Notes under the pieces: model-generated
Seen by the model: only the letters and a program-made list of their open reading frames with translations
What the model was told of the DNA's origin: nothing
Database searches by the model: none
NCBI GenBank assembly: GCA_016933275.1
Contig: JAFGBI010000092.1
Coordinates: forward strand, 1 to 64,000
DNA: 64,000 nt
Direction: 5' to 3'
Source of the DNA: Polyangiaceae bacterium
GTDB lineage: Bacteria; Myxococcota_A; Polyangia; Polyangiales; Polyangiaceae
Shown here: piece by piece, positions 1 to 64,000 of the stretch
How positions within the stretch are numbered: the stretch's first letter is position 1
Layout: every line of letters starts with the position of its first letter
Position numbers and translations under genes: made by a program

Positions 1-153
1 CCGATCAGGTTGCCGACAGCAACGGCAGCGCTGGAAACGCGTCTGTGCGAGGCGAGGACGCGTTTCCAGCGCTGCCTCTGGAGAGGTTTGCTGCCGGTTC
101 GGCGCTCTACGTCGTTGATTTGACGCAGCAATCAACCTGATTGCTACCCTAGG
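1..153 (+). repeat. CTAG-bounded dispersed hairpin repeat, family A, copy 1 (truncated by window start)
   Basis: Nearly identical to 54199-54358; contains GGCAGCGCTGGAAACGCGT...ACGCGTTTCCAGCGCTGCC inverted repeat and CAGCAATCAACCTGATTGCT hairpin, ends CCTAGG. Confidence 0.85.
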
Positions 154-256
154 CCTGCGACACCGAACGGGAATCGTCATCCACCTGGGTTGACGTGGAT
201 CAAGGCGCCCCCCAAGCCTTGTCCCATACTCCGGGGCGAATGGCGAGGAACCACCA

Positions 257-1198
257 ATGAGCAAGACCTGGTCCGAAATCCTGATCGACGATCACCAGAC
301 CACCGAGCGCGTCTTCGACGCCGTCCTCCAAGCATTCGCCACCCCCGCGGGGCCACCCCTACGGCTCGTGCTCAAGTTCCGCTCCTACGTCCGCGAGTAC
401 GTGGATGGTTGCCACAACAAGAAGGAGGAGGATCACCTCTTCCCCCTCGCCGAAGCCCGCGGGGTCCCCCGGCAAGGGGGCCCGCTCGCAGTGATGCTCA
501 TGGAACACGAGCAGTCCCGGCAGGCGCTGGAGCTCGTGACCCAGCTCGTCGACCGCTATTCCGCTGGGGAGGCCGGAGTGCTCGAGGAGCTCCGGGAAGC
601 AATCGAGGGATACGCTTCCCTCCTCAAGGGCCATTTCTGGAAGGAGACGGACGTTCTGTATCCGATGGTCCGACGACTGATGGAGCCGGGAGACGACGCG
701 CAAGTGCTCGCCGGCATCGAGGCCACGGAGGCAGCGCTCGGTCCGGACACGCGCGCCAAGTACTACGGACTCGCCAAAGAGATCTGTGGGATGGTCGGGC
801 TAGATCCCCTCTCCTTCGCCCTCGCGCCGGACGTCCTCGCCGCGATCCTCGACACCTTGCCGGTCGAGCTCTCCTTCGTGGACGCCGAGGACACCGTCCG
901 GTACTTCAGTCACGAGCACCACGACAAGATCTTCCCGCGCACCCGCGGTTCGATCGGAGTCAAGGTCCAGCAGTGCCACCCGGCGAAGAGCGTTCACCTG
1001 GTGAATCGGATCCTCGCCGACTTCAAGGCAGGCAAGAAGCGGGTAGCGGAGTTCTGGATCGATCTCGGGGGACGCAGGGTACACATCCGTTACTTCGCCG
1101 TCCGGAACCCGCAGGGCCAGTACCTAGGGTGCCTCGAGGTGGTCCAGGACATCACCGCCATCCAGGCGCTCACCGGCGAGCGACGCCTGCTCGACTAG
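257..1198 (+). CDS. Hemerythrin HHE-domain protein with C-terminal PAS-like domain (DUF438-like)
   Basis: ORF with DDHQTTERVFD, HNKKEEDHLFP, MEHEQSR, GHFWKETDVLYP His/Glu motifs, then PAS-like LPVELSFVDAEDTVRYFS. Confidence 0.85.
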   Translation: MSKTWSEILIDDHQTTERVFDAVLQAFATPAGPPLRLVLKFRSYVREYVDGCHNKKEEDHLFPLAEARGVPRQGGPLAVMLMEHEQSRQALELVTQLVDRYSAGEAGVLEELREAIEGYASLLKGHFWKETDVLYPMVRRLMEPGDDAQVLAGIEATEAALGPDTRAKYYGLAKEICGMVGLDPLSFALAPDVLAAILDTLPVELSFVDAEDTVRYFSHEHHDKIFPRTRGSIGVKVQQCHPAKSVHLVNRILADFKAGKKRVAEFWIDLGGRRVHIRYFAVRNPQGQYLGCLEVVQDITAIQALTGERRLLD

Positions 1199-1204
1199 AT
1201 GGCC

Positions 1205-1350
1205 AACCACCCGTCGACGACCACCGGCGGACCTGGAGAGTTCACCGCCTGCTTGGAGGAGAGACCCCTCCGAGGGGAAGGGTCTTTCAAAGACCCCTCG
1301 AAGGCAACGACGTCTGCCGACACGAGGACGACCATCGGCGCAATGCTGCC
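1205..1350. repeat. Dispersed repeat family D, copy 1; contains a strong hairpin at about 1272-1299
   Basis: Resembles 36105-36215 (GGGAxGGGTCTTxC...GACxCCTCGxAGG...GGACGACCATCGG); GAGGGGAAGGGTCTTTCAAAGACCCCTC is nearly palindromic and may act as a terminator. Confidence 0.55.
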
Positions 1351-1443
1351 CCGCCTTGACCCCAGGGGTGCCGGGTAGCCAGGCGCCAATTCGTGGTCGC
1401 CGATTTGGGTCCACCCGAGAACCAACCAACCCCCAGCCGATCG

Positions 1444-1806
1444 ATGATCCGCATGCCTCAGCCACCAGCTCCCAACGCCAATGCCATCGCACCCGCCACT
1501 GCGCATTCTGTCGCCGGCCTCGTCACGACCGCGCCGGGCGCCGTCGTCAGCCGAGCCCTCGCCAAGGGCCCGAGCGGCACCCTCACCGTGTTTGCCTTCG
1601 CCGCCGGCCAGGGGCTGAGTGAGCACTCGGCTCCCTTCGATGCCTATGTGCAGGTCCTGACCGGAGAAGCGACGCTCACCATCGACGGCAGCCCCGTCAT
1701 CGCGCGCGCCGGGGACCTGGTGCTGATGCCGGCGAACGTCCCGCACGCGGTGCACGCCGTGGCCGAGTTCAAGATGCTGCTCGTCATGTTCAAGGAACCG
1801 AAGTGA
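1444..1806 (+). CDS. Small cupin-domain protein
   Basis: ORF 1393-1806, ATG at 1444; cupin motif AYVQVLTGEATLTIDG...AGDLVLMPANVPHAVHA. Confidence 0.8.
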   Translation: MIRMPQPPAPNANAIAPATAHSVAGLVTTAPGAVVSRALAKGPSGTLTVFAFAAGQGLSEHSAPFDAYVQVLTGEATLTIDGSPVIARAGDLVLMPANVPHAVHAVAEFKMLLVMFKEPK

Positions 1807-2230
1807 GCGACGGGACCACCAGAGCTTGTCGGCCGTTTGACGACCTCACGCCCGCGAAATCGCGTTGAGGCGACGAGTCCCCCCCTCGATAGAGGCGGTG
1901 CGGGTCCACGGGGCGTACGAGCTCGCTCGAAGCTCGATGCCGTGGTCCTCGACCGGCAGGGCCTCGATGCGCGCCGGCACCCTCGCCTGACGCCTTCCGT
2001 CGACGTGCACGGCGACCGTCACGTACTCGGATGCCGCCTACCAGCGACCAGATCGGTCCGGCGCCGTACGCGCTGATGGCTGATCGCTGGGAGCTTGCGG
2101 CCGGCGGCGACACGACCGAGTCCTGATGGACCTGGCCAAGATCGCGCCGCTCGGGGATCGCTCGAACCCGCCTACCCTGGCGCCGAGGATCGACCACCCC
2201 CGCAACCCACGAACGCCCGCGGACTCCCGC

Positions 2231-2704
2231 TCAACCCGTGAGGCGCGCCGGTGCGAGTCTCGCGGTCCGAGCGAGCACGCGCTCGCTCGCGTTCTGGCGC
2301 AGCGCCGACGCGAGCGCGCTCACGAGCTCCTCGGCGGTCGTCGGTTTGACGAGCACGGAATGGGCGGCGCATACCTCCGGGTGGTGCTCAGCACCGTCAG
2401 CCAGCACGGAAAAGACCACTCGCGCCACGGTCGGGTGACGCACTCGTGCGAACTCGAGCAGCGCCGTTCCGGGTAGCCCAGGGAGCGCGAGGTCGACCAC
2501 GACCATGTCGAATCCGATGCGCTCGAGCACACGCGCTCCCTCCGAGGCGGTGGCGACCGTCGTCACCTCCCAACGTGGGCGCGCGAGGCGAAGCACTCGA
2601 GTCACACTGCGCGTGATGAGCTCATCATCATCAGCGAGGAGGAAGCGCGGGCGCCGTTCGCTCGGGAGGCGGGAGGACACGGGACCCGGACCGTACGGCA
2701 GCAT
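2231..2704 (-). CDS. Single-domain response regulator receiver protein
   Basis: FLLADDDE, VVVDLALPG, VLVKP receiver motifs; no output domain. Confidence 0.8.
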   Translation of the reverse strand: MLPYGPGPVSSRLPSERRPRFLLADDDELITRSVTRVLRLARPRWEVTTVATASEGARVLERIGFDMVVVDLALPGLPGTALLEFARVRHPTVARVVFSVLADGAEHHPEVCAAHSVLVKPTTAEELVSALASALRQNASERVLARTARLAPARLTG

Positions 2705-3036
2705 AGGCCGTGGGGTATCACAACGGCGTGGCCGAGAAAAGACACGGTGCGGCTACCCAATCGTCACCTCGCCACACCAGACGAAGGCCATCGTCGCCAA
2801 CGGAACCGCGCAACCGACCCACACGTTCAACGACGTCTTTTCCACAGGTTGCCCAAAGGAGGGCGGGCCAGCAGAGGGCAGCGCGGGAATGGAGGCTTCG
2901 TTGGGGCTGGCGATCGGGCCGCCCACCGTTCAGGCCCGCGAAAGTGCCCCACGATCGCGACGACCCAACCGGGGAGCCGGGCGGCTTCTCGACCTCGTTC
3001 ATCGCTGGTAGGGTGCCCCCTGGGAGTTTCACCCAC

Positions 3037-5955
3037 ATGGCGGAACTGACTCGCGACCAGGTGTTGGAGGCCGCGCAACGCCCCGGAGACGGGTTGCGGG
3101 GACGCGATCTCTCCGGACTAGATCTCTCCCGGCTGGATCTCAAGGGTGTCGATCTCAGCGGCGCACGGCTCGTCGACTGCTCGCTGGTGGAGGTGCGCCT
3201 CGAAAAGGCAAACCTCGAGGATTGTTGCCTCGATGGAGCTAACCTCGAAGGCGCGTCGCTCGAAGACTGCAACCTGACGCGCGCGACGGCAGCGGGCGCG
3301 AACTTCTCGGGTGCGAAGCTTGCTCGGGCCACCCTGCGAGACGCCCTCCTGAGCGAGAGCAACCTGCGCGGCATCGAGGCGCGCGAGGCGAACCTGAGTG
3401 GAACCCGGCTCGTCCGCGTGCCCCTCGACCAGGCAACCCTCATTGGGGCTCGCCTAGAGCGAGCCGACCTCACCGAGGCGGTGCTCGACAACGCTTCGCT
3501 CGTCCGAGCGACGCTGGACGACGCCATCCTGGTTCATGCGCGGTTGCGCAGCGCGGACCTCCAAGGGGCGAGCCTCCGAAGCACGCGGCTCGCCACGGCC
3601 GAATTGAGCCAGGCAGGGCTGGAAAAGGCCGACCTCCGTGGAGCCATCCTCCGCGACGCACGCCTGTCCGGAGCGGACCTCCGCGGTGCTGACCTCGATG
3701 GAGCAGACCTCTTTCACGCTGACCTCCGGGGCGCCCGGATCGACCGTTACACCCGCTGGCCGCAGCACTTCGAGCCGACACAGGCTGGCGTGGTGCGCAG
3801 CGACGACGATCAAGTGCGGGTGCCGCTCACGACGATCCGCCCCGGCTCTCCCTACCCCCTCGGCGCGACGTGGGACGGGCAGGGCGTAAACTTCGCTCTC
3901 TACTCACGACACGCGACGCGTGTCGAGCTCTGTCTCTTCGACACCCTCGAGTCGCCCAGGGCGTCGGTGCGGATCGACATGCCGGAGCAGACCGACGACA
4001 TTTGGCACGTCTTCATCCCTCACCTGATGCCGGGCCAGCTCTATGGCTATCGAGTCCACGGCCCCTACCGTCCGGAGAAGGGCCTTCGCTTCAACCCGAA
4101 CAAGCTCTTGGTCGACCCCTACGCGAAGGCCGTCAGCGGTCCGGTCCGCTGGAACGACGCGGTCTACGGCTACGACGTCCACCACCCGGATCGGGATCTG
4201 ACCTTCGACACCCAAGACAGCGCACCCTTCGTGCCGCGTTGCGTGGTCATCGATCCCACCTTTCCTTGGGAGGACGATCGCAGACCGAACACGCCGCTCC
4301 ACAAGTCCGTGATCTACGAGCTCCACGTCAAGGGGATGACCCAGCTCCACCCGGGGCTACCGGAGTCGATGCGCGGCACCTACTCGGCGCTGGCCACCCC
4401 CGCCGTCCTCTCGTACCTGAAATCCTTCGGCATCACCGCCGTCGAACTGATGCCGGTACACCAGCACGTGAACGAGCATTCCCTCGTTCGGCGCGGGCTG
4501 GTCAACTACTGGGGCTACAACACCCTGGCCTACCTCGCCCCGGACATCCGGTATAGCCGGCTCGGTCAGCGTCAACCCGGCGAGCAGGTCCGTGAGTTCA
4601 AGGCGATGGTCAAGGCGTTGCATGCCGCCGGCATCGAGGTGATCCTCGATGTGGTCTACAACCACACGGCGGAGGGCGATCAGTTCGGGCCGACGCTGAG
4701 CCTGCGCGGGATCGACAATCTCACCTACTATCGCGTCGAGCCCCAGAACCCGCGGGTCTACAAGGATTTCACGGGATGTGGCAACACCCTCAACGTCCTC
4801 AGCGCGCGCACCCTTCAGCTCATCATGGACAGCCTCCGCTACTGGGTGCTGGAGATGCATGTCGACGGGTTCCGGTTCGATCTCGCGGCGGCACTGATGC
4901 GCGGGTTGCATGATGCCGATCGTTTGAGCGCCTTTTTCGACGTCATCAGTCAAGATCCGGTGATCTCCCAAGTGAAGCTCATCGCAGAACCTTGGGACGT
5001 CGGTCCCGGGGGGTACCACGTAGGGAAGTTTCCCGTGATGTGGTCCGAGTGGAACGGCCGCTATCGCGACTCCGTGCGACGTTTCTGGAAGGGCGACGAG
5101 GCGCAGGTGGGGGAGCTTGCGTCGCGTCTGAGTGGCTCGAGCGATCTCTATGAACACACCGGGCGACGACCCTACGCGAGCGTCAACTTCGTCACCGCCC
5201 ACGACGGGTTCACGCTCAACGATCTGGTGAGCCATGCTCGGAAGCACAACGAGAGCAACGGCGAGGGGAACCGGGACGGCGAGAACTGCAACAACAGCTG
5301 GAATTGCGGGGCCGAGGGCCCATCGGACGACGCGCAGGTACTGGCGCTGCGCGCCCGCCAGATGCGAAACCTCATGGCCACGCTGCTCCTCTCGCAGGGT
5401 GTTCCCATGATCCTCGCCGGCGATGAACGGTGCCGGACGCAGCTCGGCAACAACAACGCATACTGCCAGGACAACGAGATCTCGTACGTCAACTGGTCCC
5501 TCGACGATCGCAGCCGGGAGATGCTGGAGTTCACTCGGCGCCTGCTGCGAATCCGCTCGGCGCACCCCGTCCTACAGCGGCGGCGGTTCTTCCTCGGGCG
5601 CCGAGTCCACGGCGCCGACATCCGCGACATCGTATGGCTGCGGTCCGACGGGGGCGAAATGAGCGACCACGAATGGAGCGCGGCCTACGTGCGGAGCCTC
5701 GGCATGCTCCTCAACGGTCGCGCCATGGCCGAGTGGTCCGCGGAGGGTGAGGCAGTGCACGACGATGTCCTCCTGGTGTTCCTCAACGCGCACCACGATC
5801 CAGAACCATTCGTCGTGCCAACGTTCGGCGACGAGACGAGGTGGGAGGTCGTGCTCGATACGACGACCGCCGGCGACCCGCCGATCGCCGCCATCTCCGG
5901 CGGACAGACCTACCCATTGCAGGGTCAGTCCCTGGCGCTGCTGCGCTCCCGCTGA
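3037..5955 (+). CDS. glgX: Pentapeptide-repeat domain fused to GlgX/TreX-type glycogen debranching enzyme
   Basis: N-terminal ~240 aa of A(D/N)LxG-type repeats followed by isoamylase-family motifs (ILDVVYNHTAEG, GFRFDLAAALMRG, LIAEPWDVG, FVTAHDGFTLNDLVS). Confidence 0.9.
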   Translation: MAELTRDQVLEAAQRPGDGLRGRDLSGLDLSRLDLKGVDLSGARLVDCSLVEVRLEKANLEDCCLDGANLEGASLEDCNLTRATAAGANFSGAKLARATLRDALLSESNLRGIEAREANLSGTRLVRVPLDQATLIGARLERADLTEAVLDNASLVRATLDDAILVHARLRSADLQGASLRSTRLATAELSQAGLEKADLRGAILRDARLSGADLRGADLDGADLFHADLRGARIDRYTRWPQHFEPTQAGVVRSDDDQVRVPLTTIRPGSPYPLGATWDGQGVNFALYSRHATRVELCLFDTLESPRASVRIDMPEQTDDIWHVFIPHLMPGQLYGYRVHGPYRPEKGLRFNPNKLLVDPYAKAVSGPVRWNDAVYGYDVHHPDRDLTFDTQDSAPFVPRCVVIDPTFPWEDDRRPNTPLHKSVIYELHVKGMTQLHPGLPESMRGTYSALATPAVLSYLKSFGITAVELMPVHQHVNEHSLVRRGLVNYWGYNTLAYLAPDIRYSRLGQRQPGEQVREFKAMVKALHAAGIEVILDVVYNHTAEGDQFGPTLSLRGIDNLTYYRVEPQNPRVYKDFTGCGNTLNVLSARTLQLIMDSLRYWVLEMHVDGFRFDLAAALMRGLHDADRLSAFFDVISQDPVISQVKLIAEPWDVGPGGYHVGKFPVMWSEWNGRYRDSVRRFWKGDEAQVGELASRLSGSSDLYEHTGRRPYASVNFVTAHDGFTLNDLVSHARKHNESNGEGNRDGENCNNSWNCGAEGPSDDAQVLALRARQMRNLMATLLLSQGVPMILAGDERCRTQLGNNNAYCQDNEISYVNWSLDDRSREMLEFTRRLLRIRSAHPVLQRRRFFLGRRVHGADIRDIVWLRSDGGEMSDHEWSAAYVRSLGMLLNGRAMAEWSAEGEAVHDDVLLVFLNAHHDPEPFVVPTFGDETRWEVVLDTTTAGDPPIAAISGGQTYPLQGQSLALLRSR

Positions 5956-6025
5956 CGGCGACCCGCCGCCACCGCCGCGCCCCCGGACCACCTCGGGCGG
6001 AGAGCAATGTGGAATTGGGCGTTCA

Positions 6026-6070
6026 ATGCAACGTTCGTTGGCCGTTACTATGCAACGTGATGCGTTGGAT
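6026..6070. promoter_or_regulatory. Tandem ATGCAACG...CGTTGG inverted repeats, operator-like
   Basis: ATGCAACG-TT-CGTTGG and ATGCAACG-TGATG-CGTTGGAT, 24 bp between repeat starts, second overlapping the ATG at 6060. Confidence 0.35.
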
Positions 6071-7406
6071 CTCGTGCGTGCTTGCCGCAGCGGCCTTCGC
6101 GCTGGCCTCTGGCCCAGCAAAGGCGAACGAATTCAAGGGTGGCAAGGTGGTGACGGGCTCGGTCAGCCCGCGGGGTGTGTTCTCCGCCGCCAGTGCTGAT
6201 GGCGCAGTGGTGGAGCTCCGAGGCGGGACTCGGCTCACCTTGGCCCCGAACACCGAGTTCCGACAACTCCCATCCACCGAGATCCAGCTCATTGGCGGGA
6301 AGACACGTTCTGCACATGTGGTGATCCTGCGTACCGGCGCGCTCGATGTGGAGTCCGGCAAGGGTCGGGAGCCGCCCGCGGTGCTGGTGAACGGCCCCCG
6401 CAAGTTCGGGGCGATCCTGGTGCAGGGCCGGATGACGGTGCTCGCGACCGGAAGCGGAACGACCATCGCGAATCGGGGCGGCAGCGTGCTGGCCGGCGAT
6501 GGGTCGCGATGGGACTCGCTCGCGACGGGCCGGGTGCGCGCGGTGGACGCCGGTCACCCGACGGGTGTCGAACGGAGCCTCCCCCCGCGGCCGGCCTGGA
6601 CGCCTGGATCGCGACTCTGGGTGACCGCGGAGACCGAGACCAACGTGAGCGGCCTCGCTTGGACTGGTTCGAAGGAGGCGGGATCGTACCAGATCACCCT
6701 CTGGCGAGATGGTGAGCCAGCACCGTTCCGGACGATGACGAGCGCGGGCCCGGCCCTCAGCCGTCCCCTCTCGCTCCCCGCTGGCTGCTACCACGCGACC
6801 GTGACCGGCGAGGATGCCGACGGTCTCACTGGCCTCCCATCACCGAGGCTCGGGCTGGCGGTAGTCCAGGTGACGCTCCCACCGGGCGCGTACTTCGAGA
6901 ACGCGACGCGCATCCGGCTCGCGCGCGGACAATCGATCGGGCTCGTCGGCGCCGATGGGCTCGAGATGAGCTATGGCACCGTCCCGGCCTGGGTGGCTGC
7001 GGCGTCGCGGATCCAGCTCAGTCGCGACCAGGTATCGCGAATCCGACTGCGGACGAAGGGCGGCGGAGCAACGACCGTACTCGAGCTGGTCCCGCGTCGG
7101 GTGAGCGCTGCCATTGGTATCGGTCCGCGAAATGCGACTTGGCCGTCGGTTCCCGCGACGGTCGACATTCAGCTGGTCGGGGACCGGGGTGGGCCGGCAC
7201 CCGCAACGATCGAGGCGCGTCCGCGCGTACTGCTCGGGATCCAAGAGATCCCGGTGAAGTGGCGCCACGAGGAGGGGCGGCTCCACGCGACCATCCAGCC
7301 GCAGGACGGGCCGGGTCCCTGGCTGCTCCGCGTGGAGGTGACCGATCAATACGAGATCCCGCTCGGGCAGGAGTCCTTCGAGATCGCCCCTGATCGGAAG
7401 GAGTAG
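6060..7406 (+). CDS. FecR-domain-like secreted protein
   Basis: Signal peptide MRWISCVLAAAAFALASGPAKA; FecR-like GAVVELRGGTRLTLAPNTEF. Confidence 0.6.
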   Translation: MRWISCVLAAAAFALASGPAKANEFKGGKVVTGSVSPRGVFSAASADGAVVELRGGTRLTLAPNTEFRQLPSTEIQLIGGKTRSAHVVILRTGALDVESGKGREPPAVLVNGPRKFGAILVQGRMTVLATGSGTTIANRGGSVLAGDGSRWDSLATGRVRAVDAGHPTGVERSLPPRPAWTPGSRLWVTAETETNVSGLAWTGSKEAGSYQITLWRDGEPAPFRTMTSAGPALSRPLSLPAGCYHATVTGEDADGLTGLPSPRLGLAVVQVTLPPGAYFENATRIRLARGQSIGLVGADGLEMSYGTVPAWVAAASRIQLSRDQVSRIRLRTKGGGATTVLELVPRRVSAAIGIGPRNATWPSVPATVDIQLVGDRGGPAPATIEARPRVLLGIQEIPVKWRHEEGRLHATIQPQDGPGPWLLRVEVTDQYEIPLGQESFEIAPDRKE

Positions 7407-7427
7407 TCTCCCGGCAGGTCGTCACGC

Positions 7428-7799
7428 GTGGTAGATCTGGGAGTGGAGGCGCTCCTGGCCGACGATTTGCCCTACCGCTTGGTCTACGTGACCACCTCGG
7501 ACCGCGAGGAAGCGCTGCGGATCGGGCGCACCGTGGTCGAGCGCCGTCTCGCCGCCTGCGTCAACGTGTTCGACGGGATGGGCTCGATCTACTGGTGGAA
7601 GGGTGCCATCGAAACGGGTTCGGAGGCGGTGCTGCTGGCCAAGACCACCACCCCGTGCGTCGCGGAGCTCGTCGCCACCATACGGTCGCTGCACAGCTAC
7701 GAATGCCCCTGTGTGGTGGCGCTACCCGTGGTGGGAGGAAATCCGGCCTTTTTGGCCTGGATCGAGGGTGAGGTCGCCGCGCCGGCCGACCCTCTCTGA
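7428..7799 (+). CDS. cutA: CutA1 divalent-cation tolerance protein
   Basis: YVTTSDREEALRIGRTVVERRLAACVNVFDGMGSIYWWKGAIETGSEAVLLAKTT; GTG start. Confidence 0.9.
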   Translation: MVDLGVEALLADDLPYRLVYVTTSDREEALRIGRTVVERRLAACVNVFDGMGSIYWWKGAIETGSEAVLLAKTTTPCVAELVATIRSLHSYECPCVVALPVVGGNPAFLAWIEGEVAAPADPL

Positions 7800-7811
7800 T
7801 CCAATAGGTCT

Positions 7812-7840
7812 GAGAATCCGCGCGTCACACGCGGGTTCTC
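7812..7840 (+). terminator. Hairpin downstream of cutA
   Basis: GAGAATCCGCG-N7-CGCGGGTTCTC 11-bp stem with one G-T pair, 12 nt after the cutA stop; no U-tract. Confidence 0.45.
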
Positions 7841-7843
7841 GGC

Positions 7844-8012
7844 AGCGCGGTAGATCGGCGCCGAAGGCGTCCGCCGCTCATCCAACGGCGAGGAGGGAGG
7901 GGCCGCATGTCGCGGCCGGTGCGGGCGAGGGCTCGCCTCCCCCGCCAAGAAGAGACCTAGCGCGGGCACGATCCGCCGCCGTGCTTGGGGCGCGGGCCTG
8001 TCCCGCGCTAGG
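7844..8012. repeat. Dispersed repeat family B, copy 1; right part is a CTAG-bounded hairpin
   Basis: Shared with 29352-29525 (GATCGGCGCCG.AGGC..CCGCCGCTC.TCCA.CGGCGAGGAGGG...CGCCAAGAAGA.ACCT.GCGCGG); CTAGCGCGGG...CCCGCGCTAG at 7957-8011. Confidence 0.8.
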
Positions 8013-8162
8013 CCTGGACGCCAAACCCATGGCGCGCCCCCTCTGCCAGGCGGAGAGCCGGGCGAAGCCCGACGCCCCACCGGTAGTGAGGGCGCTTGCT
8101 CCGGCGAGCGCCCTGCGCCAAAACCGGAGCACCGCGGCGGCTTGGTCCCCGCGCAGTAGTCG

Positions 8163-11100
8163 ATGCTCATCCTCCGCGGCGCTCCCGCTCTGTCCCCCTT
8201 CCGTCTCGACCGCCTCCTCGGGAGGCTTCGTTCTCGTGTTCCCATTGTCCAGGTGGTGCACGCCGAGTTCGTGCATTTCGTGGCGACTCGACGCCCCCTC
8301 GACGCGCACCAAGGAGAGCTGCTCGAGCGGCTGCTGGAACCTCCAATCGAGACCGAACCGCTCCCCGGGATGCTCCGCTTGGTCGTTCCGCGCCCCGGCA
8401 CCATCTCCCCATGGTCGTCGAAAGCGACGGACATCGCGCACATCTGCGGGGTCGACGGGGTGGATCGGATCGAGCGGGGCGTCTGCTACACGATCGAACT
8501 GACCGACGCCCTCCCCCTGGATGACGGAGCGCTCGAGCAGATCGACCGCGCCCTGCACGATCGGATGACCCAGATCGTGCTCGATCGCCTCGGGGACGCC
8601 GCGCGCCTCTTCCAACGAGGAACTCCGCGCCGGATGGCGCGTTTCGGGGTGCTGACGGGCGGTCGCCCGGCGCTGGTCGCGGCAAACGAGGAGCTCGGCC
8701 TCGCCCTCGCCGACGACGAGATGGACTACCTGGTCACGGCGTTCAGGGAGCTGGGGCGAGACCCAACCGATGTCGAGCTCATGATGTTCGCCCAGGCGAA
8801 CAGCGAGCACTGCCGTCACAAGATCTTCCGGGCAAGCTTCGTGATCGACGGGGTCCCCCAGTCCCAATCGCTGTTCGACATGATCCGCGAGACCTACAGG
8901 GCAAACTCGACCGGTGTCCTCAGCGCCTACCGCGACAACGCCGCGGTGATGGAGGGTTTCGAGGGCCAGCGCTTCTTCCCCGACGCAGCGACGGGCGAGT
9001 ACGTTCGGAGTCCCGAGGCGATCCACATCCAGGTGAAGGTCGAGACACACAACCATCCCACGGCTATCTCGCCATTTCCGGGCGCCGCGACGGGATCCGG
9101 GGGTGAGATCCGCGACGAGGGAGCCACGGGTCGTGGCGCCAAACCCAAGGCCGGGCTCACTGGCTTCTCGGTGTCGAACCTCCACCTCCCGGAGCTGCCA
9201 CGCCCCTGGGAGACGGATCCAATCGGCAAACCCGACCGGATCGTCAGCGCGCTCGACATCATGACAGAGGGACCGCTCGGCGGTGCAGCGTTCAACAACG
9301 AGTTCGGGCGCCCGAACCTCCTCGGGTATTTCCGCACCTACGAGCAACGGGTGCCCACGGAGACGAGCTCCGAGGTCCGCGGATACCACAAGCCGATCAT
9401 GATCGCCGGTGGTTTCGGCAACGTCCGCCCCGAACACGTCGAGAAGCTTCCGATCCCACCCGGTGCGCCGCTCGTCGTCCTGGGAGGGCCCGCGATGCTC
9501 ATCGGCCTCGGTGGCGGTGCCGCGTCATCGATGGCCCAGGGGACCAGCTCGTCCGAGCTCGATTTCGCCTCCGTCCAGCGCGACAACCCGGAGATGCAGC
9601 GCCGGTGCCAAGAGGTGATCGATCGCGCGAACGCGCTTGGAGAAGAGTCACCGTTCCTCTCCATCCACGACGTCGGGGCCGGCGGCCTGTCCAACGCGCT
9701 GCCGGAGCTCGTTCACGACAGCGGCCGCGGCGCGTTGCTGGAGCTCAGGGCGATCCCAAGCGCCGAACCCGAGCTCTCACCGATGGAGATCTGGTCGAAC
9801 GAGGCCCAGGAGCGCTACGTCGCCGCCGTGGCCGCCGAACGACTGCCGGCTTTGGTCGCGATCGCAGCCAGGGAGCGTTGCCCGATCGCCGTAGTCGGCG
9901 AGGCCACGGTGGAGCCGCGCCTGGTCCTCTCCGATCGCGATCTGGGTGGCACCCCCATCGATCTGCCGGTCGAGATCCTGTTCGGCAAGCCGCCGCGCAT
10001 GACGCGCGAAACGGCGACCCGGCCCGCGCGGGGAACCCCGCTCCCGCTCGCGGGGCTCGACCTCCGCGCCGCCGCGGAGCGGGTGCTGCGGCTGCCGGCG
10101 GTCGCCGACAAGACATTCCTCGTCACCATCGGCGATCGCACGGTCACCGGGCTCGTCGCGCGCGACCAAATGGTCGGGAGATGGCAGGTGCCGGTGGCGG
10201 ACGCTGCGGTCACCCTGGCCGACTACGATGGGTACCAGGGCGAGGCGATGGCGATCGGCGAGCGCAGCCCGCTCGCCGTCCTCGATCCCGCCGCGAGCGC
10301 CCGCATGGCCATCGGCGAGGCCCTCTCCAACCTGGCGTCGGTGCCGATCGAGGGGCTCGAGCGGGTCAAGCTCAGCGCCAACTGGATGGCAGCCGCGGAC
10401 CACCCCGGCGAGGACGCAGCGCTCTATGCCGCCGTCCGCGCCGCGGGGCTCGAGCTCTGTCCAGCGCTTGGTCTCACCATCCCAGTCGGGAAGGACAGCC
10501 TCAGCATGCGGACGGTGTGGGCTGGCGGCCAGAGGGCTGTCGTCGCCCCGCTGTCGTTGGTCGTCACGGCGTTCGTTCGGGTGCGCGACGTGCGGCGAAC
10601 GCTCACGCCAGAGCTCGTCGCGGAGAAGGAGCCCACTTCGCTCCTCCTCGTCGATCTCGGGGCCGGCCGGAATCGTCTCGGTGGTTCGGCGCTGGCGCAG
10701 GTGTACTCCTGCGTGGGGGATACCCCACCCGACGTGGACGATCCCGCGCTGCTCGCCGGCTTCTTCGCGGCGATCCAAGCCCTCAACAGGAGTGGCTTGA
10801 TCCTCGCCTACCACGACCGCAGCGATGGCGGGCTCTTCGTAACGACCTGTGAGATGGCGTTCGCTGGCGGCACTGGCGCCGAGATTCGGCTCGATGGGCT
10901 AGGTGCGGAGGCGGTGCACTCGCTGTTCTCCGAGGAGCTCGGCGCGCTCCTGCAGGTGCGAACCCGCGACGTCGATGCCGTGCTCGACGAGTTCGCGCGC
11001 CACGGGCTCGCCCTCGGCGTGCACTGCCACCCGGTGGGCGGGCCGCGAAGCGACGATCGGGTGGTGTTCACCCGAGACGGTCGCGAGGTGCTCGGTGCGA

Positions 11101-12062
11101 CCCGCACGGAGTGGCGACGTATCTGGTCGGAAACCACGATCGCCATTCAGGCGCTACGCGACAACGCAGACGCCGTGGCAGAGGAGCTCGAGCTCCTGTC
11201 CGACCCCACCGACCCCGGCCTTTCGGTTGCGCTCACCTTCGATCCCACGACAGGCCCCACGGCCATGTGGAACAGATCGCTGCCCGGCGAGCGCCCGAGG
11301 GTGGCCATCCTGCGCGAGCAGGGCGTAAACGGCCAGGTCGAGATGGCAGCGGCGTTCGACCGGGTGGGCTTCGCCGCGATCGACGTGCACATGACGGACA
11401 TCCTCGCTGGTCGCATCGACCTCGACGACTTCGTCGGGCTCGCGGCCTGCGGCGGGTTCTCCTACGGAGACGTGCTCGGTGCCGGCCAAGGCTGGGCGAA
11501 ATCCATCCTGTACAACCCGAGAGCACGCGGAACCCTGGCGCGCTTCTTCGAGCGGGAAGACACCTTCACGTTGGGCGTCTGCAACGGTTGCCAGATGCTG
11601 GCAGCGTTGAAGGAGCTCATCCCTGGCGCCGCCCATTTCCCGCGCTTCATCCGCAATCGGTCCGAGCAGTTCGAGGCTCGACTCGCGCTGGTCGAGGTGA
11701 CCGAGAGCCGTTCCATCTTGCTGGCGGGGATGGCGGGCTCCAGGCTGCCCATCGCGGTGGCGCACGGTGAAGGCCGCGCGGCCATCGGGGAGGCGGAGGT
11801 CGCGGCCCGCCTGTCGAGCCGCACCATGTGCCTCCGGTACGTCGATCATCGCGGCCAGGCAACCACCCATTACCCTGAGAATCCGAACGGCTCGCCGGGT
11901 GGCGTGACCGGCCTCACGAATCTGGACGGTCGAGTCACCCTGATGATGCCGCATCCAGAGCGGGTCTTCCGCGTCGTCCAGCTCTCCTGGTTCCCGCCCA
12001 CCGACGCGGAAGACTCCCCATGGCTTCGCCTCTTCGCCAACGCGCGCACTTGGGTGGGGTAG
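8163..12062 (+). CDS. purL: Phosphoribosylformylglycinamidine synthase, large single-chain form
   Basis: 1299 aa; [43 protein letters not shown]-terminal class I glutaminase GVCNGCQML and HGEGR. Confidence 0.95.
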
Positions 12063-12092
12063 GTCCCTGAACGCGAGCGCGTGCACGCTGAC

Positions 12093-12338
12093 TCAGAGCT
12101 GATCGGCGAAACTCCGACGAAGGGGGTCAAAACCGTTCTGCTCGAGCTCGTGCATCATTCTGAGGTCATTGCCGAGCTTGCCAGCCGAAGAGCCCTGGCG
12201 CGAAGACCGCACGAGGTAGGCGTCGGGAAGATCGAGGAGCCGCCGCCCGCGGTCCCTGCCGAACGGCACGCGCTCACGCAGAAGGCACCGCAGCGTTTCG
12301 GGGCTGGGGGTCAGCGCTTCACGCGTGCGGGACCGGTG
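12093..12338 (-). pseudogene. DUF3820-like reading frame without a canonical start (degraded or non-AUG start)
   Basis: Manual translation after the PilZ stop: ...TREALTPSPETLRCLLRERVPFGRDRGRRLLDLPDAYLVRSSRQGSSAGKLGNDLRMMHELEQNGFDPLRRSFADQL*; absent from the ORF track. Confidence 0.6.
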
Positions 12339-12707
12339 TTACGCGAGCGAGCCGCGCTCGAGCAGGTCGCCCACCACGCGGCGGAGCAGGCGTTGTGCCG
12401 CGTCACTCGGCTCGACGAACCGGAGTCCGCAGGTACCGAGCACGGCCGAGCGGTAGCGCAGCTCGGCGCGCACTTCGCAGGCGGGGTCGCGTGGCGCCCG
12501 AAGCCGCATCAGGACCTGGCCCCCGATGGGAATGGCCTCGATGGTGGGCGAAAGCAACAGCTTCATTCCGCCGACGCTGAGGTCGACGACGAGCATCGAA
12601 TCCGTTATCTCACCAGCCAGCACGTCTGCGCTGATCTCGTAGTCCGCCATTGGACGCACGCGCACATGCTGCCGGCGTTCATGTCCCACCCTCTCATGCG
12701 TCGCCAC
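12339..12707 (-). CDS. PilZ-domain protein
   Basis: ERRQHVRVRPMADYEISAD...VDLSVGGMKLLL...LRYRSAVLGTCGLRFVEPS. Confidence 0.8.
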   Translation of the reverse strand: MATHERVGHERRQHVRVRPMADYEISADVLAGEITDSMLVVDLSVGGMKLLLSPTIEAIPIGGQVLMRLRAPRDPACEVRAELRYRSAVLGTCGLRFVEPSDAAQRLLRRVVGDLLERGSLA

Positions 12708-12812
12708 GAGTTCGAGTGTAGCATGTCCGGGCTGTCCGTGGCCGAATCGAGGTCACTCACACCGACACCTCCCGTGGGGTGCCGCCGGCCGCGGGAAATC
12801 CGGGGCCATCCG

Positions 12813-13316
12813 TCACCATCCGCCTTCCACTCGGGCCTGCTCCTCCTCGAAGACGCGACGGGTTGGGGGGGCCGCCAGGGCCTCGTCGAGGGCCACCGAT
12901 GGATCGAGCTGGAGAGCGTAGCGGAAGGCCTCGCGCGCTCTCGCAGGATCCGGACGAGCGTTGCCCCAGATGACACCGACGTACATCCACGCGCGCGCCT
13001 TGACCGGACCGCTACAGCGATCCTCACAAGCGAGGTAAATCCCTTTCAGCTGGGCCTCCGCCTCCGCCTCCTTCCCCTTGAGGTAAAGCTCGTCGATTGC
13101 CGAGTCGGTCTTCTCGAGCGCCGACCGATCCCGGGGCGCCCGAACACGCGGGAGCTCGGTGGCGGGGACGACTGGTGCACAGGACGCGACCTCGGCCGGG
13201 GGCGTCGATTCCGCCACCGGGACGGGACCTCGTGTGGGCAGGCACCCCCCGATCGACCCGAGCAACGCGGTCGAGATGACCACACTGCGCCACTGCGGAT
13301 TGGTCTTCGTTCGCAT
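12813..13316 (-). CDS. Putative lipoprotein, TPR-like
   Basis: Start MRTKTNPQ; LLGSIGGC lipobox-like; ALEKTDSAIDELYLKGKEAEAEAQLKGIYLACEDRC. Confidence 0.6.
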   Translation of the reverse strand: MRTKTNPQWRSVVISTALLGSIGGCLPTRGPVPVAESTPPAEVASCAPVVPATELPRVRAPRDRSALEKTDSAIDELYLKGKEAEAEAQLKGIYLACEDRCSGPVKARAWMYVGVIWGNARPDPARAREAFRYALQLDPSVALDEALAAPPTRRVFEEEQARVEGGW

Positions 13317-13546
13317 GACCACTGCGGGTCGCCTCACGATGCGCAGAGGACTCCTGACCCGGGAATGGCATGGCGCAACTCTACGTGTCAACCGCCGTGC
13401 CGGGTCGCAGCGTTCCCGATGGAAACGACCGGTCGAGATCGGCTCCGCTCGCCCGACCTCACCTGACCCCCGTCCCCCCGATCGGCCACGCCGAACGAGG
13501 CCTCTGGTCCGCACACGATGGCCAGGACCGTGGTAGGTTCTGCTCG

Positions 13547-14344
13547 GTGCGTCTCCGCCTCACACGGGTCGTCCATCCTGGCGCGGTGCTCGCCTACGCC
13601 GATCCCGATCGAGCGCTCGCCTTCTTGCGACCGGGTTGCCTCCCCGAGAGCGAGCATGTGCGGGCGGTTCGCCGGCTTGGTTGTCGCGTGCTCGAGTACG
13701 GGTGTGGATCCGGCGGCGTCACGTTGGCGCTCGCTCGGGCAGGTATCGAGGTCACCGGGGTGGACCTGTCGCAGAAGATGCTCGCTCACCTCGCCTGCGC
13801 CCTGGGGCGCGAGTCGCCCGCGGTGCGGGCGCGGGTTCGTGTCCACCACGGGGACATGCGCGACCTCATCCTGCGGGAGAGGTTTCCCGTCGTGCTGGTA
13901 GCGGACGGGACGTTCCAGCATCTTTACCAGCACGACGACGTCCGAGCCTTCCTCGCACGGGTCCGGCACCACCTCGTACCGGGGGGACGGCTTCGCTTGG
14001 ACGTCGAGCTACCTGACCTCCGTGCGCTCGGTACGCCGGAACGATGGATGCGATACTACCCCCTCACCCAGGTGGTGACGCGGTCGCTCGATGGTGACCC
14101 GTCCCTACTCCTCGCGCAGCGCCAGTACTTCCCTGCCGAGCTCCGAGGGCTGCTGGAGCGCGCGGGCGCTCGGATCCGAACGATGCGGGTCGCCACGGCG
14201 CGCCAGGAAAACGAAGGAGGGGCTGGCAGAACCCGTCACCCCCGGCTCGTCCTTCACTGCGAATGGGACAAGCCCCCTCACGCGCGAGGGGAGGAACGCC
14301 AAACTCGGAGTGACCGTGCGGGCTTCTCCCCCGGCCTTCGCTAG
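13547..14344 (+). CDS. Class I SAM-dependent methyltransferase
   Basis: VLEYGCGSGGVTLALARAGIEVTGVDLSQKML; GTG start proposed. Confidence 0.8.
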   Translation: MRLRLTRVVHPGAVLAYADPDRALAFLRPGCLPESEHVRAVRRLGCRVLEYGCGSGGVTLALARAGIEVTGVDLSQKMLAHLACALGRESPAVRARVRVHHGDMRDLILRERFPVVLVADGTFQHLYQHDDVRAFLARVRHHLVPGGRLRLDVELPDLRALGTPERWMRYYPLTQVVTRSLDGDPSLLLAQRQYFPAELRGLLERAGARIRTMRVATARQENEGGAGRTRHPRLVLHCEWDKPPHARGEERQTRSDRAGFSPGLR

Positions 14345-14916
14345 CCGCGACACCGCACGACCACGAGTGCCGCCTCGCCCACCGCGCGGTCGCGCGGCGA
14401 GGTGATCACGATATCGAGCCAGGCAACCGATCCGGGGGATCCGAGCTCGATCACGTCCACCACCCGATGACCGGAAGACGGACGCCGCGCCGCTTCGTGT
14501 ACGGCCTTCGCGAAACGCCCCGCCTGCCGAGAGTCCGTGCACCGCACCCGCCCGCAGTCCACATCCAGGCCGAGATCCAACTCGAGCAGACGTTTAGCCG
14601 AGGCGTTGGCGCCGAGCAAGCGGCGATCCGGACTGAGCATGAGCGCAGCGAGCGGACGCTGCCTGAGCTCGATGATGGCCTCCACCACCCGTCCCGAGAC
14701 CGGCCGGGTGGCGGACGCCCGCTCGCGTTCGTGGAGACCGGTAATGCAGTCCACCGCCACGGCCCCGTCCTTCGGCGCCGCCATACTGTAGGCCCCGCTC
14801 ACCGGAGGCATGGTCTCCGGAATCGCAGCGTCACGCCGAGGAGCAGGCGCTCGAATGCCATGGCCTTCGCCCTGCAACTCCCCCTTGGTTCTGTCCCCTC
14901 CCCCCACGGTCATCAC
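14341..14916 (-). CDS. PAS-like fragment protein, possibly a LuxR-type regulator lacking its HTH
   Basis: MLSPDRRLLGANASAKRLLELDLGLDVDCGRVRC...AVGEAALVVVRCRG; ends where an HTH normally follows. Confidence 0.4.
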   Translation of the reverse strand: MMTVGGGDRTKGELQGEGHGIRAPAPRRDAAIPETMPPVSGAYSMAAPKDGAVAVDCITGLHERERASATRPVSGRVVEAIIELRQRPLAALMLSPDRRLLGANASAKRLLELDLGLDVDCGRVRCTDSRQAGRFAKAVHEAARRPSSGHRVVDVIELGSPGSVAWLDIVITSPRDRAVGEAALVVVRCRG

Positions 14917-15360
14917 GGCTCGCGCTCCATCCTACGGCAACTCAGGGCTGGAAATTCGGAGAAATTCGGGAATCGCCTGTCGCGGATGCAGCGCGTCATA
15001 CCCATCCCGGCAGGGGTCTGTGAAGCGCGCCGCGGTCCTTCCGCCGAACCCCTTCGACGCAGTCGACCGCGATGTCAATGGACATTTCGCCGCCACCGTC
15101 GCTGACACGACGAGCTGCGCCGTAGGACAACGACACCAACGTACCTTGGACCTGACTGGACAGGTCGCTCGTTGTTTCTCTGACACGAGAAGGATCCGCC
15201 GTGAGTGCTGGCAACGGTTTGGTGGGGACCAATGAATCCGATACGAATGGTGCCGTCACCGATGGATGGCTCACCGCTTGGCCACTGGCTCGGGTTTCGG
15301 CGGAGCATCCGCGAAGAAAGGGCATTCTGGTTCGGTGCGGTGGATGATACTTAACGCGAC

Positions 15361-16134
15361 ATGGCGGACCCGAGCATTGCGCTTCCCGGCCCCACTCCTG
15401 AGGATGGGGAAGACGTCGTCCTCGCTCTGGAGACAGCGGCGACGCTGTGGAAACGCGGCGACAAGCAGGACGCGATCAGATGGCTGCGTCGCGCAGCCGA
15501 GTCTGCGGAGGAGGCCGGCGATGACATGCGCGCGCTGTCCCTGGCCCGCACGGCAGCCGACCTCACGTCGAGCGGGGAGCGCAGAGGGTCGCCGCCGCTG
15601 GCCGCCGAGAAGGCCCCCGGCGCGCAACCGCAGAATCCAGACGCGGTAGTCACCGCCGCCTTGCAGTCGCGGACCGGACACCGTCCGTTTCCCGCGCCAC
15701 CACCCCCCCCGGGTGCCAGCCGACCGCCTCCGCCCTCCGCGTCGCGTCCGCCACCAACGACTTCTGGTCCGCCCTTCGTGGGCACCCCAACGGCACGCAT
15801 GCCCCCCGTCGCGGAGCGGGTCCCGACCCCCGCTACGCCGCCTTCTCAAGGATCAGCCCCCAAATCGACCCCCCAGGCGAGTCGAGGTCCGCGCTCGCCC
15901 GCGACCGATGCGTTGTCGGACCTGATGCGAGCCGACATTGCGCCCACGAAGCCGAAGGCAACCAGTCCGACCGCGTTGGGAGCGCTGCGTGTCTCGGTCC
16001 GCCGTTCGCCAGACGACCCGCAGGTGCTCATGGCGCGACTCCTGGGACCGGAAGACCCCGCCCCCAAGGGCGAGAAGAACGCGATGCTGATCGCAACGGA
16101 GATCATCATCGATCAGCTCGTCCCGAGCGAGTAG
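15361..16134 (+). CDS. Hypothetical protein with helical N-terminus and Pro/Ala-rich linker
   Basis: ALETAATLWKRGDKQDAIRWLRRAAESAEEAGDDMRALSLARTAADL then Pro-rich tract. Confidence 0.6.
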   Translation: MADPSIALPGPTPEDGEDVVLALETAATLWKRGDKQDAIRWLRRAAESAEEAGDDMRALSLARTAADLTSSGERRGSPPLAAEKAPGAQPQNPDAVVTAALQSRTGHRPFPAPPPPPGASRPPPPSASRPPPTTSGPPFVGTPTARMPPVAERVPTPATPPSQGSAPKSTPQASRGPRSPATDALSDLMRADIAPTKPKATSPTALGALRVSVRRSPDDPQVLMARLLGPEDPAPKGEKNAMLIATEIIIDQLVPSE

Positions 16135-16261
16135 CCGAGCCTACCGAACGCGGAGGTGCCCAGGAAGCCAGGCTCGCCGCCTCGGGCCAGCCCGCGCGGG
16201 CGTCCCGCGCGACCAGGACGAGAAGATCCCGCGCTGGCTCGCGCGGGGAGAGAACCGGGGT

Positions 16262-16939
16262 TCAGAGCAGGAAGGTAGCGCCGAGAGTGATCGACGGATA
16301 GCCGAGCCGCACCGTCATTCCGATGCGTTCGCCGAAGAGGAACCGGGCCCCGGCGGCGATGTCGACCATGACGCGAGTATGATCGCCATCGCAGTCACCC
16401 CAGGTGTCGCCGTACCAACACCAGCCTTCCCAGCGGTAGTAGCCGACCGCGAGCCCGGGCTCTCCGAACACGCTAATGATGTCGGTCAGCCAGAAATTCC
16501 ACTGCAGGGCTACCGGGAAGACGAAGGCGTTTCCGTTGCAGCGGTGATCCCAGGAGTAGTTCCGGTCCGAATCGCGCCAGTAGTAGTAGTCGTCGCAGTT
16601 GTCGTCCCCGAAATGAGCCCAGTCTCCGCCAAACGAGATGCCCATGCTGTTGTTGATGGTCGTGATGGGGCCATCGAGGAACGGGATCGTGGCACGAAGG
16701 CCGACGCCGATCCCCGTGTCGTACCAGACCGGCGTTTCCCCGTGCTGCAGCACCAGGTGCGGATCGAGCTCGACCGCGTAGTCCGGGTGGTTGCCAGGTT
16801 GTTCGATGATGGCCTGCGCCTGCAAGGCCGGGGCAACCGAAAAAAGAGCGAGCCCCAACAGCAACGCACCCGCCCGCGCGTCCGCGGGGCTGATTCGCAC
16901 GAAAGCCGGCATCCGATACTCCTTCCGCACTAGCGACAT
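16262..16939 (-). CDS. Outer-membrane beta-barrel-like protein
   Basis: Signal peptide; alternating aromatic strands and terminal LGATFLL. Confidence 0.6.
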   Translation of the reverse strand: MSLVRKEYRMPAFVRISPADARAGALLLGLALFSVAPALQAQAIIEQPGNHPDYAVELDPHLVLQHGETPVWYDTGIGVGLRATIPFLDGPITTINNSMGISFGGDWAHFGDDNCDDYYYWRDSDRNYSWDHRCNGNAFVFPVALQWNFWLTDIISVFGEPGLAVGYYRWEGWCWYGDTWGDCDGDHTRVMVDIAAGARFLFGERIGMTVRLGYPSITLGATFLL

Positions 16940-16981
16940 CCTAGGGACGAGGCTCAGGCTATCACCTTTCTCGCGACGGTT

Positions 16982-17335
16982 TCAGCGTCCGTCCGGGGAG
17001 TCGTCCCGCGAGCACGTCGGCCCGTCGTTTGCGGGATCCTCTTCGCTAGTGCCCTCGCTGGGCGCGACGGCAGCTGCCCCGTTCGGTTCGTCGGATGCGC
17101 GAGCACCGACATCGGCGCCATCGGCGCCCGACTCCGCCGTATCGCCGGCCGGCCCTTCGCGGTCCGTGAGCTCCCGGTGCAGCTGGTCCTTCACCTCACG
17201 GAGGGTCTCGGCGAGCCCGGTACGCCCTTCGGAAACGAGGTCCTCGACCTTCTCCCGAACGACGCGTCCGACCAGCGGTACGAGGCCAAGAGCCTCCCCA
17301 ACCACGGACCCCCACGAGTCGTCACGCTGCGGCAT
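16982..17335 (-). CDS. Hypothetical small helical protein with acidic tail
   Basis: ORF in a gap with an amphipathic N-terminal half. Confidence 0.45.
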   Translation of the reverse strand: MPQRDDSWGSVVGEALGLVPLVGRVVREKVEDLVSEGRTGLAETLREVKDQLHRELTDREGPAGDTAESGADGADVGARASDEPNGAAAVAPSEGTSEEDPANDGPTCSRDDSPDGR

Positions 17336-17421
17336 CAGCGGATTCTACGATTTGCCTCCGCCGCACGCAACGGCGCGAGGTTCACGTCACGACCTCCGCG
17401 GGGGAATGATAGAGTGCCGCC

Positions 17422-19365
17422 GTGGCCCGAGGGATTGGATTCTGCCACGTCATCGCGAGCATCGTCGTATCGGTGGCTGCGTGTGCGCCCCCCCGCGGGA
17501 CTCCGCCGCCTACCGTCGTCGCCGCGAACGCACCTCTCGTGACGTGGCCTACACCATCGTGTCAGGAACGTGCGGCGAACCTCGTCGCCGAAATGACACT
17601 GGCGGAGAAGGTGGCGGCGATGACGCTACCCGACACCGCACAGATCAGTCGCGCCGATATCACGGCCCTCGCGATCGGCGCGGTGCTCACCGGCGCGGAG
17701 TCGTTGCCCGCAGACCCAACGCCGGCGCGATGGCTCGACACATCGAATCGGGTCCACGACGCAGCAATGCGCTCCGGGCTCCGAGTCCCGCTGGTCTTCG
17801 GCACGGACGCCATCCACGGACACAACAACGTCCGTGACGCAGTGATCTTCCCTCACGCCGTTGGCCTCGGGTGCACGGGCGACCCGAACCTGGTCGAACA
17901 GGTCGCGGGAGCGACGGCGGAAGCGATGTTCGCCACCGGCGTCGACTGGACCTTCGCTCCAATGGTTGCCGTCGCCCGTGACGAGCGCTGGGGTCGAACG
18001 TACGAGGCGTTCGGAGAAGACCCACGCCTGGTCGGCGAGCTCACCGCGGCCAGCATCCGCGGCCTACAGGGGAGCCCACCGGGCACCGGTGCCCACCCCG
18101 TATTGGCCTGTGCGAAGCACTTCCTGGCGGACGGGGGCACGGTCAACGGCGAGGACCGGGGCAACGCCGAACCCTCGGAGAGGGAGCTCCGAGCGGTGCA
18201 CCTCGCGCCGTATGCCGCTGCCGTCGAGGCCCAGGTAGGCAGCGTGATGGTGGCCGTCCATCGCGTGAATGGACGCCTGATGCACCAGAACAAGGCGCTC
18301 CTCACCGATGTCCTCAAGGGAGAGCTCCGGTTCGGGGGATTCGTCGTGTCGAACTGGGCGGCAATCGACGAGCTCCCAGGCGATGACGCCGACCGGATCG
18401 CAAGCGCGATCGACGCCGGCATCGACATGGTGATGGCGCCGAGCTCCTACCAAGACTTCATCGCTACCCTGCGCGGCCTCGTGCCGGAGCGTATCCCAGA
18501 GGCGCGGATCGACGACGCCGTCTCGCGCATCCTGGCGGTCAAGTGCGAGCTCGGCATGTTCACGGCCAGTGCCCGTTCGCGACCGCCCCCCTCGGTCGTG
18601 AGCTCCCTCCGCCACCGGGCCTTGGCACGGGAGGCCGTCGCGCGGTCGGCCGTCTTGCTGAAGAATGACGGAGTGCTGCCGCTCCCCAAGACGGGACATG
18701 TACTCGTCGCAGGGAGGAATGCGGACGACCTCGGCCACCAATGCGGGGGCTGGACCCTGGGCCTGGTGGGGGGAAACGGTCCCCTCACGGCCGGGACCAC
18801 GATCCGTCAGGCGATCGAGCAAATGGTAGGGCGGCGACGCGCTCGCTTCTCGCTCGATGGGCGGGGTGCGGGCCCCGGGGTGACCTCGGTGGTGGTGATC
18901 GGCGAGACCCCGTACGCCGAGGCCGGTGGCTACATCAAGCAGCTCGAACTCGACGCCGATGACGTCACCGCGGTGCGAAACGCGAAGAAGGGTGGCGGCA
19001 AGGTCGTCGTGGTGCTGGTGACGGGACGCCCGTTGCCGCTCGACTTGGTGATCGATCTCGCGGATGCCATCCTCGTGGTCTGGCTGCCGGGAACCGAAGG
19101 CGGCGGCGTCGCTGACGTACTGTTTGGCGACGTGCCGCCGACGGGTCGCCTGAGCCACACCTGGCCCCGCACGAGCGGACAGATCCCCATCAACGTCGGG
19201 GATACGCCGTACGATCCCCTGTTCCCCTTCGGATTCGGACTCACCTATGAGGTGTCGGCGGCGAAGTATGAGGAGACGGATGCATCTGGGGCGGGAAGGC
19301 TAGCGGTTCCAGCAAGGAAGATGGAGGATGGTAGTCGCGGTCAAACACGACCCTTCGGCGGCTGA
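17422..19365 (+). CDS. Glycoside hydrolase family 3-like lipoprotein; nucleophile position is Asn
   Basis: CAKHFLADGGTVNGEDRGN, ALLTDVLKGELRFGGFVVSNWAAIDELPGD...AIDAGIDMVM; lipoprotein signal with VVSVAAC. Confidence 0.85.
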   Translation: MARGIGFCHVIASIVVSVAACAPPRGTPPPTVVAANAPLVTWPTPSCQERAANLVAEMTLAEKVAAMTLPDTAQISRADITALAIGAVLTGAESLPADPTPARWLDTSNRVHDAAMRSGLRVPLVFGTDAIHGHNNVRDAVIFPHAVGLGCTGDPNLVEQVAGATAEAMFATGVDWTFAPMVAVARDERWGRTYEAFGEDPRLVGELTAASIRGLQGSPPGTGAHPVLACAKHFLADGGTVNGEDRGNAEPSERELRAVHLAPYAAAVEAQVGSVMVAVHRVNGRLMHQNKALLTDVLKGELRFGGFVVSNWAAIDELPGDDADRIASAIDAGIDMVMAPSSYQDFIATLRGLVPERIPEARIDDAVSRILAVKCELGMFTASARSRPPPSVVSSLRHRALAREAVARSAVLLKNDGVLPLPKTGHVLVAGRNADDLGHQCGGWTLGLVGGNGPLTAGTTIRQAIEQMVGRRRARFSLDGRGAGPGVTSVVVIGETPYAEAGGYIKQLELDADDVTAVRNAKKGGGKVVVVLVTGRPLPLDLVIDLADAILVVWLPGTEGGGVADVLFGDVPPTGRLSHTWPRTSGQIPINVGDTPYDPLFPFGFGLTYEVSAAKYEETDASGAGRLAVPARKMEDGSRGQTRPFGG

Positions 19366-19600
19366 GCTCGACGCGCTCGGCGTGCGGGACTGGCCGATCT
19401 GGGAGAAGGGTGTCAGTCGGTTCCCCTGGTCCTACGACGAGGAGGAGACCTGCTATCTCCTCGAGGGCGACGTGGTCGTTACCCCCGACGGAGAAGAGCC
19501 ATTGGCGATAGGCAAGGGGGACCTGGTAACGTTCCCTGCGGGGTTGACCTGCACCTGGGAGATCCGCGTCGCCGTCCGCAAGCGCTACCGGTTCGGCTGA
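19328..19600 (+). CDS. Small cupin (DUF861/EutQ-like)
   Basis: WPIWEKGVSRFPWSYDEEETCYLLEGDVVVTPDGEEPLAIGKGDLVTFPAGLTCTWEI. Confidence 0.8.
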   Translation: MVVAVKHDPSAAELDALGVRDWPIWEKGVSRFPWSYDEEETCYLLEGDVVVTPDGEEPLAIGKGDLVTFPAGLTCTWEIRVAVRKRYRFG

Positions 19601-19690
19601 GGCACCAACCAGGTCGCCAACAGCGACAGCGCCGCGGGAAGCGCACGCTTGCCTGGCGAGGGACCGGCGTCGGCGGGGACCGCGGGGCTC
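19598..19690 (+). repeat. Family A repeat, decayed copy 2
   Basis: GGCTGAGGCACCAACCAGGTCGCCAACAGCGACAGCGCCGCGGGAAGCGC aligns to GGCTAGAGCACCGATCAGGTTGCCGACCGCAACGGCAGCGCTGGAAGCGC. Confidence 0.55.
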
Positions 19691-19821
19691 AGTGGATCGA
19701 CTCCGCGCGAACCCCTCCCGGTCGCCGGGTGGTCGTTTCGAATCCGAGGCGCGCCGTCGGGTCAGGACGTCGGTGACGCCTGGCGAAGGACAGGCAGCGC
19801 GGATCGTGTTACGGGGCCGCC

Positions 19822-20451
19822 GTGGAGCGCCTCCTGTTCGCGACCAGCAATCCGCACAAGATCCGTGAAGTTCGTGCCATCCTCGAGCCGGCGGGGTTCG
19901 TCGTGGAGGGGCTTGACGCGCGCGCAACCGTCGAGGAACCGGTCGAGGATGCAGATACGTTCGAGGGCAACGCGCGCCTGAAGGCGCTCTGCTACGCTCG
20001 AGCGCTGGGAGAACGTTGCCTTGCCGAAGACTCCGGCCTCGAGGTGGATGCCCTCGACGGCGCTCCTGGTGTCTTCTCTGCGCGCTACGCCGGCCTGGAA
20101 GGCGGCCGTGATGAGCGCGATCACGCGAACAACCTGAAGCTCCTCGCCGCCCTCGAGGGCGTGCCGACCGCTGCGCGCACCGCGCGCTTCGTCTGCGCCG
20201 TGTGTGTCGCCGATCCCGACGGCACCATCGTGGCCGAGGCGCGGGGCACCTACGAGGGAATGATCGCCGAGGCACCGAAGGGCAGCAACGGCTTCGGTTA
20301 CGATCCCCTGCTCTACCTTCCCGACGTCGGTCGTACGAGCGCTGAGCTCTCCCCCGCTGACAAGAACGCTCGCTCGCACCGGAACGCCGCGGTGCGGGAG
20401 CTGCTCGGGCGACTGCGAGGGCTGGAGGGAGGAGTCCGAGCGGCGCGGTAG
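19822..20451 (+). CDS. rdgB: XTP/dITP diphosphatase (RdgB/HAM1 family)
   Basis: LLFATSNPHKIREVRAILEP, LAEDSGLEVDALDGAPGVFSARYAG, GSNGFGYDPLLYLPD, SHRNAAVREL. Confidence 0.93.
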   Translation: MERLLFATSNPHKIREVRAILEPAGFVVEGLDARATVEEPVEDADTFEGNARLKALCYARALGERCLAEDSGLEVDALDGAPGVFSARYAGLEGGRDERDHANNLKLLAALEGVPTAARTARFVCAVCVADPDGTIVAEARGTYEGMIAEAPKGSNGFGYDPLLYLPDVGRTSAELSPADKNARSHRNAAVRELLGRLRGLEGGVRAAR

Positions 20452-20508
20452 CTTCCGATGCTCCGCCTGGACCGCGATGGGTCGCGCTCGTCGTGGGCAT
20501 CTCGACGT

Positions 20509-20850
20509 CTACCGGCAGCGAGTCGCCGGCATTCCGGTCGAGCGCCTCGTCCCGGCAACCAACTCCAGCCGGCAACCCAGTGCCTCCGCCAGACTCACGA
20601 CGGTGGAGAGCGTGGGGTTCGGTTCACGCTGCGTGAAGAGGCGGCGGACGATCTCGGGCTTGGCCCGAATCGCCCGGGCCAGATCTGCCTTGCTCATCCC
20701 CTCGGCCAGGCGAGCGGCATCGAGAGCTCGCACCAATCGATCCACGGCGTCGATCTCCTGACGGGCCTCGGTGTACGCCTTGGCGAACTCCGAGGACTTC
20801 ATCTTCTCGTCGAAGTGCCGATTGAAGGCGGTCCTGCGGCGGCTGGACAT
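20509..20850 (-). CDS. XRE-family HTH protein, HigA-like orphan antitoxin
   Basis: GMSKADLARAIRAKPEIVRRLFTQREPNPTLSTVVSLAEALGCRLELV. Confidence 0.75.
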   Translation of the reverse strand: MSSRRRTAFNRHFDEKMKSSEFAKAYTEARQEIDAVDRLVRALDAARLAEGMSKADLARAIRAKPEIVRRLFTQREPNPTLSTVVSLAEALGCRLELVAGTRRSTGMPATRCR

Positions 20851-21065
20851 GGGTGTAGCGCAACACGCACGTTACGTTGCGCAAGGGCTGCGATCATAGC
20901 GAGCCTGAGGCCGCGTTGTTGGCGAAACGGCCCCCGGGGCCGCTCTTGCCAGGGCATACCGCGGGGTGAGGTGGTTGCCCATGGAACTTCCTGCCGGGAA
21001 CGGGAACCCAGCGTCCGGGGTTCCCGGGGCGGTCCAGGCGACTGTGGAGCCTGACCAACTCCCAT

Positions 21066-21178
21066 CTACCTCCTCCACGGGAGGCCAACCTCCGCCTCGG
21101 AGAGCCCAAGGGCGTTGGCGATCTTGAAGAGCGTGGATCGCCGAGGCACGGACGACGATAATCCATCTATGCCCGATG
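21066..21178 (-). pseudogene. Degraded XRE-HTH remnant
   Basis: Manual translation: PSGIDGLSSSVPRRSTLFKIANALGLSEAEVGLPWRR*. Confidence 0.4.
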
Positions 21179-21317
21179 GAAGGTATGGCAAATCAAACCA
21201 TACCGACCGCATCAGTCCCCCATAGCCAAGAAACCGTACTCCTTCGCGTCAGGGTAAGCCGCCAGGAGTACCGAACAGGCTCCAGGCACCTCGCTCGCTC
21301 TCCTCCGGACTATCATC

Positions 21318-21722
21318 GTGCTGACGGACGGCGAGATGCCAGAGGAGGTCCGGGGTCCAGTCCTGGCCACCCTGCGGTCGCCGTTCCCGGTGACAAGGGC
21401 TACGGCGCTGGCCGAGTTGTCCACCTACAGGATCCGGGGCCTGAGGAGGATCGCCCGATCACTCGCCATCGAGGACCCGTGCGCTGCCGTGAGGAGGGAG
21501 GCGGTCTTCTCGATGGTGAGGGCGGGTGACCGGGACGGGATCCTCGCCCTGGGGCAGACGCCGGCCAGGACAGGAGCGGAGAGGTCAGCCAGGATCGTCG
21601 CCATCGGAGCCCTCGGGTTCCGGGCTCGGTGCAGAGGGAACTCCTTGTTCGAGCAACTGCTGCTCGAAGCTTCACGGAGGTACGGGCGGGGTCCGGTCCT
21701 GCGCCAGCTCCCTCGACGGTGA
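21318..21722 (+). CDS. Hypothetical HEAT-like helical protein
   Basis: VLATLRSPFPVTRATALAELSTYRIRGLRRIARSLAIEDPCAAVRREAVFSMVRAGD. Confidence 0.4.
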   Translation: MLTDGEMPEEVRGPVLATLRSPFPVTRATALAELSTYRIRGLRRIARSLAIEDPCAAVRREAVFSMVRAGDRDGILALGQTPARTGAERSARIVAIGALGFRARCRGNSLFEQLLLEASRRYGRGPVLRQLPRR

Positions 21723-21820
21723 CCAGGTCTGGTGGTCGATGATCCCCCGGGCATCGAGAGGTGCCTGGGGGCTTCGAATAGTTTGAGTCTCGAATGGAGG
21801 TCATCTGGCCCCGGACTTCG

Positions 21821-22096
21821 TCACGTAGCCACACGCCTCAGAGTGCGTTCCGCGTGCCAGAGATCGACGGCCGTCTGCAAGTTCATCCAGAACTCCGGCG
21901 TAGTGTTTAGAGCCCGGGCAAGGAGGACGGCCGTCTCAGCAGTCACCCCCCGCTTGCCGTTGATAATGGTGTTCACCCTCTGGATTGGGACGCCCAGCTT
22001 CTCGGCCAAGACAACCTGGGTCATCCCCATCGGCTTCAGAAACTCCTCTACCAGGATCTCACCCGGGTGGGTCGGGGGGCGATTCTTCGGGAGCAT
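21821..22096 (-). CDS. higA: HigA-family antitoxin
   Basis: MLPKNRPPTHPGEILVEEFLKPMGMTQVVLAEKLGVPIQRVNTIINGKRGVTAETAVLLARALNTTPEFWMNLQ. Confidence 0.92.
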   Translation of the reverse strand: MLPKNRPPTHPGEILVEEFLKPMGMTQVVLAEKLGVPIQRVNTIINGKRGVTAETAVLLARALNTTPEFWMNLQTAVDLWHAERTLRRVAT

Positions 22097-22130
22097 AATA
22101 ACCTCACTTCGCAGTCGGCTCTGCTCAATG

Positions 22131-22418
22131 TTAATCGGTAATGAATACGTCTCGGGCGTTGCCTTCACCGAAGGCAAACACAACCCGGTACTCGTCGTTG
22201 ATGCGGATGCTGTACTTGCCGGCGAGGTCGCCAGAGAGGGCCTCCAGGCGATTGCTTGGGGGGATCCGTAGGTCTCGGAGCTGGGAGGCTGCATGGAGCA
22301 TGTCGAGCTTGCGTCGGGCAACACCCCAGAGGCTCTTCGGCAACCGTTGCCGGGCTGCCCGTGACTCGGTGCCGTCGTAGATGTCGTGGGTGCCCTGGTC
22401 GGCGATGCTCAGGATCAC
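22131..22418 (-). CDS. higB: HigB/RelE-superfamily toxin
   Basis: AARRKLDMLHAASQLRDLRIPPSNRLEALSGDLAGKYSIRINDEYRVVFAF. Confidence 0.9.
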   Translation of the reverse strand: MILSIADQGTHDIYDGTESRAARQRLPKSLWGVARRKLDMLHAASQLRDLRIPPSNRLEALSGDLAGKYSIRINDEYRVVFAFGEGNARDVFITD

Positions 22419-23120
22419 GTCCCTAGCTTGATGCTTTAACGGGTGCCGTGCAAGCGGTAGGCTGTTGGAGCCGGACCCACGCTATCGGTTAGCCTTTCGA
22501 CTCGGGCTTCCTGGCGGGCAACGGGCAGCGGCCCGACGGCCCATTGAACGGCAACCCGGAGATCCCCGTGGTCGACGCCGAGTCGAACAGCGATCCCCCG
22601 AGGACCGGCTGGTCGAGCTTTGGCCAGCGCCAACCTGCGGGCCTCACGGGCCAAGAGGTGGTCGAAGGGGGGCGGGGTCCACCGAGAGCCACGGGTGCCA
22701 CTGGGCTCCCAGGTGGCCTACGACCAATCCCGGTCGCTGGTTGTCAGGGCCTCGGTGTAGCGGCCGTCGCCGTCGTCCACCTCCTCGTCGGCTTTCGCCC
22801 GACCCCACCCACCCCACCCTCACGCGCCCCACGGGGCACGAAATGGCCCCCACCGCCGGTGCCCGGCCGCCGCCAGCTTGTGCTGGATTCCCCCTCGGTG
22901 GGGGCTCCTCGTGGGTCCCCCTGGGGGCTCTGAGGTGGGGGCGAGGTCGGGGTGGTGGGGCGTGGTGGAGGAGGCGGCTTCGTAGACGGCCAGGCCCAGC
23001 GTCAGCGCCCCTGGGGCCCCGATCCTTCTGGGGCCCATGGCCCCTCCAGGAGTCTCCGACCCCGGTGGTCGGGTGGAGCCGGAGCCGATGGTGATTACGA
23101 TCCAGAGTCTTTTCAGCCAG

Positions 23121-23204
23121 TAGCCCCTCCCGGGTTCGAACCGGGATGCCCTTTCGGGCCGCGGATTTTAAGTCCGCTGCGTCTGCCTGTTCCGCCAAGG
23201 GGCC
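23121..23204 (-). tRNA. tRNA-Leu (anticodon TAA), CCA not encoded
   Basis: GGCCCCTTGGCGGAACAGGCAGACGCAGCGGACTTAAAATCCGCGGCCCGAAAGGGCATCCCGGTTCGAACCCGGGAGGGGCTA folds as a class II tRNA with a long variable arm. Confidence 0.93.
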
Positions 23205-23366
23205 TAGAGCAGCAATCAGGTTGATTGCTCCGTCAAATCAATGACCTAGAGCACCGAACCGGCAGCAGACCTCACCAGGGGCAGCGCTGGAAACGCGTCC
23301 TCGCCTCGCAGGGACGCGTTTTCAGTGCTGCCGTTGCGGTTGGCAACCTGATCGGTGCTCTAGGGT
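23203..23366 (-). repeat. Family A repeat, copy 3 (reverse orientation)
   Basis: Perfect 13-bp terminal IR CCTAGAGCACCGA (23245-23257) / TCGGTGCTCTAGG (23352-23364); minor module CCTAGAGCAGCAATCAGGTTGATTGCT at its other end. Confidence 0.85.
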
Positions 23367-23462
23367 GCGTCAAGCATACGGGGCCAGCGACACCGCGCCA
23401 ACGCTCACTTGCGCAAAGGGAGTGTCGCGACCCGCGCAGGATCCGCGGGGAGAGCAGGAGCC

Positions 23463-23885
23463 ATGTCGCTCAAGGTCGCGGCGACGCGAACTGCCGGTGG
23501 TCACGATGTCCTCCCACGTACAGGGACAATGCGGGTCGAGGCCCATGCCTTCCTCTCGGACGCGCTCTTCGCAGCCTCCGAGGATGAGCTCTGGCGCCAG
23601 CTTGCCGTCAGGGCATCCTACCCTGGCATCGTCGGAGCCGATGCGATGCCCGATGTTCACGTGGGCTTCGGATTGCGCGTTGGCTGCGTGCTCGTCACGG
23701 AGGACACGCTGATTCGGGCTGGCTCGGGCTACGCCATCTCCTGCGGAGTCATCCATCTCAAGGCGCGCGCAGAAGCCGAAGCGGGGCGCCGCAACGACCG
23801 CGGCACGATCGACGCCGAGGTTCTACCCACGGGCGACGTCGCGTGGACCATCGTGCGACCCGGGTTGGGCCGCTCCAGGCCGTGA
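23463..23885 (+). CDS. RtcB-like N-terminal fragment, probably catalytically dead
   Basis: YPGIVGADAMPDVHVGFGLRVGCVLVTEDTLIRAGSGYAISCGVIHLKAR resembles the RtcB MPD(V/I)HxGxGxPxG...VGYDISCGM block; rest of RtcB absent. Confidence 0.6.
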   Translation: MSLKVAATRTAGGHDVLPRTGTMRVEAHAFLSDALFAASEDELWRQLAVRASYPGIVGADAMPDVHVGFGLRVGCVLVTEDTLIRAGSGYAISCGVIHLKARAEAEAGRRNDRGTIDAEVLPTGDVAWTIVRPGLGRSRP

Positions 23886-23960
23886 CCGAGGCAGGTCGCC
23901 GACCGTGCCCGGCGCTGGTGCCGAGGCGCTGAGAGGCTGAGCAGGCCACCAATCCCCCTC
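23883..23960 (+). repeat. Possible decayed family A copy
   Basis: TGACCGAGGCAGGTCGCCGACCGTGCCCGGCGCTGG resembles the family A left end. Confidence 0.3.
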
Positions 23961-24021
23961 CTGCGCTACCCCAGCGACCCCGCATGGCACCGGCCGAAAA
24001 GCCATGGTACCAAGCCCCGCC

Positions 24022-25371
24022 ATGAGCCGCATCTTCCGCTCACTTCCACCCGCGGGTACCCGCCTCGGGATCGCATACTCTGGGGGCCTCGATACACGCT
24101 GCGCTGTAGCGTGGCTCGCCCGCAAGGGCCTTGAGGTCCACTGCTATACGGCCAATCTCGCCCAGCCCGACGAGAAAGACCCCGCCGAAATCCCGCCGGT
24201 CGCGCTGACCCATGGGGCGACGACGGCGCGCCTCGTGGACTGCCGCGAGGCGCTCGCGCGTGAAGGCTTCATCGCCATTCAATGCGGAGCGTTCCACCTG
24301 ATGACGGCGGGTCGCAAGTACTTCAACACGACTCCACTCGGACGCGCCGTCACCACGACCGCGATCATCCGCGCGATGCGGGAGGACGACGTCCACGTCT
24401 TCGGCGACGGAAGTACGCACAAGGGTAACGACATCCAGCGCTTCTATCGCTACGGGATCCTCACCAACCCCAACCTCAGGATCTACAAGCCCTGGCTCGA
24501 CCGCGAGTTCGTCGATGCCTTCGGCGGACGCAAGGAGATGACGGACTACCTGGCCGGACTCGGGATGCCATTCATCGTGGGTGGCGAGAAGGCCTACAGC
24601 ACCGACTCGAACGCGCTCGGTGCGACTCACGAAGCCAAGCACCTCGAGTTTCTGGACCAGGGGATCCGCATCGTCGAGCCGATCATGGGGGTACCCTTCT
24701 GGAGGCCCGAGACCACGGTCACCGCCGAGGAAGTCACGGTCGAGTTCGAGCAAGGCTGGCCCGTCGCCATCAACGGGCAGCGCTTCGGGAGCAAGATCGA
24801 GCTGCTCCTCGAGGCAAATCGCGTTGGTGGCCGCCACGGTCTCGGCATGAGCGATCAGATCGAGAACCGGGTGATCGACGCCAAGAGCCGCGGCATCTAC
24901 GAGGCCCCCGGTCTGGCGCTGCTCCACGTCGTCTACGAACGCCTCTTTTCCGCGATCCACAACGAGAACACCACGGATCTCTATCTGACGCTCGGGCGAC
25001 GCCTCGGTCGCCTTTGCTACGAGGGCAGGTGGTTCGATCCCGAGAGCATGGCGTTGAAGGACGGCATCATTCGCTGGATCGCCCCCGTGATCACCGGCAG
25101 CGTGACGCTCGAGCTCCGGCGGGGTGAGGACTACTCGATCCTCGACACGCGGGCCGCCCACATGGCCTACGGCCCGGAGAAGCTGTCGATGGAACGCGTC
25201 TCCGATCCGGCCTTCACGCCAGAGGATCGAATCGGCGCCCTCGAGATGCAGGCTCTGGCAGTCACGGACAACCGGGAGCTGCTGGTTCACTACCTCGACA
25301 GCGTCGAACGCCTCGGTGCGGGCGCCACCAGCGACGTACTGCCTTCGCTCCTCGGAACCAAGAGCGAATAG
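24022..25371 (+). CDS. argG: Argininosuccinate synthase, E. coli-type
   Basis: [83 protein letters not shown]. Confidence 0.93.
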
Positions 25372-25676
25372 GACGACTGCCAGGACGATCCTGCGCCAAT
25401 CCAACCAAACGAGCCGGGCCGTTCTCGGTCCTCACGATGGTCGCAACCGGCTGCCCGCAGCGCCCGTGTCACGCCCAGGCGCGGGGCGGGAGGGGCATGG
25501 ACTCGCAACGGCCGAGGGGGCACCGGGTGGTGGGGAATCGGCACGTGGGGGCGACGAGCGCCATGGTCGGAAGAGGGTCGCCCGGACCGGCGCTTTTTCG
25601 GCGGTCGACGACGACCCGAGCGGGGTACGTGGAAGGTTGCTCCTCACCCTGCTAGCAAGCGGTCGGGAGGTGCCCC

Positions 25677-26639
25677 GTGTACGACGACGAAACCATGAGC
25701 GTCCCCTCGCCACCGCAGGCCATCGAGGTGGACGTGCCGGGCACACGGATCGTCGCGTGGCGGTGGCGGCGTTCGGCGCGTGACCCGGGGGCTCCCGCGG
25801 CGCGGATCGTCTTCGCTCACGGCATCACCGACGACGGGCGCTGTTGGGAGCCCATCGTCGCCACCTTGCTCGACACCCACGAGGGCGCGGTCGATGCCGT
25901 CGCATACGACGCTCGCGGCCACGGCTATTCCCAGCCGCTCGGGTGTGCGGGCTCACTCGTCGCGGGGGATCGTTCGGCGGCTGACCATCTGGCCGCGCCG
26001 CGTGCCGTGACCAACCCGCCGCCGAACGCCACCCTGGCCCGGCTCGCCGACGATCTGATCGCCGTGGTCCGCACGGTCGGCTTCGAGCGTCCACTCCTGG
26101 TAGGGCACTCGATGGGCGCCGTGACGGTCGTGGTGGCCGAGTCCCGGGCGCCAGGGCTCGCCGGTGGCCTGTTCCTCGAGGATCCCCCGTCGCCCTGGAG
26201 CCACCAGAGCCCGCTACCCCAAGAAGCCGCCCGTGGCGACGCTCCACCGCCGCTGCCCGAATGGCTGGTACCGCTCCGCGGCCGCGATCCGGCGGAAATC
26301 CTCGTACATTGCCGGAGCCATCGTCCCGAGTGGTCCGAGGAGGAGCGCCGCCATTGGGCGCGATCCAAGAGCGCGGTCGCTGCGGACGTCGGGTGGCTCT
26401 TCGCCGCCCTTCGCGAGGATTGGTCACTGGAGCTCGACGGCGTGCAGTGTCCCACCCTCGTCGTCGCGGGCAATCCAGCAAGGGGCGGAGTCCTAACGGC
26501 CGCCGACGCGACCCGCCTCGTAGCGACGCTGCCCAAAGGGAGGTTCGAAACGATTCCCGGTGCCGGACACAACGTTCGCCGCGACGCGCTCGCGCCATAC
26601 CTCGACCTGCTCCGCGGCGCGATCGCGAACGGCACGTAG
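25677..26639 (+). CDS. Alpha/beta hydrolase
   Basis: IVFAHGITDDGRCWEP, LLVGHSMGAVTVVV, PGAGHNVRRDA; GTG 25677 or ATG 25692. Confidence 0.8.
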   Translation: MYDDETMSVPSPPQAIEVDVPGTRIVAWRWRRSARDPGAPAARIVFAHGITDDGRCWEPIVATLLDTHEGAVDAVAYDARGHGYSQPLGCAGSLVAGDRSAADHLAAPRAVTNPPPNATLARLADDLIAVVRTVGFERPLLVGHSMGAVTVVVAESRAPGLAGGLFLEDPPSPWSHQSPLPQEAARGDAPPPLPEWLVPLRGRDPAEILVHCRSHRPEWSEEERRHWARSKSAVAADVGWLFAALREDWSLELDGVQCPTLVVAGNPARGGVLTAADATRLVATLPKGRFETIPGAGHNVRRDALAPYLDLLRGAIANGT

Positions 26640-27055
26640 CGTCTGCAGCAGCCCCTTCCACCACGCCCACGGCACCACGACGCCATGATAGGGTCCCGGG
26701 CAGAGAGGGAATCGTATGCGTTCACGCCCCAGCCGCCCCGGCCGAAGGCCGCTTCGCTGGCAAGGCGCGACGAGTGCCCCACGCCGCCACCCACGCTGCT
26801 TCGCAGCGCGGCGCCCGGGCGACGCGGATCCCTACGCCGCCACCCACATTGCCATGGCAACGTGGGACCCGTGGCGACGTGGGTCCCGGGAGCGCTGGAA
26901 AAGAACCTCCACGCTCTCCCCAACGCGCCCAGGCCCGCGTTGGGTCCCGGAGCGCGGGGCCCCGCCAGCGGAGCGGATCTCGACCGGTCGTGTTGAGTCA
27001 GGACTCCGTGAACGGATACACGGAATCGGACGCCGGCCAGGGAGGCCCCGAGACC

Positions 27056-28705
27056 TCACCCCCCGAGCTCGAGCTGGATGTTCTCGCGCTTGAAGATCTC
27101 CTTCAGTCCGGTCTTGTCGGTCGACTTGATGTACGCCTCACGGGCGTGGACGATCCTTCGTTTCACGAGGTCGGCGAGATGATCGTTCATCGTCTGCATG
27201 CCCGAGCCCTTGGCCGTCTGCATCGTGCTCACGAGCTGGAACGTCTTGCCCTCGCGAATGAGGTTCGAGACAGCGGCGTTCGTGAGGAGCACCTCGTAGG
27301 CCGCGGCACGTCCGCCCTGGATCTTCTTACATAGCACCTGCGCGATCACGCCGCGCAACGACTCGCTCAACATGGTGCGGATCTGCGCCTGCCGATCCGC
27401 CGGAAATTGATCGATGATCCGATCCACGGTGCTCGCGGCCGTGGTCGTGTGCAGCGTGCCGAAGACGAGGTGCCCGGTTTCTGCGGTCTCTATGGCGATG
27501 GCGATCGTCTCGAGATCCCGCATCTCGCCCACGAGGACGATGTCCGGGTCCTCTCGAAGGGCGGCGCGGAGCGCGTTCTGAAAGCTCTCCGTGTGGGCGC
27601 CGATCTCACGCTGATTCACGAGGCATTTGTGGTTCTCGTGCACGAACTCGATCGGATCTTCGATGGTCACGATGTGGTCGGAGCGGTTTCGGTTGACGAA
27701 ATCGATGAGCGAAGCGAGCGTCGTGCTCTTGCCGCTCCCGGTGGGCCCAGTAACGACCACGAGGCCCTTGCTGAGCCAGCAGAGGTCGAGCACGGCTTTC
27801 GGCAGTCCGAGCTGTTCCGGTGTCAGGATCTCGAAGGGGATCTGGCGGAACACGGCGCCCATCCCCTTGCGGTCCTCGAAGTAGTTGGCCCGAAACCGCG
27901 CGAGGCCTTCGATGCTCAAGCCGAAGTCCGCGTCGCGAAGGGTTTCGAACTGCTTCTGCGCCCGCTCCGGCGCCACCTCCCAGAGCAGCGTCCTCATCTC
28001 CGCATCGGTGATCTTGGGATGTCCCGGCTCGAGGGGACGAATCTCCCCGTGGACGCGGCACCGTGGGATCTCCTGGGCGGAGAGGTGAAGATCGCTGCCC
28101 CCGGCCGCGGCCAGCTGCCGGAGGTAGCCGTAGAGCCGAGGCTCACCGCCAGTTCGGATGGCGATGGCGCGCGGCGCTGCAGCCGCCGCGGAGGCCACGG
28201 GCCGCCGCTCACCGCCGTCCGACATCACCAGGGTCCGATCGGGTCGGGCGTGGCGCACGCTTGGCCGTAAGGAGCGCGCCCCGCGGCCGCCCACGGGCGG
28301 CCGCGACACAGCGCGTGCGGGGCTTCCCGTCGGGTCGAGCATCGGGATGCCCAGCTCCAGCGCGACGGGCTCGACCACCGTCTCGACCGCATGAGGCGTG
28401 ACGGACGCACGCCAACCGCCGCCAGCGGTTTCCGCGACGACGACCCTCACCGACGCGCCGATCCCGTTCGCATACACGAAATCGATGGGGTTGCCCGCGC
28501 GGATTTCATCGACCGCGCCGGTGGGAGCGATCTCCGACACCATGGCCTCGAGGTGCGCCTGAGTGATGACTGCGTTCGCCGAGCGGTCCCCGCCGCGGAA
28601 GCGAAAGAGCGCCGCCTTGCCTGCCTCCAGGACCAGCTCGCGCGCGCGGTGCTTCATGAGGTGATCGACGAAGGCGTCCAGACGATTGGGACGAGGCGCA
28701 GCCAT
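27056..28705 (-). CDS. pilT: PilT-family type IV pilus retraction ATPase with extra N-terminal domain
   Basis: VVTGPTGSGKSTTLASLIDFVNRNRSDHIVTIEDPIEFVHENHKCLVNQREIGAHT, REDPDIVLVGEMRDLETI, ETGHLVFGTLHTTTAAST. Confidence 0.9.
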   Translation of the reverse strand: MAAPRPNRLDAFVDHLMKHRARELVLEAGKAALFRFRGGDRSANAVITQAHLEAMVSEIAPTGAVDEIRAGNPIDFVYANGIGASVRVVVAETAGGGWRASVTPHAVETVVEPVALELGIPMLDPTGSPARAVSRPPVGGRGARSLRPSVRHARPDRTLVMSDGGERRPVASAAAAAPRAIAIRTGGEPRLYGYLRQLAAAGGSDLHLSAQEIPRCRVHGEIRPLEPGHPKITDAEMRTLLWEVAPERAQKQFETLRDADFGLSIEGLARFRANYFEDRKGMGAVFRQIPFEILTPEQLGLPKAVLDLCWLSKGLVVVTGPTGSGKSTTLASLIDFVNRNRSDHIVTIEDPIEFVHENHKCLVNQREIGAHTESFQNALRAALREDPDIVLVGEMRDLETIAIAIETAETGHLVFGTLHTTTAASTVDRIIDQFPADRQAQIRTMLSESLRGVIAQVLCKKIQGGRAAAYEVLLTNAAVSNLIREGKTFQLVSTMQTAKGSGMQTMNDHLADLVKRRIVHAREAYIKSTDKTGLKEIFKRENIQLELGG

Positions 28706-29351
28706 CGAAGGTAGAAGATACCATCCATCCCCTGTTCGGCGTGGGCGGCGAGCGGCCGGCGCCAGGCAGGCACGCAAGCAGCGCGATCCGGCCGTGCCTG
28801 GCAGAACCGCGGGTGCGCACGGTCTCCCGCGCCGTTCCCGCCGACACCGAGCCGGGTTCGGGCCGAGGGGGGACGTCGAACCCGAGCGCAGTGGATCATC
28901 GTGGCCCTCTCCCCGCCTGGAACGGGGGCGCTGCCGCGATCGTCCCGTCTTGGGTCCGAGGGACCCGTCGCCCGTTGTGCCGGCGTCGCATCGACACGAA
29001 CGACCCCACCACAAGCCTCGCTGGAAGGACCGCACGAGGTGGCCGCAGCCAACCCATCACCCCAACCTCGGCAGCCGGTTCTTGACGGACGCACCGATGG
29101 AACCCGAGAAGGCTCGGCTCTGGGCTTCCTCTCGGGCGGCTCGCTCGATGGGGTCGGGGCGCTCGATGCGAGGTGGAGCGATGCCAGTCCCCTCCCGACC
29201 TGGACGCGGAAGGCGTCATCCTGGAGCGGTCGTTCCCCAACCCGGGCCGAGAGGCGAGGGCCGCCACGACCCGCCGACCCACACCGAGAATTGCCGTAGC
29301 CCATCCTCTGAACTACTTGGTCCGAGGAGCCGCACGCCACACGCGAACGCT

Positions 29352-29525
29352 CGGAGGTGCGGTCGATCGGCGCCGGAGGCACCCGCCGCTCGTCCAGCGG
29401 CGAGGAGGGGGAGGCCGCAGGTCGCGGCCGAAGCGAGGGAGGGGTTCACCTCCTCCGCCAAGAAGACACCTGGCGCGGACAGGATCCCGCCACCGTCCTT
29501 GGGTTGCGTGCCCGGCTCGCGCTAG
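29352..29525. repeat. Dispersed repeat family B, copy 2
   Basis: Homologous to 7844-8012; ends CGCGCTAG. Confidence 0.8.
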
Positions 29526-29533
29526 TCTCTTGG

Positions 29534-29692
29534 CGGCGCGATCGTGACCGAATCCGGCAGGAGATTTCTCGGGGTTTTCGCTGCAATCGGCCGTCAGCCG
29601 TCAGCCGTCAGCCGTGAGCAGCTCCGGGTCTTGCCTGGCAGCTGGCCGCTGACTGCTGATGGCCTGTTTGGTTCCGGCTCCGCCGGGTTAGG
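29534..29692. repeat. Dispersed repeat family C, copy 1, with heptamer tract
   Basis: Shared with 63048-63191 (CGATC..GACCGAAT..CGCAGGAGAT..CTCGGGGT.TTCG; CTGATGGCCTGTTTGG.TCCGGCTCCGCCGGGT); TCAGCCG tandem heptamers. Confidence 0.85.
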
Positions 29693-31939
29693 ATGATCGG
29701 CGGCCGACCGGTCCGGAGGCTCTCCAAGGTGAAAGAAAAGCGGGAAAAAAAGGCCAAGAGAAGGGCAAAGGCCGCCCCGGAACCCGCCAAGCCCGGCGGA
29801 GACGGCCCTTCCAGTCCAGGCCCAGACGCCCCCCCACCAGCCACTGGGCATGCGCGCGAGCGTCCTGCGTCCCCAAAGGAGACGATCAGCGCGTCGGGTG
29901 AACCACCGCCGAGCGCGCCAATGACCATGCCAAGCGGGACGCCAGGGATGGGGCGCTCGGCCCCGACCGCGGCGAAGGCGGAGCCCCACCGTCAGGAGCA
30001 GGTGGGGGTTCCGCCAACCCCGAGGGCAGGCGGAAGCCTGACCAAGAGTCGGGTGACCATCACACCGGATGCGGATGCACCTTCAGCCAGCAGCAATGGC
30101 GTCCCACCCCAGCCACGCAGTGACGAGTCCCTTAACGACACCCTCGCCCCACCCGCGGAACGAACGGGCTCGGCCAGGCTCTGGAAGCTCGTGGACCACC
30201 CGTCCCCGGCCGAAGAGGCCCAGGGCGAGGTATCTCTACCGCTCGCCCCCGAGCTCACGGAGTCGCCGTCGGGGGGGCCTCCCCCGCCGTCCGAGGGAGA
30301 GAAACCTGTGGGCGCCCTACGCGCGTTCGCGTCGACGGATCAGGCCACCTCGGAGTCTCCGTCAGGAGAGGGCGCGGCCAAAGGGGTGGAGGAACCTGCC
30401 GCCACCTCGTCGGTGCCTCCCGAGCCTGAGTTCGCCGACGTTGGTCCGCTGCGGCCGGGGATCCCGCAGATGTACGTGGTGCAGATCGCGCCCGAGCTGG
30501 CCCCGGTCGCGAAGGTCGGCGGGCTCGCGGATGTCGTCCTCGGCCTGTCCCGAGAACTGCAGCTCCGCGGCAACACGGTCGAGATCGTGCTGCCGAAGTA
30601 CGACTGTATGCGGTACGACCACATCTGGGGGTTGCACCGCTGCTACCACGACCTGTGGGTCCCCTGGTGGGGAGGAAAGGTCCACTGTTCGGTTTGGTAT
30701 GGGGAGGTCCACGGGCGGAGGTGCTACTTCGTCGAGCCGCACTCGCAGGACAACTTCTTCAACCGGGGCAAGTTCTACGGCGACCGCGATGATGTCCTGC
30801 GCTTCGCCTTCTTCTGCCGCGCCGCGGTGGAGTTCTTGCACAAATCCGGGAAAAGCCCGGAGATCATCCACTGCCACGACTGGCAGACGGCCCTCGTCCC
30901 CGTCTTCCTCTACGAGATCTACCAGCACCTCGGCATGCGGCACCCCCGGGTGTGCTTCACCATCCACAACTTCAGACACCAAGGTCACACGGGCGAATCC
31001 ATGCTGTGGGCGACCGAGCTCAACAGAGTCCCGTACTTTTTGCATCCCGACCGCCTCCGCGACAACCGGAATCCGGGCGCCATCAACTTGACGAAGGGCG
31101 GGATCGTCTACTCGAATTTCGTCACCACCGTGTCCCCCAATCATGCGTGGGAGGCGCAGCACGATCAGGGAAACGGCCTCGAGCACTCCCTGTGGGTCCA
31201 TCAAGTGAAGTACGGCGGCGTCGTCAATGGAATCGACTATGACGTGTGGAATCCGGAGGTCGACCGCTACATCCCACATCGGTACGGGGTCCACGATCTC
31301 GACGGCAAGTACCGAAACAAGCGAGCACTCCGCGATCGCCTTTGGATTGCGGATTCGGTCAAGCCGATCATCGCCTACGTCGGGCGCCTGGATGATCAGA
31401 AGGGTCTCGAGCTCATCCGGCACGCGGCGCACTGGGCGCCGGCCAACGCGGCGCAGTTCGTGCTCCTCGGTTCGGCCCCCGATCCCCGGGTCGGCCGCGA
31501 GTTCTGGGGCCTGAAACAACACTTCAACGACAATCCGGACGTTCACCTCGAGCTCGGATTCAACGAGGAGCTCTCGCACCTCATCTATGCGGGTGCCGAC
31601 ATGATGCTGGTGCCGAGCCGCTTCGAGCCCTGCGGGCTCACCCAGCTCGTCGCCATGCGCTACGGGACGGTGCCCGTGGTGCGCGCGGTGGGGGGCCTCG
31701 CTGACACGGTGTTCGACAAGGACTACGATTGGCGTCCGCTGCACGAGCGCAACGGCTACGTATTCCAACACTACACCCATCACGCCCTCGAGGTCACGCT
31801 GCACCGGGCGGTCCGCTGCTACTACGAGTACCCCCAGCATTTCCGGGACCTGATGGTAAATGGAATGCGTGCGGACCACTCCTGGAACGTGCCTGCACAG
31901 CACTACCTCAACATCTACGACCACATCCGCGACAAGTAG
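29693..31939 (+). CDS. glgA: Glycogen/starch synthase (GT5) with ~260-aa low-complexity N-terminal extension
   Basis: MYVVQIAPELAPVAKVGGLADVVLGLSREL, SKPIIAYVGRLDDQKGLELI, ADMMLVPSRFEPCGLTQLVAMRYGTVPVVRAVGGLADTV; exact start uncertain. Confidence 0.9.
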   Translation: MIGGRPVRRLSKVKEKREKKAKRRAKAAPEPAKPGGDGPSSPGPDAPPPATGHARERPASPKETISASGEPPPSAPMTMPSGTPGMGRSAPTAAKAEPHRQEQVGVPPTPRAGGSLTKSRVTITPDADAPSASSNGVPPQPRSDESLNDTLAPPAERTGSARLWKLVDHPSPAEEAQGEVSLPLAPELTESPSGGPPPPSEGEKPVGALRAFASTDQATSESPSGEGAAKGVEEPAATSSVPPEPEFADVGPLRPGIPQMYVVQIAPELAPVAKVGGLADVVLGLSRELQLRGNTVEIVLPKYDCMRYDHIWGLHRCYHDLWVPWWGGKVHCSVWYGEVHGRRCYFVEPHSQDNFFNRGKFYGDRDDVLRFAFFCRAAVEFLHKSGKSPEIIHCHDWQTALVPVFLYEIYQHLGMRHPRVCFTIHNFRHQGHTGESMLWATELNRVPYFLHPDRLRDNRNPGAINLTKGGIVYSNFVTTVSPNHAWEAQHDQGNGLEHSLWVHQVKYGGVVNGIDYDVWNPEVDRYIPHRYGVHDLDGKYRNKRALRDRLWIADSVKPIIAYVGRLDDQKGLELIRHAAHWAPANAAQFVLLGSAPDPRVGREFWGLKQHFNDNPDVHLELGFNEELSHLIYAGADMMLVPSRFEPCGLTQLVAMRYGTVPVVRAVGGLADTVFDKDYDWRPLHERNGYVFQHYTHHALEVTLHRAVRCYYEYPQHFRDLMVNGMRADHSWNVPAQHYLNIYDHIRDK

Positions 31940-31951
31940 GGGGCTCTCACC

Positions 31952-34666
<2,715 letters not shown>

Positions 34667-34794
34667 GCACGTAGGCTTTCTGCTGGTCCTGGCAGAGGTC
34701 ACCCGACACGAGGGGCACCACCGTTGCGCTGTCTTCACCCAACCGGATCAATCCGGTTTGCGTGGCAGCCCGGACGAAGGAAGACTCCGCGAGA

Positions 34795-36303
34795 ATGCGC
34801 GCACGCGACGCCGTCCCCAAGCCATGCCGCAGTCGCTGGATCAAGCCCGGACTCGTCCTTTCGGCCGGGCTCCTCTTCGGGTGTGCCTCACACGCCGCGA
34901 GGCCACCGCAACCGCACCCACCCGACGGCGAATCGCAGACCAGGAACGCGAGCCCGCTCGACGAGTCACCGCCGGTGCCGAGGCCCGATGCCCCGCCCCC
35001 GGAGGCGGCCTACCCCGAGACGGTAGAGACCGTGGAGGACGAGATCGATAGCCTTGCGACTGAGGGTGAGCCGGCCATCGCGACGAGCAGTACGGCCTCT
35101 CACCCGCTCGACGGGTGGTCGGACGAACAGATCGCGGACGTGCTCGCCCACGAGCCGGCGCGCCTCGGGTCCATCTCGATCGGGAGTCCGAACGCGGGCA
35201 GACTCTGGGGTGGCACGCGAATGCCGGAGGGTGAAGGCTGGGTGCTGGTAGACCCGATCCACGCGTTCGGGACGGAGGAGACGGTTTCCGCGCTGGTGAC
35301 CTGCATCAACGCCGTGCGGGCCGAGTTCCCAGACTCGCCGCCGCTGAGGATCGGGCATCTCAGCGCTCGCAACGGCGGTCGATTGTCACCCCACCGGAGT
35401 CATCAGTCCGGTCGGGACGCAGACGTAGGGTACTACTACCAGGGCAACCAGCGCTGGTTCGCTCGGGCCACTGCGGCGAACCTGGACCGCGCGCGGACCT
35501 GGGCCTTCGTGCGGGCGCTCATCGCGATGTCTGACGTCGAAATGATCTTGATCGATGGAAGCCTGCAGGGTCTCCTGCGTGAGCACGCGATCGCGATCGG
35601 GGAGGACCCGGCGTGGGTGAACGAGGTCTTCCGCGGCGGCGGCGGTCTGATGCCGCTCATCCGGCACGCCAGGGGTCACGCCACCCACCTGCACGTGCGG
35701 TTCTTCAGCCCGGTGGCGAGAGAGACGGCGCGCCGTGCCTACCCCGCTCTCGCGTCAGCCGGAATCGTGGAGCCTCCGGTGGCGTACGCCACTCACCGGG
35801 CACGACCCGGCGACACGCTGGCCAAGCTCGCCAAGCGCTATGGCACGACCGTCAAGGCCATTCAACGCGCGAATGGGCTCCGATCCACGGTGATCCTCGC
35901 GAACCGGACGTACCGCATCCCGCAACCGAACGCTCCCGTCCCCTTGCTGCCGCCGGTGGTCGTGCCACCACGCCGCGTACCACCACCCCGCAAGACCGCA
36001 CCACCGGTCGGGACCGTCACCTCTAGCCTCTGGCCAGGGGATGGGCGAGGCCGCGCGGGCCCGACGACGCTCTTCCTTATGACCAGCCGCGTTCTGGCGA
36101 CCGCCAGCGAACTCGAGGCGGTCGCCGCCTCTTCGGAAGGGTGCCCCACGGGGGACGGGTCTTCCCAGGACTCCTCGGAGGTAGGAAACCCACCAACGAG
36201 CGGACGACCATCGGTAGAAGGTTCGCCCACGCGCTCCAGAGAGGGGCGGTACGCCCTTCACCCTCGATCGGCGATGGAGGCAGCGATGGTACATTGGGTC
36301 TGA
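34795..36303 (+). CDS. Lipoprotein with MepA-like murein endopeptidase domain plus LysM
   Basis: LSAGLLFGC lipobox, ISIGSPNAGRLWGGTRM, PHRSHQSGRDADVGYY, HATHLHVRFF, LysM RARPGDTLAKLAKRYGTTVKAIQRANGL. Confidence 0.85.
   Translation: MRARDAVPKPCRSRWIKPGLVLSAGLLFGCASHAARPPQPHPPDGESQTRNASPLDESPPVPRPDAPPPEAAYPETVETVEDEIDSLATEGEPAIATSSTASHPLDGWSDEQIADVLAHEPARLGSISIGSPNAGRLWGGTRMPEGEGWVLVDPIHAFGTEETVSALVTCINAVRAEFPDSPPLRIGHLSARNGGRLSPHRSHQSGRDADVGYYYQGNQRWFARATAANLDRARTWAFVRALIAMSDVEMILIDGSLQGLLREHAIAIGEDPAWVNEVFRGGGGLMPLIRHARGHATHLHVRFFSPVARETARRAYPALASAGIVEPPVAYATHRARPGDTLAKLAKRYGTTVKAIQRANGLRSTVILANRTYRIPQPNAPVPLLPPVVVPPRRVPPPRKTAPPVGTVTSSLWPGDGRGRAGPTTLFLMTSRVLATASELEAVAASSEGCPTGDGSSQDSSEVGNPPTSGRPSVEGSPTRSREGRYALHPRSAMEAAMVHWV
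36105..36235. repeat. Dispersed repeat family D, copy 2, inside the 3' part of the MepA/LysM ORF
   Basis: Homologous to about 1205-1350. Confidence 0.5.
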
Positions 36304-36655
36304 CATTTCCCGGGTGCCTGAGATCTGCCAACCCCCCGAGGCCTGACCCCCCTGGCCCAACCAACAGACCCGGCTCGCAACGGCGCCGCGGATGCCACCA
36401 ACCGCGGTAGCCCCAACCTCGCTTGCCCGACCTCGGACGCCGAGCCCCGAGCCCGGCCCCGCACCCCTGGCGACCACGGGTGCCACCGCCCCCAAACCCC
36501 AGGCTCGCCCAGCGAGCCGCCGAGCCAGAGTGGGACCGGTCCCAGGAATGGAGCGAGCTCTGGCCGAACCTGCTATCGTGCATTGGCTAGTCGATCGCTC
36601 GGCGACGGTGAATCGGCGTGACGATCCGCGCCCCCATCCCAACCCCATCGCGTCG

Positions 36656-38851
36656 ATGCCCCTGCTTGCCGTCTCTTCCCCACCTGCCGAGCTCTCCACC
36701 CGCTTGGGCCGCATTCCTGCGTTGGCTTCCCTCTCGGGGGAAGACCTAGCGAGGATCGCCGCCAGATGTGCGATCATCGAAGTCCCGACGGGAGCAACGA
36801 TCGCCCACGAGGGAGCCCCGGACCGAAGCGCGTTTCTCATCCTCGCCGGCACTGCCCGGCTCGAGCGTCAGGGAGAGGAGATCGGTACGCTCGGTGAGGG
36901 AGACCACCTGGGCGAGCTCAGTCTGCTTGCCCTGCGAGACCGTTCGAGCACGGTGGTTGCGCAGAGCCCAATGACCCTCGCGCGCCTCGACCGTGAGGGC
37001 TACGACGCGATCGCCAGCGCGACTCCCGTACTCGCGCTGAGTCTCTGGGAGCGATTGCTCGCCGGCACGACGGCACGGCTCGTGGAGGAAGTGGAGAGCT
37101 CCGCGCTGCTCTTGCGCGGGCGATCCCTGCCGCGCCGGAGCGTGCTGCGCGTGCGGACGCCGGACGGCCCACGTGAGGTTCGCCTGGGCACGACGGTCGG
37201 CGAGCTCCTCCCTCGTGAGGTCGCTGGTAGGGACGTGGTGGCAGGGCTGGTCGATCACAAGGCGGTGAGCCTCTCGGCCCACGTCACCTCCGACAGCGAT
37301 CTGGGGGTGCTCACGACCAGCGACCTCGACGGACAGCGCTACTATCGAAACAGTCAGGCTCTGCTCCTCCTCGAAGCCGCCAGCCGGGTAGCCCCGGAGG
37401 CGCGCGTGCGCATGTCCCACTCCATCGGCATGGGACAGCGCGTGACGGTGGAGGGTTTGGGGGACGGCGACCTCGAAGAGTTCGCGGCGAACGTCGAGGC
37501 CGCCATGCACAGCCTCGTCACGAACGACCGCCCGCTGCTCGAGGAGTGGTGGACGGTGGACGAGACGCGCGCTCATTTCGCAGCGGCCGGTTGGGACGCT
37601 GCCGTGGCGCTCCTCGAGGTCTGGCGCGAACCTGCGGTGCCCCTCGTGTCCTATGGGAATCTGTACGCGCTCAACCCCGGTCCGCTGCTCCCGAGCACGG
37701 GGCGGATCGACGGGTTCCAGGTGGTGGCCGACGGTGCGGGTCTACTGCTCATGTATGGGCAGGACGCGGCGCCTCGATCCATCCCACCACCGGCCGCGAC
37801 CCCGGGAGTCGCGCGGCCAGCGGACCGCAATCCCCTGACGCGCGAAGCCTTGGCAACCTCGCACCTTACCGCGGTGATGACCGCGGAACACGACCGTTGG
37901 TTGCGGGCGCTCGGCATCACCAGTGTCGGTGCCTTCAACGCTGCATGTATCGCGGGTCAGGTGACGCAGCTCATTCATGTCAGCGAGGGCTTCCAGGAGA
38001 AGAGCATCGGACACATCGCCGATGCCATTCTCGAAAACAGAGCGCGGGCCCGAGTCGTCTGCATCGCTGGACCCTCCTCGGCGGGCAAGACCACGTTCAT
38101 CAAGCGCCTGGAGGTCCAGCTCCAGATCAACGGGATCAACCCCGTCCCGGTGTCCCTCGACGACTACTATGTCGATCGGGATCAGACCCCGCGAGACGCG
38201 GCCGGCGAGTACGATTTCGAGGCCCTGGACGCGCTGCAACTTCCGTTGCTCCACGATCACGTGGCTCGCCTGCTCGCGGGCGAGGAGGTGGTGACCGCAC
38301 ACTACGATTTCCTCAGCGGGACGAGCCACCCGGCAGGAGGCCGCAGGATCCAACTGAGACCGACCGATCTGCTCATGCTGGAGGGGATCCACGGCCTCAA
38401 CCCGCGCATGCTTGCCCCCGAGATGACCGGTGCGGTCTTCCGTGTGTTCGTCTGTCCGCTAGCAGCGCTGCCGTTCGATCGACTAGCCCGGGTGCACGCG
38501 TCCGACGTCCGCCTGATCCGCCGCATCGTCCGCGATCGCCACACCCGCGGACACGACGCGACCGAAAGCATCCTCAGGTGGCCGAGTGTGCGCGCAGGAG
38601 AGCGCCGCAACATCTTTGCCTACCAGCACCACGCGGATGCCGTCTTCGACTCGTCGCTCATCTACGAGCTCGCCGTGCTGAAGGTCTATGCCGAGGGGTA
38701 TCTTTTGGAGGTGCCCCGCTCACACCGCGCGCAGGCCACGGCCTTTCGGCTGCTGCAGCTGCTCGATCGGTTCGTCACCATCCTCCCCGAGCACGTCCCC
38801 CGCCTCTCGATACTCCGCGAGTTCATCGGGAAGAGCGGCTTCAAGTACTGA
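36656..38851 (+). CDS. Cyclic-nucleotide-binding domain + TGS/tRNA-SAD-like domain + uridine kinase-type P-loop kinase
   Basis: CNB-like LGEGDHLGELSLLALRDRSSTVVA; TGS/SAD-like VGELLPREVAGRDVVAGLVDHKAVSL...RMSHSIGMG; kinase VVCIAGPSSAGKTTFIKRLEVQLQINGINPVPVSLDDYYVDRDQTP. Confidence 0.85.
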   Translation: MPLLAVSSPPAELSTRLGRIPALASLSGEDLARIAARCAIIEVPTGATIAHEGAPDRSAFLILAGTARLERQGEEIGTLGEGDHLGELSLLALRDRSSTVVAQSPMTLARLDREGYDAIASATPVLALSLWERLLAGTTARLVEEVESSALLLRGRSLPRRSVLRVRTPDGPREVRLGTTVGELLPREVAGRDVVAGLVDHKAVSLSAHVTSDSDLGVLTTSDLDGQRYYRNSQALLLLEAASRVAPEARVRMSHSIGMGQRVTVEGLGDGDLEEFAANVEAAMHSLVTNDRPLLEEWWTVDETRAHFAAAGWDAAVALLEVWREPAVPLVSYGNLYALNPGPLLPSTGRIDGFQVVADGAGLLLMYGQDAAPRSIPPPAATPGVARPADRNPLTREALATSHLTAVMTAEHDRWLRALGITSVGAFNAACIAGQVTQLIHVSEGFQEKSIGHIADAILENRARARVVCIAGPSSAGKTTFIKRLEVQLQINGINPVPVSLDDYYVDRDQTPRDAAGEYDFEALDALQLPLLHDHVARLLAGEEVVTAHYDFLSGTSHPAGGRRIQLRPTDLLMLEGIHGLNPRMLAPEMTGAVFRVFVCPLAALPFDRLARVHASDVRLIRRIVRDRHTRGHDATESILRWPSVRAGERRNIFAYQHHADAVFDSSLIYELAVLKVYAEGYLLEVPRSHRAQATAFRLLQLLDRFVTILPEHVPRLSILREFIGKSGFKY

Positions 38852-38889
38852 CGGGGAACCATCAGGGTCGGGTTTTCGAGCTTCGAGGC

Positions 38890-40110
38890 ATGATCTACCA
38901 CCTGCTCTCCTTCGAAGGTCCCGACGACTACGCGCGAGCGGGTGGGGCAGCCACCCGAATGACCGGGCTCGCGAACACCCTCGCCGAAGCCGCCGAGACC
39001 CACCTGTGGTTCGTGGGCGACCCCAAGCTGCCTGGCGAGGAACGGCATGGAAACCTCTACTTGCATCGCTGGTGTCAATGGCTCAGCGAGCACCATCCGC
39101 TCGGCGTCTACGACGGGGAAGCGGCCAAGATCGAGGACTACTCGGCTTCGTTGCCCCACGCGGTGCTCGCCCGCGTCCGCAGCGGCGGGCCGAGCACGGT
39201 GATCGCAGAAGACTGGCACGCAGTACATGCGCTGCTGCACCTTCACGAACTGCTCCGCCGCGCGGATCTCACGACCGAGGTCGAGCTCGTCTGGAACGTG
39301 AGCAGTACGATCGGGTTCTCCCGCGTGAACTGGCCGGCAGTGACGAACGCGGCCACCCTCACCACCGTGTCTCGCTACATGCGAAACCTCATCTTGCAGA
39401 AGGGGGTCGAGGCCTTCGTCGTCCCCAGCGGTCTCGAAAGAGCGGCCTTCACCCCACCAGACGCGCAGTGGACGACTCGCCTCCGCACGGCGCTCGGTGA
39501 ACGTTTGCTACTGGCGAAGGTGGCGCGGTGGGTACGCGAGAAGCGTTGGATGGTGGCCATCGAATCCGTAGCTTCCCTCAAGGCTCAGGGATACCGACCG
39601 CTCCTGGCCGCCCGGGGAGGCATCGAACCGCACCGTGCCGAAGTGCTGGCACACGCCCGCCGCCAGAGGCTCACGGTGGTCGAAGCCTTGTTGACCGAGC
39701 CGGACCCAGAGGGCCTCTTGGCAGCGCTCGCCCGGGCCGGTGAGGCCGACGTCGTCTTGCTCGAGGGCACCTTCGACGAGCGTACGCGACGCGCGCTGTT
39801 GCACGGCGCGGACGCAGTGCTGGCCAACAGCTCGCACGAACCCATCGGAATGCTGGGCCTGGAAACGATGGCGGTCGGTGGTGTGGCGTGCACGGGTTGC
39901 ACTGGCGAGGACTACGCCGTTCCCGGCTACAACGCCCTCGTGCTCCAGACGGACGATCCAAGCGAGTTCACTCGCTGGTTCCTGCAGCTTCGCTCACGCC
40001 CCCATGGTGATGCCGGTCTTCGCGCCGCGGCTCGGGAGACCGCGGAACGGTACCGGTGGGAGGCCGTGGTCGGGGCGGCCCTCTGGCCGCGCCTTCGGCG
40101 CCGCGGTTGA
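38890..40110 (+). CDS. GT4-like glycosyltransferase
   Basis: MIYHLLSFEGPDDYARAGGAATRMTGLANTLAEAAETHLWFVGDP..., ADAVLANSSHEPIGMLGLETMAVGGVACTG. Confidence 0.8.
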   Translation: MIYHLLSFEGPDDYARAGGAATRMTGLANTLAEAAETHLWFVGDPKLPGEERHGNLYLHRWCQWLSEHHPLGVYDGEAAKIEDYSASLPHAVLARVRSGGPSTVIAEDWHAVHALLHLHELLRRADLTTEVELVWNVSSTIGFSRVNWPAVTNAATLTTVSRYMRNLILQKGVEAFVVPSGLERAAFTPPDAQWTTRLRTALGERLLLAKVARWVREKRWMVAIESVASLKAQGYRPLLAARGGIEPHRAEVLAHARRQRLTVVEALLTEPDPEGLLAALARAGEADVVLLEGTFDERTRRALLHGADAVLANSSHEPIGMLGLETMAVGGVACTGCTGEDYAVPGYNALVLQTDDPSEFTRWFLQLRSRPHGDAGLRAAARETAERYRWEAVVGAALWPRLRRRG

Positions 40111-40282
40111 CTGCCCCCGACTGCCAATTTGGCAGAAGCGGGTGGGACGGATCCGGGGCAGGCCGCCATTTTGGCAGGGTCGTGCAGGTCGGCCTCCACC
40201 TGAAGACTCGTCGCCTGGACTGGAAAGACGCCACTCCCCGCGGGCCTGTCCATCGGCACGCTGGTTGCTTGTCGGGGTCCCG

Positions 40283-40678
40283 ATGGCTCCTGTCCGTGCC
40301 CCCCGCCGCCGCGCCGTCGCCGCCCGTGGCGTCACTCTCTTCGAGGTGGGTGCGGTTGGTTCCCTCCTCGCGTGCTCGGTCCTCGGCTACGTCCTGCTGA
40401 TAGCCCCGCCGAATCGATCGGATAAGCTCGAAGCGGCGACCCGGATCGGTGATCGCTTGGGGGATGCCGTGACGACGTGGCGGAGCGACAACGGCGACGC
40501 GTGTCCCACCGTCTCGCAACTGATTCACGAAGGGTACCTGGACCCACAGCAGACGGCGGAGGATCCATGGGGCGGTCGGTTCCGCGTCCATTGCCGAGAC
40601 GGTCGCGTGGACGTGACATCGCCTGGTCGCGATGGGGATCTCGGGACTGGCGACGACGTGGTCGTCCGCGCGCGCTGA
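40283..40678 (+). CDS. GspG-like pseudopilin
   Basis: Prepilin leader ...RG|VTLFEVGAVGSLLACSVLGYVLL; C-term DPWGGRFRVHCRDGRVDVTSPGRDGDLGTGDDVVV. Confidence 0.75.
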   Translation: MAPVRAPRRRAVAARGVTLFEVGAVGSLLACSVLGYVLLIAPPNRSDKLEAATRIGDRLGDAVTTWRSDNGDACPTVSQLIHEGYLDPQQTAEDPWGGRFRVHCRDGRVDVTSPGRDGDLGTGDDVVVRAR

Positions 40679-40690
40679 CCTCGGGCAAGG

Positions 40691-43177
40691 TCAGTGACCT
40701 GGACTCGTCGCCTCGTCGAGGGCGATCGTGTCCTCGGAGTTGCCGTGGCGCGCCGCAAGCAGGGTGATGTCGCCCTGCTCGGCGCCCTGCTCGGCACGGG
40801 CAACGCCCAGTAGATGGTCACGTACGTGGTCGACGGTCTCGAACCGGGCCTTCACGAGGTGCGATGCCAGTCGGTCTATACCCTGACGCGATCCAAACCC
40901 GCCAGCGGTGGCACCCGCTGCGGTGGTGAGGAGAAGTAGGTCTCCATCTTCGAGCCCGATCTCCACCTCCGTCACCTCTCCGTGAAGATCGGGTCCCGCA
41001 CCGAGACGTGGTCCGATCCCTCCGGCCACACGCGTACGGCTGGAAGCAGCGTTGAGCACGATGAGCCACGCCTCTGAGCCCGCGAGTCGCACCACCCCGG
41101 TGGCGTCGTAACGCACGACGAGCAGGCGGACATCCGGAGTCGCGCTGAATTGGCGATTGAGCCGCTCGTGGAGCACCGCGTTGACCGCCTGGAGGACGCC
41201 AACCGGGGTGGGCCCGCTGGTGGCGAGCAGCGCCGTTGCGAGAGAACCCTCGAGGAGCGAGTAGCCCCGGTCGACGTGTAGGGCCTCGCCAGCGATCCGT
41301 CCAATCACGATCCAGCAGCCTCGATCGTCCGGGTAGAATTCCCAGTGATCGCGAGGACCTATCGGTGCGGGCCAGAGGGTGGCCGCTGCGCGTAGGGCCG
41401 GCGCGCGAAGATCGCGCGGCCCCCCGACTCGCAGTCGCGCCCCACCGTGACTGGCGCCTTCGTCCTCGACCGCACGCTGGAAGATGGAGGCCCCCTTCAG
41501 CGCGCCAGAGACGTGGTCGCGGATCGTCTCGTACAGCACACCTTCCGGCGGCCCCATCTCGAGCATCACGTACCCAAGCGCTTCGCGGTCGTAGTAGATC
41601 GGCTGCAGCACGTAGGTGTTGCGCCGCTCGGGGAGCATTCCTGGGTGGGGCACCAGATTGCGCGCCGGGAAGGGCTCGCTAGCGGCCGCGAGCACTCTAC
41701 CGGTAGCGTCGCGCGCCCCGACGAGGCGGGCGGTGGGCCCCGGCCGTTGCTCGCCTTCGAAGACGGCGAGCACATAGCTCTTGATGCGAAGCTGCGGTAG
41801 TCGAACGTCGAGGACGCGGCCGATGGCGTCGACGTCGAGCGCGGTCGACAGCTCCTCAGCGGTGACGCGCAGTACACGGTCGGCGCGCTCGGTGACCAGC
41901 CGCTGCTGGCCCTGGGCGCGCTCCGCCACCAGACCGACGAGCACGCGGGCCTCGTGCCAGAGGTCTTCGGCGCGAGCCCACCGCTCCGGGTCGACTTGAA
42001 TGCAGGCGCGTGAATGGAAGCGGAGCACCGCCAGCGCGCCGTGCCAGGAGCTGACGTTGCCGCCCAGGGCAGCCATGGTCACCGCGACCTCTTCCAGTGT
42101 AGAGAGGAAGACACCGGGGTGTTGACCATCGAGCTCGGCGGCCAGAGCCTCCAGCAGGCGTTCGCCCCACGCGGACTCCAGGCTCCCGGCCATGGCCCGC
42201 ATGGCCTGCCCCATGTCGGAGACGATTCGTTGGCGATGGTATTGGAAGGTCGCGATCAGCGACTCGGCGGGGGTGATGAGCTGGATCTGCGCGAGGGGGA
42301 TAGAGGTAACCGGGGAGCACCCACACGATTGGCGCGTGATGAGCTGGGTGCGCAGAACGGTCCGCGGCGGTACCACCTCGCGCCGGGTCTGGGCGAGCAA
42401 ATACTCGACGGCGTGGACGCCGAGCTCGTAGAGCGGCTGCCGAACCGTGGTGAGGGGCGCGGTGGCAAATCGCGCGCTCTCGATGTCGTCGAACCCGACG
42501 ACAGCGACGTCGTAGGGAACACGCACACCGTGAGCCTGGAGAGCGTCGATCGCCCCCATCGCCATCCCATCGCTCGCAGCTACGATCGCCTCGAACGCCA
42601 CCCCGCGCTCGTCGAGGAAGGCGGTCACGGCCGCGGCTCCGGAGTCTACCTGGAAGTCCCCCTCGAAGAGGAGTGCGGGATCCAGGGCGACCCCATGCTC
42701 CTCGAGCACCTGCCGATACGCCGCAAACCGGCTCTCCGCCTCGGGGCTCCCCGCCGGCCCGCGGATGAAAGCGACTCGCCGAAACCCGTGGACGTGGACG
42801 AGGTGGGTCACCAACGCGTGCATCCCGCGCGCGTTGTCGACGATGACGCTAGGTACCCCCCCCACCTCCACGCCCACGTGCACCATGGGCAGGGGGTGGA
42901 AGCGCTCGCAGAATCGCGCCAGGTGTTCGAGGCCGGCATAATTGGCCATCGTCCCACCGAGCACCATGAGGCCGTCCACGTTGTGGGGACCAACGAGATC
43001 GTAGAGAAAATTTCGGCGCGCTCCGTTGCGGGTCGGCGAGCCAATCTCCCCACCGGCGAAGCAAAGGATGTTGACCCCGTGCTTGCGCGCGGTTTCCTCC
43101 ACCCCGGAGAGCACCTTGTTCTGGTACTCCTCCTCGAGACAGTTGACGAAGAATCCGTAGGTTGGTCGCCGGTCCAC
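40691..43177 (-). CDS. LacI-type ligand-binding domain fused to GAF-like and degenerate SpoIIE/PP2C-like domain
   Basis: YGFFVNCLEEEYQNKVLSGVEETARKHG, VAVVGFDDIESARFATAPLTTVRQP; C-term EDGDLLLLTTAAGATAG...EQGDITLLAARHG. Confidence 0.75.
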   Translation of the reverse strand: MDRRPTYGFFVNCLEEEYQNKVLSGVEETARKHGVNILCFAGGEIGSPTRNGARRNFLYDLVGPHNVDGLMVLGGTMANYAGLEHLARFCERFHPLPMVHVGVEVGGVPSVIVDNARGMHALVTHLVHVHGFRRVAFIRGPAGSPEAESRFAAYRQVLEEHGVALDPALLFEGDFQVDSGAAAVTAFLDERGVAFEAIVAASDGMAMGAIDALQAHGVRVPYDVAVVGFDDIESARFATAPLTTVRQPLYELGVHAVEYLLAQTRREVVPPRTVLRTQLITRQSCGCSPVTSIPLAQIQLITPAESLIATFQYHRQRIVSDMGQAMRAMAGSLESAWGERLLEALAAELDGQHPGVFLSTLEEVAVTMAALGGNVSSWHGALAVLRFHSRACIQVDPERWARAEDLWHEARVLVGLVAERAQGQQRLVTERADRVLRVTAEELSTALDVDAIGRVLDVRLPQLRIKSYVLAVFEGEQRPGPTARLVGARDATGRVLAAASEPFPARNLVPHPGMLPERRNTYVLQPIYYDREALGYVMLEMGPPEGVLYETIRDHVSGALKGASIFQRAVEDEGASHGGARLRVGGPRDLRAPALRAAATLWPAPIGPRDHWEFYPDDRGCWIVIGRIAGEALHVDRGYSLLEGSLATALLATSGPTPVGVLQAVNAVLHERLNRQFSATPDVRLLVVRYDATGVVRLAGSEAWLIVLNAASSRTRVAGGIGPRLGAGPDLHGEVTEVEIGLEDGDLLLLTTAAGATAGGFGSRQGIDRLASHLVKARFETVDHVRDHLLGVARAEQGAEQGDITLLAARHGNSEDTIALDEATSPGH

Positions 43178-43317
43178 GCAAGCCTCGACCGCATGTCTTC
43201 GTTACCACAGGGTGATACCGTCCGTGCACCCCCAACACACATCCCCGAGGCGGGAGGTGCGGTCCGCACGTCGAGACGCACCTGGCGGAGGCCCGGGCTC
43301 ATGAGATACCTTGGGCC

Positions 43318-44019
43318 ATGGTCCGGGCTGGAGGGACGTGGCGATCCGCGGTCGGCGATGCTCCAAGCTTCCCGGATCCACGGACCGCAGACCGGGACGG
43401 TCTGGTCGCCGTTGGAGGGAGCCTTGCCGAGGACCGTCTGATTCTGGCCTACGAATGCGGGATCTTTCCCTGGTACGATGCGGGCCTACCTCCCCTCTGG
43501 TGGAGCCCGGATCCTCGCGCAGTCCTCGATCCAGACCACCTCCACCTTTCGCGGTCACTCCGCCGTCGGCTCCGCAAGGGCGGGTTCCAGGTGACCCTCG
43601 ACCGTGCGTTCGAGGACGTCATGCGGGCGTGCGCCGCCGGTCGCACGGACGGCACCTGGATCCTGCCGGAGATGATCGATGCGTATGCGCAGCTGTTCGT
43701 ACACGGGCACGCGCACTCCTTCGAGGTGTGGATGGATGGCACCCTTGCCGGGGGGCTCTATGGCGTCCACGTGGGTGGGCTCTTCGCCGCGGAGAGCATG
43801 TTCCACCGGCGCAGCGACGGGTCGAAAATCGCCCTGGTGACGGCGGTAGCCACCGCGTTCGATGCTGGCATCGAGCTCTTCGATGTCCAGTTCGTAACGC
43901 CGCACCTGGCGTCCCTGGGGGCCTACACCCTGTCGCGAGAGCAGTACCTGGCGCGACTGGCTCGAGCCCGCGAGAAGAGCGTCGATCTTTGCCAGGTCTT
44001 GCCACGGTGGCCCCCGTAG
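43318..44019 (+). CDS. aat: Leucyl/phenylalanyl-tRNA-protein transferase
   Basis: GLVAVGGSLAEDRLILAYECGIFPWYDAGLPPLWWSPDPRAVLDPDHLHLSRSLRR, GLYGVHVGGLFAAESMFHRRSDGSKIAL. Confidence 0.95.
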   Translation: MVRAGGTWRSAVGDAPSFPDPRTADRDGLVAVGGSLAEDRLILAYECGIFPWYDAGLPPLWWSPDPRAVLDPDHLHLSRSLRRRLRKGGFQVTLDRAFEDVMRACAAGRTDGTWILPEMIDAYAQLFVHGHAHSFEVWMDGTLAGGLYGVHVGGLFAAESMFHRRSDGSKIALVTAVATAFDAGIELFDVQFVTPHLASLGAYTLSREQYLARLARAREKSVDLCQVLPRWPP

Positions 44020-44070
44020 AGCACCGAGCGGATTGGCGACCGCGATGGCGCGACGGGAAACGGACCCCGA
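44017..44070 (+). repeat. Family A repeat, decayed left end at the aat stop codon
   Basis: GTAGAGCACCGAGCGGATTGGCGACCGCGATGGC vs CTAGAGCACCGATCAGGTTGCCGACCGCAACGGC. Confidence 0.55.
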
Positions 44071-44537
44071 ACCTGACGCCCACGACCCTCCTGGTTGCCA
44101 GGCCGGCTTGGCCCGGGGGCGAGGGGCCCGCATCGCCCGAATCCCGCCTTCTGGCATGGATAACGAATTGGGGATAGCCGCTCATCGACCGGATCACCGC
44201 CAGGAGAGCGCCGAGCAGGGTGCCCGCCGCGGCAGAGCGGACTCCGTGGGGACCGAGGAGGCGTCTCGCGAACGGCGCGGGCTCGAGTCCGGAGCCGTCG
44301 AGGAGCGCCGCGATCGGAACCGGCGGTACCCGGCGATTCGGCTGCCCCTCGCAATCACCCCGCTCCCTCGCCCACGCCGCGAGGCCATCCGAATCCGAGA
44401 CCTTGCTCGGCTTCCGCGAAGCCACCGCCATCCTCCACTCGGGAATGGCCGGCACGGGGCGGACTCGGCGGCGGAGTCGCACCAGGGATCGGACGCGATC
44501 GGCCGGGGTTCGGACGCGCGAAGGTCCGGTCCAAGGC

Positions 44538-45905
44538 TCACCCGTCGCCTCGAGGTGCGGAGGGTTGAGCCTCGATGTCCTCGCCGCCCAGAGCAACGGG
44601 AACGGTGAACATGAAGGTCGTACCCACACCCACCTGACTCTCCACCGAGACGCTCCCCTGCATGCATTCGACGAGGTGCTTGACGATGCTCAGGCCGAGC
44701 CCCGTGCCACCGAGTTCGCGAGACCGCCCAGCATCCACGCGATAGAACCGCTCGAAGAGCCGCGGCAGGTGCTCCGCTGCGATGCCAGCTCCCGTATCGG
44801 CAACGGTGATCCGCAACCAACACTCTTCGGCGTATGCCGATACCGTGACCACGCTCCCTGCCCCAGAGTACTTGAGCGCATTGTCGACGAGGTTGGTCAA
44901 GACACGCTCGAGAGCATGTCGATCGACGTGAGCCAAGGGGAGCGATACCGGTACCCGAGCCGCAAGGGTGACCTTGCGCTGGTTCGCCCGGTCGCGAAAC
45001 AGATCGAGGATCTGGTTGACGAGCGGCGCCAACGGGAGGTGCTCGTAACGGAGACGGAGCTCGCGGGACTCGATCCGCGACAAGTCGAGGAGGTCCTCGA
45101 CCAGCGCATGGAGACGGGCCGCGTTTCGATCGATGACCTCGATGAACGTCTCGGCGGCGTTCACGTCGCTCTCCATCGCCATCGGCAGGGTCTCCGCCGC
45201 AGAGCGGATGGCGGTCACGGGGGTGCGAAGCTCGTGAGAGACGTTGGCCACGAAGTCACGCCGCATGGTCTCGAGGCGTCGGATCTCGGTAACGTCCCCG
45301 AAGATCGCGAAGACCCCGCCGCCGTGCTCGACGGCGAGTCGGGCGGCGCGGACCTGAAGCCGCCGAGGCGTCAGCCCCTCGACCACGATTTCGCGGGCGA
45401 CGTTCTCTGGTGACGTCGCGGCCAGGTCCAGGAGTTCCTGCAGCTCCCGGTGGCGAAAGACCTCGAGCGGGGTCTTGCCGACGGTGTCGGTCGCGAGGAA
45501 GAGCAGCGCCCGGAGCGCCGGATTGACCAGAGCGATGCACCCCGCTTGGTCCACCATCAGGAGCCCGTCATTCATGCCCGAGAGCACGCCCGCGAGGCGA
45601 TCGCGATCGTTGCGGAGGTCGGTCATGGCGGAGGCGACGTCGGCCACCAAGCGATCCACGTGGCACTGCCGTCCCCGCGGCGGACTGGTTGGATACCCTG
45701 CGGCCCGCCCGGCGCGCGCAGAGGCGCCGAGCTCGGTCATCAAGCGCCCAAGGGAGCTCCTCGTCCGCCGCTCCCGCGCCCCCAGGACGGCAGCGACCAC
45801 CAACGCCCCCACCAGGGCGAGCAACCCGGCCGCGAGCCCCACCCCACCGAAGGCCACGCAGGGCGGCGGGGCCAACGGCCCAGACAGCGCCAGACTCATG
45901 TTCAA
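44538..45905 (-). CDS. phoR: PhoR-like sensor histidine kinase
   Basis: FVANVSHELRTPVTAIRSAAETL, NLVDNALKYSG, VADTGAGIAAEHLPRLFERFYRVDAGRSRELGGTGLGLSIVKHLVE. Confidence 0.88.
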   Translation of the reverse strand: MNMSLALSGPLAPPPCVAFGGVGLAAGLLALVGALVVAAVLGARERRTRSSLGRLMTELGASARAGRAAGYPTSPPRGRQCHVDRLVADVASAMTDLRNDRDRLAGVLSGMNDGLLMVDQAGCIALVNPALRALLFLATDTVGKTPLEVFRHRELQELLDLAATSPENVAREIVVEGLTPRRLQVRAARLAVEHGGGVFAIFGDVTEIRRLETMRRDFVANVSHELRTPVTAIRSAAETLPMAMESDVNAAETFIEVIDRNAARLHALVEDLLDLSRIESRELRLRYEHLPLAPLVNQILDLFRDRANQRKVTLAARVPVSLPLAHVDRHALERVLTNLVDNALKYSGAGSVVTVSAYAEECWLRITVADTGAGIAAEHLPRLFERFYRVDAGRSRELGGTGLGLSIVKHLVECMQGSVSVESQVGVGTTFMFTVPVALGGEDIEAQPSAPRGDG

Positions 45906-46603
45906 GGTGCCGCCTCGCCGGCGGTCCCGACGAAGCGATAGCCAACCCCGCGGACGGTCTCGATGTAGTCACGCGCCGAGTCCAGCTTCTCGCGGAGGCG
46001 CTTGACGTGCGTGTCCACGGTGCGCGTGGTGATGTCAGCCTGGATGCCCCAAACGTCGTCGAGGAGCGCCGCCCGCGACTGAACGCGATCGCGACGTTCG
46101 TACAGAGTGAGGAGGAGCTTGAACTCGAGCGCAGTGAGCTCGATCTCCACCCCCGCCACCCAGACACGATGGGCCTCGCGATCGACGCGGAGAACCCCGA
46201 ATTCGACGACCCCCGTCCCTGCGCGGGACTCCCGACGCCCGCGGCGCAGGATCGCCTGGACGCGAAGGAGCAGTTCGCGAACGCTGAAGGGCTTCACGAT
46301 GTAGTCCTCCGCGCCGAGCTCGAACCCCACCACGCGATCGATCTCCTCTCCCCGCGCGGTCACCATCACAATCGGTACCGCACGCGTCCTGGTGTCGTCC
46401 TTGAGAGTGCGGCACACCTCCGTGCCCGAGATATCGGGGAGCATGAGGTCGAGGAGCACGAGATCGGGTGCGTGTTCGTGAGCCAGCGCGAGCCCTTCAC
46501 CCCCGGTTGCGGCGAGGATCACTTGATGCCCGGCGTGGCGGAGATTAAACTCGAGAACCTGCCTCAGGTCCCGCTCATCTTCGACGACGAGGATCTTTGC
46601 CAT
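45902..46603 (-). CDS. phoB: PhoB-like OmpR-family response regulator
   Basis: AKILVVEDERDLRQVLEFNLRHAGH, DLVLLDLMLPDISGTEVC, YIVKPFSVRELLLRV, wHTH VDTHVKRLREKLDSARDYIETVRGVGYRF. Confidence 0.9.
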   Translation of the reverse strand: MAKILVVEDERDLRQVLEFNLRHAGHQVILAATGGEGLALAHEHAPDLVLLDLMLPDISGTEVCRTLKDDTRTRAVPIVMVTARGEEIDRVVGFELGAEDYIVKPFSVRELLLRVQAILRRGRRESRAGTGVVEFGVLRVDREAHRVWVAGVEIELTALEFKLLLTLYERRDRVQSRAALLDDVWGIQADITTRTVDTHVKRLREKLDSARDYIETVRGVGYRFVGTAGEAAP

Positions 46604-47282
46604 GGTGACTCCGATAGTCCCGCACCCAGGGGGGCAGGTCCGAGCGACGAGGGGAGGCAGACCCGCTGATTCGCCACGTATACCAGCTTGCTCGGCAGCG
46701 CGGCGACACCTCGCCAGACCCGGGGGGGCGATGGGCGACCGCCACGTGCTGGGCGCCGGCAGAGTGGCCGGTCGTCGCGGGCAGGGCGTCCCCCCGACGG
46801 GGAAGGTGCGCGCCCGCCTGCGCCCAGGGACCTGTGATGCAGCGTGCCCGTTGGGTCGTCACTTGCTCGCGGACTACCTCTTGGCGGTGACTTTGGGGTG
46901 ACGAAACGGCAACAGGTCGCGGGCTTTCCAGGAGCCACGCCCAGGGGGATGGTCGCAACCAGGGCCACACCGACGGCGACGCTGCCGACGCGACGACGGG
47001 TCGCCCACGCTCGCAATCCCCGGGACCCGTCGGTAGAGACGTACTGACACGGCCGCCACCCGCATCTGCTCTGGTGGCTACCGTTTCCCCCACCGACAAA
47101 CCCTGCGGCGACAGATCGTCTTGGCTTCCCATACTGATCGTCTTGCCAGGACGCCTGGAGGCAGCCGCATTCAAGGGTTGACTCGGGGCCCGGCATCGCG
47201 GAGCGTTCGTGCCCAGCCCTAGGCTGTTCGTGGGGCGCGGGGCCGAAAACCGATTCGGCCGACCCATCGAGGAGGTTCTGTC

Positions 47283-48137
47283 GTGTATAGACGCTCGTTG
47301 TGGATCCTGCTGGGCACGTTGACCCTCGGCTGTGGCCACTGGCACGAGAAGTACGACCAAGAGGTCGCCAGGTATGGAATGCTCGCCAACCAGTTCACGC
47401 AGGAGAAGACGGACCACGCCGCGACCCGCGCCGAGCTCGAGACGACGCAGAAGAAGGTGCTACGTCTGAGCGACGAGCTGAAGAAGATGGGCGTCGATAT
47501 GGACAGCCTGGCGAAGCAGCTTGAGGTCGAGGGTACGGAGAAGCAGAAGCTTGCGTCCTCCCTGGAGCAGATGCGACGGGCGCTGGATGAGTACAAGGTG
47601 CGGGCTGCCCAGCTCGAGCGTATCAAGAAGCGGTTCGAGGAACTCTCCTCCAAGCTGAAGAAGCTCACCGAGCTCGGTCTCAAGGTTGAGATCCGCAACA
47701 ACCGCATGGTCATCCGGCTGCCAGGCGACGTCCTGTTCGCCTCCGGCAGCGACAAGCTCCAGGACGAGGGCAAGAAGGTGATCACCGCCGTTGCCGAGGT
47801 CATCCGCAAGGATCCCGACCTCGCGAAGCGGTACTACCAGATCGCCGGTCACACCGATGACAGGCCGCTCAAGGGCGGTCAGTTCAAGGACAACTGGGGC
47901 CTCTCGGTGATGCGTGCTCGGAGCGTGCTGGTGTTCTTGGTCGCGCCTCTGGACGACAAGGAGGGTGGCGGTGGTCTCGATGCCCGCAAGCTCCACGCCG
48001 CGGGCTATGGCGAGACGGATCCCGCCGTCACGAACAAGGACGACGAGACGCGCAAGCAGAATCGTCGGGTGGAGCTGGTGGTGATGCCCGATGTCGAGGA
48101 GATGCTCGACCTCAAGTCCCTCAGCGCCGTCCCCTGA
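47283..48137 (+). CDS. OmpA-family coiled-coil lipoprotein
   Basis: LLGTLTLGCG lipobox; coiled coil; OmpA-like YYQIAGHTDDRPLKGGQFKDNWGLSVMRARSVLVFL. Confidence 0.88.
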   Translation: MYRRSLWILLGTLTLGCGHWHEKYDQEVARYGMLANQFTQEKTDHAATRAELETTQKKVLRLSDELKKMGVDMDSLAKQLEVEGTEKQKLASSLEQMRRALDEYKVRAAQLERIKKRFEELSSKLKKLTELGLKVEIRNNRMVIRLPGDVLFASGSDKLQDEGKKVITAVAEVIRKDPDLAKRYYQIAGHTDDRPLKGGQFKDNWGLSVMRARSVLVFLVAPLDDKEGGGGLDARKLHAAGYGETDPAVTNKDDETRKQNRRVELVVMPDVEEMLDLKSLSAVP

Positions 48138-48362
48138 CCTGCTTCGAGCCCGAACGACGAGAGGTCGAGCTCACGCCCCCTTCACCGGGACGGGGGGTGG
48201 TCCTTCGTCCAATCGCCGAGCGGGAGCGAGCTCGGTCGGTCGAGCCCGAAACACGAGCCATGCTTTTTGACCCCTTCCGGCCCTTCCGGGGCAAGGGCCA
48301 CGTCAACCCCGACCTATTTGGCGAGGGCTCCATCGGCTACCGGTCGTTGACTTCTGTCCCGA

Positions 48363-49004
48363 GTGTCCCCTTCGGCAGATCAGCCGCCGGTCCACGAATC
48401 GCTGCGCGCACGGCCAGACTCTCACCGGGGAGGACAAGAAGTGGTAGCAACCCGACGGGATGTGAAGCCGACGGACGGTTGGATCAGACTGCGGAACCGC
48501 CTGGGTTCGGCTCTACCCTATGCGCTCATCGGGCTCGCGGCCTTCTGGCTCTGGTGGCCGCGCGCTTCGGGACCCGAAACGGGCGTACCGGCCCCTGATT
48601 TCGAGCTGCCCATCCTCTCCCAGGAGGGACCGCGATTCCGGCTCGCCGAGCAACGCGGCACGCCGATCCTGATCGAGGTTTTCGCGAGTTGGTGCGGGGT
48701 TTGCCAGAGGAATGCGTCCACCCTGGCGGAAATCGCCAAGGCCGCGAGGAAGGGCCCCGTCCGGATCGTTGCAGTGAGTGTTGACGAGGAGCCGGATGTC
48801 GCCCGAGCAGCGGCCCGCGATTGGAATCTCTCGGTCGATGTCCTGCACGCCGACGCCGGCTTCGCCCGTGACTATGCGATCTCCACCCTCCCCACGTTCA
48901 TCCTGGTGGACGGGTCGGGCATGGTACGCGAGGTGGTGTCCGGGCCGGTCAGCCGGAGCCTCCTGGAGGCATGGCTCGCCAGCGTGGGCGCTCCGCAAGA
49001 GTAG
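48363..49004 (+). CDS. TlpA-like membrane-anchored thioredoxin
   Basis: TM segment; ILIEVFASWCGVCQRNASTLAEIAK; ISTLPTFILVDGSG. Confidence 0.8.
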   Translation: MSPSADQPPVHESLRARPDSHRGGQEVVATRRDVKPTDGWIRLRNRLGSALPYALIGLAAFWLWWPRASGPETGVPAPDFELPILSQEGPRFRLAEQRGTPILIEVFASWCGVCQRNASTLAEIAKAARKGPVRIVAVSVDEEPDVARAAARDWNLSVDVLHADAGFARDYAISTLPTFILVDGSGMVREVVSGPVSRSLLEAWLASVGAPQE

Positions 49005-49017
49005 CGAGGCGAACGCC

Positions 49018-50487
49018 TCAGCCCTTCTCGAGAGTGAGCCTGGTGACCTTCCAGATCGGGGGTGCGTTGACGAGCTCGACCGCGTAGACGCGGGTCCCTT
49101 CGGGCCCCGTTGTCGTGACCCGGGCCCTGGCAGCGCTGTTGGTTATGGTGAGTAGCTCGGCCGTGGTCAGCACCTTGCCCGCCACCTTGCTGCGCCGGGC
49201 GTCGCAGGACGCCTTGCCGTTGCTCTCGCACTGGCGCATCTGCTTCTCGATCTCCTGTGCGGGCTCGGTGTCCGCCAGCTCGGCGGCCCGGTCGTATTCG
49301 TGACTCGCCAGACGTTGCACAAGCTCGATCGCTGCGTCCTTCGGCGTACTGGCGAGCTCCACCGTACCAACTTCACGGGGCTTCTTCGACTCTGGTGGGT
49401 GAGCATTGCAGGCAAACTTGGCCGCGCCCCACATAACGAGCGTCGAGAGCGCCACTACACCCAACATGCCGAGTGTCTGCACGTCCGGCGCCGGCACGTC
49501 GGATTCTTTCCGGGCGATCGGAGCCTTCCGTGTCCGGGTGGGTGCAGCGACGCTCGCCGCCGGGCGGATCTCTCGTTCCCGCCTGTCGATCTTCCTCACC
49601 GCAACGGCTGGCGATGCGGGACGATGGTCTCGCTCCGGGTGGGGAGCCGTGTGTCGCACGGCGCCGGTCCGAAGGCTGACCCGCACCGCGTCGCCACCGT
49701 CGACCGCCACCGCAAGCCAGTTTCTGGCCCCGAAGGCCACCCCCGCCACCTGGCGGTCCGAGAAGACGACGCTCGCGACCTCCTTCTTGGTGTTACGGGC
49801 GAAGACGAGCACCCGATCAGCGGCGGCGCGCACGGCCACCAAGGCGCCATCTGCGGAACCGACCGGACAGTCGGGCTTCGGACGGTCCTGGTCGGTGCCC
49901 TCGAGCTCCACCAGGAGACCAGGAGGCGACTCATCGCTGGGGACAACGTGCACTGCCGAGCCGACGCACACGGCCCAACCGCCACCGGCGAGGGCACATA
50001 CCGCAGAAACGGCCCCCGGCAGATCGACGACGGCCACCTCCTCCAGGTCGGACTCGTCGAAGATGCGAAGTTTCGCGTCGCGGCAACCCACCCCAATTCG
50101 ATCACCCGCCGCAGCCCAGGCCACGGCCCGAGCACCTTCGACAGCTATGCTCCGAGGTTCGTCCCCAGGGTCGATGATCTTGACGCCGTCATTCGTCAGC
50201 ACGGCGGCCACGCCATCGCGGTCGACGGCCACGGACTTGGGCGTGCCCTCCACGTCGACCTCGTCGCTGCGCTGCCCCGATTCCCCGTCCCACCAGGTGA
50301 GGAGGCCGACGTCGTCGAGCGTGATCACCTCCTCGTCGGTCACCCCGATACCGAGGATCTTCCCCCCACACTCGGTCTTCCAAAGGGGCTGCTCGTCGTC
50401 TCCAGTGTTGACGAGCAAGGTGGCCCCATCAGCGGTGACGAGGAAGGACTCTCCCTCGTCGCAAGCGAGCAAGTTCGTGCGGCGCAT
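49018..50487 (-). CDS. Beta-propeller-like protein with C-terminal transmembrane segment and tail domain
   Basis: WD-like repeating blades in the N-terminal 270 aa, then TLGMLGVVALSTLVMWGAAKFAC. Confidence 0.55.
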   Translation of the reverse strand: MRRTNLLACDEGESFLVTADGATLLVNTGDDEQPLWKTECGGKILGIGVTDEEVITLDDVGLLTWWDGESGQRSDEVDVEGTPKSVAVDRDGVAAVLTNDGVKIIDPGDEPRSIAVEGARAVAWAAAGDRIGVGCRDAKLRIFDESDLEEVAVVDLPGAVSAVCALAGGGWAVCVGSAVHVVPSDESPPGLLVELEGTDQDRPKPDCPVGSADGALVAVRAAADRVLVFARNTKKEVASVVFSDRQVAGVAFGARNWLAVAVDGGDAVRVSLRTGAVRHTAPHPERDHRPASPAVAVRKIDRREREIRPAASVAAPTRTRKAPIARKESDVPAPDVQTLGMLGVVALSTLVMWGAAKFACNAHPPESKKPREVGTVELASTPKDAAIELVQRLASHEYDRAAELADTEPAQEIEKQMRQCESNGKASCDARRSKVAGKVLTTAELLTITNSAARARVTTTGPEGTRVYAVELVNAPPIWKVTRLTLEKG

Positions 50488-50577
50488 CTGTGTTCCCGGG
50501 CTGGGGCTTGGACCCCGTCACTCGGGGGGAGCCCTGTGGCACCGGCGTATACCCCGTTTGAGCCGGCGTCGCGACCT

Positions 50578-50738
50578 CCTAGAACAGCAATCGCGTTGAT
50601 TGCTGCGGCAAATCAACGAACTCGGGGCCTGGGTCGTCTGGGTGCCTGGCCGCGCCCGCGGTGAAGGTTCGGGAGGGGTACCGACCTGGGAGCAGCCCTC
50701 GGGGCCCATGCGGTTGACAGCCTGATCGCTGCGCCAGC
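50578..50738 (-). repeat. Family A repeat, decayed copy (reverse orientation)
   Basis: CTAGAACAGCAATCGCGTTGATTGCTGCGGCAAATCAACGAACTC ... GGTTGACAGCCTGATCGCTGCGCCAG. Confidence 0.7.
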
Positions 50739-50952
50739 GGTCGTGGCCGCGGATCGTGGATCCGCGACATCGGCGATTTTGCGCAAGTTCTGGGTTTGCG
50801 CGTCGGCGGGGGCAGGGCGCGGCTTCGAGGACAGGACCGGCCGACGGGAAAGGCCGAGCCGGTCGCCTCTCGGGCGGCTCCTCGGTCGCTTGGCTCGTGG
50901 CGGACATTGGGGTGGCGTGGTGAGACCGCCCTGGTGGAACTAGGATGGCCGG

Positions 50953-51657
50953 GTGGCAGAGGCCCCTCCAGAGCCTACCCGCGCGGCTCCGGTCGTGTCC
51001 GACCGGACGCGGGCCGGCGCGCTCCGCTCCCTTGCGGCGCGCCGCTCGGCGTCACACCTGTGGGTCCGCGTTGCCCGGTGGGTCGTTCCGATGATTGGCG
51101 TAGGCTTTGGGGCGCTGATGTTGGTCGTGCGATTCGGCACGGGCGCCACGAATCTGGATGAGCTACTGGGGCGCGCCATCGGGGCCATCTGTTGGGTTGG
51201 CGGGGGACTGGCCTTGCTCGGGCTCGCTCGCGCCGACGATGCGGCGGATGACCGCGACGGGATCACCGCGCTCGTCCACCTACGTGGACACCAGCGCAGT
51301 GCGCTCGCTCGTGCCCGCCGGACGACCGCGGGATGGGTCGTCATGGGGACGATCTGTCCCACCGCGATCGGGCTCGCCGTCCTCGAGGTGGCCCTCGCGC
51401 GGTCCCTGAGTGACCTCTGGGTCGCCGTGGTGCTGGGCACGGGGGCGGCCGCATTCACGGCGTTCGCGAGCGTGATCCTCGCGTTGGTGGCTCGTGCGGC
51501 GGCAGCGCTGAACCCCCACCGACCACGCCTGATGGCGGCGGCGCTCCTGCTGATCCCCGAACTCGTTCGCACCGCCGGGCTCACGATACCCAGTGTCCCG
51601 TCGGTGCTCGCCGCGGTACTGGAGCAAACGTTGAAGCTTGGAGCGGGAGCCGCGTGA
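50953..51657 (+). CDS. Polytopic membrane protein, first gene of an ABC-2-like operon
   Basis: Multiple hydrophobic segments; stop overlaps the start of the next gene (GTGA). Confidence 0.65.
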   Translation: MAEAPPEPTRAAPVVSDRTRAGALRSLAARRSASHLWVRVARWVVPMIGVGFGALMLVVRFGTGATNLDELLGRAIGAICWVGGGLALLGLARADDAADDRDGITALVHLRGHQRSALARARRTTAGWVVMGTICPTAIGLAVLEVALARSLSDLWVAVVLGTGAAAFTAFASVILALVARAAAALNPHRPRLMAAALLLIPELVRTAGLTIPSVPSVLAAVLEQTLKLGAGAA

Positions 51658-52757
51658 GTCAACTCGTGATCCGGGGATTGAGCGCGCCTGGTCTGACGCT
51701 CGCCGAGCTCACCCTCGGGCCGGGTCTCTATCCAATCCTCTCCCGAGCCGAGCCGGGGAGCGCCTTGGTCGCCGCCATTGGTGGGCAGCTTCGTGGAAGA
51801 TCCGGCACGGTCACCGTGGGGGGGGCGGACCCCCAACGAAGCCCCCGGACCCGTGCTCGCATCGCCTTGCTCCTGGCGGCGGAGGCGCTGATGCCAGCTC
51901 GCACGGTAGCCACCTCCATCACCGAAGCGCTGGGACCGCGGGAAGCGCCGAACGCGCTCGCCGCGGTCGGCCTCGAGACTTGGGCCCGGCGAGATCCCCG
52001 CCGCCTCTCCCCAGCGGAGTGTCGGAGCGTGGCGCTCGCCGTGGCTCTGGCGACCAGCCAGCCTCTCGTCGCCGCCTTGTACGAACCCCTTGCGGCGACC
52101 CCCGGCATGAGCCGCGATCTGGTGATCGACCGGCTGCGCGAGCTGGCGGCCAATGGCACCACCGTCATACCCGTGACGAGCAGCGTCCGCGACGTGGAGC
52201 GCATCGGCGGGGATCCCCACGTGCTCGGGAGAGGGATCGCCCTTCGGATCGGGACCCCCTTCGGCGCACAACACGGCGGCCGCGATGCGGAGTTCGTGCT
52301 CGAGGCAAGCTCGGTCCGGAAGCTTGCCGCGGGGCTCCTCGACCTGCCTGCGATCACCGGGCTTACCTTCGACGAGGTCCTGGCACCCACCCAAGTACGA
52401 GTGCGCTCGGTCGATGCGCGCGCCGGAAGCCTGGCGATCCTGCAGGCTGCCTCCGAACGAGGAGTGTCGATCACGACGTGGCGCCTCGAGCCTCCCACTC
52501 TGGACGTGATGCAGGCGACGGCAGCGAGCGCGGCCCGCGCGGCCGTCGAGCGACGACCGGCAGCCGCCTCGCCCGATCCGTGGACGGTCGCCATGCCGTT
52601 CGGGCTCGCGCCGCCACCCCCCCCTCCGCCACCAGGAGGTGCCGACCCGCCCTTCGACGGACCCGAAGCCACGCCTCCTTCGACCGAGGAGGTTCGGACA
52701 GAATTGGACCCTGCCGCCCCATCTGGGAAAACTCCGGCGTTTCGTTCCGAGGACTGA
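51654..52757 (+). CDS. Degenerate ABC-transporter ATPase-like protein (pseudo-ATPase)
   Basis: Overall ABC-2 NBD layout (RGRSGTVTVGGADPQRSPRTRARIALLL, LSPAECRSVALAVALATSQPLVAALYEPLA, RELAANGTTVIPVTSS) without intact Walker A/B. Confidence 0.75.
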   Translation: MSQLVIRGLSAPGLTLAELTLGPGLYPILSRAEPGSALVAAIGGQLRGRSGTVTVGGADPQRSPRTRARIALLLAAEALMPARTVATSITEALGPREAPNALAAVGLETWARRDPRRLSPAECRSVALAVALATSQPLVAALYEPLAATPGMSRDLVIDRLRELAANGTTVIPVTSSVRDVERIGGDPHVLGRGIALRIGTPFGAQHGGRDAEFVLEASSVRKLAAGLLDLPAITGLTFDEVLAPTQVRVRSVDARAGSLAILQAASERGVSITTWRLEPPTLDVMQATAASAARAAVERRPAAASPDPWTVAMPFGLAPPPPPPPPGGADPPFDGPEATPPSTEEVRTELDPAAPSGKTPAFRSED

Positions 52758-53446
52758 TGCTCGATCCGACTCTTCGCGGCATTGACCTCTCCTGGCGCCG
52801 TTTGACCTTGGGGCGGATGCCGCTCGCGCCGGGGATCGCTCTCATCTTCGTAGCGTTCGTCGCCTGGCTGGAGCGTCAGCAGAGCGGGGCGATCGCCGCG
52901 GACCGAGCGCTCACGGGCGCGACGATGGGCGTGGCCTTGCCGCTGATGGTAGTGGCGCTCCTCCACCGCCTGGCACCGGGTGAGCGACTCGACCAGATGC
53001 TCCTTCCGCTGTCGCGCCATGGGGTCAACCGTCGAGGGGCCGTGCTTGGATACTTGGGAGCACTGTCGGTGGTGTCGGGTGGATGCGGTATGATCCTTGC
53101 TTGGGTGGCCGTCCTTGTCGCCCGCGGGATTGCGGACCCCATGCTCGGTAGTGATCTGGCGACGAGTGCGTGGATCGGAGCCTTGGGCGGGATTTCCTAT
53201 GCATGGCTGCTTGGGCTCGGTGCTTGCGTCGGGGCTCGCGGGGGTGGTCGCTGGACCCTCTTGCTGCTCGATGCGGGCCTGGGGATGGGAACGGGAACGT
53301 TGGCGCTCCCTTGGCCTCGCGCCCACCTCAGAAACCTGCTCGGCGCAGAAGGACCTCTGGTACTCGCGCAATGGACGGCGGTGCCGTGGCTCTTGGCCCT
53401 GACGTCCATCGCGATGCTCGGAGTGTTTTTCCGCGTTCAGCGTTGA
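52757..53446 (+). CDS. Polytopic membrane protein, third gene of the same operon
   Basis: Hydrophobic segments; start overlaps the previous stop (TGATG). Confidence 0.65.
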   Translation: MLDPTLRGIDLSWRRLTLGRMPLAPGIALIFVAFVAWLERQQSGAIAADRALTGATMGVALPLMVVALLHRLAPGERLDQMLLPLSRHGVNRRGAVLGYLGALSVVSGGCGMILAWVAVLVARGIADPMLGSDLATSAWIGALGGISYAWLLGLGACVGARGGGRWTLLLLDAGLGMGTGTLALPWPRAHLRNLLGAEGPLVLAQWTAVPWLLALTSIAMLGVFFRVQR

Positions 53447-53494
53447 CCGCCACCGCTGGCACGTGGGGGATCGCCGCGCTAGGCTGCGCCCATC

Positions 53495-54202
53495 GTGAGG
53501 GGTGTCCTGTTCCAGTTCGAGGACCTCCAGGCGTTGGCCTGCAAGCTGGAGGAGAACGGTGGTGAGCAGGAGCTCGAGCTGCCAGGGCTCACGGGTGTTC
53601 GCGAGGGGGAGTGGCTGCTCGTGACCATCACCGTTGGCGAGGACAACACGTCCGTCGCCGCCTGTGCGGTGGACCGAGGTGATGGATTGCGAATCGCATT
53701 CGCGAATCGGGACTGGGAACGGCTACTCGAGTTTGCCCACGTGGGAGGCCCCCCCAGCGCGAAGCCGCCGGACCCGGTAATTCCCATATCGCAGCTCGAA
53801 CCGCCCGCAGCCCACGTGCTGATCGTCGATGATGATGACGGGGTGCGGGCGGTGGTGGCTTCCGTGTTGAGCAACGCCGGATACCTTGCGTCGGGGGTGG
53901 GCAGCGCGGAAGAAGCGTTCGATCGGCTCCGAACCGAGCAGGTGGACCTCGTGGTTCTGGATTGGTGCCTGCCGGGAGTGGATGGGGTCGCCTTCTGCCG
54001 TCGTCTACGCGACGACCCGCGGCTCGGCGATATTCCGGTGTTGCTGATGTCGTCGCACTGTTCCCCCTGCGAAGTGTCAGCGGCGCTCGCGGCCGGTGCC
54101 GACGACTTCGTGGGCAAGCCCTTCCGCGCCCCAGAGCTGGGGGCACGGCTCCTCGGACTCCTCCGGCGCTCTCAGCTCCCCGTGTCGGTGGGACGCGGCT
54201 AG
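53495..54202 (+). CDS. Response regulator with N-terminal PilZ-like domain
   Basis: VLIVDDDDGVRAVVASVL, LVVLDWCLPGVDG, FVGKPF; N-terminal beta-rich domain. Confidence 0.75.
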   Translation: MRGVLFQFEDLQALACKLEENGGEQELELPGLTGVREGEWLLVTITVGEDNTSVAACAVDRGDGLRIAFANRDWERLLEFAHVGGPPSAKPPDPVIPISQLEPPAAHVLIVDDDDGVRAVVASVLSNAGYLASGVGSAEEAFDRLRTEQVDLVVLDWCLPGVDGVAFCRRLRDDPRLGDIPVLLMSSHCSPCEVSAALAAGADDFVGKPFRAPELGARLLGLLRRSQLPVSVGRG

Positions 54203-54358
54203 AGCACCGATCAGGTTGCCGACCGCAACGGCAGCGCTGGAAGCGCGTCCGTGCGAGACGAGGACGCGTTTCCAGCGCTGCCTCTGGAGAGGCCTGCTGC
54301 CGGTTCGGTGCTCTAAGTTGTTGATTTGACGCAGCAATCAACCTGATTGCTGTTCTAG
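54199..54358 (+). repeat. Family A repeat, best-preserved full-length copy
   Basis: CTAGAGCACCGATCAGGTTGCC...GCAGCAATCAACCTGATTGCTGTTCTAG; its TAG is the stop codon of the upstream response regulator. Confidence 0.88.
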
Positions 54359-54592
54359 CGGTCCACGCTGGTGGTACGGAACGCGGGTCGACCGCTGGCT
54401 GCCGAATGACTGGGGCCAAGAGCGCGCCACGGTCGAAATGACCGCCCGCCCAGCCCGCGGGCCTCGCTCGCGACGGCCTGGGTCACCGGCCTGGTCACGG
54501 CAGCGGCTTCTGGTCGGGTCGCCCGAGGAGCGAGGCGCTCGATCGCCGCAACGTTGCGGCACGCACTGACTCGCGACCCCGAACGAGCTCGC

Positions 54593-56170
54593 TCACTGCT
54601 CGCGAAACGCCTCGGCTGGACGTAGACGCGCGGCGTAGAGAGCTGGCCACACCGTGGCCAGCAGGCAAACCAGGAGAGAGAATACGCCCACGAGGGCAAA
54701 CTCCGTGGCGTGCATCTGGACCGGTAGTCGAGAGATGAAATACACCTTGGGGTCCAGGGGGAACCCGTAGACTAGGAGCACCCGGCAAGAAAGGTAGCCG
54801 AGCCCCAGCCCGGCCACTGTCCCCACCAGACCGATGAGGCCGCCTTGGTAGAGGAACGCCCGAAGCAGCTTGAGGTCCGATGCACCCATCGCCTTGAGCA
54901 CCGCGATCTCCCGCTTCTTCTCCAACACCAGCATGATCAAGGTGGCGATCACGGTGAACGCAGCGAGGACGATGATGAGCGCGAGCACCATACTCATCAC
55001 GATCTGTTGGATCCGGAGGGCGGTGAAGAGACCGTGGTTGAGCTCCTCCCAGTCCATGGTGTTGTAGAGCCCGTTGGAGAGCCGCTCGTCGACCGCCGCC
55101 TTGATGACTCGTGCGCGATCGATGTCGGAGACCTTCATCTCGACCCCGGTGACGGTATCGCCACCGTCCAGGTATTTCTGGGCTTCGAAGAGGTCGGTGT
55201 AGATGAGCTTCGAGTCGTACTGGTCGAACCCGGCGTCAAACGCCGCGACCACGCGGAAGTGCCGGGCAACCGGGGCGCGAATCGCCCCTCTGGTGTAGGT
55301 GAAGCCAATCGTGGGGGAGGTTACCTGGAGGCAATCGCCGATCGAAAGGTCGAGCTTCTCGAGGAGTGCCTTGCCCACAATCACCCCGGAGAGCGGCCTG
55401 TCGCGAGCGTTGTCGGCGCAGGGGTCCGGGTCGATGTCTGGCCCGAGTTTCATCGTGGCGATGTCCTCATCGAGGAACCGGCTCGTCCAGCCACCCTCGG
55501 GGACGGTCGAGCCAGGCGGCAATTCGCCAGGAACGGATCCCGCCGAGCTGGCGATGCGCGCGCCGGCCGCCGCGCCCGCCGCGGCCATCGCGTCACTGGC
55601 GACGCGCTCCTGGATCACATCGAGGAGAGGCTTGGCGGAGGAGGGCGGAGGCGTCGTTGGAGGTGGATCGAAATGGCCACCGGTTCGATGGTCCGGCGGT
55701 CGAGCATCGGGGAGGCGCAGCAAATCGATGCATTGTTGGGGGTTCCCGCCGCTGGCGCGACACTGCGGGGGTTCGCTGATCTGCCGTGGCAAATCCAAAA
55801 CGGAGGCCATCCGCTCCGGGTCGACACCCTTCAGCAGCACCCCCGTCGCGGTCCGGTCACCATGCGTCACCATCATCGGGCTGATCACGAACGGAGCGAC
55901 CCCAACGACACCGGGTATCGTCGCCATTTCCCGCATGACGTCACGATACTCGCTGAAGTCACTCGAGTACTTCAGCACGAGGACGTGTGCGTTCACCCCC
56001 AGCACCTTGTCGCGGAACTCGGAGCGGAATCCGCCCGTAACACTCATCACCGTGGTGAGCGCCGCCACCCCCACGGTGACGCCGATGATCGCGAACATGG
56101 TCCCGACCGAGATGAAAGCCCGCTTCTTCGATCGGAGGTACCGAATGGCAAGCGAGAGCGGGAATTCCAT
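54593..56170 (-). CDS. LolC/LolE-type lipoprotein-releasing ABC transporter permease
   Basis: MEFPLSLAIRYLRSKKRAFISVGTMFAIIGVTVGVAALTTVMSVTGGFRSEFRDKVLGVNAHV; FtsX-like C-terminus AVLKAMGASDLKLLRAFLYQGGLIGLVGT. Confidence 0.9.
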   Translation of the reverse strand: MEFPLSLAIRYLRSKKRAFISVGTMFAIIGVTVGVAALTTVMSVTGGFRSEFRDKVLGVNAHVLVLKYSSDFSEYRDVMREMATIPGVVGVAPFVISPMMVTHGDRTATGVLLKGVDPERMASVLDLPRQISEPPQCRASGGNPQQCIDLLRLPDARPPDHRTGGHFDPPPTTPPPSSAKPLLDVIQERVASDAMAAAGAAAGARIASSAGSVPGELPPGSTVPEGGWTSRFLDEDIATMKLGPDIDPDPCADNARDRPLSGVIVGKALLEKLDLSIGDCLQVTSPTIGFTYTRGAIRAPVARHFRVVAAFDAGFDQYDSKLIYTDLFEAQKYLDGGDTVTGVEMKVSDIDRARVIKAAVDERLSNGLYNTMDWEELNHGLFTALRIQQIVMSMVLALIIVLAAFTVIATLIMLVLEKKREIAVLKAMGASDLKLLRAFLYQGGLIGLVGTVAGLGLGYLSCRVLLVYGFPLDPKVYFISRLPVQMHATEFALVGVFSLLVCLLATVWPALYAARLRPAEAFREQ

Positions 56171-56643
56171 TGGGGGTAGGGGCAACGGCCGACTCGCACC
56201 TCAAGATGCGCACGACGTGGCTCGGCACAGTGTCGCAGGCATCCCATGCGCGCAAGAGGATCCAGGGGTCGCCCCGCGCCGGTAGCAGGCCGCGCGATCG
56301 CCCACGCTGCACCCTCCCTCGGTAATGCTCCCGGTGCCATTCCGCGATTCGCGACCGGTTCCGAGTAGACTCGACCGCAGGACAGGATATACATCCGTTC
56401 AGCACGATGGAAGGGATCGAGGAGCGGGGGCTCGGTGGACGTGGGGTTTCGCCCCGCCAGTCAGCCGAAACCACGGGGGTCGTTTGCCGACGTGTGCTCG
56501 GCGTTTTATTTTCGATTCCGCTTGGATGAAGGTGGGGATGATGGAGACTCAGGAACACGCCGCACGCGGTCCCGCGAGGGGACCGGGCAACCACGATGGG
56601 GGCCGCGGCATTCGTCCTGGGCACACCCGCGCGCCGGTGCGAG

Positions 56644-58305
56644 ATGGCTGAAGAGCCGCACGACCAACCCACGGAGCCCGAGCTCCGCACCGAAGCGACG
56701 ACCACTCGCGACACGGGTGGGCTCAAGATCGTGACAATCACCGCCCCACCCGGCTCCATCCCCGATGCGGAGCCGACCGCCAGTGGGCGGCGCTTGCGCG
56801 ATCCGTACCTCGGCGCGCTCGTCGACGGACGGTACCGGCTCGAGTCCGTTCTCGGCGAGGGTGGTATGGGCATCGTCTACCGCTGCCGCCACACCATCAT
56901 CGACAAGAAGGTCGCGATGAAGGTGCTGCGCGCCGATATGGCGCGGGACCAGGAGGTAACCGAGCGTTTTCTCAACGAGGCGAAGGCAGCGTCGGCGGTC
57001 GGGAACCCCCACATCATCGACATCAGCGATTTCGGCCGCTTCCCCGACGGATCGACTTACTTCGTGATGGAGTACCTCGATGGGATCCCGTTGTCGGACG
57101 TGATCAACACGGGAGGTCCGGTCCCGGTGTCGCGGATCGTGCACATCGGGCGCCAGCTCGCAGAAGGCCTGACCGCCGCTCACAGCGCCGGGATCATCCA
57201 CCGAGACCTGAAGCCGGACAACGTGTTCCTGGTGCGGCGAGGCAAGGAGAAGGACTTCGTCAAGATCCTCGATTTCGGGATCGCCAAGGTGTCGAGCCAT
57301 GGCAGCAAGCTGACCCGGGCAGGCACCGTTTTCGGGACGCCTCACTACATGTCCCCAGAGCAAGCGGCTGGCGCTTCGGTCGATCATCGTGGTGACATCT
57401 ACTCACTGGGGGTGATCCTCTATGAGCTGACGAGTGGGCGGCTACCCTTCGATGCCGACAACTTCATGGGTATCCTCACCCAGCACATGTACAAGGCGCC
57501 GGTCCCGCTACGTGCGCTCGAGCCGGCCCCCCCGGACGTGCCCCCTGGGCTCGAGGCCGTGATCCTCAAGTGCCTCTCGAAGCGCCCGGAGCAGCGGTAC
57601 CAGGCGATGGAGCACCTGCTGGACGACCTCGGCCGGATCGCTGACGGCGGCATCCCTGACGCGGTTGGCGAGATGATGAGCCGAAGCGGTGGATTCCGCG
57701 TGCCGCCAGGCTACTTCGACGGGGGGGCTCCGGAGGCGCTCTCTGCCACCCAAGGCGTGCCTCAGGCTTCTCTGGGGAGCCATTGGCCGTTCTACGCCGG
57801 TGTCGCGGGGGTGCTCTTCGCGGTGGGACTGGTAGCGACGATCCTCGTCATGGGGACAACCGGCGCGGCGTCGTCTTCCTCGCCCGCCTTGGTGCGAAGC
57901 ACCGTACCGCCAGGCACGATCCGCGCAGCGCCCTCCGCGCCGAACCCCGCCGCGACCACGCCGGCCGTGGGACGCCAAGTGATCGTGGCCACCGAACCGG
58001 GGGACGCCGAGGTGTGGATCGGCGACCGGCGCCTCGGCTCGGCCCCCGTCGCCATCACGGTTCGTCCGGGCACTCCCGTTGCGCTCACCGTGCGAGCCAA
58101 GGGTTTCGAGGACTCCACCCACGTCGTGGACGACACGCGGGACGCTCAACGGATCCGACTGACACCCCTCCCTGTGTCGACCGGACAGCCACGCAACCCC
58201 AGCAGACCGGTGATGCCCGCGGCAAATCCAACGACAAAACCCCGCCCCCGGACAGACGCGGGGACGATCGGCGGTGGCGATATCGTAAATCCATGGGAAG
58301 AATAG
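56644..58305 (+). CDS. Serine/threonine protein kinase with transmembrane and PEGA domains
   Basis: LGEGGMGIVYRCRH, VAMKVLR, IIHRDLKPDNVFL, ILDFGIAKVS, GTPHYMSPEQ; C-term PEGA-like EPGDAEVWIGDRRLGSAPVAITV. Confidence 0.92.
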   Translation: MAEEPHDQPTEPELRTEATTTRDTGGLKIVTITAPPGSIPDAEPTASGRRLRDPYLGALVDGRYRLESVLGEGGMGIVYRCRHTIIDKKVAMKVLRADMARDQEVTERFLNEAKAASAVGNPHIIDISDFGRFPDGSTYFVMEYLDGIPLSDVINTGGPVPVSRIVHIGRQLAEGLTAAHSAGIIHRDLKPDNVFLVRRGKEKDFVKILDFGIAKVSSHGSKLTRAGTVFGTPHYMSPEQAAGASVDHRGDIYSLGVILYELTSGRLPFDADNFMGILTQHMYKAPVPLRALEPAPPDVPPGLEAVILKCLSKRPEQRYQAMEHLLDDLGRIADGGIPDAVGEMMSRSGGFRVPPGYFDGGAPEALSATQGVPQASLGSHWPFYAGVAGVLFAVGLVATILVMGTTGAASSSSPALVRSTVPPGTIRAAPSAPNPAATTPAVGRQVIVATEPGDAEVWIGDRRLGSAPVAITVRPGTPVALTVRAKGFEDSTHVVDDTRDAQRIRLTPLPVSTGQPRNPSRPVMPAANPTTKPRPRTDAGTIGGGDIVNPWEE

Positions 58306-59759
58306 GCCCAGGATCCTCCGAGACGGTGATAGACCCGGCGATCACCAAAGCCATCCGTGCCGCGGTGCCGGACGCCGTAGGTCGAATCGCGACCGAGCTC
58401 GCACGCGCTGGCCACCGGACCTGGATCGTCGGTGGAATCGTCCGTGACTTCGTCCGGGCAGTGCAAGAGCGGGCGGAGCACCACGCGTTCGTCGGGGACT
58501 GGGACCTCGCGACTTCGGCTCGTCCCGAGGTCGTGTTGCGCACCTTTCGCCGCGCCATTCCGACCGGGGTCCAGCACGGTACGGTCACCGTGATGATGGG
58601 CAAGGTCGGCTACGAGGTCACCACCCTTCGCGGAGAAACCACCTACTCCGATGGACGTCACCCCGACTCGGTGTTCTTCGTGGACGACATCATCGCCGAT
58701 CTCGCGCGCCGGGACTTCACCATCAATGCTCTGGCATTCGATTTGCTCTGCGACAAGCTGCTCGATCCCTTCGGGGGCGTCGAAGATCTCGCGCGGATGC
58801 AGCTACGCGCGGTCGGAGATCCGGCGGAGCGCTTCGCGGAGGATGGGCTCCGAGTGCTGCGGGCGGCCCGCTTCGTGGCGACGCTCGGCGTGGCGCTCGA
58901 GCCGGCGACCGCCGCCGCGATCCTGCCCTCCCTCGCCAGCTTTCGCCGCGTCAGCGCCGAACGGATCCGCGATGAATGGCTGAAAGCGCTCGCGGCACCG
59001 CACCCCAGTCGTGCCTTCGAGGTGATGCGAGAGCACGGGATGCTTGCGATCACCGCGCCGGAGCTCATGGCGCTGGTGGGCTGCGAGCAGAATCGGCACC
59101 ATGCCTTTGACGTCTGGAAACACACGCTCCACTGCGTGGACGCCTGCCCTCCCCGACCGCTCCTTCGCCTCGCCGCGTTGCTCCACGACGTGGCAAAACC
59201 GGAGACGCGGGCGATCGGAGCGAAGACGTCGGACTACACCTTTTACGATCACGAACAGGCCGGCGCACGAATTGCCGACCGCTTCTGCTCCCGTCTTCGG
59301 CTCGCGAACGAGGAACGCGCATACGTCACCGCCCTCGTTCGCCATCACCTCGTGGCGTATGACCCTTCGTGGAGTGACGCGGCTTTGCGGCGGTGGCTGC
59401 GGCGCATCACCTCGTCCCTGTGGGAAGACGTCCTGACCTTGAGTCGCGCCGACGTAGTCGCGAAGGGCCGTGACGCCACCGAGGAGATCGCGCGCCTCGA
59501 TGAGCTCGCCGCACGGACAGCCTCGCTCCTGCGGGACGGAACCGCGCTCACCGTCCGTGATCTCGCCGTTGACGGCAACGACCTAATGGCCGAGCTTCGC
59601 CTCCCGGCGGGGCGACAGATCGGCGATCTGCTTCGGTCATTGCTCGAGCACGTCACCGACCTGCCCTCCGACAACCATCGCGCCCGGCTGCTGGAGCTCG
59701 CGAGGGCGCTCGTGGCCCGGAAGCTCGCGGATCCATCCGGCGCCAAGCCCGTCTCGTGA
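58293..59759 (+). CDS. cca: tRNA nucleotidyltransferase / poly(A) polymerase family with HD domain
   Basis: TWIVGGIVRDFVR, VGDWDLATSARPEVVLRTFRRAIPTGVQHGTVTV, RRDFTINALAFDL, LAALLHDVAKP. Confidence 0.9.
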   Translation: MGRIGPGSSETVIDPAITKAIRAAVPDAVGRIATELARAGHRTWIVGGIVRDFVRAVQERAEHHAFVGDWDLATSARPEVVLRTFRRAIPTGVQHGTVTVMMGKVGYEVTTLRGETTYSDGRHPDSVFFVDDIIADLARRDFTINALAFDLLCDKLLDPFGGVEDLARMQLRAVGDPAERFAEDGLRVLRAARFVATLGVALEPATAAAILPSLASFRRVSAERIRDEWLKALAAPHPSRAFEVMREHGMLAITAPELMALVGCEQNRHHAFDVWKHTLHCVDACPPRPLLRLAALLHDVAKPETRAIGAKTSDYTFYDHEQAGARIADRFCSRLRLANEERAYVTALVRHHLVAYDPSWSDAALRRWLRRITSSLWEDVLTLSRADVVAKGRDATEEIARLDELAARTASLLRDGTALTVRDLAVDGNDLMAELRLPAGRQIGDLLRSLLEHVTDLPSDNHRARLLELARALVARKLADPSGAKPVS

Positions 59760-59819
59760 CCACCGCGCGGGGCGGCCTCCAGCACCTTGCGACGGGTCGG
59801 CCTCCGTCGTCCCCGGGGC

Positions 59820-61760
59820 TCAGACGGTTGCCGCAGGTTTGGGCGCGCCGAAGATGCTGGCCGGCCGCTTCTGTTCCTTCTGCCGCTTCTGCTTCTCGGC
59901 CCAAGTCGGGATCACGACCCGTTCCCGCTGGGGCAGGTCGCGGCCTTCGACGGCCGCGGCGATCTCATCGGAGTCGAGGGTCTCGCGCTCGAGGAGCGCC
60001 TCCGCCAAACGATTGAGCTCGGCTCGATGCTCCACGACCACGGTGCGCGCGACGGCGTATTGCTCGTCGACGATGCGACGGATCTCCGCGTCGATCTCCC
60101 GGGCAGTTGCCTCCGAATAATCCTCGCGACGGGAAGCCATCTCGCGCCCGAGGAATACGGCTTCCTCGTGTTCGCCGTAGGCGATCGGTCCGAGTTTGTC
60201 GCTCATCCCAAGCTCGCACACCATCGCGCGCGCCAGACGCGTCGAGCGCTTGATGTCGTCCGAGGCACCCGTCGTTATCTCCCCGAACACTATCTCCTCC
60301 GCGACTCGGCCGCCGAGGGCCATGGCGATCCGCGCCAACGTCTGCTGACGCGTCATCAGGTGCCGATCCTCCGTGGGCAGGAACATCGTCACCCCCAACG
60401 CAGCGCCACGAGGGATGATGGACACCTTGTGGACCGCGTCATTGCCCTCTACGAGGCGACCCACCAGGGTGTGACCCGCCTCGTGCCACGCGCTCGTCCG
60501 GCGTTCGTTCTCGCTCATCACCATCGATCGCCGCTCGCTGCCCAGGAGGACCTTGTCCTTGGCGAGCTCGAAATCGACCATGGTAACGCTATCCTTGTCC
60601 TGCCGCGCAGCGAGCAGCGCCGCTTCGTTGACGAGATTCTCCAGGTCTGCGCCGACGAAGCCCGGGGTCCCCGCCGCGAGAATCTGGAGGTCGACGTCGG
60701 TTGCCATTGGCACCTTCTTGGTATGGACGGCAAGGATGCCCTCCCGACCGCGGATGTCGGGACGCGGAACGGTGATCCGGCGATCGAATCGCCCGGGGCG
60801 TAGGATCGCAGGATCGAGGACGTCGGGACGATTGGTAGCGGCGATGATGATAACGCCCTCGTTCGATTCAAAGCCGTCCATTTCGACGAGCAACTGATTG
60901 AGCGTTTGCTCGCGCTCGTCGTGTCCACCGCCAAGGCCGGCGCCGCGATGTCGACCGACAGCGTCGATCTCGTCGATGAAGATGATGCAGGGGGCGTGCT
61001 TCTTTCCTTGCTCGAACAGGTCGCGCACACGGCTGGCGCCAACGCCGACGAACATCTCTACGAAGTCCGAGCCCGAGATGCTGAAGAAGGGAACGCCCGC
61101 CTCGCCCGCGATAGCGCGTGCGAGCAGCGTCTTCCCGGTCCCCGGCGGCCCCATCATCAGAACACCCTTGGGGATGCGGCCGCCCAACTTCTGAAACTTC
61201 TTGGGATCCTTGAGGAAGGCGATGATCTCCTCGAGCTCGTCCTTGGCCTCGTCGATCCCAGCCACGTCGGCGAAAGTGACCTTGTTCTGCGCCTCGTTGA
61301 GGAGCCGCGCGCGACTCTTCCCGAAGCTCATCGCCTTTCCGCCCCCCGACTGGAGCTGCCGCATGAACAGGTAGAACATCACCACCAGAAAGACCATCGG
61401 GATGATGAACGTGCCCGCGGTCCACCAGAGGGCGCTGCTCTCGTCTGCCTTGAATTCGACGGCAACGTTGTGCTTGAGGAGCTGCTCGGCGGTCGCGCCG
61501 TCCTCGGTCGGTCCGACCGTGATCGCCGTCTGGTTGGGGCCCTTCGCAGCCGGGTTCTTGATCTCAAAGCGGTACTCCCGGCCATCCACCTCCACCTTTT
61601 CGACGTGACGCTCCGTCTTCGGAGCCGCCACGAGCGCCATGAACTCACTGAAGGATAGCGGCTTCCGTTCGGGCCCTGGCGGCTGGAGAAACTTCCAGAA
61701 CGCCATGAAGGCGACGATGATGATGACCCAGATGAGCAGGGTCTTTTGGGGCTGTTTCAC
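59820..61760 (-). CDS. ftsH: ATP-dependent zinc metalloprotease FtsH
   Basis: [59 protein letters not shown] start ([12 protein letters not shown]). Confidence 0.97.
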
Positions 61761-61862
61761 TGGGGAGACCTCGGTGGGAGCCAGGACGGCCCTTGGATGA
61801 CAATATGCCACCCGGTGCGCGCGACGTCGATCGACTCCGTTCTTCTGAGCATGCGCACGGCT

Positions 61863-62768
61863 TCAGGGATTCGACAGCCCCCGGCGTCGCCGTAGTGGGT
61901 AGTGTTGGGCGGGTCCGAGCTCGATGGTCGAGTTTCGGGGATCCACGCGTGCTGCACGGTCGCCCGAGAGCCAGATGCGGGCGTTGCCCAGCCCAAGCGC
62001 CAGGGCTCGTGCCAACGCCTCCCGCTGCGCGCGGCCGAGGGTAGTGCCATCGAGGGTCGCCGCGACCGGCGCGGGGGTCATGGGCGCGCCAAGCTGGTCG
62101 GCGAGCACGACGAGGTGATCCACGATGCGGGGCGAGAGCGCCTCGAGCAAGGGAACGAGCTCCCTTCGCACCCGAACGCGGAGAAACCGAGGGTCTTCGT
62201 TCGACGGATCGGAGGCGAAGGGGATCTCGCGACGGGACAGGTAGGCGAGGATCTCCCGGCGTCGCCCACGAATCAGGGGCCGGATGAGGTCCTCGGACCG
62301 AGGCGGGAGAGCAGCAAGCCCCCGTGGCCCTGATCCACGCAGGAGCCGCAGCAGCACCGTCTCCGCCCGATCATCGGCGTGGTGGGCCGTGGCGATGAGG
62401 GGGATCCCGAGTTCGTGGGCAGCGGCGCGGAGTGCGGCGAACCGGGCGGCGCGGGCTCGGGCCTGGAGGTTCGGCCCACGAGGGACGGCCAACCGGGTGA
62501 CGGCAAACGGAATTCCATGGGCCAGGGCGAGACGCCGAGCATGGTCCAGCTCGGCCCGGGCCTCCGGCCGCAGGCCGTGGTCCACGCCTTGCGCGAAGAG
62601 CGCGAAGCCGAACGTGGGCCGCAGGCGGGCAAGAACGTCGAGAAGGGCCTGGGAGTCCCCACCCCCGGATACCGCCAGCAGCAGCCGCGCCCTCGGCTCG
62701 AGGCGGCAGTCCTCACGGAGCGTTCGTCGCACGATCGTGACGAGGGACGGGGGGTGGCTCCGTGACAT
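61863..62768 (-). CDS. tilS: tRNA(Ile)-lysidine synthetase
   Basis: LLLAVSGGGDSQALLDVLARL, ATAHHADDRAETVLLRLLRGSGPRGLAALP, RPLIRGRRREILAYL. Confidence 0.92.
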   Translation of the reverse strand: MSRSHPPSLVTIVRRTLREDCRLEPRARLLLAVSGGGDSQALLDVLARLRPTFGFALFAQGVDHGLRPEARAELDHARRLALAHGIPFAVTRLAVPRGPNLQARARAARFAALRAAAHELGIPLIATAHHADDRAETVLLRLLRGSGPRGLAALPPRSEDLIRPLIRGRRREILAYLSRREIPFASDPSNEDPRFLRVRVRRELVPLLEALSPRIVDHLVVLADQLGAPMTPAPVAATLDGTTLGRAQREALARALALGLGNARIWLSGDRAARVDPRNSTIELGPAQHYPLRRRRGLSNP

Positions 62769-62779
62769 GGCACTGCTCG

Positions 62780-63100
62780 TCACCCAAGCTCGAAGGCCTT
62801 GCAGAACCGGATGGTGGGGGAGCGGTCGAGGTGATCCGTGCGCTCGGGCTCCGAAGGAAACCCGAGACTGCATTCCCCGCTCTCTTCCCGGTGAGCGCAT
62901 TGCTCGCAGGCAAAACGGAAGGCGAAGCGGCGCGCTTCCTCCCGCAGCCGTGCATCGATCTCGGTGACCATCGCGGCCGATTGTACGGCCCGTCGCTCTC
63001 GGCGCCAGCCGGGACGATTGGAAGCGGAAACCGATCGGTCGCTGGGCGGGGCGATCTCGACCGAATCTCGCAGGAGATCCCTCGGGGTCTTCGTTGCCAT
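62780..63100 (-). CDS. Small Cys-containing hypothetical protein; first ~22 aa lie in repeat family C
   Basis: FACEQCAHREESGECSLGFPSEPERTDHLDRSPTIRFCKAFELG; internal ATG at 62971 is an alternative start. Confidence 0.55.
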   Translation of the reverse strand: MATKTPRDLLRDSVEIAPPSDRSVSASNRPGWRRERRAVQSAAMVTEIDARLREEARRFAFRFACEQCAHREESGECSLGFPSEPERTDHLDRSPTIRFCKAFELG

Positions 63101-63191
63101 CAGCCATCCGCCGTCGACTCCTCCGCGTCCTGCCTGACCGCTGACCGCTGACCGCTGATGGCCTGTTTGGCTCCGGCTCCGCCGGGTCAGG
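63048..63191. repeat. Dispersed repeat family C, copy 2
   Basis: Homologous to 29534-29692; GACCGCT heptamers in tandem. Confidence 0.85.
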
Positions 63192-63855
63192 GGAAGGGCT
63201 GGGCGGGCTGGCCTCGCTGGAAGAAGAAGTAGAGGTAGCCCTCGACGAAGCTGGCGCGATCGGCGGGAACCAGCCCGTTTGCATCGAGGTCCCGAGGATC
63301 CGCGAACCAGGCCCCGAACTCTGCCTCGGTCAGTCGATCATCCCCATTCTTCTCGCTGGTGTCGCCGCTGAACAGCGAGCGGAAGGTGATCTCGCTGGAG
63401 CTGGCCCCACCGTCCACCTGATCGGCCCGAACCGAGTAGATCGTGCCGTTGTCGCGGTGGCAGGTGTTGTGGAGATAGAGAGCCAGCGACACGAGCGGTG
63501 GATTGGGGTTCCCTTCCACTGGCACCCCGGGCGGCGTGACCCCCGGGGGCAAACCAACGGGCACCGCGGTGCCCAGCAGCTCCTCTCGAATGGGGGCGTT
63601 GTCGACGACCAGAATGGTGAGCCCATCGGAGAGCTCCTGGATGTTGTTGCCACGCTGGATGCGGATGAGGATCTGTTCTTCCCGGTACGCGTTCGCGCCG
63701 AAAAAAGAGGGCTGCAGATCGAAGGAGCCGTTCCAACAGTCCTCGATGAACAGCCGATCGCTCCGAACCCAGCCCTTTCCTTCGCCGACCGAACAGGCAA
63801 TGAGGCACGATGCCGCCCCCGCGGCCGCGATCGTCGAGCACCTCCCGCAAGCCAT
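63187..63855 (-). CDS. Putative lipoprotein
   Basis: CLIACSVGEGKGWVRSDRLFIEDCWNG...; its TGA stop lies at the edge of repeat family C. Confidence 0.6.
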   Translation of the reverse strand: MACGRCSTIAAAGAASCLIACSVGEGKGWVRSDRLFIEDCWNGSFDLQPSFFGANAYREEQILIRIQRGNNIQELSDGLTILVVDNAPIREELLGTAVPVGLPPGVTPPGVPVEGNPNPPLVSLALYLHNTCHRDNGTIYSVRADQVDGGASSSEITFRSLFSGDTSEKNGDDRLTEAEFGAWFADPRDLDANGLVPADRASFVEGYLYFFFQRGQPAQPFP

Positions 63856-63924
63856 GCCCCTCGAGTCTGCCCGGAGAGCCGCCGTTCGGCCACCGAATCC
63901 GGTGAGTCGTCGGGCCGCCTCGGC

Positions 63925-64000
63925 CTATAGCCAGGCCTCGATGCGCCCCCCACCAAGCACCCGGTCCCCAGCGTAGAAGACCGCATACTGACCGGGAACG
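63925..64000 (-). CDS. mnmA: C-terminal end of tRNA-specific 2-thiouridylase MnmA (truncated by window)
   Basis: Manual translation VPGQYAVFYAGDRVLGGGRIEAWL* matches the MnmA C-terminal motif PGQ.vvFY.GdrvLGGG.I. Confidence 0.75.
   Translation of the reverse strand, partial: VPGQYAVFYAGDRVLGGGRIEAWL

Follow-up and report, generated by a model that had tools for sequence, protein, structure and literature searches.

A family-wide conserved ABC-2-type operon with a predicted pseudo-ATPase in the Polyangiaceae

We describe a three-gene operon in which a protein with the fold of an ABC nucleotide-binding domain (NBD), devoid of the catalytic motifs, is encoded between two polytopic membrane proteins. 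The three genes (A, B, and C) specify a family-wide conserved, unannotated complex, and B is a pseudoenzyme under selection: Catalytic residues have been lost in all orthologs, and the gene is conserved. Binding of ATP is what defines an ABC protein, and the degenerate ABC proteins known to us keep at least one working site. The explanation we favor, with a probability of roughly 0.6, is that the complex began as an ABC-2 transporter powered by ATP, lost its ATPase a single time, and has persisted as a scaffold or signal transmitter that works independently of ATP. If this is true, an operon without a single working site, derived from one that is intact in sister families, would have become fixed in dozens of genera. 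It would also offer a direct test of how an ABC membrane domain can act when ATP plays no part, and of which residues take the place of the nucleotide at the dimer interface.

Three overlapping genes in the window

The operon lies on the forward strand of the window (the whole stretch of 64,000 nt that was analyzed). An earlier reading, made from the sequence alone, had described it; on re-reading, its coordinates, overlaps, and motif letters were all exact, and the flanking genes A and C are polytopic, as it had said. No second NBD is present in the operon in the window, and an active partner is not encoded there. The features are as follows.

50953–51657, forward: gene A, polytopic membrane protein of 234 aa with four strong hydrophobic segments
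51654–51657, forward: 4-nt overlap (GTGA) of the stop of A and the start of B; the start codon of B is GTG
51654–52757, forward: gene B, pseudo-ATPase of 367 aa, ABC NBD fold without catalytic motifs, no strong hydrophobic segments
51741–51767, forward: former Walker A (P-loop), B residues 30–38, SRAEPGSAL, no Lys; family consensus G[TA]P..DGT.AL
52005–52025, forward: former signature, B residues 118–124, LSPAECR; family consensus LSxxExR
52068–52088, forward: former Walker B, B residues 139–145, VAALYEP; Asp gone, Glu-Pro retained
52164–52184, forward: former H-switch, B residues 171–177, VIPVTSS; His missing in 80 of 80 orthologs
52287–52490, forward: C-terminal alpha/beta domain of B, residues ∼212–279, as in the ABC-2 NBDs NosF and DrrA; AlphaFold E212–218 to E273–279 with pLDDT >90; TIGR01188 match to residue 284
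52566–52754, forward: Pro-rich tail of B, residues ∼305–367, variable, pLDDT 50–65, missing from many orthologs
52757, forward: 1-nt overlap (TGATG) of the end of B and the start of C; the start codon of C is ATG
52757–53446, forward: gene C, polytopic membrane protein of 229 aa, predicted ABC-2-like half, five strong hydrophobic segments

B is an ABC domain stripped of its catalytic motifs

B is a true homolog of ABC nucleotide-binding domains. It scores above the cut-off of Pfam ABC_tran (E = 1.8e-6; 29 bits, cut-off 25), a model matched by 12 of the 14 members of the B family tested. An NCBIfam match (TIGR01188/DrrA) spans residues 89–284 and reaches the C-terminal domain of DrrA-type ATPases, and a sequence search of the PDB returned EcfA2 at 2e-6. 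Compared as profiles, the B family and the intact ABC-2 NBD family described below (B′) matched with a probability of 99.95% (E = 3.6e-38). The AlphaFold model of B from the window, built from a 70-row alignment, has a pLDDT of 87.3 (>95 in the core) and still forms an intact strand–loop–helix at the old P-loop. ABC ATPases were among its best Foldseek matches in the PDB; NosF aligned with TM scores of 0.60/0.71 over 312 columns, and both domains were covered by NosF and by ABCA transporters. The Pfam score, the fold match, and the profile comparison rule out a chance resemblance to ABC proteins and bear out the homology that the sequence-only reading had proposed by eye. The Pro-rich C-terminal tail noted there is real in the window copy but is not a feature of the family, as many orthologs are without it.

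We surveyed the motifs by aligning 80 B proteins and five intact NBDs. None of the 76 orthologs with a residue at the Walker A Lys column carries Lys there, GxxxxGK[ST] occurs nowhere in any of the 80 proteins, and the H-loop His is likewise found in none of the 80. The column aligned with the Q-loop never holds Gln, in a part of the alignment that is less sure. The loss of the Walker A Lys from all orthologs, which had been proposed as a check on the pseudo-ATPase, was thus found throughout, and no intact Walker A turned up. Walker B has kept its Glu-Pro pair (Glu in 75 of 80, Pro in 77 of 80), with the Asp retained in 10 of 79. B from the window is without the Walker A Lys, the Walker B Asp, the Q-loop Gln, and the H-loop His.

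New residues occupy the old site. In the P-loop, Asp is present in 60 of 76 orthologs and Gly in 61 of 76, with Thr in place of Lys in 38 of 76; in the signature region, the LSxxExR pattern is carried by Glu in 63 of 80 and Arg in 74 of 80. The window copy is among the more divergent members, and its P-loop, which reads EPGS, is without the D-G-T motif. We infer from these alignments that the complex would not hydrolyze ATP, and it probably works without ATP as fuel. A limited search of open-access papers found no precedent for a family in which every ABC site is dead.

The trio is conserved across the host family

Relatives were searched with B and then with a profile of C; a scan of the genome contigs returned generic ABC proteins only. 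The trio was found in 86 of the 108 genomes of the host family (50 of the 61 high-quality genomes) and in 42 of its 48 genera, with one copy per genome save for one weak second match. Among 379 genomes drawn across the phylum, matches were confined to the host family apart from one weak relative outside it (G038, of a different family) and a short fragment. In ∼90 loci extracted for comparison, the order A, B, C was constant, the A–B junction was 60 nt or less in 69 of 74, and the B–C junction was 60 nt or less in 69 of 78. In two genomes (loci L040 and L105), B and C form a single reading frame, a natural fusion.

Selection on the trio is mostly purifying. Among pairs >75% identical in C, dN/dS (Nei–Gojobori) ranged from 0.09 to 0.49 and was mostly 0.1–0.4, for A, B, and C alike; distant pairs and GC bias push up the medians over all pairs examined (0.48, 0.47, and 0.35 for A, B, and C, respectively). 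The earlier suggestion that the operon is maintained rather than decayed therefore holds: The trio is family-wide, A and C are conserved together with B in the same order and at close spacing, and dN/dS is low. Of the three outcomes named beforehand as refuting that reading (orthologs with intact Walker motifs, no NBD homology, and flanking genes not conserved with B), none was seen.

A and C resemble the membrane halves of ABC-2 transporters

Neither A nor C of the window matches a Pfam family, and profile searches of the PDB with either returned nothing meaningful. The A profile matched that of A′, the first permease half of the intact operons described below, with a probability of 97.8% (E = 7.7e-13), against 37% for the other half, C′. 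Scores were 39%–91% against each of eight single A′ proteins and <0.3% against 11 control permeases, the LolE-like protein of the window among them. One A family member also matched Pfam ABC2_membrane_3 (2e-6). Judged by these profile comparisons, A is a relative of A′.

For C, comparison as a single sequence showed no significant similarity to anything, and likeness to C′ appears at the profile-to-profile level only (53%, E = 1.4e-4, vs. 3.5% for A′). C′ itself matches ABC2_membrane_2 above the cut-off. The fused protein of L040, modeled from a 26-row alignment (pLDDT 88.2), provided a structural view: The C part has a six-helix ABC-2 topology with a short helix between helices two and three, at the place of the ABC-2 coupling helix, and another short helix before the last helix. 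The fusion model aligned end to end with ABCG2 (∼650 columns; TM score 0.56 both ways), and C is therefore predicted to be an ABC-2 membrane half; the rmsd of ∼11 Å indicates that domain placement differs.

The sequence-only reading had taken the operon for a new architecture. This did not survive, since the profiles, the fusion model, and the ABCG2 match place A, B, and C on the ABC-2 (type V) plan. The novelty is that plan with the ATPase dead across a whole family; the plan itself is already known. The trio shares a common NBD fold with a C-terminal domain, the ABC-2 membrane topology, and the permease–NBD–permease order with exporters such as NosDFY, DrrAB, Wzm-Wzt, and ABCG/ABCA; unlike them, its family is without the Walker A Lys and the H-loop His throughout. 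No NosD-like protein was noticed among the clustered neighbors of 85 loci, part of the clusters having been scanned with Pfam.

An intact sister operon and the order of motif loss

A permease–NBD–permease operon is found in other families of the order, and its motifs (GPNGSGKT or GPNGAGKS, and DEP) are intact in 23 of 23 loci (L051, L055, L056, and L184–L203). A′ was found in families f3, f4, f5, f6, f7, and f9, with three weak matches only in the host family; the pseudo-trio and the intact operon thus have opposite, mutually exclusive distributions. Both operons have the same gene order, and profile comparison supports colinear homology of A with A′, B with B′, and, most weakly, C with C′. 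They differ in the motifs of the NBD and in that the intact operon is often followed by a conserved gene of ∼212 aa that was not seen with the trio. This 212- to 214-aa protein ends the intact operon at L051:8540–9178, L055:4516–5160, and L056:4465–5103, and the L051 copy is without a Pfam match.

In an NBD tree, all tested pseudo-B proteins fell into one clade with a support of 100 on a long branch. An AU test rejected neither their grouping with intact B′ (p-AU = 0.33) nor one alternative (p = 0.19). On the sequence comparisons, the trio likely descends from the intact operon, a conclusion that draws on A, gene order, and distribution more than on the B tree because that tree does not resolve the sister group.

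The order of loss was read from a tree of A and C, which contains none of the motif columns. One clade of 23 rows retains the Walker B acid, as does L050; this requires three changes against 20.5 in shuffles, and the main loss is a single one, on the branch leading to all other rows. Because the Walker A Lys is absent from either side of this tree, its loss probably came first, as one event that preceded the diversification of the host family. B proteins of two loci (L048 and L050) combine an intact-looking Walker B and D-loop (LLDEP..D..P) with no Walker A Lys and are candidate loss intermediates.

A working model and its alternatives

We propose that the trio forms one membrane complex on the ABC-2 plan, with A and C as two different membrane halves and B as a cytoplasmic ABC domain, probably in two copies (AC:B2). 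Its ancestor would be the ATP-driven permease–ATPase–permease operon that sister families have kept intact. In the ancestor of the host family, B would have lost the Walker A Lys, the H-loop His, and the signature glycines, and the Walker B acid would have followed later, in a large subclade. The complex would nevertheless have been retained: Purifying selection acts on a near-universal single-copy gene set whose old ATP site carries newly fixed residues. B may hold the helices of A and C through coupling-helix contacts and, with a cytoplasmic partner or ligand bound in place of ATP, may change or fix the state of these helices. More speculatively, the P-loop Asp and the signature Glu and Arg, which in an ABC sandwich would face each other across the B dimer interface, could hold or regulate the dimer without ATP. 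The most likely function we infer is that of an ATP-independent scaffold or signal transmitter. To the fuller statement, that the whole ABC-2 complex abandoned ATP at the base of the family and is now an ATP-independent, partner- or ligand-gated machine belonging to the core gene set of the host family, we would give about even chances.

Two known systems offer partial parallels. FtsEX is an ABC complex that signals rather than transports (PMC11627006); FtsEX, LolCDE, and MacB, however, use ATP and have periplasmic domains, whereas A and C are short and without such domains. EcpK of Myxococcus xanthus, an inactive pseudokinase with a P-loop, has been proposed to act as a scaffold for a partner in the membrane (PMC12004946), although it is tyrosine-kinase-like rather than ABC and its partners are unrelated.

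Transport without ATP is an unlikely alternative, in which A and C would form a gated pore, a lipid scramblase, or a secondary transporter with B as a structural clamp or gate. The ABC-2 membrane fold kept by A and C would suit such a role, as would the strongly conserved residues of C, including a PR(A/G)H..LLGG region in the family alignments. The neighboring genes, however, give no clue to a substrate, and we know of no ABC-2 membrane domain that transports without a working ATPase.

The chief rival to our model, although quite unlikely, is that B is the dead half of a heterodimer, whose active NBD is encoded elsewhere and drives A and C by hydrolysis at one site. The precedent is Pdr5, whose degenerate site shows the same set of losses as B (Lys to Cys, Glu to Asn, His to Tyr, signature LNVEQ); with one site equally ruined, the transporter is active (PMC7756269). 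A two-NBD ancestor is also possible, since intact operons of family f6 (L200–L203) carry two different NBD genes beside two permeases, in the order NBDa–A′–NBDb–C′. But in Pdr5, TAP, ABCG5/G8, and TM287/288 one site stays active, in the protein itself or in its partner, and the trio operon encodes no active partner. An NBD with Walker A and B lies beside the trio in only three of ∼85 loci, and in the host genome each of the nine best ABC-2-type NBDs belongs to a cluster of its own that includes a polytopic neighbor. Moreover, the signature of B is ruined too, which would leave each composite site with at most one canonical half.

That B still binds or hydrolyzes a nucleotide, through the P-loop D-G-T and the Walker B Glu, seems very improbable. 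The strong conservation of the new residues at the old site and the retained Glu would fit a repurposed pocket; yet the Lys, most of the Walker B Asp, and the aligned Q-loop Gln and His are all lost together. Replacement of the phosphate-binding Lys by Thr or aliphatic residues with an acid nearby disfavors phosphate, and the window copy has not even the D-G-T. Finally, the window B strays even from its own family consensus, but decay to a pseudogene, whether local or general, has a negligible chance, contradicted by the family-wide conservation, low dN/dS, intact frames, and gene order.

Gene neighborhood of the trio

The trio is the sole constant element among the neighborhoods compared, with no steady neighbor to indicate a pathway. 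In one clade the order is TlpA, a WD40-like gene (opposite strand), A-B-C, a response regulator, a LolE-like gene (opposite strand), and a kinase; in other clades, the trio adjoins an unannotated protein of ∼180 aa, DUF362, SmpB-like, and other genes. The response regulator, LolE-like, WD40-like, DUF362, and SmpB neighbors were rejected as stable partners, as they differ between clades. The upstream thioredoxin gene had pointed to a role in cytochrome c maturation (CcmAB with TlpA/CcmG), which was also set aside: No CcmB model is matched by A or C, and a thioredoxin gene is near the trio in nine loci only.

Several neighbors merit description. The WD40-like, beta-propeller-type protein (49018–50487, reverse) has a conserved C-terminal domain and is divergent to the trio in 19 loci. 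The response regulator (53495–54202, forward), directly downstream from the trio in one clade, has its receiver domain at residues 108–218, preceded by a conserved N-terminal region of ∼100 aa with no clear Pfam match. The LolC/E-like permease (54593–56185, reverse; TIGR02212, 290 bits, below the cut-off of 362) is syntenic in ∼20 orthologous loci. It has no adjoining LolD gene; the neighbor on the LolD side is the response regulator, on the other strand. The gene at 56596–58305 encodes a Ser/Thr kinase, not lysS. In 23 loci of another clade, a conserved protein of ∼180–190 aa lies just downstream from C (for example, L041:9134–9706, L042:5636–6205, and L161:7331–7873, the last without a Pfam match), with a pattern that looks YceI-like by eye.
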